Shown here: positions 1 through 36,820 of the stretch, in pieces | Layout of the letters: every line of letters starts with the position of its first letter | How positions within the stretch are numbered: the first letter of the stretch is position 1 | Source: Nitrospinota bacterium | GTDB taxonomy: Bacteria > UBA8248 | Reading direction: 5' to 3' | Length of the DNA stretch: 36,820 nt | Assembly: GCA_002685755.1 (NCBI GenBank) | Contig: NYYB01000157.1 | Location: 1-36,820, forward strand | The notes under the pieces: generated by a model | What the model saw: only the letters and a program-made list of their open reading frames with translations | Told to the model about the DNA's origin: nothing | Databases searched by the model: none | Made by a program: the position numbers and the translations under genes

Positions 1-60
1 ATCGGTGAGGCCACGCCATGCCATGGCTGCACTCCTCCCGGCGGAGAACCACAGCATACC

Positions 61-88
61 AAGTCATTTTGAAGTTATGAAATGACTT
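61..88. repeat. Perfect inverted repeat upstream of the str promoter
   Basis: AAGTCATTT at 61-69 is exactly complementary to AAATGACTT at 80-88, giving a 9-bp stem around a 10-nt loop. It ends 17 nt before the -35 box of the promoter at 106-133. No T-run follows, so it does not look like a terminator of an upstream gene. A protein-binding dyad is possible but unproven. Confidence 0.5.
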
Positions 89-105
89 CTAGTTATATAT
101 GGGGG

Positions 106-133
106 TTGACAGGAGCCAAAGTTTCTTTATAAT
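106..133 (+). promoter_or_regulatory. Consensus sigma-70 promoter of the str operon
   Basis: TTGACA at 106-111 and TATAAT at 128-133 both match the sigma-70 consensus at all six positions, with a 16-bp spacer. Transcription would start near 140 and give a leader of roughly 195 nt before rpsL. It is the best promoter in the window and fits the head of a translation-apparatus supercluster. Confidence 0.85.
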
Positions 134-139
134 CGCCAC

Positions 140-335
140 CTTCCTCGAAGAAACCGGTAAAAACACCGGTTCTGCGGGGCGGCTTATTGATTGATTTTGC
201 TGTCAATAGGCGAGATTCGCCTGGTTGAGTCTATTCGGCCTTTTTGTCGATTTTCAGGTTTTTCTGGCATCAGGGCCTTGGACTGTGAAGCAGGCGGTTT
301 TTTTTGGTTTTTCGCTGTTGTTTGAGGAGTGAGTT
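140..335 (+). promoter_or_regulatory. Long structured 5' leader of the str operon
   Basis: No gene is visible between the promoter and rpsL. The leader holds a 7-bp hairpin (AACCGGT 152-158 with ACCGGTT 165-171) and a 6-bp hairpin (AGGCGA 208-213 with TCGCCT 217-222). It also holds two T-tracts, at about 241-246 and 299-306. Hairpins plus U-tracts would suit attenuation or protein-mediated feedback, but neither T-tract directly follows a strong stem, so function is speculative. Confidence 0.4.
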
Positions 336-707
336 GTGCCGACTATCAATCAGCTGATTCGCAAGGGACGCAAGCGAATTCGTTCGAAGACGGACAGCCC
401 CGCCCTGCGCTCCTGCCCTCAGAGAAGGGGAGTTTGCGTGCGCGTCTATACGACGACGCCAAAGAAGCCCAACTCTGCGCTCCGCAAAGTGGCTCGCGTT
501 CGTCTGACCAATGGGATGGAAGTGACGACATACATTCCCGGCGAGGGCCACAATCTACAAGAGCACTCCATTGTGCTCATTCGTGGGGGGCGTGTTAAAG
601 ACCTTCCTGGAATTCGCTACCATGTGGTTCGGGGGACTCTCGACAGCGTTGGCGTCGAGGCCCGCAGAAACGGACGATCCAAATACGGAGCGAAAAAACC
701 GAAGTAG
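336..707 (+). CDS. rpsL: 30S ribosomal protein S12
   Basis: This is a 123-residue S12 of the decoding centre, of normal family length. It begins with GTG, preceded by GAGGAG at 324-329. The [13 protein letters not shown] loop and the GGRVKDLPG loop are intact. Lys43 and Lys88 (positions where streptomycin resistance arises in other bacteria) are the sensitive-type lysines, and Asp89, the site methylthiolated by RimO in E. coli, is present. It is the first gene of the str operon, 50 nt before rpsG. Confidence 0.98.
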
Positions 708-732
708 CCCCTGCGACAGAAGAAGCGCGGAT

Positions 733-746
733 AATTAATTAAGGAG
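733..746 (+). promoter_or_regulatory. AT-rich element plus strong Shine-Dalgarno before rpsG
   Basis: The 14-mer AATTAATTAAGGAG is followed by GG and places AAGGAGG about 10 nt before the rpsG ATG. The identical 14-mer occurs before tuf at 3421-3434. An A/U-rich stretch beside a Shine-Dalgarno is a known way to raise translation; that role here is inferred. Confidence 0.6.
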
Positions 747-757
747 GGATTCGCCTG

Positions 758-1225
758 ATGGCAAGGCGGAAAAGAGCGACAAAGCGGGTTGTTTTGCCCG
801 ATCCGAAGTTCCACGACCGGTTGGTGACGCGGTTCGTCAACTCGTTGATGATTCAGGGCAAAAAGTCGCTGGCGGAGCGCGTATTCTACAACGCGATGGA
901 TATCATCGAGGAGAAGATGAAAGAAGATCCCCTCAAGGTGTTCAAGCGTGCGGTTGAAAACGTCAAGCCGGCCCTTGAGGTCCGGCCCCGCCGGGTGGGC
1001 GGCGCGACCTACCAGATTCCGATCGAGGTTCGGCCTGACCGGAGGACGGCCTTGAGCATTCGATGGCTGATACAAAACGCCAGGAGCCGTGACAACAGGA
1101 TAGTCAGTGGTCTCTCCGCCGAGCTCATGGATGCCGCTAACAACACGGGTGGGTCGGTTCGCCTGCGCGAGAACACCCATCGAATGGCCGACGCCAACAA
1201 GGCCTTTGCCCATTACCGATGGTAG
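758..1225 (+). CDS. rpsG: 30S ribosomal protein S7
   Basis: This 155-residue S7 nucleates assembly of the 30S head and lines the E site. It opens [10 protein letters not shown] and carries the [17 protein letters not shown] segment and the C-terminal helix ending in HYRW, all family hallmarks. The ATG follows AAGGAGG at ideal distance. In E. coli S7 represses the str operon by binding the S12-S7 intercistronic mRNA; here that gap is only 50 nt. Confidence 0.98.
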
Positions 1226-1247
1226 CCGGGCATAAAGGAAGATGAGC

Positions 1248-3359
1248 ATGGATAAAATAACCCCCCTCGATAGAGTTCGTAATATTGGCATCATGGCTCA
1301 TATCGATGCCGGCAAAACCACCACGACTGAGCGAATTCTGTTCTACACGGGCCGGACTCATAAGCTGGGCGAGGTTCACGACGGCAACGCGACGATGGAT
1401 TGGATGGAGCAGGAGCAGGAGCGCGGCATCACCATCACGTCGGCGGCGACAACCTGTGAGTGGAACGATCACATCATCAACATCATCGATACGCCGGGCC
1501 ACGTTGATTTCACGGCCGAGGTCGAGCGTAGCCTCCGCGTCCTGGACGGCGCGGTAGCGGTTTTCTGCGCGGTGGGCGGGGTGGAGCCCCAGAGCGAGAC
1601 GGTTTGGCGGCAGGCCGAGAAGTACGGCGTTCCGCGGATAGTCTTCGTCAATAAGATGGACCGGATGGGGGCGGATTTTCACGCCGTTGTGGGTCAGGTT
1701 GAAGAGCGCCTCGCCTCGAACCCCCTGGTGGTTCAGCTTCCGATCGGGGCCGAGGAGGATTTTCGGGGAATGGTGGACTTGATCACCGGAACCGCCCGGG
1801 TGTTCGACGATCCCATGGGCACCTCCTTTCAAACCGTGGATGTACCCACCGAAATGGCCGATGAGGTGGCCGAGTGGCGCGAGAAGCTCTTCGACGCTCT
1901 GTCGATGTGCGACGAGGCGCTGATGGAGCGTTACCTGAACGGCGAGGATATTCCGGCCGAGGATTTGAGGGCCGTTATCCGAAAGGCCACGATCTCGGGC
2001 GAGGGCGTTCCGGTGTTTTGTGGCGCCGCCTTCAGGAACAAGGGTGTCCAGCTACTTCTGGACGGGGTCGTGGAGTATCTCCCCAACCCGTTGGACCTTC
2101 CTCCCGTGCATGGGCAATTGACCGAGCAGGAAGTGGAGGCGGGTGAGGAGCCGCCGGTCCGGAATTCATCGGACGATGCCCCCTTCTCGGCGATCGCTTT
2201 CAAGGTGATGAACGATCCCTACGTGGGCCAGCTGGTTTTCCTCCGGGTTTACTCCGGTGTGCTTGAAACCGGCTCCACGGTGCTGAACATGGTGTCCGGC
2301 AAGGAAGAGCGCGTCGGCCGCCTCCTTCGAATGCATGCCAACAAACGCGAGGATATTAAAAAGGCCCATGCTGGCGATATCGTAGCTGGCATCGGCATGC
2401 GCCGAACGAAAACCGGAAATACTCTCTGCGATCCCTCCGCTCCGATTCTTCTCGAGTCCATCGATTTTCCCGACCCGGTTATCTCAATCGCCATCGAACC
2501 CGTCACCAAGGCGGACCACGACAAGCTCGGAACCTCTCTGGCCCGTCTCGCGGACGAGGATCCCACCTTTGTCGTTCGGACCGACGAGGAAACCAGCCAG
2601 ACGATTCTTTCGGGGATGGGTGAGCTTCACTTGGAGATTCTCGTCGACCGGCTCACGCGCGAGTTCGGCGTGTCCGCGAACGTGGGCAAGCCCCAGGTGG
2701 CTTTCCGCGAGACGATTCGAAAAGAATCCACCGAGCGCGCCCGGTTTGTCCGCCAGTCGGGCGGCCGGGGACAGTTCGGCGACGTCGAACTCAAGATCGT
2801 GCCCCTGCCGGCCGGTTCCGGGTTCCAGTTCGTAAACAAAATTGTCGGAGGAGCGATTCCCCGCGAGTACATCTCATCGGTGGAGAAAGGCATTCGCGAA
2901 GCGATGGATTCGGGCGTCATCGCCGGATATCCCCTCGTGGATGTCGAAGTCACTGTTTTCGACGGCTCCTTTCACGCGGTCGACAGCTCGGAGCTTGCCT
3001 TCAAGATCGCCGGCTCCATGGCCTTTAAGGGAGCCGTGAAAAAAGCCAGTCCGGTTCTCCTCGAGCCGATCATGGACGTCGAAGCCATTTGCCCGCCCGA
3101 TTTCCTGGGCGACGTGATGGGGGATTTGACCTCCCGGCGCGGGCGGATCAAGGAGATGACCGACCGGGCCGGGGCGAAAGTGGTGACGGCGGTCGTGCCG
3201 CTTTCCGAGATGTTCGGATATGCTACCGACCTGCGTTCGATGACACAGGGGCGCGCTACCTACACGATGCAATTTGGCCGGTACGAGAAACTTCCGGAGA
3301 GTTTGGCTGGCGAGTTAGTCGCCCGCGTTGCGGGGGCGGTCGTCGAAGCCGCTTCATGA
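1248..3359 (+). CDS. fusA: Translation elongation factor G
   Basis: EF-G is the GTPase that drives tRNA-mRNA translocation and, with RRF, ribosome recycling. All five domains are present in about 703 residues, the usual length. The P-loop AHIDAGKTT lies near residues 17-25, DTPGH at 81-85 (with the catalytic His) and NKMD at 135-138; the domain [12 protein letters not shown] motif and the domain [14 protein letters not shown] segment follow. I chose the ATG at 1248 because AAAGGAA (1234-1240) is 7 nt away; the in-frame ATG at 1242 would be only 1 nt from it. It appears to be the housekeeping copy. Confidence 0.97.
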
Positions 3360-3361
3360 GC

Positions 3362-3419
3362 CTCGCCGGAGATCCGGCGAGATGATCAGGTTCATCTTCC
3401 CGAACTAGGAACGGGAAGA
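3362..3419 (+). repeat. Two tandem hairpins between fusA and tuf
   Basis: CTCGCCGG (3362-3369) pairs perfectly with CCGGCGAG (3374-3381) around an AGAT loop. A second 8-bp stem pairs TCTTCCCG (3395-3402) with CGGGAAGA (3412-3419) around a 9-nt loop. No U-tract follows either, so they are not classical terminators. They could be an RNA processing or 3'-end protection site that uncouples tuf from fusA levels. Confidence 0.55.
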
Positions 3420-3420
3420 A

Positions 3421-3434
3421 AATTAATTAAGGAG
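3421..3434 (+). promoter_or_regulatory. AT-rich element plus strong Shine-Dalgarno before tuf
   Basis: AATTAATTAAGGAG repeats exactly the element at 733-746 before rpsG and ends 10 nt before the tuf ATG. Both downstream genes are expected to be highly translated. Confidence 0.6.
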
Positions 3435-3444
3435 AAGTCTTGCC

Positions 3445-4623
3445 ATGGCGAAGGCGAAGTTTGAGCGGACAAAGCCGCACGTGAACGTAGGGACGATCGG
3501 ACACGTTGACCATGGTAAGACAACGCTGACGGCGGCGATCACGAAGCGTCTTGCCGAGTCGGGCGGCGCCGAGGAGGTGGCGTTCGACGAGATAGACAAG
3601 GCTCCCGAGGAGCGCGAGCGCGGGATAACGATAGCGACGGCGCACGTCGAGTACGAGACGGGTAACCGCCACTATGCGCACGTGGATTGTCCGGGACACG
3701 CCGACTACGTGAAGAACATGATCACGGGTGCGGCGCAGATGGACGGAGCGATCCTGGTGGTCTCGGCCGCCGACGGCCCGATGCCCCAGACGAGGGAGCA
3801 CATCCTGCTTGCGCGTCAGGTGGGGGTTCCGAGCATCGTTGTCTACATGAACAAGGTTGACATGGTCGACGACGAGGAGTTGCTGGACCTGGTTGAGCTC
3901 GAGGTCAGGGAGTTGCTCTCGGACTACGATTTTCCGGGCGACGACATCCCGGTTGTGCGCGGCTCGGCGCTCCAGGCGCTCGAGGGCACGGCGCCCGAGA
4001 GCGTGGACGAGTTGATGACGGAGGTTGACGAATATATTCCCGAGCCGGTTAGGGACGTGGACAAGCCGTTCCTGATGCCGGTCGAGGACGTGTTCTCGAT
4101 CTCAGGCCGGGGGACGGTGGCGACGGGCCGGGTCGATCGGGGGATCATCAACGTTGGCGACGACGTTGAGATCGTGGGGATCAACGATACGGCCAAGACG
4201 GTGGCGACGGGCGTGGAGATGTTCCGCAAGCTTCTGGACCAGGGCCAGGCGGGCGACAACGTCGGGATACTGCTCCGGGGCACGAAGAAAGACGAGATCG
4301 AGCGGGGCCAGGTGCTGGCGGCTCCGGGCTCGATCAAGCCGGCAACGCAGTTCAAGTGCGAGGTCTACATCCTGAAGAAAGAAGAGGGCGGCCGCCATAC
4401 GCCGTTTTTCAACGGCTACCGGCCTCAGTTTTATTTCCGCACGACGGACGTAACGGGCTCGGTGGTTCTTCCCGAGGGCCGTGAGATGGTGATGCCCGGC
4501 GACAACGTTTCGATGGACGTGTCGTTGATCCAGCCCATCGCGATGGAGCGCGAGCTTCGCTTCGCGATCCGCGAGGGCGGGCGCACGGTGGGCGCCGGCG
4601 TCGTCACCGAAGTGACCGAGTAG
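3445..4623 (+). CDS. tuf: Translation elongation factor Tu
   Basis: EF-Tu delivers aminoacyl-tRNA to the ribosome as a GTP ternary complex. The 392 residues match family length. G1 is GHVDHGKT at residues 19-26, G3 is DCPGHADY with the catalytic His, and G4 is NKVD. Domains 2 and 3 are complete, including [13 protein letters not shown] and the C-terminal [15 protein letters not shown]. The start is fixed by AAGGAGA 10 nt upstream. As the last str gene it precedes rpsJ by only 35 nt. A second tuf copy elsewhere in the genome is common but cannot be seen here. Confidence 0.98.
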
Positions 4624-4658
4624 GCCCCCGAAGGGGGAGAGAGGCAACCCAGGGCACG

Positions 4659-4964
4659 ATGAACCAGAAAATACGGATACGCCTTAAAGCCTACGATCAC
4701 CGGCTCTTAGACCAGTCTGTGACCGAAATTGTCGAGACGGTGCGCCGTACGGGAGCGGTCCTGGTCGGACCCATTCCCTTGCCCACCACTATCAGTAAAT
4801 ACACTGTGCTCCGCGGGCCGCATGTACATAAAAAGTCCAGGGAGCAATTCGAAACGCGAACACACAAGCGCCTGGTCGATATCATGGATCCGACCCAGCA
4901 AACGGTCGACGCCTTGATGAAGCTCGAATTGGCCGCGGGTGTGGACGTGGAAATCAAACTGTAG
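4659..4964 (+). CDS. rpsJ: 30S ribosomal protein S10 (NusE)
   Basis: S10 (101 residues) belongs to the 30S head and, as NusE, to the NusB-boxA antitermination complex. The sequence opens [19 protein letters not shown] and keeps the VGPIPLPT loop and the HKRLVDI segment. It leads the S10 operon, yet no promoter is evident in the 35-nt gap after tuf, so transcription probably continues from the str promoter. Its Shine-Dalgarno is weak (AGGG at 4651-4654). Confidence 0.97.
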
Positions 4965-4980
4965 GCAGGGAATTTAGACG

Positions 4981-5694
4981 ATGGATTTTCTTTTAGGCCG
5001 TAAGATAGGTATGACCAATATTTTCTCCCCGGACGGAGGCACCATTCCCGTTACGGTGGTGGAGGCGGGCCCATGCACCGTGATTCAGAAAAAAACGGCG
5101 GAAAAAGATGGCTACGACGCCCTGCAGCTTGGTTTCACTCCGAGGAAGGAAAAGGGCGTTTCAAAGGCGATGATGGGCCACTTCAAAAAGGCGGGTGTTC
5201 AGCCCTTCCGTGTGGTCAGGGAAGTCCCGATCGGCGAGGGCGACGAGGAACTGGAGGTCGGTTCCGTTCTCGATGCCACCGTTTTCGACCGGGGCGACCG
5301 CCTCGACGTTACTGGCGTGAACAAGGGCCGCGGTTTTGCCGGCGGGATTAAGCGCCACGGTTTCAGCGGCGGCCCCAAGACCCACGGCGGAATGTTCGAC
5401 CGGGGGCTCGGCTCGTTGGGAAATGCCGCCTATCCCGGCCGGATCATCAAGGGAAAGAAAATGCCCGGTCACATGGGGAGCGAGCGGGTGACCACCCAGA
5501 GCGTGCTCCTCGTCGACCTGATCCCCGAGGATAATTTGATATTCCTCCGGGGCTCCGTTCCCGGTGCGAACGGTGGAGTCGTTATTCTTCGAAAGAGCGT
5601 CAAAGGCCAGCGGGGCGGCCTTGAAGGGCCAAAGGAGCAGGTTCGTAGCCTGAATCCGCTGAAAGCATCCAAGCGCGCGGCAAGGGGAGGCTGA
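4981..5694 (+). CDS. rplC: 50S ribosomal protein L3
   Basis: This L3 (237 residues) organises the 3' end of 23S rRNA near the peptidyl-transferase centre. The conserved [17 protein letters not shown] loop is present. Residue 164 in [11 protein letters not shown] is His, where E. coli has the Gln methylated by PrmB, so that modification is not expected. The basic tail is about 25 residues longer than in E. coli. It sits 16 nt after rpsJ. Confidence 0.97.
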
Positions 5695-5702
5695 GGAAAA
5701 TC

Positions 5703-6329
5703 ATGCCCCAGGTTGACGTGATGGATCTCGAGGGAAAAGTCGTCGAGCAGGTCGATCTTCCCGAGGCGGTTTTCGACGGTGAGGTGAAGCTCCACCTGAT
5801 TCACCAGATGGTGAAGTACCAGCTCGCCAAGCGCCGCTCGGGTACGCATTCGACGAAAACCCGCAAGGAAGTCAGCGGATCGGGGAGCAAGCCCTGGCGC
5901 CAGAAAGGAACCGGCCGCGCCCGCGCGGGCGACGTCAAGTCAGGCATCTGGCGGCATGGCGGCACGACATTCGGCCCCAAGCCTCGTAGCTACGAGCAGA
6001 GGATGCCCAAGAAAATGCGCCGGGGCGCCCTCAAGAGCGCGCTTAACCTGAAACTAAAGGAAGGAAAGCTGAGGGTGATCGCGGATTTCGAGCTTTCCGA
6101 GCCGAAGACGAAAACCGTCCTCGGGGCGTTGAATAATCTCGATGCGGCCGGCAAGACGCTGCTTGTTAGCGATGTCGAGCGGCCGAACTTCCTGACGGCG
6201 GTGAGGAATATCCGGACGGCCAAGCCCCTCCGGGTCGAGGGTCTGAACGTTTACGACATCATGTGGCACGAGCATCTTTTGTGCACCAAGGGCGCCCTTG
6301 AGGCGATTGTCCGGAGACTGACGCTGTGA
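5703..6329 (+). CDS. rplD: 50S ribosomal protein L4
   Basis: L4 (208 residues) lines the nascent-peptide tunnel and in Gammaproteobacteria represses the S10 operon. The tunnel loop GSGSKPWRQKGTGRARAG is intact, including the macrolide-contact KGTGRAR segment. It starts 8 nt after rplC behind GAGGA, and its TGA overlaps the GTG start of rplW. Confidence 0.97.
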   Translation: MPQVDVMDLEGKVVEQVDLPEAVFDGEVKLHLIHQMVKYQLAKRRSGTHSTKTRKEVSGSGSKPWRQKGTGRARAGDVKSGIWRHGGTTFGPKPRSYEQRMPKKMRRGALKSALNLKLKEGKLRVIADFELSEPKTKTVLGALNNLDAAGKTLLVSDVERPNFLTAVRNIRTAKPLRVEGLNVYDIMWHEHLLCTKGALEAIVRRLTL

Positions 6330-6619
6330 AAATGGAGCCTACATCGGTTGTCCGGCGGCCCTGCGTGACGGAGAAAAGCGTCATGGGCAGTGAGGAGGCC
6401 AACAAGGTCGTCTTCGATGTCGATAACCGCGCGAATAAGGTGCAAATCAAGGAGGCGGTCGAGCAGCTTTTCAGCGTCACCGTCCTCAAGGTGAACACCA
6501 TGATGATGCCGAGCAAGCGCGTTCGGATGGGCCGCCACTTCGGGATGCGCCCGCCTTGGAAAAAAGCCGTGATCACCCTCAAAGAGGGCGATCATATTGA
6601 ATTCTTCGAGTCGGCATAG
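6326..6619 (+). CDS. rplW: 50S ribosomal protein L23
   Basis: L23 (97 residues) sits at the tunnel exit and docks trigger factor and SRP. It contains RRPCVTEKS near the N-terminus and the characteristic [15 protein letters not shown] segment. The GTG start shares the GTGA overlap with the rplD stop and has GGAG about 9 nt upstream. ATG at 6332 is an in-frame alternative. Confidence 0.95.
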
Positions 6620-6636
6620 GACGCCTGGAGAAGAGG

Positions 6637-7467
6637 ATGCCACTCAAAAAATTTAAACCGACATCGCCGGGCCGGCGCTTCATGGCTATTCTCACCCGGG
6701 ACGAAATTACCCGGGAGAGGCCCGAAAAATCCCTCACCCGTGGTCTGAGCAAGTCGGGTGGCCGGAACAATAACGGGAGGACAACCACCTTTTGGCGTGG
6801 CGGCGGACACAAGCGGCGTTACCGGTCCATCGATTTCATCCGCGACAAACACGGGATCCCCGCCGTGGTTCGGACTATCGAATACGACCCGAACCGCTCG
6901 GCCCGCGTGGCCCTGCTCGTTTACCGCGACGGGGAGAAACGCTACATCGTTGCGCCGGACGGGCTTCAGGTCGGTCAGGAGGTCGTTTCGGGTCCCGATG
7001 CGGACGTGAAAATGGGCAACGCCCTGCCCATTTCCAATATTCCCGACGGGACGGTGTGCCATAACATCGAGATGAAGCCGGGCAAAGGGGCGCAAATCGC
7101 CCGGAGCGCCGGAACTAGCGCGCAGCTGATGGCCAAGGAGGGCGAGTACGCGACATTCCGCCTCACCTCCGGCGAAATGCGGATGATCCACACGCGGTGT
7201 TACGCCACCATCGGCGAAGCGGGCAACTCGGATCATTCGAACGTCAGCATGGGCAAGGCGGGCCGCAATAGGTGGCTCGGCCGAAGGCCTCATGTACGCG
7301 GCGTCGCCATGAATCCCGTCGACCACCCCTTGGGCGGCGGCGAGGGGAAAAGCTCGGGCGGGCGCCACCCCGCCACCCCTTGGGGTAAGCCGACGAAGGG
7401 CTACAAGACCCGGAGGAAAAACAACCCTTCCTCGAAATTCATCGTTCGGCGAAGAGGCAAGAAATAA
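6637..7467 (+). CDS. rplB: 50S ribosomal protein L2
   Basis: L2 (276 residues) joins the subunits and supports peptidyl-transferase function. [23 protein letters not shown] and [15 protein letters not shown] are typical. His230, equivalent to the important E. coli His229 (mature numbering), is conserved. Residue 232 in [12 protein letters not shown] is Leu where E. coli has His, a tolerated substitution in some phyla. Shine-Dalgarno GGAGAAGAGG precedes the ATG. Confidence 0.98.
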
Positions 7468-7494
7468 CCGTTTTGAAAGAGCTGGAGGAGAAGG

Positions 7495-7779
7495 ATGTCT
7501 CGCTCACTGCATAAAGGCCCGTTTATCGACGACCACCTTCGGAAGAAGGTCGAAGCCCAGTCCGGCAGCAACGATAAGCGGATGATTCGAACCTGGTCCC
7601 GGCGTTCGACGATTGTTCCCGAGTTTGTCGGGTTTACGTTCGCCGTGCATAACGGGAAGAAGTTCATCCCCGTTTACGTGACCGAAAACATGGTCGGATT
7701 CAAGTTGGGGGATTTCTCCCCGACCCGGACCTATCGTGGCCACTCCGGGATTACCAAGCGTCAGATAACGCTGAAGTAA
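7495..7779 (+). CDS. rpsS: 30S ribosomal protein S19
   Basis: S19 (94 residues) pairs with S13 in the 30S head. It opens [15 protein letters not shown] and carries [15 protein letters not shown] and the C-terminal GEFSPTRTY-like segment (here [12 protein letters not shown]). GGAGGAGAAGG directly precedes the ATG. Length is normal. Confidence 0.98.
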
Positions 7780-7803
7780 TCCGGTTTCGATTGAGGCGAA
7801 GTG

Positions 7804-8139
7804 ATGTCCAAAGCGGTGCTAAAGCATTACCGGGCGAAGCCGAGGAAGACCCGTCAACTGGCCGACATGGTCCGCGGCAAAAGGGTGTCCGAGGCGCTGA
7901 TCCTCCTTCAGCTATCAACCCGGGCCGCTTCGCGGGACCTGGAGAAACTGATCCGCTCCGCGCTCGCCAATGCGGCCGATAAGGGCGAAAACGACGATCC
8001 CGACGCCCTGATCGTGCATAGCGTCACGGTGGATCAGGGACCCACGCTCAAGCGTTTCCGCCCCCGGGCACGTGGCCGCGTGGGCAAGATATTGAAGCGG
8101 ACCTGTCACATTCAGGTCGTTCTCGACGAGTCGAAATAG
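7804..8139 (+). CDS. rplV: 50S ribosomal protein L22
   Basis: L22 (111 residues) lines the exit tunnel with L4. [17 protein letters not shown] and the tunnel beta-hairpin region around [18 protein letters not shown] are present. I prefer the ATG at 7804 over the adjacent in-frame GTG at 7801, because it gives better spacing to GAGG at 7792-7795 and the usual N-terminus. Confidence 0.96.
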
Positions 8140-8149
8140 AGGAGCGCGT

Positions 8150-8824
8150 ATGGGACAGAAAGTTCATCCGGTCGGTTTCCGTGTCGGAATCACCAGGGGA
8201 TGGCAGTCCACCTGGTTCGCCAACCGTTATTTTGCGGATCTGCTTCACGACGATTTGAAGATTCGAAAGTTCGTCAAGGAACGCCTCACGCATGCGGGCG
8301 TGAGCAACGTGGAGATCGAACGGGCGAGCAACCGCGCACGGATTAATATATGGACATCACGCCCGGGGATCATTATTGGCAAGCGCGGTTCCGAGGTGGA
8401 TAAGCTCAAGGCAGAGCTTCAGCAGCTCACGGGTAACCAGGTCTACGTGAATATCAAGGAAGTCCGTAAGGCCGAGATGGACGCTCAGCTCGTAGCGGAG
8501 AATATCGGCATGCAGCTGGAGCGCCGGATCGCCTTTCGCCGCGCGATGAAAAAATCCGTCGTTTCGGCCATGCGCTTCGGGGCAAAGGGCGTGAAGATTC
8601 AGTGCTCGGGCCGTCTCGGTGGCGCGGAAATCGCGCGGACCGAGTGGTACCGGGAAGGGCGTGTCCCGCTGGGTACGCTTCGCGCTGACATTGATTACGG
8701 GGTTGCCGAGGCGATGTCGACCTACGGGGTAATCGGCGTAAAGGTGTGGATTTTCCGCGGAGAGATGATTCGTACTCCGAGGAGGCGCCCCGCCTCGGAA
8801 GTGCCTACGGGCAAGGACTCATAA
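8150..8824 (+). CDS. rpsC: 30S ribosomal protein S3
   Basis: S3 (224 residues) forms part of the mRNA entry helicase with S4 and S5. [18 protein letters not shown], the KH-domain GXXG loop in [15 protein letters not shown] and the C-terminal [13 protein letters not shown] are all recognisable. AGAGGAGCG lies just upstream of the ATG. Confidence 0.98.
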
Positions 8825-8839
8825 GGAGCGGTTGGCGCT

Positions 8840-9247
8840 ATGCTTCAGCCCAAGCGGACAAAATTTCGGAAGCAGATGAAGGGCCGCACGCGCGGAAAGG
8901 CCCGTGCTGGAAACACCCTCGCTTTTGGGAGTTTCGGCCTCCAGACGCTGGAAACCGTGCGGCTCACAGCCCGCCAGATCGAAGCGGCCCGAATCGCCAT
9001 GACGCGCCACGTGAAAAGGGGTGGGCGGATCTGGATCCGCATTTTCCCGGACAAGCCGGTGTGCAAGAAACCGGCCGAGGTCAGGATGGGCAAGGGCAAG
9101 GGAACTCCCGAGTTCTGGGTCGCCCCTTGCCGGGCGGGCCGGATTCTCTATGAACTCGACGGTGTTCCCGCCGATGTGGCCAAGGAAGCCCTCCGTTTGG
9201 CCGGGCGCAAGCTTCCGTGCAAGACGCGTTTTGTGACGGTTTCGTAA
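8840..9247 (+). CDS. rplP: 50S ribosomal protein L16
   Basis: L16 (135 residues) contacts A-site tRNA. It opens [16 protein letters not shown] and includes [20 protein letters not shown], the family signature with the conserved Arg. Start is backed by AAGGAGC. It is 15 nt after rpsC. Confidence 0.97.
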
Positions 9248-9258
9248 GGATATTACCC

Positions 9259-9477
9259 ATGAAGATGACCGAAGTCCGGGAGTTGGCCGCCGCAGAACTC
9301 GAGGAGAAAGAGCGCGAGCTGCGGACCGAGCTTTTTAACCTCAAGTTTCGCAAGGCGTCGGGTCAGCTGGACAATACGGCGCAGATTCGCAACATCCGCC
9401 GCGATCTGGCGAGATTTGTCCATTCGAAAAACGAGAGGTGGGGCCAGGCGGCCGATGCTTCTTCGGAGGAGAACTAG
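9259..9477 (+). CDS. rpmC: 50S ribosomal protein L29
   Basis: L29 (72 residues) is a two-helix protein near the tunnel exit. ELRTELFNLKFRKASGQLDN and IRNIRRDLARF are diagnostic. The ATG at 9259 follows AAGGA (9246-9250); an open frame extends upstream but lies inside rplP. A short acidic tail (ASSEEN) extends past the usual end. Confidence 0.95.
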   Translation: MKMTEVRELAAAELEEKERELRTELFNLKFRKASGQLDNTAQIRNIRRDLARFVHSKNERWGQAADASSEEN

Positions 9478-9479
9478 AC

Positions 9480-9740
9480 ATGGCTGATGAACGCGGCCGC
9501 CGCAAGGTGCGAAGCGGAATTGTGGTGAGCGACAAGATGGACAAGACCGTTACGGTCGAGGTCGTTCGGACCTTTCAGCACACCACTTTTAAGCGCGTGG
9601 TGCGAAGGCGGAAAAAATATTTGATCCACGACGTGGAGAATACGCTGAAGGCCGGCGACCGGGTACGGATTATCGAAACCCGCCCGCTCAGCAAAAGAAA
9701 GCGGTGGCGGTTGCTCGATGTTATCGATCGCGCGGTTTAG
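9480..9740 (+). CDS. rpsQ: 30S ribosomal protein S17
   Basis: S17 (86 residues) is an OB-fold primary 16S binder. GIVVSDKMDKTVTVEV and KRKRWRLLDVIDRA match the family. The ATG at 9480 lies 2 nt after the rpmC TAG and has GGAGGAG (9466-9472) ahead; upstream in-frame codons lie inside rpmC and are not needed. Last gene of the S10 group. Confidence 0.96.
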   Translation: MADERGRRKVRSGIVVSDKMDKTVTVEVVRTFQHTTFKRVVRRRKKYLIHDVENTLKAGDRVRIIETRPLSKRKRWRLLDVIDRAV

Positions 9741-9764
9741 GGCGTACAAGAGAGGGATCGACCC

Positions 9765-10133
9765 GTGATACAGATGCAGACCAACTGCAGTGTGGCGGAC
9801 AACTCGGGAGCCAAGCGCGCCCAGTGCATCAAGGTGCTCGGTGGCTCGAGAAGGCGCTATGCCCGTGTCGGCGACATCATCGTCATTTCGGTGAAAGAGG
9901 CCGCGCCCAACAGCCAGGTGAAAAAGGGCGAGGTTCGCCGGGCCGTTGTGGTCCGCACCACCAAGGAAACTGGCCGCGACGACGGCACCTATATTCGCTT
10001 TGACGACAACGCCGTTGTACTTATCAACGATGCGCGCGAGCCGGTCGGCACGCGTATTTTCGGGCCCGTAGCCCGGGAGCTGAGGCGGAAGCGGTTCATA
10101 CGAATCGTCTCCCTGGCTCCGGAAGTTCTTTGA
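9765..10133 (+). CDS. rplN: 50S ribosomal protein L14
   Basis: L14 (122 residues) forms the B8 bridge and contacts silencing factor RsfS. The GTG start gives the canonical [18 protein letters not shown]-terminus and follows GAGAGGGA. The remaining conserved segments [22 protein letters not shown] and [13 protein letters not shown] are intact. It heads the spc group, 24 nt after rpsQ, without a visible promoter. Confidence 0.97.
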
Positions 10134-10143
10134 GGCCTGTGGA

Positions 10144-10479
10144 ATGGGAAAAAACAGTAAAACGCACGTGAAAAAAGGCGATACCGTTGAAGTGATTGCT
10201 GGTCGCGATAAGGGAAAGCGCGGGAAAATCCTTCACGTTTTAAAGAGCCAGAACCGGGTCATCGTCGAGAAGATTCACATGATGAAGCGCCACACGAAGC
10301 CGACCCAGACCAACCAGCAGGGCGGCATCATCGAGCGCGAGGGCAAGATTCACATCAGTAACGTGATGCCCGTCGATCCGAAGTCCGGAAAACCTTCCCG
10401 GGTGAAAAGAAGACGCCTTGAGGACGGCACCCGGGTCCGCGTTACACAGCGCAGCGGTGAGCTGCTCGATACGGTATAA
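10144..10479 (+). CDS. rplX: 50S ribosomal protein L24
   Basis: L24 (111 residues) is an assembly initiator with a KOW motif ([20 protein letters not shown]). The central [19 protein letters not shown] is typical. It starts 10 nt after rplN, with GAGG in the spacer. Confidence 0.97.
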
Positions 10480-10489
10480 GGGCTGAAAA

Positions 10490-11041
10490 ATGGCGTATGT
10501 GCCTGAAATGCTTCAAAAGTATCGCGACCAGGTGGTTCCCGAACTTCAAAAAGAGTTCGGCTACAAGAACATCATGCAGGTGCCCAAGCTGGTCAAGGTG
10601 ACTCTGAACATGGGTCTGGGAGAGGCGGTGGCTACCGCCTCGGCTCTCGAGCAGGGCCTGGAGCAGTTGACTGTAATAGCGGGACAAAAACCCGTTGTCA
10701 CGAAAGCGAAAAAATCAATCGCCAACTTCAAGCTTCGCGCGGGGATGTCTATCGGCGCGATGGTGACGCTTCGTCATGTGCCGATGTGGGACTTTTTCAG
10801 CCGCCTGGTGAACGTCGCCCTCCCCCGTGTCCGGGATTTCCGGGGGCTGAGCCCCAAGTCGTTCGATGGCCGCGGGAATTTTAGCCTCGGAATCCGGGAT
10901 CAGGTGATCTTCCCCGAGGTCGATGTGGATAAAATCGACCACACGAGGGGCTTGGGCGTGGTTATCAACACATCGGCGAATTCCGACGAGGAAGGCAGGG
11001 CGCTACTCCGCCTTCTGGGCGTTCCTTTCAGAGAGTCCTAG
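10490..11041 (+). CDS. rplE: 50S ribosomal protein L5
   Basis: L5 (183 residues) binds 5S rRNA and the P-site tRNA elbow. [37 protein letters not shown] and the [10 protein letters not shown] segment are conserved. Normal length; 10 nt after rplX. Confidence 0.98.
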
Positions 11042-11052
11042 CAGGAGAGAAC

Positions 11053-11238
11053 GTGGCTAAGAAGTGCTTGGTTGCGAAGCAAAAGAAAACCCCGAAATTT
11101 ACTGTCCGGGCCTACAACCGGTGCCTGAGATGCGGGCGGCCCCGCGGCTACCTGCGCCGGTTCAAGCTCTGCCGGATATGCTTCCGGGAACTGGCTCTTA
11201 GAGGCGAGATCCCCGGGGTGACGAAATCGAGTTGGTAG
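11053..11238 (+). CDS. rpsN: 30S ribosomal protein S14, zinc-binding (type Z)
   Basis: This is the short 61-residue S14. Cys24-x2-Cys27 and Cys40-x2-Cys43 form a zinc ribbon, so it is the C+ form rather than the roughly 100-residue C- form of E. coli. It starts with GTG after GGAGA and ends GVTKSSW as usual. In organisms with Zur control a C- paralogue may exist elsewhere; none is seen here. Confidence 0.97.
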
Positions 11239-11254
11239 ACGGAGAAACGACCAA

Positions 11255-11650
11255 ATGAGTATGACCGATCCTATCGCCGATATGCTCACCCGGATTCGCA
11301 ACGGCCTTCAGGCGGGGCACACGAAAGTGGAAATTCCGGGGAGCGGCCAGAAAAAACAGATTGCTGGCCTGCTTCACGCCCAAGGGTTCATTAAAAGCTA
11401 CAACATGGCCCCCGGCCACTTGGGGCGCGACAACATCGTAGTGGAGTTCAAGGATAACGCCAAAAAGGTTTTGACCGGGCTCAAACGCATCAGCAAGCCG
11501 GGCCGAAGGGTTTATGTGGGCAAGGAAGAAATTCCGAAAGTGTTGAACGGCATGGGCGTTGCCATAATTTCCACCTCCAAAGGCCTGATGACGGACGAAG
11601 AAGCGCGCCAGGCGGGGGTAGGCGGCGAATACGTTTGCGAGATTTGGTGA
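11255..11650 (+). CDS. rpsH: 30S ribosomal protein S8
   Basis: S8 (131 residues) binds 16S helix 21 and in E. coli represses the spc operon at rplE mRNA. MTDPIADMLTRIRNG, LKRISKPGRRVYVG and the C-terminal GGEYVCEIW signature are present. ATG at 11255 (or 11261, two codons later) follows GGAGAAACG. Confidence 0.97.
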   Translation: MSMTDPIADMLTRIRNGLQAGHTKVEIPGSGQKKQIAGLLHAQGFIKSYNMAPGHLGRDNIVVEFKDNAKKVLTGLKRISKPGRRVYVGKEEIPKVLNGMGVAIISTSKGLMTDEEARQAGVGGEYVCEIW

Positions 11651-11660
11651 GGGCTGTTCG

Positions 11661-12206
11661 ATGTCGCGCATAGGAAGAATGCCGATCCCCATTCCCGATG
11701 GAGTGGAGGTGAAGATTGACGGCACGGCGGTAACCGTGAAGGGCCCCAAGGGAACCCTTAACCGTGAGCTTCATCCCAGGCCGAAACTCGAGATTGTGGA
11801 CGGCCAGATAATCGTCACCCGGCCCTCCGAGTCGAGGCAGGATAAGTCGCTTCACGGTCTGACGCGATCTCTTGTCGCCAACATGGTCGAAGGCGTGACG
11901 AAAGGCTACGAAAAAGAGCTTGAGATCATTGGCCTTGGATACCGCGTCGAGGCCGACGGCAAGGGGCTGATTCTCAATGTCGGCTATTCGCATTCAGTGA
12001 AGATAGCGCCGATCGAGGGGATCGATTTCGAGGTTCAAAGCGATCGGCAGCGCAACGCCATCAAGGTGAAGGGCATCGACAAGGAAGTTGTCGGGTTTGT
12101 CGCTGCGGAGATTCGCCGCGTAAAGCCCCCCGAGCCCTACAAGGGCAAGGGAATCCGGTATGTTGGCGAATACGTTCGGCGCAAAGTGGGTAAAGCGGGC
12201 GTTTAG
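11661..12206 (+). CDS. rplF: 50S ribosomal protein L6
   Basis: L6 (181 residues) sits by the sarcin-ricin loop and GTPase centre. It begins MSRIGRMPIPIPDGVEV and carries both L6 repeats plus the C-terminal signature PPEPYKGKGIRYVGEYVRRK. GAGGG precedes the ATG. Confidence 0.98.
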   Translation: MSRIGRMPIPIPDGVEVKIDGTAVTVKGPKGTLNRELHPRPKLEIVDGQIIVTRPSESRQDKSLHGLTRSLVANMVEGVTKGYEKELEIIGLGYRVEADGKGLILNVGYSHSVKIAPIEGIDFEVQSDRQRNAIKVKGIDKEVVGFVAAEIRRVKPPEPYKGKGIRYVGEYVRRKVGKAGV

Positions 12207-12224
12207 CCTGGAAGGATGGTTGAG

Positions 12225-12596
12225 GTGGCAAAAAAAACAAAACGTGAATCCTGGCTCGGAAGGAAGAACCGGGTGCGGAAAAAGGCCAGGGGTGATCAGG
12301 AGAAGCCTCGGCTCGCCGTTTACCGGAGCGGGAAGCACATTTACGCCCAGATAATCGATGATATCGCCGGGACTACCGTCACGGCTGCTTCTTCCCGCGA
12401 GAAGGAGTTTTTGTCCTCGGCCGGCGATTCAAAAGGTAGCGACAAGGACGGGGCCGGTAAGGTTGGAACGCTGCTCGGCGAACGGGCCAAGGCGAAAGGC
12501 GTCGAGCGGGTTGTCTTTGACCGGAACGGTTTTCTCTATCATGGCCGCGTGAAAGCCCTGGCGGATGCGGTTCGCGAAGAGGGAGTGAAGTTCTGA
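12225..12596 (+). CDS. rplR: 50S ribosomal protein L18
   Basis: L18 binds 5S rRNA with L5. [34 protein letters not shown] and [20 protein letters not shown] regions identify it. I favour GTG at 12225 (123 residues), since GAAGGA at 12211-12216 is then about 8 nt upstream; an ATG at 12216 is in frame but overlaps that Shine-Dalgarno. Its TGA shares one base with the rpsE ATG. Confidence 0.95.
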
Positions 12597-13156
12597 TGGC
12601 GGCACAGGAACCCGATAGAAGAAGACGGAGAAACAATAAAAAAGACGAAGCCTCCGGAGACGAGCGCGATTTTGTAGACCGGGTCATTTACATCAACCGG
12701 GTCGCGAAGGTCGTCAAGGGCGGAAGGCGCTTTAGCTTCAGCGCGCTGGTGGCCGTGGGCGACCGCAAGGGGAATGTGGGCATCGGATTGGGCAAGGCGA
12801 ACGAAGTGCCCGAAGCGATTCGAAAGGGTGTCGAGAAGGCGCGCAAAGCAATGGTTCCGGTGGCGCTGGCCGACGGTACGATTCCGCACAAGGTTCTCGG
12901 GCACTACGGCGCCGGGCGGGTGCTGCTCAAGCCAGCGTCCCGCGGGACCGGAGTCATCGCCGGCGGCCCGGTCAGGGCGGTGCTGGACGTAGCGGGTGTC
13001 CGCGACATCCTGACAAAGTGCATCGGGACCCGGAACCCGCACAATGCGGCGAAAGCGACGCTCCAGGGCTTGAGGTCGCTCCGGACGATGGAGGAAGTCA
13101 TGAAATTGCGCGGCCTTGAGATGCCTTCCCCGGAAGAAACTCCGGTCGAAGCTTAA
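12596..13156 (+). CDS. rpsE: 30S ribosomal protein S5
   Basis: S5 (186 residues) supports decoding accuracy and mRNA unwinding. Its dsRNA-binding domain ([20 protein letters not shown]) and the C-terminal alpha/beta domain ([18 protein letters not shown]) are intact. A basic, low-complexity N-terminus of about 20 residues ([10 protein letters not shown]) precedes the fold. Start overlaps the rplR stop as TGATG, implying translational coupling. Confidence 0.97.
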
Positions 13157-13177
13157 AGGATTGGGAGAGGCGGAACC

Positions 13178-13360
13178 GTGGCGAATCAGGTGAGAGTCAC
13201 TTTGCGCAAGAGCCCCATCGGCTACAACAAAAAGGTGCGCGAGGTTCTGCGCGGCCTCGGGCTGAGGAAGTTGAATTCGACTACGGTGCGAACGGATTGT
13301 CCATCGATACGCGGGATGATTTTCAAGGTGAAGCACCTTCTCGAAGTCGAGGATGTTTAG
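13178..13360 (+). CDS. rpmD: 50S ribosomal protein L30
   Basis: L30 (60 residues) begins with GTG after GGGAGAGG. VRVTLRKSPIGYNKKVREVLRGLG and the closing MIFKVKHLLEVEDV identify it. It is absent from some phyla, so its presence is mildly informative. Confidence 0.96.
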   Translation: MANQVRVTLRKSPIGYNKKVREVLRGLGLRKLNSTTVRTDCPSIRGMIFKVKHLLEVEDV

Positions 13361-13398
13361 GCGTTGCGGCGTTTGGCGGCGTAGGAGGATTTTGAAAA

Positions 13399-13896
13399 TT
13401 GGCTTCTGAGGACGATTTCACGCGGCTGGGGGACCTGAGGGCGACGCCGGGAGCGACGCGCCAGAGGACCCGTGTGGGCCGGGGCACAGGATCGGGTCAC
13501 GGCAAAACCTCCCGCCGGGGGCATAAGGGCCAGCAATCGCGGTCGGGGTATTCGAAGAAGCCCGGTTTCGAGGGAGGGCAGATGCCCCTACAGCGGCGGC
13601 TCCCCAAGCGCGGGTTCAGGAATATCTTCAAGAAGGGATACTCCGAGGTGAATGTCGGGAAACTGGCGCGCTTCGATGCGGGCGTGGCGGTGGACGCCGC
13701 CGCCCTCGAGGCCTCCGGCGTGGTCCGCAAGCTGGCCGCCGACGGGGTGAGGCTGCTCGGCTCGGGCTCTGTCGACCGCGCTCTGACCATAAAGGTTCAG
13801 GGCTGCAGCGAATCGGCCCGAAGGAAAGTGGAAGCGGCGGGCGGAAGCGTGGAAATCGTTCCTTTTAGGGCAGAGAAAAAGGATTCCAGCGCGTGA
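13399..13896 (+). CDS. rplO: 50S ribosomal protein L15
   Basis: L15 (165 residues) is a late-assembly protein. The glycine/arginine-rich N-terminus GRGTGSGHGKTSRRGHKGQ and GFEGGQMPLQRRLPKRGF are diagnostic. It starts with TTG, supported by AGGAGG at 13383-13388; no ATG or GTG alternative fits. It ends in a GTGA overlap with secY. The C-terminal domain ends with a Lys/Ser-rich tail. Confidence 0.96.
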   Translation: MASEDDFTRLGDLRATPGATRQRTRVGRGTGSGHGKTSRRGHKGQQSRSGYSKKPGFEGGQMPLQRRLPKRGFRNIFKKGYSEVNVGKLARFDAGVAVDAAALEASGVVRKLAADGVRLLGSGSVDRALTIKVQGCSESARRKVEAAGGSVEIVPFRAEKKDSSA

Positions 13897-15215
13897 GAGA
13901 GGCCGGCGTCGGAAATATTTTCCAGATCCCCGAGCTGAAGAACAGGGTTCTCTTCTCTTTGGCTCTGCTGGCGGTCTACCGGATCGGTGTTCATGTCCCC
14001 ACTCCGGGGATCGATACGGTCGCTCTGGCTGCTTTTTTCTCGGAGCTCAGGGGCGGCGGAAGCACGATCATGCAGTTTTTCGATCTCTTCACCGGCGGGG
14101 CGCTCAGCCAGGTGACAATATTCGCTCTCGGAATTATGCCCTACATCAGCTCGTCCATTATTTTGGAGCTTTTGACGGTGGTCATCCCCCACCTCGAGCG
14201 TCTCAAGAAAGAGGGCGAGGCCGGGCGGAAGAAAATCAACCAGTACACCCGGTACGGGACGGTGCTTCTTTCCACGGTCCAGGGATTCGGAATCGCTGTC
14301 GGCATAGAACAGATGCAGGCGCCGACGGGCGCGCTCGTCGTTCCCGAGCCGGGATGGGCGTTCCGGGCGATGACGGTGCTCACCCTCGTCGCGGGGACTT
14401 CTTTTATCATGTGGCTCGGAGAGCAGATTACCGAGCGGGGAATCGGAAACGGAATATCCCTGATCATTTTCGCCGGAATCGTGGCGGGCCTCCCGAGCGC
14501 GATTATCAACTCTCTTCGCTTGATGGGCACGGGGGAAATCCTTCCGTTTGTCATGATTTTAATCATTGTCGGCATGGTGGGGGTGGTTGGCCTGGTGGTT
14601 TGGTTCGAAACGAGCCAGCGAAGAATACGGGTGCAGTACGCCAAGCGGATGGTGGGCCGGAAGATGGCCGGAGGCCAAGAGACCCACCTTCCCCTGAAGG
14701 TGAACACCTCCGGCGTTATCCCGCCGATATTCGCGAGTTCACTCATATTGTTTCCGGCGACTATAGCCCAGTTTTCAAACGTTCCCTGGATGAATCAAGT
14801 CAGCCAGATGCTGACGCCCGGAAACGCCCTTTACGTGATATTGACTGTGAGTTTCATCTTTTTCTTCGCCTATTTTTATACGTCGATCATTTTTAACCCG
14901 ATGGATGTGGCGGACAACCTTCGCAAGTACGGTGGATTTATTCCGGGGAGGCGGCCGGGAAGGCCGACGGCCGACTTCATCGACCGCACCTTGACCCGGC
15001 TTACTTTCATCGGCGCAATTTATTTGAGTTTAATCGTTATTCTGCCGACATATTTGATTCAGTGGTTCAACGTTCCTTTCTTTTTCGGAGGGACCGCGTT
15101 ATTAATCGTTGTCGGTGTTGCGGTGGATACTCAGAGACAGATCGAAAGCCATCTCGTCATGCGCAATTATGAAGGATTCCTCAAAAAAAGCAGGGTCCGG
15201 GGGAGGACGGTTTAG
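13893..15215 (+). CDS. secY: Preprotein translocase subunit SecY
   Basis: SecY (440 residues) is the ten-helix channel of the Sec translocon in the inner membrane. The N-terminal amphipathic segment, plug region and hydrophobic helices are visible. KKINQYTRYGT and the cytosolic loop QRRIRVQYAKRMVGRKM, used in SecA/ribosome contact, are conserved, and the end reads MRNYEGFLKKSRVRGR. The GTG start overlaps rplO by 4 nt, so translation is probably coupled. Confidence 0.98.
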   Translation: MREAGVGNIFQIPELKNRVLFSLALLAVYRIGVHVPTPGIDTVALAAFFSELRGGGSTIMQFFDLFTGGALSQVTIFALGIMPYISSSIILELLTVVIPHLERLKKEGEAGRKKINQYTRYGTVLLSTVQGFGIAVGIEQMQAPTGALVVPEPGWAFRAMTVLTLVAGTSFIMWLGEQITERGIGNGISLIIFAGIVAGLPSAIINSLRLMGTGEILPFVMILIIVGMVGVVGLVVWFETSQRRIRVQYAKRMVGRKMAGGQETHLPLKVNTSGVIPPIFASSLILFPATIAQFSNVPWMNQVSQMLTPGNALYVILTVSFIFFFAYFYTSIIFNPMDVADNLRKYGGFIPGRRPGRPTADFIDRTLTRLTFIGAIYLSLIVILPTYLIQWFNVPFFFGGTALLIVVGVAVDTQRQIESHLVMRNYEGFLKKSRVRGRTV

Positions 15216-15217
15216 TT

Positions 15218-15850
15218 TTGAGAATAGTTTTATTGGGTCCTCCGGGTTCAGGAAAAGGAACACAGGGCGTTCGGCTGAGTGAAATTTATAAGATACCGCA
15301 GATTTCCACTGGCGATATGCTCCGGAAAGCGGTGGCGGATGAAACGGCTTTGGGCAAGAAAGTGCAGGAAATCATCCAGGGTGGGATGCTTGTGCCGGAT
15401 GATCTGATTGTGTCCATTATCGAGGAGAGAATTTCCCAGGAGGATTGCAGCGAGGGGTTTATTCTGGACGGATTTCCTCGGACAGTCGATCAGGCCGATG
15501 CATTGGAGAGGGTTTTGCCTGGAAGCGTTGATGTAACGGTATATTTGAATGTGCCGGCCGAGGAGGTGATTGATAGGCTTTCCGGCCGTTTGACCTGCCG
15601 CGAGTGCGGAGCCGTTTTCCCCAAAAGGGATATTTCGCCCTGTCCGGTGTGCGCCGGCGCCCTCTATCAGAGGGAAGACGATCAGAAGAGCACGGTTGAG
15701 CACCGTATTGGGGTGTATATGAAGCATACAGCGCCTTTGGTGGATTTCTACCGCTCGCGCAACAAGCTCGCCGAGGTTAACGGAACGGGCGAACCGGATG
15801 ATGTCTTCGAGCGGATCGAAGCCGAAGTATCTGAGGTGATTTCGAAATGA
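15218..15850 (+). CDS. adk: Adenylate kinase, zinc-lid type
   Basis: It catalyses AMP + ATP to 2 ADP in the cytoplasm. The P-loop GPPGSGKGT is at residues 7-15 and the AMP-site segment STGDMLR near 30. The long LID carries Cys127-x2-Cys130 and Cys142-x2-Cys145, the four-cysteine zinc site typical of Gram-positive and many deep-branching adenylate kinases and absent from E. coli. It starts with TTG two bases after secY, with GGGAGGA in the end of secY as Shine-Dalgarno. 210 residues, normal. Confidence 0.97.
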   Translation: MRIVLLGPPGSGKGTQGVRLSEIYKIPQISTGDMLRKAVADETALGKKVQEIIQGGMLVPDDLIVSIIEERISQEDCSEGFILDGFPRTVDQADALERVLPGSVDVTVYLNVPAEEVIDRLSGRLTCRECGAVFPKRDISPCPVCAGALYQREDDQKSTVEHRIGVYMKHTAPLVDFYRSRNKLAEVNGTGEPDDVFERIEAEVSEVISK

Positions 15851-16596
15851 TTGTTCTCCGATCCCCCGATGAAATCAAGAAACTTCGGGCGAGCAACCGG
15901 ATCGTGGCCTCCGTCATGGGCGAGATCAAAAAAGCGATCCATCCGGGAACGACGACGCTCGAACTGGACGAGATGGCGGAAAAGCTCGTGCTCGATATGG
16001 GCGGAACGCCGGCGTTTAAGGGATATAATGGGTTTAAGCACACATTGTGCACTTCGGTGAACGAGCAGGTGGTTCACGGAATCCCCAATAAACGTAAGCT
16101 TCAAGAAGGCGACATTCTCAGCATTGATATCGGAGTCAAGCTGGACGGTTATTTCGGCGATCATGCGGTTACTGTGCCTGTGGGCAAAGTGAGCGAAGAC
16201 GCCCAAAGACTCCTGAGATTTTGCGAGGAGGCGCTCTGGAAGGGAATCGAGAGGGCCAAGGCCGGCAACCGCCTTTTCGATGTCTCCAACGCGATTCAGG
16301 TCCACGCCGAAGCGGCGGGTTTTTCCGTCGTAAAGGTGTATGTGGGACACGGAATCGGCACCAGCCTTCACGAAGAGCCGCAGGTGCCGAATTTCGGAGA
16401 GCCGGGAACGGGTCCCGAACTCAAGCCGGGGATGGTGATGGCGCTCGAGCCGATGTTGAATGTTGGCGTTGCCGATGTGAAGGTCCTCGGTGATGCCTGG
16501 ACGGTTGTGACGGCCGACGGAAAGCTGTCCGCTCATTTTGAGCATTCATTGGTGATTTCCGAAAACGGTCCCGAAATTTTGAGTTTAGCTGCATGA
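15847..16596 (+). CDS. map: Methionine aminopeptidase, type I
   Basis: It removes the initiator methionine from nascent proteins. The two-metal site is complete: Asp94, Asp105, His168, Glu201 and Glu232, with substrate-binding His77 in QVVHGIP. At 249 residues it is the minimal type Ia enzyme without an N-terminal zinc-finger extension. ATG overlaps the adk TGA (ATGA), and its own TGA overlaps the infA ATG. Confidence 0.97.
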
Positions 16597-16886
16597 GGAG
16601 GCCTCCTCTCCGGCGCGGACGGAAAAAGAGGAAGAAGAGGATATCACCGGAGGAGCGCGAGGAGCGCCAAACCAAGGAAGATTCGATCGAGGTCGATGGT
16701 GTTATCGTCGAGACGTTGCCCAATGCGATGTTTCGAGTGGATATTGAAGGCGGTCACAATGTCTTGGCGCATATTTCGGGCAGAATGCGAAAACACTTCA
16801 TCCGCATCCTGCCCGGCGATACCGTAAAAGTAGAGTTGTCGCCGTATGACCTGACTCGTGGGCGAATCACGAGCCGGTACAAATAA
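16593..16886 (+). CDS. infA: Translation initiation factor IF-1 with basic N-terminal extension
   Basis: IF-1 occupies the 30S A site during initiation. The OB-fold from [20 protein letters not shown] to the final [11 protein letters not shown] aligns with the usual 71-72-residue protein. Here it is preceded by about 25 highly basic residues ([15 protein letters not shown]...). No ATG, GTG or TTG lies in frame near the normal start, so initiation at the ATGA overlap with map is the only conventional choice. There is no clear Shine-Dalgarno, so translation is probably coupled to map. Confidence 0.9.
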
Positions 16887-16905
16887 AGAAAGGTGGGCCT
16901 TCTCC

Positions 16906-17019
16906 ATGAAAGTCAGGAGCTCGGTCAAACCGATGTGTGACAAGTGCAAGGTGATCCGGCGCAAGGGAGTGGTGAGGGTCCTTTGCACCAATCCCAAGCA
17001 TAAGCAGCGTCAGGGATAG
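16906..17019 (+). CDS. rpmJ: 50S ribosomal protein L36, zinc-binding
   Basis: This 37-residue protein reads [14 protein letters not shown] at its start and ends HKQRQG, the canonical L36. Cys11, Cys14, Cys27 and His32 form the zinc ribbon, so it is the C+ type. AAAGG lies about 11 nt upstream of the ATG. It follows infA by 19 nt and closes the spc group. Confidence 0.96.
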
Positions 17020-17049
17020 CTCCGTAATGTCGCATGGAGGAGGGAGCGA

Positions 17050-17421
17050 ATGGCACGAATAGCCGGGGTCGATATCCCCAATGAGAAAAACGTAGAGATC
17101 GCCCTGACCCATATTTATGGGATCGGGCATTCCTCGGCGAGGAAAATCGCGGAGGAGGCGAAGGTCGGCGGCGTCGTCAAGGTGAAGGATTTGACGGAGC
17201 AGCAAGTCCAATCCCTTCGGGAAATCATCGAACGGTCCTACGCGGTCGAAGGCGATTTGCGCAGCCGGGTGACAATGAACATCAAGCGGTTGATGGATAC
17301 CGGCTCGTACCGAGGCCTCAGGCACCGGCGGGGGCTTCCTGTGCGCGGTCAGCGAACACGCACCAATGCCCGCACAAGGAAAGGACCCAAGAGAACCGTG
17401 GGTTCGAAGAAGGGCAAGTAG
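17050..17421 (+). CDS. rpsM: 30S ribosomal protein S13
   Basis: S13 (123 residues) forms intersubunit bridges in the 30S head. [26 protein letters not shown] and the C-terminal [22 protein letters not shown] are conserved. A strong GGAGGAGGGA lies directly ahead. First gene of the alpha group. Confidence 0.98.
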
Positions 17422-17451
17422 TATTCCAAAAGATCAATAGGAGGATGGAAG

Positions 17452-17853
17452 TTGGCGCAAGGCGGAAAAAGGCGGAGCGGCGGCAAGCGCCGGCGCGAGC
17501 GCCGGGCCATCGGGAAGGGTCAGGCCCACATCAAGTCCAGTTTTAACAACACCATGATTTCTATTTCCGATGCTTCCGGAAACGTGGTTTGTTGGTCCTC
17601 CTCGGGCGCCGAAGGTTTCAAGGGTTCCCGGAAAGGGACTCCTTTCGCCGCCCAGACGGCCGCCGCCGCGGTTGCGAAGAAAGCGCTGGATATGGGCGTA
17701 ACGTCCGTGGATGTTTTCGTGAGCGGTCCGGGTGGCGGCAGAGAAGCCGCGATTCGCTCAATGTCGGCCTCGGGTCTGGAAATTTCGCTGATCCGGGACG
17801 TAACGCCGATTCCGCACAATGGGTGCCGGCCGCGGAAGCGGCGCCGGGTCTAG
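17452..17853 (+). CDS. rpsK: 30S ribosomal protein S11
   Basis: S11 (133 residues) lies on the platform at the E site. It contains [32 protein letters not shown] and the terminal [14 protein letters not shown]. It starts with TTG at 17452, 7 nt after AGGAGG (17439-17444). The nearby ATG at 17445 is out of frame, so TTG initiation is well supported. Confidence 0.97.
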
Positions 17854-17884
17854 GGTGCATTCGATATAAGGGGGTAAGCTGGGT

Positions 17885-18517
17885 TTGGCTCGATATAAGG
17901 ATTCCGTATGCCGCCTCTGCCGCCGGGCAGGGATGAAGCTATTCCTCAAAGGGGATCGTTGCCTCGGCGATAAATGTTCGTTCGATAAGCGCAGCTTTCC
18001 TCCAGGTCAGCACGGCGCGGCTCGTACCCGCGGAAAGGTCAGCGAGTATGGGACGCAGTTGCGCGAAAAGCAGAAGGCGCGCTGGGTTTATGGTGTTCTT
18101 GAAAAACAATTCAGGATTTATTATGGAGACGCGGCCCGGAAAAAAGGAGTCAAGGGAGAAAATCTGTTCCGTGCCCTGGAGCTCCGCCTGGATAACGTGG
18201 TGTTTCGGTCCAGTTTCGCCGACTCGAGAACGCAGGCCCGTCAGCTGGTGGTGCATAATCACGTAACGGTGAACGGCAGGAAGGTGAACCGGCCTTCGTT
18301 CTCGGTTCGCAAGGGTGATGTGATTCAGATTAAGGAGAAGAGCAAGAAGATCGAAAATATTCTTCAGTGCGCCGAAAAAGGCAAAGCCAGGGGTTTGCCC
18401 GAATGGCTCGATGTTGACCTCGCCGATCTTCAGACGCGGGTGGTCGAGTTGCCTACTCAGGTGGATATACAACTCAATATTGACGCCCAACAAATCGTAG
18501 AGCTCTACTCCAAGTAA
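17885..18517 (+). CDS. rpsD: 30S ribosomal protein S4, zinc-binding
   Basis: S4 (210 residues) nucleates 30S assembly. Its N-terminal zinc knuckle is complete (Cys9, Cys12, Cys26, Cys31), followed by FPPGQHG and the S4 RNA-binding domain (LDNVVFRSSFADSRTQARQLV). Start is TTG, giving the canonical MARY. In E. coli S4 represses the alpha operon; no pseudoknot was identified here. Confidence 0.97.
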   Translation: MARYKDSVCRLCRRAGMKLFLKGDRCLGDKCSFDKRSFPPGQHGAARTRGKVSEYGTQLREKQKARWVYGVLEKQFRIYYGDAARKKGVKGENLFRALELRLDNVVFRSSFADSRTQARQLVVHNHVTVNGRKVNRPSFSVRKGDVIQIKEKSKKIENILQCAEKGKARGLPEWLDVDLADLQTRVVELPTQVDIQLNIDAQQIVELYSK

Positions 18518-18598
18518 CTCGCGCGGAACCTGCCGCGAGCCGGAAGGTGGCTATCGGGGGTTCGAGTGGCGAAGTCGCCCAATGGAGGGGCAGTTTTC

Positions 18599-19615
18599 AT
18601 GACTTTGTACGCGGATTTGGTAAAACCAGTCAGTCTCGAAACGGAAAAGGAAAGTTTGACCGGCACTTTCGGTCAATTCGTAGCTGAGCCGCTTGAGCGC
18701 GGCTATGCGACCACGCTGGGAAATGCGCTCCGCCGGGTGATTTTGTCCTCGCTGAGGGGCGCCGCGTTCTCCGCGGTCCGAATCGAAGGGGTCTTTCATG
18801 AATTCTCCACGATTTCGGGGGTCCTGGAAGATGTAACGGACATCATTTTGAACCTGAAAGAGGTCGTCATCCGGATGGACTCAGCCGAGCCTGCCCGGGT
18901 TGCCTACCGGCACAGCGGTACGGCCGGGGAATTCAAGGCGGGCGATTTGGAATGTCCTCCGGGAATCGAGGTTCTGAATCCGGATGTTCATATCGCCACG
19001 ATGAACGAGGAAGCGAGCCTCGACATTGAGTTGATCGTTCGGGTCGGGAGGGGATATGTTCCGGCCGAGCGCAACGCCGAGGAGATGCAACTGGGTCCCC
19101 AGTTCATCCCGATGGATTCAGCCTATTCGCCGGTCCGGCGCTGTGCCTACAGGGTGGATAAGACCCGCGTGGGGGACGTGACCGACTACGACAAGCTCAT
19201 TTTGGAGGTGGAGACGAACGGAACGATCGCCCCGGTTGACGCCGTGGCGCACGCGGCGAAAATCCTGAATGACAACCTCCGGATTTTCATTAATTTCGAG
19301 GAAGAGGAAGAGCCGGCTCCCGTGCAGGAGGTTGATGAGCGGCGCCAGAAGCTCGTCGAAAACCTTCGCCGTAGCGTTGAGGAGCTTGAGCTTTCCGTGC
19401 GGAGTTACAACTGTCTGAAAAACGCCCGCATCCGCACGCTCGCCGAATTGGTGCAGCGCTCCGAGGGCGAAATGCTCAAAACGCGGAATTTCGGGCGAAA
19501 GAGCTTGAACGAGATTCGGGATATTTTGATTACCATGGGCCTTACGTTCGGGATGGATTTTGTCCAGCTCAAGGTGACGTCTGAAGAACTCGGCCTGACC
19601 GGGGATGAGGAATAG
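18599..19615 (+). CDS. rpoA: RNA polymerase alpha subunit
   Basis: Alpha dimerises to scaffold RNA polymerase, and its C-terminal domain binds UP elements and activators. The N-terminal domain has [20 protein letters not shown]. The CTD (about 265-330) contains [15 protein letters not shown], keeping the Arg equivalent to E. coli Arg265, and the [15 protein letters not shown] helix. I place the start at ATG 18599 (338 residues), 8 nt after GGAGGGG (18584-18590); an in-frame GTG at 18566 would add 11 unusual residues. Confidence 0.97.
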
Positions 19616-19627
19616 GGAGAAGGTGGG

Positions 19628-20050
19628 ATGAGGCACCGGTGGACTGGTAGAAAACTGGGGCGTCGCTCCAAGCATCGCAGGGCCATGACCCGGAACATGG
19701 TCACGTCCTTGATCGACGAGGAGCGGCTGAGAACCACCTTGGCAAAGGCCAAGGAAGTCCGCCGCCATGTCGAGCGCGTCATCACACTGGGAAAAAGAGG
19801 AACCCTTCATGCGCGGCGCCAGGCGGCCGCCGTCCTTCGCACCCCGGCTTCCGTCCAAAAGCTGATGGACACGATAGGGCCTCGCTACGCTGATCGGCCC
19901 GGAGGGTATACGCGGATCATTCAGATGCCCCCGCGCCCGGGGGATGCCGCCCCGATGGCCATCCTGGAGCTCGTCGATCGAGATACCAGCCGGGAGGAGG
20001 CCCGCGACGAAAAGCGGCGGCTAAAGCGCGAGGCCCAGGGAGAGTCCTAG
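19628..20050 (+). CDS. rplQ: 50S ribosomal protein L17
   Basis: L17 (140 residues) begins [20 protein letters not shown] and contains [24 protein letters not shown], family hallmarks, plus a charged C-terminal tail. It is the last gene of the ribosomal supercluster, with a strong terminator 25 nt downstream. Confidence 0.97.
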
Positions 20051-20075
20051 ACGCATCAAGAGGGAAGCGATACAA

Positions 20076-20113
20076 ATGCGGGGGAGCCGCTAGGTGGCTC
20101 TCCCGTATTTTTT
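20076..20113 (+). terminator. Rho-independent terminator after rplQ
   Basis: A 13-bp stem (20076-20088 with 20096-20108, containing two G-T pairs) encloses a 7-nt loop and is followed by a run of six Ts. It sits 25 nt after rplQ and is the only convincing intrinsic terminator in the first 20 kb. Confidence 0.92.
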
Positions 20114-20167
20114 GCGCCGGGGAGGGCGGGGATCCGGGAAATTCACCTGTATTCCGATTGAGGGACC

Positions 20168-20596
20168 ATGTCAGCGGAAAGAGGAAGACCGGACGCGAAT
20201 TCGTGCTTTGTTTGCGGGACGGACAACACGATTGGCCTGAAAATTAATTTTCGACTCGAGGGGGAGGTTTGCCGGGCGGAGTTTACGCCGGAATCCGCCC
20301 ACCAGGGCTACGACGGCGTCACCCACGGTGGAATTCTCTACAGCCTCCTCGACGATGTCATGGCGAACTGCCTCTTTCTCCGTGGAATCCAGGCCTACAC
20401 CGCGAAATGCCAGATTCGCTACCGCGATCCCGTGCCGGTGGGAACGCCGCTGCGCGTGGAGGGTCGCCAGATAAAAGAAAAGGGTGGGTTCGCGATTCTC
20501 GAAGGGCGGGTCATGCGGGCCGCCGACGGGGCTGTCGTGGCCGAGGCGGAAAGTACATTCTTCCTACTGGGAATCAACGAAGGAGCGCCATCATGA
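20168..20596 (+). CDS. Hot-dog fold thioesterase, PaaI/4HBT-like
   Basis: This 142-residue protein has the hot-dog signature HQGYDGVTHGGILYSLLDD around residues 45-63, with His53, the Gly-Gly turn and acidic residues 62-63 as expected of acyl-CoA thioesterases. The family hydrolyses acyl- or aryl-CoA thioesters in the cytoplasm. An N-terminal Cys13-x2-Cys16 (CFVCG) is common in this subgroup. GAGGG lies close to the ATG. Its stop overlaps the ald start as ATGA, so the two form a coupled pair. Substrate unknown. Confidence 0.85.
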   Translation: MSAERGRPDANSCFVCGTDNTIGLKINFRLEGEVCRAEFTPESAHQGYDGVTHGGILYSLLDDVMANCLFLRGIQAYTAKCQIRYRDPVPVGTPLRVEGRQIKEKGGFAILEGRVMRAADGAVVAEAESTFFLLGINEGAPS

Positions 20597-21704
20597 TCGT
20601 GGGTGTACCGAAGGAAATCAAAAAAGACGAATACCGCATCGCGCTCGCCCCCGCCGCCGCCGAGGCCCTTACGGCCGCCGGCCATTCCGTTCTGATCCAA
20701 AAGGGTGCGGGTCAGGGCGCCGGCATCGAGGACCACGCGTACACCGATGTCGGCGCGAAAATTGTCCCCGGAGCGGACGCCCTTTGGCGACGGAGCGAAA
20801 TGATCGTCAAAGTGAAGGAGCCCCTTCGGCCCGAATTCGACAAAATGCGCGAGGGCCAGATAATTTTCACGTTCCTCCCCCTCGCCGCCGCAAAACCGCT
20901 TGCCCGTGCCCTGATGCGGAAGCGGGTCCAGGCGGTGGCCTTCGAGACCGTCCGGACGGCGAACGGCGCTCTTCCGCTGCTGCAGCCCATGAGCGAAATA
21001 GCGGACCGCATGGCCGTTCAGGAGGGGGCGCGTTTCCTCGAAAAACCATGGGCGGGCGCGGCGTCCTGCTCGCCGGAGCGCCTGGCGTTCCCCGGGGAAA
21101 CGTCGTGATACTCGGGGCGGGGATGGTCGGAAAAAACGCGGCCAAGATAGCTGTCGGCCTCGGGGCCGGGGTCACCGTCCTCGATATCGACCACAACCGG
21201 CTTCAGTACCTCGACGACATCTTCGGCGGGCGGGTGAAGACCATCGCCTCGACGCGCTTTACCATCCGCGAGGCCGTTCAGGAGGCCGACCTCGTCGTGG
21301 GTGCGGTTCTGGTGCCGGGCGCTCGGGCCCCGAACCTCGTTCCCCGCGGCCTTGTCGGGAGGATGCTCCCCGGCTCGGTTCTTGTGGACGTGGCGGTGGA
21401 CCAGGGTGGTTGTGTCGAGACCATCAAGCCGACCTATCACTCGAAGCCCACCTATGTGGTGGACAGTGTTATCCACTATGGCGTGGCAAACATGCCCGGG
21501 GGCGTGCCGCGGACGAGCACGTTCGCCCTCTCGAGCGCGATTCTCCCGTATGTCGTCGAACTGGCCGGGATGGGAGTGAAAGAGGCGGTTTGCGCACATC
21601 CAGAGCTGGCCGAGGGCGTCAACGTCGTCGCCGGGCGGATCACTCATCCCGCCGTCGCCGAAGCCCTCGGAGTAAAGCCCACGCCTCTGAGCGAAGTGTT
21701 GTAA
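20593..21704 (+). pseudogene. ald: Alanine dehydrogenase, frameshifted and missing catalytic His96
   Basis: Ald reversibly deaminates L-alanine to pyruvate with NAD+. The N-terminal half opens MIVGVPKEIKKDEYRIAL and the C-terminal half ([49 protein letters not shown]) is a typical Rossmann domain, but they lie in different frames. The break is at an A5 run (21041-21045): reading goes off frame after FLEKP and hits a stop at 21108, while [13 protein letters not shown] resumes in the -1 frame. One extra base restores a 370-residue protein, the family length. Arg15 and Lys75 are kept, but position 96, the catalytic His in FTYLHLA, is Pro (FTFLPLA). It could be a pseudogene, a sequencing error on a divergent paralogue, or both. 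Confidence 0.85.
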
Positions 21705-21709
21705 GAAGA

Positions 21710-21753
21710 AACCTTATAATTCCTGATAGGACGGGAATTGTGAAATCGAGGTT
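21710..21753. terminator. Possible hairpin between the converging ald and methyltransferase genes
   Basis: AATTCC (21718-21723) pairs with GGAATT (21734-21739), and flanking AACCT (21710-21714) pairs with AGGTT (21749-21753), with an asymmetric internal loop. It lies in the 77-nt gap between converging genes, a sensible place for a two-way terminator, but no clear U-tract follows on either strand. Confidence 0.2.
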
Positions 21754-21781
21754 ATAAACCGTTGTTGGGCGGAAAATTATC

Positions 21782-22560
21782 TCAGTCTTTCCTTCCCGTC
21801 AGGATCACCCGCTTTCTCGTGAAGTGCATTTCATCCCCCTCACCTTCGACATCCCACCAACTGCCGCCGGAGCCCCGGAACCACTCCATATCACCGAGGA
21901 TTCGGAAATAGTCTCCGGGGGCCGGGTTCGTCCCCTTCATCCAGTCGGCGAACCGCGTCCGAGAGGTGGAAGTCATGGGGTCGAGGAGCCTGAGCCCGGA
22001 CGATTCGTACATGGCGCGAAACTCGCTCAGCGCCAGGGTGCGAACATGAGAGGGTACGCGAAGGAATTCAACCCGGTTGAGGATTTCCCTCTCGGCCTCG
22101 TCCTCGGGATCGAAAAATAGATTACGAAGACATGCCCCCCAGGCCGGACTGTCCACGCCATTTCAGTGAAAACCGCACGCGGATCCGCGAAGTGATGAAA
22201 TACATTCCGGGAAACGGCGGCGTCCGCTGCTTCGCAGCCGATGGGCGCCCGCTCGGCGGGGGCGATCGTGTAGAGGGCCCGCGCCGCGAATCCCTCTTCG
22301 GATAGGCGCCTAGCCCCCTTTTGCGCCATGGCGGGAGTGAGTTCGACACCGATCACCCGACCGCCCGCCTTCAGGAACGGCAACGCCGCGTTTCCGGTTC
22401 CGATTCCCATATCCACGGCGACATGGCCGGGGCCAAAGCCCGAATCGTGGACGGCCCGCTCGAACTGGGCCGACTCTTTTTCCTTGACTTTTCGGTCGAA
22501 CTGGCCCGCCCGGCGGGTGAAGTCGTCCAGGTTGCGGCGGGCGGCGCCCCCCGATCCGGA
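21782..22560 (-). pseudogene. Class I SAM-dependent methyltransferase, frameshifted, no clear start
   Basis: On the - strand a Rossmann methyltransferase is readable: an N-terminal FDRKVKEKESAQFERAVHDS helix, SAM motif I VDMGIGTGNAA, and RPGGHVFVI before the break. The frame then shifts at a T5 run (plus-strand A5, 22113-22117) and continues as FFDPEDEAEREILNRVEFLRVPSH to the stop at 21782. One extra T rejoins the halves. Family-like sequence extends upstream to about 22560, yet no ATG, GTG or TTG occurs in frame above the GTG at 22414-22416. It lies directly downstream of gntR, probably co-transcribed. Substrate unknown. Confidence 0.75.
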
Positions 22561-22571
22561 GACGGGGGAGG

Positions 22572-23267
22572 TTATTGGGATATTTCCTGGCTGTCGGGCA
22601 TATTGCGGATGAGGCTGAGAACGAACTGCCTCTGTTTTTCCAGGTGATCGGTGATGAGTTTTTCGGCTTCCTGCTCCTTGCCGCCGAGAATGGCCCTCAG
22701 GATTTCTTCGTGTTCTGTCATCGAGCCTTCCAGGCGTCCCGGATACCGAAGCGTGATCACGCGGGTTTTGAGAATCTGCCGGCGAAGGTTTTCGATGAGG
22801 TCACTTAGCCGATCGTTGCCCGAGGTCTTGGCGATGAATTGATGAAAATTCCGGTTCGAGGCCCAGTAGGCGTCCACCTCGCCCAACTCGCTTTTCTTTT
22901 TCATGTCTTCGAACAGGGCAAGAAGATTTTCTTTTTCTTCCCCGCTTTTCAGGCGGGGTGTTGCCAGCCGGGTGGCCAGCCCTTCGAGGACGCTGGTAAT
23001 GGAATACAGATCCAGCACTTCTTCCTCGCTAATGGTGCTGACGTAGGAGCCTTTGTGAGGGATGACCGTGATGTAGCCTTCAGCGGCGAGTTCCCGGAAC
23101 GCTTCCCGGAGGGGAGTCCGGCTTACGCCGAGAGACTGCGTAAGTTCGGTTTCCACCAGTTTATCCCCGGGCCGGAGGGCCCCCTTGAGAATCGCGTCCA
23201 TGATCTCATCGGCAACCATTCGGCTGAGCGATTTGGGCCTGTCGATGTGTAAATTTCGAATAGCCAT
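22572..23267 (-). CDS. GntR-family regulator, FadR/FCD subgroup
   Basis: A 231-residue transcription factor. Residues 1-75 form the winged helix-turn-helix (LSRMVADEIMDAILKGALRPGDKL, LGVSRTPLREAFREL). The rest is an all-helical FCD ligand domain with the expected metal-binding histidines in NRNFHQF, TEHEEIL and TDHLEKQ. FCD regulators usually sense small carboxylic acids. The gene lies 7 nt after the CoA-transferase gene on the same strand, so it probably controls the decarboxylase operon it belongs to; GAAGG precedes its ATG. Confidence 0.93.
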   Translation of the reverse strand: MAIRNLHIDRPKSLSRMVADEIMDAILKGALRPGDKLVETELTQSLGVSRTPLREAFRELAAEGYITVIPHKGSYVSTISEEEVLDLYSITSVLEGLATRLATPRLKSGEEKENLLALFEDMKKKSELGEVDAYWASNRNFHQFIAKTSGNDRLSDLIENLRRQILKTRVITLRYPGRLEGSMTEHEEILRAILGGKEQEAEKLITDHLEKQRQFVLSLIRNMPDSQEISQ

Positions 23268-23274
23268 GGCACCT

Positions 23275-24471
23275 TCAGATTACACCATCATCCCTTAGGA
23301 CCTGGCGCGCCGGTGCGTCTAGCCCGAGTAGAGATTCCAGCAATTCCTCAGTATGTTGGCCAAGCGAAGGCGGTGGAGTTTCGACAGCCCCGGGCGTTTC
23401 GGAGAGTTTGATGGGGACTCCGGTGAGCCTGGTGGGTCCCGCTTCGGGTACGTCCATGTCAACGACCATATCCCGGACGAGCACCTGGGGTTCGTCAAAC
23501 ACCTGGGAGATATCGTTGATCGGGCCGCATGGGATCCCCGCGCTCTTCAAGAGCTCCAGCGTGGGGGCCACCTTCCGGGCGGCGAAGAATTCGTCCAGCA
23601 ATTCCTGGAGCGCTTTGCGGTTTTTCACCCGGTCGGAGTTGACAGCAAATCTCGGGTCGTCCTTCAGATCGCCCAGTTCCACGGAGTCGCAAAAACGCTG
23701 CCACAGGCTGTCGTTGCCCACGCCCAGGTTCAGGTGCCCGTCCGCGCACTGATAGGTCTCGTACGGCGTTATCGAGGGGTGTTTGTTCCCCCGGCGGGGG
23801 GGGGTGGCTCCTGTGGCGAAAAATGAATTCGCATGATAGGTGAGCAGGGCCACCTGGCCGTCCAGCATACTGATGTCCACTTTTTGTCCCTTGCCCGTTT
23901 TCTCGCGGTGATAAAGGGCCAGGATGGTTCCCTGGGCCGCCAGCATTCCCGCCACGATATCGGCGACCGAGGCGCCTACCTTGGTCGGCGGGCCGTCCGG
24001 CTCGCCCGTGATGCTCATTAGCCCGCCCTCTCCCTGTATCACGACGTCAAACCCCGGCTCGCTGGCGCGTGGGCCGGTATGCCCGAATCCAGAGACCGAT
24101 GTCAGGATAGCCCTCGGGTTGATGCGCTGGACCTCCTCCCAAGGGAAACCGAGTTTGTCGAGCGTGCCTGGCCGGAAGTTCTCGGCCACGACATCGCTCC
24201 GGCGGATCAGATCGGTGAGAATTTCCTTTCCTTTTCCGTGTTTGAGATTGAGCGTGAAGCTTTTCTTGTTACGGTTGATGGAGATGTAGTAGGTGCTCAC
24301 CCCGTTCAGGAACGGCGGGCCCCATCCCCGGGTGTCGTCCCCGCCTTTTGGATTTTCGACCTTGATGATGTCGGCGCCCATGTCCCCCAGCATCATCGTG
24401 CAATAGGGTCCGGAAAGTATTCGGGTGAGGTCGAGAACGCGGACCCCCTGGAGCGGACCAGCCATTTTCAT
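23275..24471 (-). CDS. Class III (CaiB/BaiF) acyl-CoA transferase
   Basis: This 398-residue protein moves CoA between carboxylic acids. Its N-terminus GVRVLDLTRILSGPYCTMMLGDMGADIIKVE is the family signature, and Asp171 in GASVADIVAGM matches the nucleophilic Asp of formyl-CoA transferase. The C-terminal LGQHTEELLESL is typical. TGGAG precedes the ATG. It follows the decarboxylase beta gene by 9 nt in the same operon, suggesting it makes or recycles the CoA thioester that the decarboxylase uses. Relatives include CoA-transferases for glutarate, HMG, mesaconate and oxalate; the substrate cannot be told from sequence. Confidence 0.92.
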   Translation of the reverse strand: MKMAGPLQGVRVLDLTRILSGPYCTMMLGDMGADIIKVENPKGGDDTRGWGPPFLNGVSTYYISINRNKKSFTLNLKHGKGKEILTDLIRRSDVVAENFRPGTLDKLGFPWEEVQRINPRAILTSVSGFGHTGPRASEPGFDVVIQGEGGLMSITGEPDGPPTKVGASVADIVAGMLAAQGTILALYHREKTGKGQKVDISMLDGQVALLTYHANSFFATGATPPRRGNKHPSITPYETYQCADGHLNLGVGNDSLWQRFCDSVELGDLKDDPRFAVNSDRVKNRKALQELLDEFFAARKVAPTLELLKSAGIPCGPINDISQVFDEPQVLVRDMVVDMDVPEAGPTRLTGVPIKLSETPGAVETPPPSLGQHTEELLESLLGLDAPARQVLRDDGVI

Positions 24472-24480
24472 TTATCTCCA

Positions 24481-25605
24481 CTAAGGCTTAACCAGCGATA
24501 TCAGCACGCCGGCGGCAATAGCCGAACCGATTACCCCGGCCACGTTGGGGCCCATCGCGTGCATCAGCAAGAAATTTTGCGGATTTTCATCGGCTCCCAC
24601 TTTCTGGACAACCCGCGCCGCCATCGGAACCGCGCTCACCCCGGCCGCGCCGATGAGCGGGTTAATCGGAGTTTCGCTGATGGCCGCCATCGCCTTTCCG
24701 AAGAGAACCCCGGTAGCCGTTCCGATGCTGAAGGCGATTAAGCCGAGCACGAGAATTCCAATCGTTTCCCATTTCAGGAAAGTCTGCGCTGTCATCGAGG
24801 CGCCGACGGCGACTCCTAAAAAGATGGTGACGGTATTGAGCAGGGCGTTTTCAGATGTGTCGAGAAGGCGGGAAACCGCCCCGGATTCGCGGAACAAATT
24901 GCCGAGCATGAGCATCCCGATAAGCGGCACCGCCGAAGGAAGGAGCAGGCCGCACAGCAGGGTGGAAACTATGGGAAAAAGAATCCGGACCGGTTTCGGT
25001 ATTTCCTTGAGTTGAACCATGACGCGTTTGCGCTCTTCGACACTCGTAAGGGCGCGCATGATCGGCGGCTGAATGATGGGCACAAGCGCCATATAACTGT
25101 AGGCCGCGACGGCAATGGGTCCCAGGAGTTCGGGCGCGAGCTTGGAGGCCGTGTAAATCGCCGTTGGGCCGTCCGCTCCGCCGATGATTCCGATGGCGCT
25201 CGCCTGGGGAAGGTTAAAGCCCAGGAAAATGCTTCCGATGAGTGTCGCGAAAATTCCGAACTGGGCGGCCGCGCCCAGGAGAATGGTTTTGGGGTTCGCC
25301 AGGAGGGGCCCGAAATCGGTCAAGGCGCCGACCCCCATGAAAATAAGAGGGGGGAAAATTCCTTCCTTGATGCCGAAATAGAAGTAGTTGATCAGCCCGC
25401 CTTTCTCGAAAATGCCCGTCGCCGGGAGGTTGGAGAGAAGGAGGCCGAATCCGATGGGGAGGAGCAGAAGCGGCTCGAAACTTTTTTTAATCGCCAGGTA
25501 TAGGAGAAGGCACGCGATTGTGAGCATCAAGAGGTCGCCGCCGGATATCTGGGCGAACCCCGTCGCCTGGATGAAGGATTGAATGGCTCCGGTGAGGCCC
25601 GTCAT
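24481..25605 (-). CDS. Na+-translocating decarboxylase beta subunit (OadB/MmdB/GcdB family)
   Basis: A 374-residue polytopic inner-membrane protein with about nine or more hydrophobic segments. It decarboxylates carboxybiotin and couples this to Na+ export. The conserved pore motif [14 protein letters not shown] holds Asp145, matching the Na+-binding Asp of oxaloacetate decarboxylase beta, and the C-terminal [19 protein letters not shown] holds the conserved Asn. Its ATG overlaps the stop of the biotin-carrier gene (ATGA). Confidence 0.93.
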
Positions 25606-26012
25606 GCGATTTCCACCATCTGTTGCCCGGCTGTCACTTTGTCGCCTTTGCTGACATGAACGGCTTTAACGGTTCCGCTCACCTCGGCGGTAATAACACT
25701 TTCCATTTTCATCGCCTCGAGGACGAGCAACTTATCGCCGGTGTTCACCGAATCTCCCACGGAGACATCGACGGAAAGAACTGTCCCCGGAATTTGCGCG
25801 AGGACGCTCCCTCCTCCTCCGGAGCCGGCCGAAGGCGGAGGCGGGGCCGCGGGTCGCGGACCGGCTGTGGGCCGCGGAGCTTCCTCCTCTTCAATTTCGA
25901 CCGAGTGCGCATCTCCGTCCACCGTGATACTGAGGCGAGCCGGGTCCGACGCGTCCCGATCGGCGGTAATTTCATAGCTCTTTCCGCCGATGGTAATTTT
26001 GAATTTTTTCAA
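25602..26012 (-). CDS. Biotin carrier protein of the acyl-CoA decarboxylase
   Basis: A 136-residue biotinyl protein. A short N-terminal domain (1-45) is followed by a Pro/Ala/Gly-rich flexible linker (45-68) and a biotinyl-lipoyl domain with LEAMKMES; Lys102 is the predicted biotinylation site. It shuttles CO2 from the carboxyltransferase to the membrane beta subunit. Start is TTG, 5 nt after GGAGG and overlapping the upstream stop as TTGA. Confidence 0.92.
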
Positions 26013-26326
26013 CCCCGCCTCCTCGAAAACACTCTCCCTGAACGGGCGCTGCGGGCCCAGCCGGTGGCGCCGCCCCTCCTTACTTCTGGTATGAATACGT
26101 CGGCCCCCTCGGTTTCGATGAAATATCCCGCCGCGGCGGCAAGGACGAGCGGGAGATCGCCCCCCCCCTCGGCCGGGCCAGGAATCGCTGCTGGAGCCTC
26201 CTCGGCAGGATTCTCCGAAAAGAACCGGTTCAGGATGCGAATGACGTACATCAACGCGATGAGGGAGAAAAAGACCACCCCCATCCCGAGGATCGTTAAT
26301 TCAATCGCGTTACGGAGCAGTGGCAA
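26009..26326 (-). CDS. OadG/MmdD-like small membrane subunit
   Basis: A 105-residue protein with one transmembrane helix near residues 8-30 (ELTILGMGVVFFSLIALMYVI), then a Pro/Ala/Glu linker and a soluble tail with DLPLVLAAAAGYFIE. This is the layout of the gamma/delta subunit that holds the decarboxylase together. It begins with TTG behind GAGGA. The tail ends in an Arg-rich stretch. The linker is coded by a run of nine C on the + strand (26160-26168), a possible indel hotspot, but the frame reads through sensibly. Confidence 0.85.
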   Translation of the reverse strand: MPLLRNAIELTILGMGVVFFSLIALMYVIRILNRFFSENPAEEAPAAIPGPAEGGGDLPLVLAAAAGYFIETEGADVFIPEVRRGGATGWARSARSGRVFSRRRG

Positions 26327-26340
26327 ACCGCGGTCCTCGT

Positions 26341-27885
26341 TTAAAGTGGAATGTTCCCATGTTTCTTTTCGGGGCGCGTCTCCCGCTTGTTGGCGGTCAT
26401 TTCGAGCGCCCGGATAAATTCCCGGCGAGTGTGGGCCGGTTCGATAACGGCGTCCACGAGACCCTGGCTGGCCGCCGTGTAGGGGTTCGCGAACTTTTCC
26501 CGGTATTCATCGATTTTCTCGCGCCTCATCGCCTCGGAATCTGAGGCGGCCTCGATTTCGCGGCGGAAGATAATGTTCGCGGCGCCGTCCGGCCCCATCA
26601 CGGCAATCTCCGCCATGGGATAGGCGAACACCCGGTCGTAGCCCAGGCCGAAACCGCTCATCGCGATATAGGCGCCGCCGTAGCTTTTGCGAAGGATGAG
26701 GGCGATCTTGGGAACCGTCGCCTCGCTATAGGCGTAAAGGACCTTGGCGCCGTGGCGGATAACGCCGCCGTACTCCTGTTGGGTGCCGGGGAGGAATCCG
26801 GGGACATCCACAAAGTTGAAGATGGGGAGATTGTAGGCGTCGCAAAACCGCACGAAACGCGCCAGCTTGTCCGAACTGTTGATGTCGAGAACGCCCGCTA
26901 AATGGGCGGGTTGATTGCCCGTGACGCCCACCGGCCGCCCCGCCAGGCGGGCGAATCCGACGACGATGTTGGGGGCATATGAGGGTTGAACCTCCAGAAG
27001 ATCTCCGTGGTCGAATACGTTTCCAATCACGTTGCGCACATCATAGCCCTGGGTCCCCTCGGAGGGAACGATCTCATTCAGGGCCGGATTCTCCTCCGGG
27101 GGCCAATCGCTCGCATCCGAAAGGGGTGGATCGTCCAGATTGTTGGCAGGAAGAAACGATAGAAGCTTCCGGACGGTGGCGAAGCATTCCCGCTCGTTCG
27201 CGGCGACGAAGTGGGCGTTTCCGCTGGTGGCGCTGTGAACCGTGGCGCCGCCGAGATCTTCGAAGGTGACCTCCTCTCCAGTCACCGCCTTGATGACGTC
27301 GGGCCCGGTGATGAACATTTTACTCAACCCTTCGACCATGAAAACGAAATCGGTGATGGCCGGTGAGTAGACGGCGCCGCCCGCGCAGGGGCCGACGATG
27401 ACGGAAATCTGGGGGATGACGCCCGAGGCGACTGTGTTCCGCTGAAAAATCTGGGCGTATCCGTGAAGGGAAAGGATTCCCTCCTGAATTCGGGCCCCGC
27501 CCGAGTCGAGAATCTGTACAATCGGACAGCCGGCCTTGAGCGCGAGCTCCTGAGTCTTGACGATTTTCGCGGCGTGCATTTCGCCGAGGGAGCCGCCCAG
27601 CGTCCCGAAATCTTGGGAGACGGCAAAGACAAGCTGGCCGCCCACGGTTCCGCTGCCAGTGACGACGCCGTCGCCGGCGACTCGCCTCTCGGCCATCCCG
27701 AAATCAGACGAGCGAGTTTCGACGAAAGCCCCGATTTCGGAAAAAGAACCCGGATCGAGCAGAAGGTCCAGCCGATCTCTTGCCGTCAGTTTCCCTTGTT
27801 TGCGCTGTCTCTCCTTGGCGGCGTCTCCGCCCTGGGCCCGCACCATTTCGAGGCGCTCGCGCAGACCGTCAATAGGGTCTTGCAT
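26341..27885 (-). CDS. mmdA: Acyl-CoA carboxyltransferase/decarboxylase alpha subunit (MmdA/PccB family)
   Basis: A 514-residue carboxyltransferase that moves the carboxyl group from an acyl-CoA to biotin. Both crotonase-like halves are present, with acyl-CoA/oxyanion signatures GPCAGGAVYSPA in the first and KSYGGAYIAMS in the second. Next to a beta membrane subunit and biotin carrier, it reads as a Na+-pump methylmalonyl-CoA (or related malonyl/glutaconyl-type) decarboxylase, not a biotin-carboxylase-driven propionyl-CoA carboxylase; no biotin carboxylase gene is nearby. I prefer ATG at 27885 over in-frame GTG at 27897, because GGGAG falls between them at ideal spacing. Confidence 0.92.
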   Translation of the reverse strand: MQDPIDGLRERLEMVRAQGGDAAKERQRKQGKLTARDRLDLLLDPGSFSEIGAFVETRSSDFGMAERRVAGDGVVTGSGTVGGQLVFAVSQDFGTLGGSLGEMHAAKIVKTQELALKAGCPIVQILDSGGARIQEGILSLHGYAQIFQRNTVASGVIPQISVIVGPCAGGAVYSPAITDFVFMVEGLSKMFITGPDVIKAVTGEEVTFEDLGGATVHSATSGNAHFVAANERECFATVRKLLSFLPANNLDDPPLSDASDWPPEENPALNEIVPSEGTQGYDVRNVIGNVFDHGDLLEVQPSYAPNIVVGFARLAGRPVGVTGNQPAHLAGVLDINSSDKLARFVRFCDAYNLPIFNFVDVPGFLPGTQQEYGGVIRHGAKVLYAYSEATVPKIALILRKSYGGAYIAMSGFGLGYDRVFAYPMAEIAVMGPDGAANIIFRREIEAASDSEAMRREKIDEYREKFANPYTAASQGLVDAVIEPAHTRREFIRALEMTANKRETRPEKKHGNIPL

Positions 27886-27924
27886 TGCTTCTCCCACATT
27901 CCATAGGAATGGATGATGAATTTT

Positions 27925-27930
27925 GTATAC
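27925..27930. promoter_or_regulatory. Possible GntR operator core
   Basis: GTATAC is a perfect 6-bp palindrome in TTTTGTATACCGG, resembling cores bound by FCD-type GntR regulators. It lies just downstream of the predicted transcription start of the decarboxylase operon, where repressor binding would block transcription. Symmetry does not extend beyond 6 bp, so the call is weak. Confidence 0.3.
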
Positions 27931-27940
27931 CGGAGACTGA

Positions 27941-27969
27941 ATATTAACTTAGCTCCTGAATATCATCAA
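27941..27969 (-). promoter_or_regulatory. Candidate promoter of the decarboxylase operon
   Basis: On the - strand, TTGATG (27969-27964) and TAATAT (27946-27941) are separated by 17 nt; each matches 4 of 6 consensus positions. The predicted start is near 27934, about 50 nt before the mmdA ATG. Confidence 0.4.
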
Positions 27970-28016
27970 AGTCAAGGCCTGCGGGGATTGGTTGAAAAAA
28001 ACAGATTATGTCCGAA

Positions 28017-28036
28017 ACGCCTTGTAATTCAGGCGT
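28017..28036. repeat. Inverted repeat between the HMG-CoA lyase and decarboxylase genes
   Basis: ACGCCT (28017-28022) pairs with AGGCGT (28031-28036) around an 8-nt loop. Read on the - strand it lies about 75 nt after the lyase stop and is followed by only three Ts, so it could be a weak terminator or a protein-binding site. The rest of the 225-nt gap (27886-28110) holds the promoter and operator candidates listed and no gene. Confidence 0.3.
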
Positions 28037-28110
28037 ACACATAGTGTGAATCAGTGTTGCTCAGCCGGCCGCCAACCCGGAATCGCCGGCTATTTTGAGA
28101 CGGTAGGATT

Positions 28111-29028
28111 TCAGGCCGCGGGAGCGCCCCATTCCGGAAGCCCGGCGTGCAAGAGTTGACCGGGAAGCTGCCTGCCGAAAACCGACTCCGCGTAGGAGAC
28201 CGCCTCGAGGAGTTTCCCGAGATTAATGCCTGTCTCGGCCCCCATTTCATGGAGCATGTTCACGGTGTCTTCGGTGGAAATATTCCCCGTCGCCCGGGGG
28301 GCGAAAGGGCACCCGCCCAGGCCGCCGATTGAGGTGTCGAAGGTGTCCACTCCCGCCTCAAGGCCGGCAAGAACGTTGGCCAGCCCCACGCCGCGAGTGT
28401 TATGGAAATGGAGGGTGAATCGGATTTCGGGAAATTTCGCCCGTATATGCTCGGCCATCCGCCGAACCGCGACGGGGTTCGTCATTCCCACGGTGTCGGC
28501 CAGCCCCACCTCGTCGCACCCCATGTCGGCATAGTCCCCGGCGATTCGCTCGACCGCCTCGAGGGGGACCCGGCCTTCGTAGGGGCAGCCAAAAGCAGTC
28601 ACTACGCCGCCGCGAATTTTCATTCCCGCGCCATGAGCCTCCTTGGCCGCCTCGCGCGCCGCATCGAGCATTTTTTCGCGGCCCGCCCTCAGGTTTTTGA
28701 GGTTGAACCCCTCGCTCGCGGCGACGAACAAAACAACGCGATCAAGTTGGCACTCAAGAGCGCGCTCCATCCCCCGCATATTCGGTACGAGCGCTTCTAT
28801 CTCCACCCCTGGCGGCCGCTCCATGCCCGCCAGGACCTCCGCAGCGTCGGCCATTTGGGGAACATGCCTGGGGCTCACAAAACTGGTAGCCTCGATACGC
28901 CGGACCCCGGCCGCAACGATAAGTTCGAGCATCCGCAGCTTCTGGTCCAGTTCGACAAACTGTTTTTCCGCCTGAATACCGTCGCGGGTCCCTACCTCGA
29001 CTATATGAACCTGAGATGGCATATTCAT
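28111..29028 (-). CDS. HMG-CoA lyase-like DRE-TIM metallolyase
   Basis: A 305-residue TIM-barrel lyase. VGTRDGIQ supplies Arg15 and Asp16, LHFHNTRG gives metal ligands His207 and His209, and GGCPFAPRATGN holds the active-site Cys240 and Asn249; the 33-residue spacing from first His to Cys equals that of human HMG-CoA lyase. The reference reaction splits HMG-CoA into acetyl-CoA and acetoacetate, as in leucine breakdown; a related 3-hydroxyacyl-CoA substrate is possible. GAGG is 7 nt before the ATG. It lies upstream of the decarboxylase operon on the same strand. Confidence 0.92.
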   Translation of the reverse strand: MNMPSQVHIVEVGTRDGIQAEKQFVELDQKLRMLELIVAAGVRRIEATSFVSPRHVPQMADAAEVLAGMERPPGVEIEALVPNMRGMERALECQLDRVVLFVAASEGFNLKNLRAGREKMLDAAREAAKEAHGAGMKIRGGVVTAFGCPYEGRVPLEAVERIAGDYADMGCDEVGLADTVGMTNPVAVRRMAEHIRAKFPEIRFTLHFHNTRGVGLANVLAGLEAGVDTFDTSIGGLGGCPFAPRATGNISTEDTVNMLHEMGAETGINLGKLLEAVSYAESVFGRQLPGQLLHAGLPEWGAPAA

Positions 29029-29241
29029 CGGTGAACCTCGATATTCAAAGGGGCCAGCATCTCCTTAATCATACTCCCGGCCCCTTCCGGGGGCCAGTCT
29101 GCGCGAGGGCATTTCTCTGCGTTGGGGTTCATTGGAAAATGATAGGGCCCTAAGCTCATCGAAGAAGCTGCCCGATCATTAACAAATAATTCATGAAGTA
29201 TAAAGTATTTAAAAGTTTTGTATAATTATTATCCCACGAAA

Positions 29242-29269
29242 TTGGAATTTTACACTTTACTTGTATATG
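29242..29269 (+). promoter_or_regulatory. Candidate promoter for the PilZ gene in an AT-rich spacer
   Basis: TTGGAA (29242-29247) and TATATG (29264-29269) are 16 nt apart. A perfect TATAAT also occurs at 29221-29226 but lacks a good -35. The 286-nt spacer (29029-29314) between the divergent lyase and PilZ genes is markedly AT-rich and contains no gene. Confidence 0.35.
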
Positions 29270-29314
29270 CTTTTACCATGATTCTCTTCACGAAAATTCT
29301 GCGGAGTTCGGCCC

Positions 29315-29662
29315 ATGAGTGATGGCTCAGAGAAACGCCAGCATACCCGGTACAAACTGCCGGTTTTGATTGAGGCTCCTGATATCGCCAATGACTGGCT
29401 GAGGCCGGTTGATGTCAGCATGGGCGGTTTTATGGTCAATGTGCCCGACTAGCCCAAGGTGGGATTGATCAGCGAGTGCGCCATTCGGATACAGGATAAG
29501 GTTTTTACCTGTAAAGTAACCGTGGTGTGGGTGAAAGAGGATCTATCCGAGGACCCTCTCTCTTGGAATCTGGGCCTATGGTTCAAAATGCCCGAAGATA
29601 GCGAGGAAGAATTCGAAACGGCGGTCCACACCGTCCGTTCCGACATGAAAGAGAACGATTGA
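29315..29662 (+). pseudogene. PilZ-domain protein interrupted by an in-frame TAG
   Basis: From the ATG at 29315 the frame gives MSDGSEKRQHTRYKLPVLIE, with the c-di-GMP-binding RxxxR (Arg8-Arg12) and the DVSMGGF motif, up to TAG at 29450-29452 (codon 46). The same frame then continues without a break as PKVGLISECAIRIQDKVFTCKVTVVWVKED...WNLGLWF, the rest of a PilZ beta-barrel, to a TGA at 29660. Removing one nonsense codon gives a normal 115-residue protein. TAG is an ordinary terminator in this genome (rpsL, rpsG, tuf, rplF), so global recoding is unlikely. CGGAG lies before the ATG. Confidence 0.8.
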
Positions 29663-29709
29663 TTTCAATTCGCCGAAGTTCACGGAGATATTCGGTAATA
29701 TAAAATCCT

Positions 29710-29735
29710 CCGTCATCCCGCTTTTGAGGATGCGG
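29710..29735 (-). terminator. Possible terminator for hpt
   Basis: Read on the - strand, CCGCATCC pairs with GGATG(A)CGG (8 bp with one bulge, 9-nt loop) and is followed by AGGATTTTAT. It lies just after the hpt stop, between converging genes. The T-tract is short. Confidence 0.35.
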
Positions 29736-29746
29736 CGCCGTCGGGC

Positions 29747-30265
29747 CTATGGCTCGAAAGAGCGTATGCAGGGGAGTTCCCGGTACGCCTCAGCATAGTC
29801 CAAACCATACCCCACGAGAAAAACGTCTTCCACGGGAAATCCAACGAAATCGGCGTCGATGGCCACTTCGCGGCGTGAAGGTTTGTCGATGAAAGCGACG
29901 GAGTGTACCGATGCCGGTTTCCGGGAGCGAATTGTATTCACGACGGATTCAAGCGTTCGGCCTGTGTCGATGATGTCTTCCACGATAAGAACGCGGCGTG
30001 CGGTGATCTCTCCGGTGTCTTTGGCCTTTAGCAGTACCTCTCCCGAGCTCTCCGTACCATCTCCGTAGCTCGACGCCGTGATGAAACCGATTGTGACCTG
30101 GCGGCCGAGCGCACGAATCAGGTCCACGCCAAAATACAGGGCGCCCTTAAGGGTGATGATGACGTGGATTTTTCCGGCGGGAATGGAGGCGTTGATTTCG
30201 CAGGCGAGTTCGGCGGTCCGCCGATCGATATCCTCCCTTGAAAAGATGACTTTCCCCAAGGCCAT
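29747..30265 (-). CDS. hpt: Hypoxanthine (guanine) phosphoribosyltransferase
   Basis: A 172-residue purine-salvage enzyme making IMP or GMP from base plus PRPP. The PRPP-binding loop VLIVEDIIDTGRTL, the LKGALYFGVDLIRAL motif and the purine-site VGYGLDYAEAYRELP are intact, and length is typical. The ATG has only a weak GAAGAAG ahead. Often found beside tilS/ftsH; here it follows an alcohol dehydrogenase gene and may use its own promoter. Confidence 0.95.
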   Translation of the reverse strand: MALGKVIFSREDIDRRTAELACEINASIPAGKIHVIITLKGALYFGVDLIRALGRQVTIGFITASSYGDGTESSGEVLLKAKDTGEITARRVLIVEDIIDTGRTLESVVNTIRSRKPASVHSVAFIDKPSRREVAIDADFVGFPVEDVFLVGYGLDYAEAYRELPCIRSFEP

Positions 30266-30317
30266 TAAACGGCTTCTTCTGAGAATTCGCCCGGATGGGG
30301 GGTCCGCCGTGTCCGGG

Positions 30318-30345
30318 ATTTTGAATTTGAGCTCAGTTTGGTCAA
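30318..30345 (-). promoter_or_regulatory. Candidate promoter of hpt
   Basis: On the - strand TTGACC (30345-30340, 5 of 6 matches) and CAAAAT (30323-30318, 4 of 6) are separated by 16 nt, about 53 nt before the hpt ATG. Confidence 0.35.
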
Positions 30346-30356
30346 CAGGGATCCCC

Positions 30357-31532
30357 TTATCCGTTCATCGCCGCCCGAAGGAGCGAGAGCATATCTTCTT
30401 CGGTGGCGTGAACGGGGTTGGTAAGCACCTGCGGGCTTTTCGCCGCGTCTTTCGCCATGGTTTCGAATCCTTCCTCGCTTGTAATGCCGGCCTCGCGAAG
30501 GGTTGCCGATATGCCGATGTCCCGGACCAAGGAGCGGACGCTATTTATCGCAACCTGCGGGGCGGACTCGTCGCGGGGATCGACCCGGTCCGCCTCGGAG
30601 GGATTTTGAAGAAGGGGGGCGATTTGCGCGTAATCTCCGCGGACGGCCTGGAGGTTGAACCGCATAACGGGGGGAAGAAAAATCGCGTTCGATGTCCCGT
30701 GATGGATGTGGTGGTAGACCCCGATGGGGTGGGAGAGGGAGTGGACGATACCGAGGCTGGTATTGGTGAAGCAATGGCCGGCCCAGGTGGAAGCCAGGGA
30801 AATCGCGCCGGCAGGTTCCGGGTCGGCGGGGTTTTCGACGAACCGGCGCGCGTATTGGCCGATGTTGGCGATAGCCTGAAGACAAAGGTTTCTCGTCCAA
30901 GGATTGGCTTTTCGGGAAGTCATAGATTCGATGGCGTGGGTCAGGGCGTCCATTAGCGTGCCGGCGGCGATAGGAGTCGGCATCAAGGAGAGCAGTTCGG
31001 GGTCCACCACCGCGACGCGTGCGAACATCAGCGGACTGGCCATGACGGCCTTAATCTTTTGGATAGAGTCGGTGACGATGGCGCTGCAGGTCACCTCGCT
31101 CCCCGTTCCAGCCGTTGTGGGCACCGTAATCAGCGTGGGCAGCGGGCCCGGGACGTTTCCAAATCCATAATAGTCATGGATCTTGCCGCCGTTTCCAACG
31201 AGGACCCCGGCCGCCTTGGCCGTGTCGATGGAACTGCCTCCCCCAGCGGCGATAATGCCGTCGCAACCGCTTCCTTCGAAGGTTTTCCGGGCGCGGGCCA
31301 TGCTTTCGTCGGAGGGGTCGGCTTCCACCTGATCGTAGAGATGGAAATCGAGTCCGGCTTTTTCAAGACCCCGGGTAAGGGGCCCGAGGGCGCCGCACGA
31401 GGCGACTCCGGCATCGGTTATAATCATGGGCCGTTTTATTCCCAGCGCCCGTGCCTCCTCCCCGGCGAAGGCGGCCTCGCCGCGGCCAAAGCGAACGCGC
31501 GGGCCCGAGGCGATTTGAAATGGAGCGATCAT
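30357..31532 (-). CDS. Iron-containing (group III) alcohol dehydrogenase
   Basis: A 391-residue NAD(P)-dependent dehydrogenase related to FucO and maleylacetate reductase. The cofactor motif GGGSSIDTAK is at residues 97-106, and the metal ligands are Asp195, His199, His264 and His278 (DALTHAIES, GIVHSLSHPIG, HHIHHGTSN). I set the start at ATG 31532, 6 nt after AGGAGA; the open frame continues 42 codons upstream into the neighbouring gene without family similarity. Whether it acts on a diol, lactaldehyde or hydroxy acid is unknown. It follows the MobA-like gene by 31 nt. Confidence 0.92.
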   Translation of the reverse strand: MIAPFQIASGPRVRFGRGEAAFAGEEARALGIKRPMIITDAGVASCGALGPLTRGLEKAGLDFHLYDQVEADPSDESMARARKTFEGSGCDGIIAAGGGSSIDTAKAAGVLVGNGGKIHDYYGFGNVPGPLPTLITVPTTAGTGSEVTCSAIVTDSIQKIKAVMASPLMFARVAVVDPELLSLMPTPIAAGTLMDALTHAIESMTSRKANPWTRNLCLQAIANIGQYARRFVENPADPEPAGAISLASTWAGHCFTNTSLGIVHSLSHPIGVYHHIHHGTSNAIFLPPVMRFNLQAVRGDYAQIAPLLQNPSEADRVDPRDESAPQVAINSVRSLVRDIGISATLREAGITSEEGFETMAKDAAKSPQVLTNPVHATEEDMLSLLRAAMNG

Positions 31533-31563
31533 GGCGATTCTCCTGGAGATGAAGAAGGAACGG

Positions 31564-32190
31564 TTATGTGTCGGTGAAACTATTTTTGAGCCTATCGAAA
31601 TCGTCCTGGGTGTCGATATCCCTGAAATTATCTTCGCTTTCCGCCTCGACGGCCGCAAGGCGGGCGGGAGATTCGTCCATGATGGATTTTAGAATGCCTT
31701 TAGCGCCCTCGTCTCCGCTCAGCGACTCGAGTCTTTCCCTGAGCCGGGAGGATATCACGACAGGATTCCCCCGGCGGCCTTTGAAAAATGGAGCGGCCGC
31801 GAGCGGCTCTCCTTCACCCGGGGCGAAGGAGGCGATCAGGCGGTCAACGAGATCGGTCTGAATAAGGGGTTGGTCCCCGAGGGCGAACAGGTAGCCGTCG
31901 GCGCCCTCGGCCGCCGCTTTTAAGCCCGCTTTAAGGCTGGACGCCTGTCCTGTTTCGAAATCTGGGTTGTGAGTAAAGCGAACGCTCAGGCCCTCGAGGG
32001 CGGTCCGAACCTCGGCGGCCTGATGGCCGGTGACCACGATGACCTCGGCCGCCCTGGAATCGATGAGAGCCAGAGCGACCCGCTGCACCACACTTCCTCC
32101 GCTCAGGGGAAGGAGGAGTTTGTTTCGCCCCAGCCGGACCGAGGTGCCGGCGGCGAGAAGAATGGCCGATATTTTTGGGGACGGGGACAT
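31564..32190 (-). CDS. MobA/MocA-like molybdenum-cofactor nucleotidyltransferase
   Basis: A 208-residue NTP transferase. The nucleotide-binding LLAAGTSVRLGRNKLLLPL is at residues 11-29 and the metal-binding GDQP at 105-108. This family (MocA, MobA, CoxC-like) adds CMP or GMP to molybdopterin for xanthine-dehydrogenase-type or DMSO-reductase-type enzymes. No molybdoenzyme is encoded in the window. I chose ATG 32190 by family alignment; an in-frame TTG at 32244 would add 18 residues, and neither has a clear Shine-Dalgarno. Probably co-transcribed with the alcohol dehydrogenase gene. Confidence 0.85.
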   Translation of the reverse strand: MSPSPKISAILLAAGTSVRLGRNKLLLPLSGGSVVQRVALALIDSRAAEVIVVTGHQAAEVRTALEGLSVRFTHNPDFETGQASSLKAGLKAAAEGADGYLFALGDQPLIQTDLVDRLIASFAPGEGEPLAAAPFFKGRRGNPVVISSRLRERLESLSGDEGAKGILKSIMDESPARLAAVEAESEDNFRDIDTQDDFDRLKNSFTDT

Positions 32191-32355
32191 TGGTTTTACC
32201 GGGTTCCTGGGAAATGGAAGTTTTGCATCCTGGCCAAAATCCAAATCGTTAAAAAGAACACTTTACACTGTATGGAAGGATGCGGAGCGGTGTCAATTTG
32301 CCCGTAATTCCTTTGCTTTCCGCATATTGGAGTTTCCTGCGTATGCCGGGGTTTA

Positions 32356-32384
32356 TTGACATCAAGGGGCCTCAAATCTAACAT
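32356..32384 (+). promoter_or_regulatory. Promoter of the SDR/cyclase operon
   Basis: A perfect TTGACA (32356-32361), a 17-nt spacer and TAACAT (32379-32384, 4 of 6) lie about 60 nt before the SDR gene. The 253-nt divergent spacer (32191-32443) contains no gene. Confidence 0.65.
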
Positions 32385-32443
32385 GAAGCATCTGAATTTT
32401 CCCCGAATTTTCTCCTCCTGTATTTGCGGGCTGTGGAGTGCCG

Positions 32444-33202
32444 ATGGAGCGTGACTTCCAGGATCAGGTGGTCATCCTCACCGGCGGAGCTGGGGATATC
32501 GGCAGGGCGTCTGCGGCCCGCTTCGCCGCCGGCGGCGCGAAACTGGCGCTTTTCGATTCGGATGGCGGCGCCCTCGACTCCGTGGCCGGAGGTTTGAGGG
32601 CCGGAGGTTTGAGCGCCAAAGCCTCTCTTCTCCGGCGGCTCGACGTAACCGACCTTGACGCGGTGGACGCCGCGGTGGACGAGGTTCATGCCAAGTTCGG
32701 CCGAATCGACATCTTGGTGAATTGCGCGGGCATCTACCGGCATCAAAAAGTGCTGGAGATGTCAGCCGAGGACTGGGCGCAGACGCTGGATGTGAACCTG
32801 AAGGGGGTGTTCGCCGCCTGTAGGGCGGCGGGGCGGTGGATGTCGGCTCAGGAGAGCGGCGGGGCGATTGTGAACCTCGCTTCGGTCTCCGCCCAGCGGG
32901 GGAGCCTCCTCCATGCCCACTACAGCGCGTCGAAGGCGGGCGTCATCGGGTTCGGCCGGTCGCTGGCGTTGGAACTCGCACCGAAGGTCAGGGTGAATGC
33001 GGTGGCTCCCGGCATTATCGATTCGCGCATGATCGAGGAAATGATCGAGGCTCGTGGGGAGGAGTGGAGGAAGCAGATACCCCTCGATCGGTTCGGCACG
33101 CCCGAGGACGTGGCCGATGCGATTTGTTTTTTGGCGGGCGACCGGGCTTCCTACATCAACGGCGCGGTTCTCAACGTGAACGGTGGAATGTGGATGGACT
33201 GA
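32444..33202 (+). CDS. Short-chain dehydrogenase/reductase (SDR)
   Basis: A 252-residue classical SDR. The cofactor motif TGGAGDIG is at 13-20, NCAG at 93-96, and the catalytic set Asn118, Ser147, Tyr160 and Lys164 (YSASK) is complete; the end reads YINGAVLNVNGG as in FabG-like enzymes. Asp38 after the second strand suggests NAD preference. I prefer ATG 32444, 5 nt after GGAG, over GTG 32438. It leads the + strand catabolic group and probably oxidises or reduces a hydroxy/keto intermediate. Confidence 0.93.
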   Translation: MERDFQDQVVILTGGAGDIGRASAARFAAGGAKLALFDSDGGALDSVAGGLRAGGLSAKASLLRRLDVTDLDAVDAAVDEVHAKFGRIDILVNCAGIYRHQKVLEMSAEDWAQTLDVNLKGVFAACRAAGRWMSAQESGGAIVNLASVSAQRGSLLHAHYSASKAGVIGFGRSLALELAPKVRVNAVAPGIIDSRMIEEMIEARGEEWRKQIPLDRFGTPEDVADAICFLAGDRASYINGAVLNVNGGMWMD

Positions 33203-33250
33203 TTCCGATTCTTCATTACTGAAAATTCGATCTGATCGAAGGGGAAAGAC

Positions 33251-33976
33251 ATGGCGCAAAAAACCAATTACAAAAATCACGAAGTGGTGGATCTCACCCA
33301 GGAAATTTATCAGGGGCAGCCTGTGTTTGTCGGCCACCCGGACACATGGCGGTGGACGAACATGACGCACGAAGTGAGTGCGGCGAGCGGGCGTTTTAAA
33401 AGCGAAATGAGCTACTACTGCGGCATCCTCCAGGTGTGCGAGCACGGCCCGACGCACGTGGACTCCATCAGCCATCTGGACCCCTCGCCGGACGCCCCGA
33501 ATATCGACGAGATGGGAATGGAGTTTTTCTACTCCCGCGGGTTCGCGATCGATTTCGAAAACATCGAGGACAACAGCTATATTGACGTAGACGACATCAA
33601 GAGGCGGCTCGACCACTACAATTTCGAGATCAAGCCCGGTGACACTGTCTGCTACACTTACGGCCACTACAAGCGCCACTTCCCCAACCCTTCCTATACC
33701 ACCCATTACGCGGGCTGGACGCAGGCCGCCGCCGAATATGTTTACGGCGAGTGCGGCGCGCTCAATGTGGCCACCGACGCTCCGAGCATGGACATGGCCC
33801 ATAGCCCGTCGTATCCGTGCCATCTTGTTTGCCGGGAACTAGGGCGCACCAACACGGAGAACCTGCGGAATATCGAGGAGGTCGTCGGCAAGGAGTTCCT
33901 GTATATTGGGATGCCCCTGCTGATTCGGGGCGGTTCGGGCTCTCCCTGCCGCGTTGTCGCTGTGCTTAACGCCTAG
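33251..33976 (+). CDS. Cyclase-family metal-dependent hydrolase (kynurenine formamidase-like)
   Basis: A 241-residue member of the family that includes bacterial kynurenine formamidase KynB and isatin hydrolase. The metal-binding cluster CEHGPTHVDSISHLD carries His65, His69, Asp71 and His75, matching the HxGTHxDxxxH pattern except that the Gly is Pro67. N-terminal VDLTQEIYQGQPVFVGHP is typical. AAGGGGA precedes the ATG. Its neighbours (SDR, flavin reductase) suggest hydrolysis of a cyclic or amide intermediate; no other tryptophan-pathway gene is nearby, so KynB is not assumed. Confidence 0.88.
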   Translation: MAQKTNYKNHEVVDLTQEIYQGQPVFVGHPDTWRWTNMTHEVSAASGRFKSEMSYYCGILQVCEHGPTHVDSISHLDPSPDAPNIDEMGMEFFYSRGFAIDFENIEDNSYIDVDDIKRRLDHYNFEIKPGDTVCYTYGHYKRHFPNPSYTTHYAGWTQAAAEYVYGECGALNVATDAPSMDMAHSPSYPCHLVCRELGRTNTENLRNIEEVVGKEFLYIGMPLLIRGGSGSPCRVVAVLNA

Positions 33977-34052
33977 GCGGCCGCCGGAAAATTATTTCCC
34001 GAATTTTATTAAACAAGGGCGGCGGCTCTCCTTTCGGCCGGGGGCATGACTA

Positions 34053-34559
34053 ATGAACATGGATCCAAAGGAATTCCGAAATACGATGGGGCGGTTCGCG
34101 ACCGGAGTGACGGTCGTCACCACTGATAACTCCGGTGTCCGGAGGGGAATGACGGCGAATGCATTTTCTTCGCTCTCCCTCGATCCGCCGCTGGTATTGG
34201 TGTGCGTCGATCACAAGGCGAGTTTTTTGAATGCGGTTCAAGGCGCCCGAAAATTCGCGATCAACTTCCTCTCCGAGGAGCAAAAAAGCGCCTCGGATTG
34301 GTTTGCTGGGAAGGGGCGCGACGCCGAAGACCAGTTCGCCGACATTGCTTTTGAGGTGGGTGAGAACGGCGCGCCCCTCCTGAGCGGAAGCCTGGCTAAT
34401 CTGGAATGCGAAATCCACGAAGGGTTGCCGGGAGGAGATCACCTGATCCTCGTCGGCCGCGTGACGAGAACTGTTGCCGAGGAAGACGCCCCCCCCCCGC
34501 TCCTTTTTTATGCCGGCGCATACCGAAAGATGGATATGGACGGGGAATATGGCGGCTGA
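34053..34559 (+). CDS. Flavin reductase-like FMN-binding protein
   Basis: A 168-residue protein of the HpaC/flavin-reductase family. MGRFATGVTVVTT, GMTANAFSSLSLDPPLVLVCVD and the final PPLLFYAGAYRKM are hallmarks. Such enzymes supply reduced FMN/FAD to two-component monooxygenases; no oxygenase large subunit occurs in the window. A nearby second ATG at 34059 is possible, and no clear Shine-Dalgarno is seen. It follows the cyclase gene by 76 nt. Confidence 0.9.
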   Translation: MNMDPKEFRNTMGRFATGVTVVTTDNSGVRRGMTANAFSSLSLDPPLVLVCVDHKASFLNAVQGARKFAINFLSEEQKSASDWFAGKGRDAEDQFADIAFEVGENGAPLLSGSLANLECEIHEGLPGGDHLILVGRVTRTVAEEDAPPPLLFYAGAYRKMDMDGEYGG

Positions 34560-34667
34560 GGCTCCTCCTCTCCCGGAATCTTCGTCCTCCGAATGATTCG
34601 TCGTTTGAGCGGCGGCGCCGTTTGGCCTCGATGATTTCATTTAGCCATAAAGGTCAGGAGCGATAGA

Positions 34668-35447
34668 GTGCTCGGCCCTATTTTTCTCGCGGTGGTTTTC
34701 GATCTGTTCGACACATTGGTGGATTTTCGGACCGATCTGGTTCCCGTTGTGGAAATCAACGGAAAACCGGAGCGCACGACCTCGTTTAATGCCTACGAGG
34801 CCCTGCGGGAGAAAGATTACACTCTTCCCCCATATCCGGATTTTCATCGCTTATGGATCGAGACCTCCAAGGAAGTATGGGGGGAGCGGGACAGAGACCC
34901 CGAGCACCGGGAGGTTACCTCGCGGGAGCGTTTCCGGAAATTCGTGTTGCGGCTGACCGATATACAGCCCGGGCAGTGCGATGCGGCCGCTGAAATAGCC
35001 ATGGAAACCCATATGGAGCGGTTGATCGGATCGACGGAATTCGACAGCGCGCGACTCGGGATGCTCGCCCGGATTCGGGATGCCGGAATAAAAATTGGCC
35101 TGGTGAGCAATTTTGATAACACCTCCGCCGCGAACAGGCTATTGACCAGGACCGGAATCGCGCCGTACCTGGAGGCGACCCTGATTTCCGGGGAGGTGGG
35201 TTACCGGAAACCCGCCTCCCGGCTCTATCTCCAGGCGGCGAAGCTCTTGGGTGTGGAGCCGGGGCGCGTTTTGTTCGTGGGAGACAATTTCGAGGCGGAC
35301 GTATCGGGCCCCCAAAGCGTCGGAATGCCCTGTGCGTGGCTGAATCCGAAGGGGGCGGCGCCTCCCGGTGAGGCGGTCCCGCCGGATTTCGAAATAAAGA
35401 GCCTGAGCGAGATTCATGGAATACTGAAACTGGACGCTTCCCAATAG
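34668..35447 (+). CDS. HAD-superfamily hydrolase
   Basis: A 259-residue HAD hydrolase of the subfamily with an N-terminal helical cap. The nucleophile is Asp12 in VFDLFDTLV; motif II is LVSN, motif III Lys in YRKPAS, and motif IV GDNFEAD. The +2 position is Phe14, not Asp, a pattern seen in haloacid-dehalogenase-like and some phosphatase members. It begins with GTG, 7 nt after CAGGAG (34655-34660). Substrate unknown. Confidence 0.9.
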   Translation: MLGPIFLAVVFDLFDTLVDFRTDLVPVVEINGKPERTTSFNAYEALREKDYTLPPYPDFHRLWIETSKEVWGERDRDPEHREVTSRERFRKFVLRLTDIQPGQCDAAAEIAMETHMERLIGSTEFDSARLGMLARIRDAGIKIGLVSNFDNTSAANRLLTRTGIAPYLEATLISGEVGYRKPASRLYLQAAKLLGVEPGRVLFVGDNFEADVSGPQSVGMPCAWLNPKGAAPPGEAVPPDFEIKSLSEIHGILKLDASQ

Positions 35448-35550
35448 TAGAGTCCGCCCAATTGCCGGGTCTTGTGCCGATCCTGGCTCTTTCATAAGAT
35501 GCGGCGTCCTGAACCCGGAAATCTCCTTTTATCCATATAAGGATTTAGAA

Positions 35551-36801
35551 ATGTCCGAGCCGATTCGAGCCGAAATTGTCGCAATTGGAACCGAGATGCT
35601 CCTAGGGGACCTGATCGATACGAACAGCGCCTATATCGCGCAACAGCTCAAGGCCGTCGGTGTGAACATGTATTTCAAGACGATCGTGGGCGACAACCTG
35701 GACCGGATTGCGCTCTCGATAGGACAGTCGCACGACCGGAGCCAGGTGGTGATCACCTCGGGCGGACTGGGCCCGACGGTGGACGATATGACGCGCGAGG
35801 GGGTGGCGCGGGTGATGGGGGTGGAACTCGAGTTCCGGCAGGATCTTTACGACTACATCGACAAATATTTTGCCCGGCGCGGTTTCAAAATGACCGAGAA
35901 CAACCGGAAACAGGCGTTTGTTCCGGCCGGTGCGACGGTGATCGAAAACCCGCGGGGGACGGCGCCCTGTTTTTATTGTGAAGATGAGAAAGGGCTGATA
36001 ATCGTGGCTCCGGGAGTGCCGCATGAGATGCGCTACATCATCGGGGAGCGAGCGATTCCGATCATTCAGGAAAAGTTCGATCTGGGGGAGGTGATCCGGA
36101 CAAGGGTGCTCAAGACCTGCGGTTTGGGCGAGAGCCGGGTGGATCAGATGATCGGGGATCTGTTCCGAGAGTCGGTGAACCCGAGCATCGGGGTGCTGGC
36201 GCATCCGGGGCAGGTTGACGTGCGGATCACGGCGCGGGCGGAGAGCGTTGAAAAAGCCGAGGAAATGATCGACGTGCTGGATGCGAAGGTCCGCGATATT
36301 TTGGGGGTCGCCGTATATGCCGTTGGCGAGGTCACGCTGGATAGGGTTGTCGCTGGTCTCTTGGGCGAGAAAGGCAAGACGCTGGCGGTGGTGGAGACGA
36401 ATACGGGCGGGGCTGTGCTTCAGCGGCTCACGGCCTGGCCCGAGCGGGTGGATTTTCTTCGGCGCGGGATTGTCGCCATGGACCAGGGCGAACTTGCCGG
36501 GCTTTTTGGTATTTCGGATGAAGAGCCGGGGAGTGAGGCGTTTGCCGAGGCGTTGGCCCTCAAGGTCCGTGAGGAGTCGGGGGTGGACATGGCGCTGGTG
36601 GTGCTGGGCCCCAACCCGCCGCTCAACATCGAGCCTGAGAAGAGCCGTACGGCCCCGGCGATGGGCGAGACCTATTTCAAACTCTCGACGAACGATAAGA
36701 TTTTTAGCCACGACGGGAGCTTTGGCGGCAATGAGCAGTTTATTCAGTCGCGGGTGCCGATGTTTGCCCTCGACGTGCTCCGGCGGGCACTGATTGCCTA
36801 G
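35551..36801 (+). CDS. cinA: CinA-like protein with degenerate C-terminal amidase domain
   Basis: A 416-residue two-domain protein. The N-terminal COG1058/MoaB-like domain (1-170) is intact: EIVAIGTEMLLGDLIDTNS and TSGGLGPTVDD, with PGVPHEM near 154-160; homologues hydrolyse ADP-ribose and related pyrophosphates. The C-terminal domain corresponds to the NMN amidase PncC, but the AESCTGG nucleophile motif reads VETNTGG (Thr283, Asn284 replacing Ser, Cys), and the usual GGVVAYxxxxK reads RGIVAMDQGEL, losing the Tyr and Lys. NMN deamidation is therefore doubtful. AAGGA precedes the ATG at 35551. The gene ends 19 nt before the window edge. Confidence 0.9.
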   Translation: MSEPIRAEIVAIGTEMLLGDLIDTNSAYIAQQLKAVGVNMYFKTIVGDNLDRIALSIGQSHDRSQVVITSGGLGPTVDDMTREGVARVMGVELEFRQDLYDYIDKYFARRGFKMTENNRKQAFVPAGATVIENPRGTAPCFYCEDEKGLIIVAPGVPHEMRYIIGERAIPIIQEKFDLGEVIRTRVLKTCGLGESRVDQMIGDLFRESVNPSIGVLAHPGQVDVRITARAESVEKAEEMIDVLDAKVRDILGVAVYAVGEVTLDRVVAGLLGEKGKTLAVVETNTGGAVLQRLTAWPERVDFLRRGIVAMDQGELAGLFGISDEEPGSEAFAEALALKVREESGVDMALVVLGPNPPLNIEPEKSRTAPAMGETYFKLSTNDKIFSHDGSFGGNEQFIQSRVPMFALDVLRRALIA

Positions 36802-36820
36802 GGCGGTTTGAAGTCTTTTG

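Follow-up and report, generated by a model that had tools for sequence, protein, structure and literature searches.

The interrupted PilZ gene and its setting

The window analysed here is a stretch of 36,820 bases (bases 1–36820 of contig C34, 39,589 bases) from an uncultured Nitrospinota bacterium represented by a metagenome bin of 2.43 Mb, 208 contigs and 70.3% completeness. Between a divergent HMGL-like gene on one side and a convergent phosphoribosyltransferase gene on the other, it contains a frame of 115 codons that ends with TGA and is interrupted once, by a TAG at codon 46 (Table 1). The first-pass annotation had described this frame as a PilZ gene with one amber codon interrupting it, open on both sides of it and with both c-di-GMP motifs in front of it, and each of these statements holds. 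No other stop is present in the frame, and its translation, with an X at the position of the stop, matches PF07238 over residues 6–99 with 33.3 bits, above the curated threshold of 22.5. The RxxxR (residues 8–12) and DxSxxG (residues 33–38) motifs both precede the TAG. Taken separately, the 45 codons before the stop (hereafter the head) reach 13.3 bits against PF07238, under the cut-off, and the codons behind it (the tail) give no match up to E = 1.

Table 1. Position of the features of the PilZ locus in the window.
Feature	Positions	Strand	Basis
PilZ frame, one internal TAG, final TGA	29315–29662	+	Translation; PF07238 match with X at the stop
RxxxR motif, codons 8–12	29336–29350	+	Translation; motif named in PMC3131395
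DxSxxG motif, codons 33–38	29411–29428	+	Translation; motif named in PMC3131395
Head, codons 1–45, constrained on its own lineage	29315–29449	+	No own-lineage nonsynonymous change; omega = 1 rejected (2ΔlnL 11.6); 1/114 simulations as extreme
Internal TAG, codon 46	29450–29452	+	Glu codon in 4/4 same-genus orthologs
Tail, codons 47–115, released on its own lineage	29453–29659	+	Own omega 1.29 vs background 0.148; 24/207 differences from the sister genome, upstream intergenic DNA 30/284
Mechanical downstream ORF, GTG start, 67 amino acids, the only obvious restart	29459–29662	+	ORF list
11-mer TTGTATATGCT, possible promoter part	29261–29271	+	Aligned, identical in 5/5 same-genus genomes

The RNA structure predicted around the TAG has a z-score of -0.94, and a scan for promoters and terminators returned 3 and 1 sites, respectively, the averages over shuffled sequences being 1.0 and 1.0. 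For the intact ortholog of the sister genome (G001), a sequence search of the PDB up to E = 1 returned no chain, and the structural model, built from 3 sequences only, was poor (pLDDT 52.7).

Orthologs and the codon at the position of the stop

With the PilZ protein as query, 98 genomes, including the one under study, were searched, and 81 matches were obtained, distributed over 10 of them. In the four other members of the genus, the top match spans the position of the stop with 86, 79, 68 and 58% identity, and none of the four is interrupted, so the frame cannot be put down to chance. The HMGL-like gene adjoins the PilZ gene in all four genomes as well, which supports orthology. At codon 46 these orthologs read GAG, GAG, GAA and GAG, that is Glu in every case, one of the three residues (Lys, Gln or Glu) that had been expected there. 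The closest of the genomes compared is the sister G001, 95.6% identical to the genome under study over 15.5 kb.

TAG as a stop codon

The interruption of an otherwise open frame by TAG, with 69 codons open behind it, could be explained by read-through or suppression of the codon, by means of a suppressor tRNA or of pyrrolysine, with production of a full-length PilZ protein. A CheY-like gene that shares an in-frame TAG between the genome under study and a contig of the sister bin points the same way. In known systems of amber read-through an in-frame TAG is likewise followed by an open frame. Their further hallmarks differ from what we found. Among 40 hand-picked frames of the window, TAG is the stop of 15, TGA of 14 and TAA of 11, and the frames ended by TAG include those of EF-Tu (3445–4623) and RpoA (18566–19615). 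The earlier reading, which stated that TAG ends many essential genes here, had judged wholesale recoding implausible, and our data support this judgement. RF1 is intact in this genome (515 bits, cut-off 423). PylS exceeded its cut-off in none of the five genus genomes, the bin under study being 70% complete, and in one of 14 control genomes. Below the cut-off, each genome has two matches located in long open frames, which we take as other class II synthetases. No match to PylD was detected in the 70% complete bin. A CUA anticodon was absent from the 15 tRNAs detected in this bin, a negative of little weight because the bin is incomplete, and from the 42 that were read out of 43 found in G001. 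A pattern of the tRNA-Pyl anticodon arm, with up to two mismatches allowed, gave 31 + 33 matches against 32 + 23 in the control, and ARAGORN predicted no tRNA in the three loci that matched the pattern with one mismatch. Pyrrolysine insertion and amber suppression were rejected on the intact RF1 and on the lack, in the bins searched, of a PylS above the cut-off, of PylD and of a CUA tRNA. In PilZ genes interrupted elsewhere in the genus, TAA and TGA occur as well as TAG, the relatives encode Glu at the position concerned, and the tail is not conserved, whereas useful read-through would keep a frame constrained before as well as behind the stop (see below). Taking all of this into account, we consider the production of a full-length protein by read-through extremely improbable.

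Loss of constraint behind the stop

Selection on the two parts of the gene was compared with a codon model of five taxa with common branch lengths, comprising the HMGL gene (305 codons), the head (45 codons) and codons 47–113 of the tail (67 codons). Freeing omega of the tail on the lineage under study (hereafter the own lineage) raised lnL from -4020.01 to -4009.93 (2ΔlnL 20.2), with an own-tail omega of 1.29 against a background of 0.148. None of 120 simulations under the null gave a value as large as the observed one, the largest being 11.3. An omega fixed at 1 fits as well as the free estimate (lnL -4010.11), and the profile interval of the latter is about 0.5–2.8. When head and tail were both left free on this lineage, their omegas were 0.0 and 1.23 (lnL -4009.21). 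The best change point of omega lies at codon 52, and codons 32–67 are all within 3 lnL units of it, a range that includes the TAG. With each branch taken in turn as foreground and two free omegas, 2ΔlnL was 21.6 for the own branch, 15.6 for G004 (tail omega 0.034), 4.3 for G001 (tail omega 0.62), 2.4 for G002 and 1.8 for G003; the deviation on branches other than the own one counts against the reading of the tail as released.

The same picture emerges from the raw differences with G001. The tail differs at 24/207 sites, about as much as the adjacent intergenic DNA (30/284 and 7/84), the corresponding values being 5/135 for the head, 32/918 for the HMGL gene and 25/519 for the phosphoribosyltransferase gene; two intergenic stretches located farther away are less diverged than the tail (15/213 and 55/867). 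Once polarised with G002, the tail sites that changed on the own lineage are 8 nonsynonymous and 2 synonymous. On the G001 lineage there are 2 nonsynonymous and 4 synonymous changes in the tail, and 2 and 1 in the head. Another 8 tail sites are in three states. As for residues, 9 of the tail are private to the genome under study, 1 is private to G001 and 3 are three-state. Three of the nine private residues (D76, D80 and M92) equal those of G004, and most of the replacements are conservative, both of which count against a release. The comparison of G001 with G002 gives an omega of 0.04 for codons 47–92, but of 0.16 for codons 47–113. Taken alone, the own and sister tail omegas (1.23 vs 0.28) differ marginally (2ΔlnL 3.45, p about 0.06). 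A high pairwise omega by itself proves nothing, because the OAD gamma frame at 26009–26326, which has no lesion, reaches 0.67 against the sister genome, the highest value of the frames compared, and exceeds the 0.43 of the tail.

If a released tail evolves with omega 1 and a constrained one with 0.15, an average of at least 0.5 would mean that the tail evolved freely along some 40% or more of the own branch. Neither further stops nor indels were found in it, so the earlier claim that no other decay is visible holds for such lesions and fails for the pattern of substitutions. Their lack is hardly surprising, since only a dozen or so substitutions appear to have accumulated. The downstream ORF that starts at GTG behind the stop has no support as a gene, because it lies in this unconstrained part. 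The first-pass annotation had also concluded that the mutation is recent, an error or suppressed; since each of these three would predict a constrained tail and the tail drifts, we regard a very recent origin, an error and a useful read-through as unlikely.

An error deserves a closer look, as the sequence comes from a metagenome bin in which the TAG could stem from the assembly, from base calling or from a minority strain, the gene itself being intact. In the same window, the alanine dehydrogenase gene is shifted by one base in an A run at about 21040 with both of its parts constrained, suggesting an error or a recent lesion. An intact PilZ gene, however, would not have diverged like intergenic DNA precisely in the part that follows the TAG, and an erroneous TAG is decidedly improbable.

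The tail could also have changed fast in some other way, through adaptive change or through exchange with another lineage or paralog, the stop being a later event. The estimate of omega is above 1 (with the interval given above), as this explanation would have it, and the three private residues shared with G004 are in its favour. On the other hand, an omega of 1 fits equally well, and the low number of polarised synonymous tail sites on the own lineage argues against an import from a distant source. Among the 186 loci compared, a set that includes part of the paralogs of this genome, the near matches of the tail are orthologs only, beyond which there is one match of 44 bases (E 1.5e-4), and none of these loci supports a paralog as the donor of the tail by gene conversion. 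Such a fast change of the tail ahead of the stop is quite unlikely in our view.

Conservation of the head

The head has remained conserved. Its changes on the own lineage, polarised with G002, are 0 nonsynonymous and 2 synonymous, and the profile interval of its omega runs from 0 to about 0.28. Fixing this omega at 1 was rejected (lnL -4014.99, 2ΔlnL 11.6), as was the equality of head and tail omegas (lnL -4015.90 when tied, vs -4009.21 when both are free), and 1 of 114 null simulations was as extreme as the observed head. Loss of constraint, as is expected of a pseudogene, thus does not extend over the whole gene. This conservation could stem from a short product that is still used, or from chance in a stretch of 45 codons.

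Upstream of the gene, the 11-mer TTGTATATGCT, 44–54 bases before the PilZ start, is identical in the five genomes, in a region whose surrounding intergenic DNA shows about 10% divergence from the sister genome. It occurs twice in the genome under study, the only other copy being at G000:C104:1203-1213. Since the 11-mer is the same in all five genomes, transcription of the gene may continue.

These data raise the possibility that the head is itself the product that was kept, namely a peptide of 45 residues with both c-di-GMP motifs that could, for instance, sequester the ligand as a sink or pair with a second PilZ chain, the tail having been discarded. The lack of amino-acid changes in the head, the rejection of both neutral and shared omegas and the unchanged 11-mer are in favour of such a peptide. 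On the other hand, the head comprises 45 codons only, and if the stop is younger than the release of the tail, then the conservation of the head is uninformative on the peptide. A solved PilZ structure (PMC3131395) is a six-stranded barrel with DxSxxG at the turn between beta2 and beta3; on this basis most of the strands that follow should be missing from the head, which would then be unlikely to fold on its own. We consider it unlikely that selection maintained a mini-PilZ of 45 residues, with both motifs and an incomplete barrel, as the remainder of the gene drifted until it diverged like intergenic DNA.

A probable truncation of one of many PilZ paralogs

We propose that the TAG is a real, lineage-specific nonsense mutation that truncated one of many small PilZ paralogs, the gene being by now partly decayed. 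From the sequence comparisons, we assign this reading a probability of roughly 75%. Translation would start normally and be terminated by RF1 at codon 46, releasing a product of at most 45 residues that should carry both c-di-GMP motifs and lack most strands of the PilZ barrel. The stop would have caused the release of the tail, which, for a considerable share of the period after this lineage and the sister parted, would have gone untranslated or served no purpose, and would now drift about as fast as local intergenic DNA. The cell would have coped without the full-length protein, probably thanks to other PilZ-like loci in its genome that may be redundant with it: 11 loci of this genome, including the gene itself, match the PilZ protein, and 7 match PF07238.

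With regard to known systems, the frame resembles single-domain PilZ proteins (PF07238) in its RxxxR and DxSxxG motifs and in its score with X at the stop, and differs from them in being cut at codon 46, with a predicted product without most of the barrel. The single nonsense codon, the intact orthologs, the released tail and the paralogs in the same genome are all features of bacterial nonsense pseudogenes, unlike which the head is here constrained on its own lineage. Most likely, this is an ordinary kind of real stop, the conserved head being its odd feature. On this reading, a case suspected of recoding or read-through becomes an event of gene loss with some time depth, and a cheap test is gained: a stop within a frame is probably genuine and takes effect if the sequence that follows it diverges in the manner of intergenic DNA close by. 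The head, if functional, would be an unusually small candidate c-di-GMP binder. In the literature we found no work on c-di-GMP in Nitrospinota and nothing on truncated proteins kept under selection.

Other interrupted genes

In the search with the PilZ protein, 4 of the 49 matches in the genus, including the gene described here, are interrupted, and none of the 32 in the sister genus; with PF07238 the numbers are 1/38 and 0/36. Stops are also present in at least five response regulators among the matches listed, of 191 in all, and in none of the 38 GGDEF matches. Four other PilZ genes of the genus contain a single in-frame stop, namely G002:C152 (TAG), G001:C227 (TAA), G004:C229 (TGA) and G004:C203 (TAG, in a cyclase-PilZ frame). 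Those of G001:C227 and G004:C229 are mutual closest relatives among the loci compared, and are interrupted by different stops at different places. The genome under study possesses an uninterrupted relative (L136) of G002:C152, with 88% identity. That several PilZ genes here carry private stops hints that c-di-GMP receptors turn over fast in this genus; an excess relative to other families is not established by these counts. Another PilZ-like match of this genome, G000:C58:1629-1883, is without its first 22 residues in frame, perhaps owing to a shifted or decayed start.

The TAG shared by the CheY-like genes mentioned above lies in G000:C155:220-555 and G001:C243:6082-6417, and the relatives G001:C41 and G003:C78 have Gln at this position. 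Behind the TAG, the stretch compared differs between the two by 1 synonymous and 0 amino-acid differences, too few to test. The sister bin has two versions of this locus, G001:C243 and G001:C41, which are 97.8% and 88.8% identical to that of the genome under study, respectively; this bin, listed as 8% contaminated, may mix species.

The alanine dehydrogenase gene (about 20593–21704) is distributed over two frames, 20269–21108 with the N-terminal domain and 20484–21704 with the C-terminal domain. It differs from that of the sister genome by one base in the length of the A run, and the sister frame is whole. The omegas of the two parts are 0.11 and 0.24.
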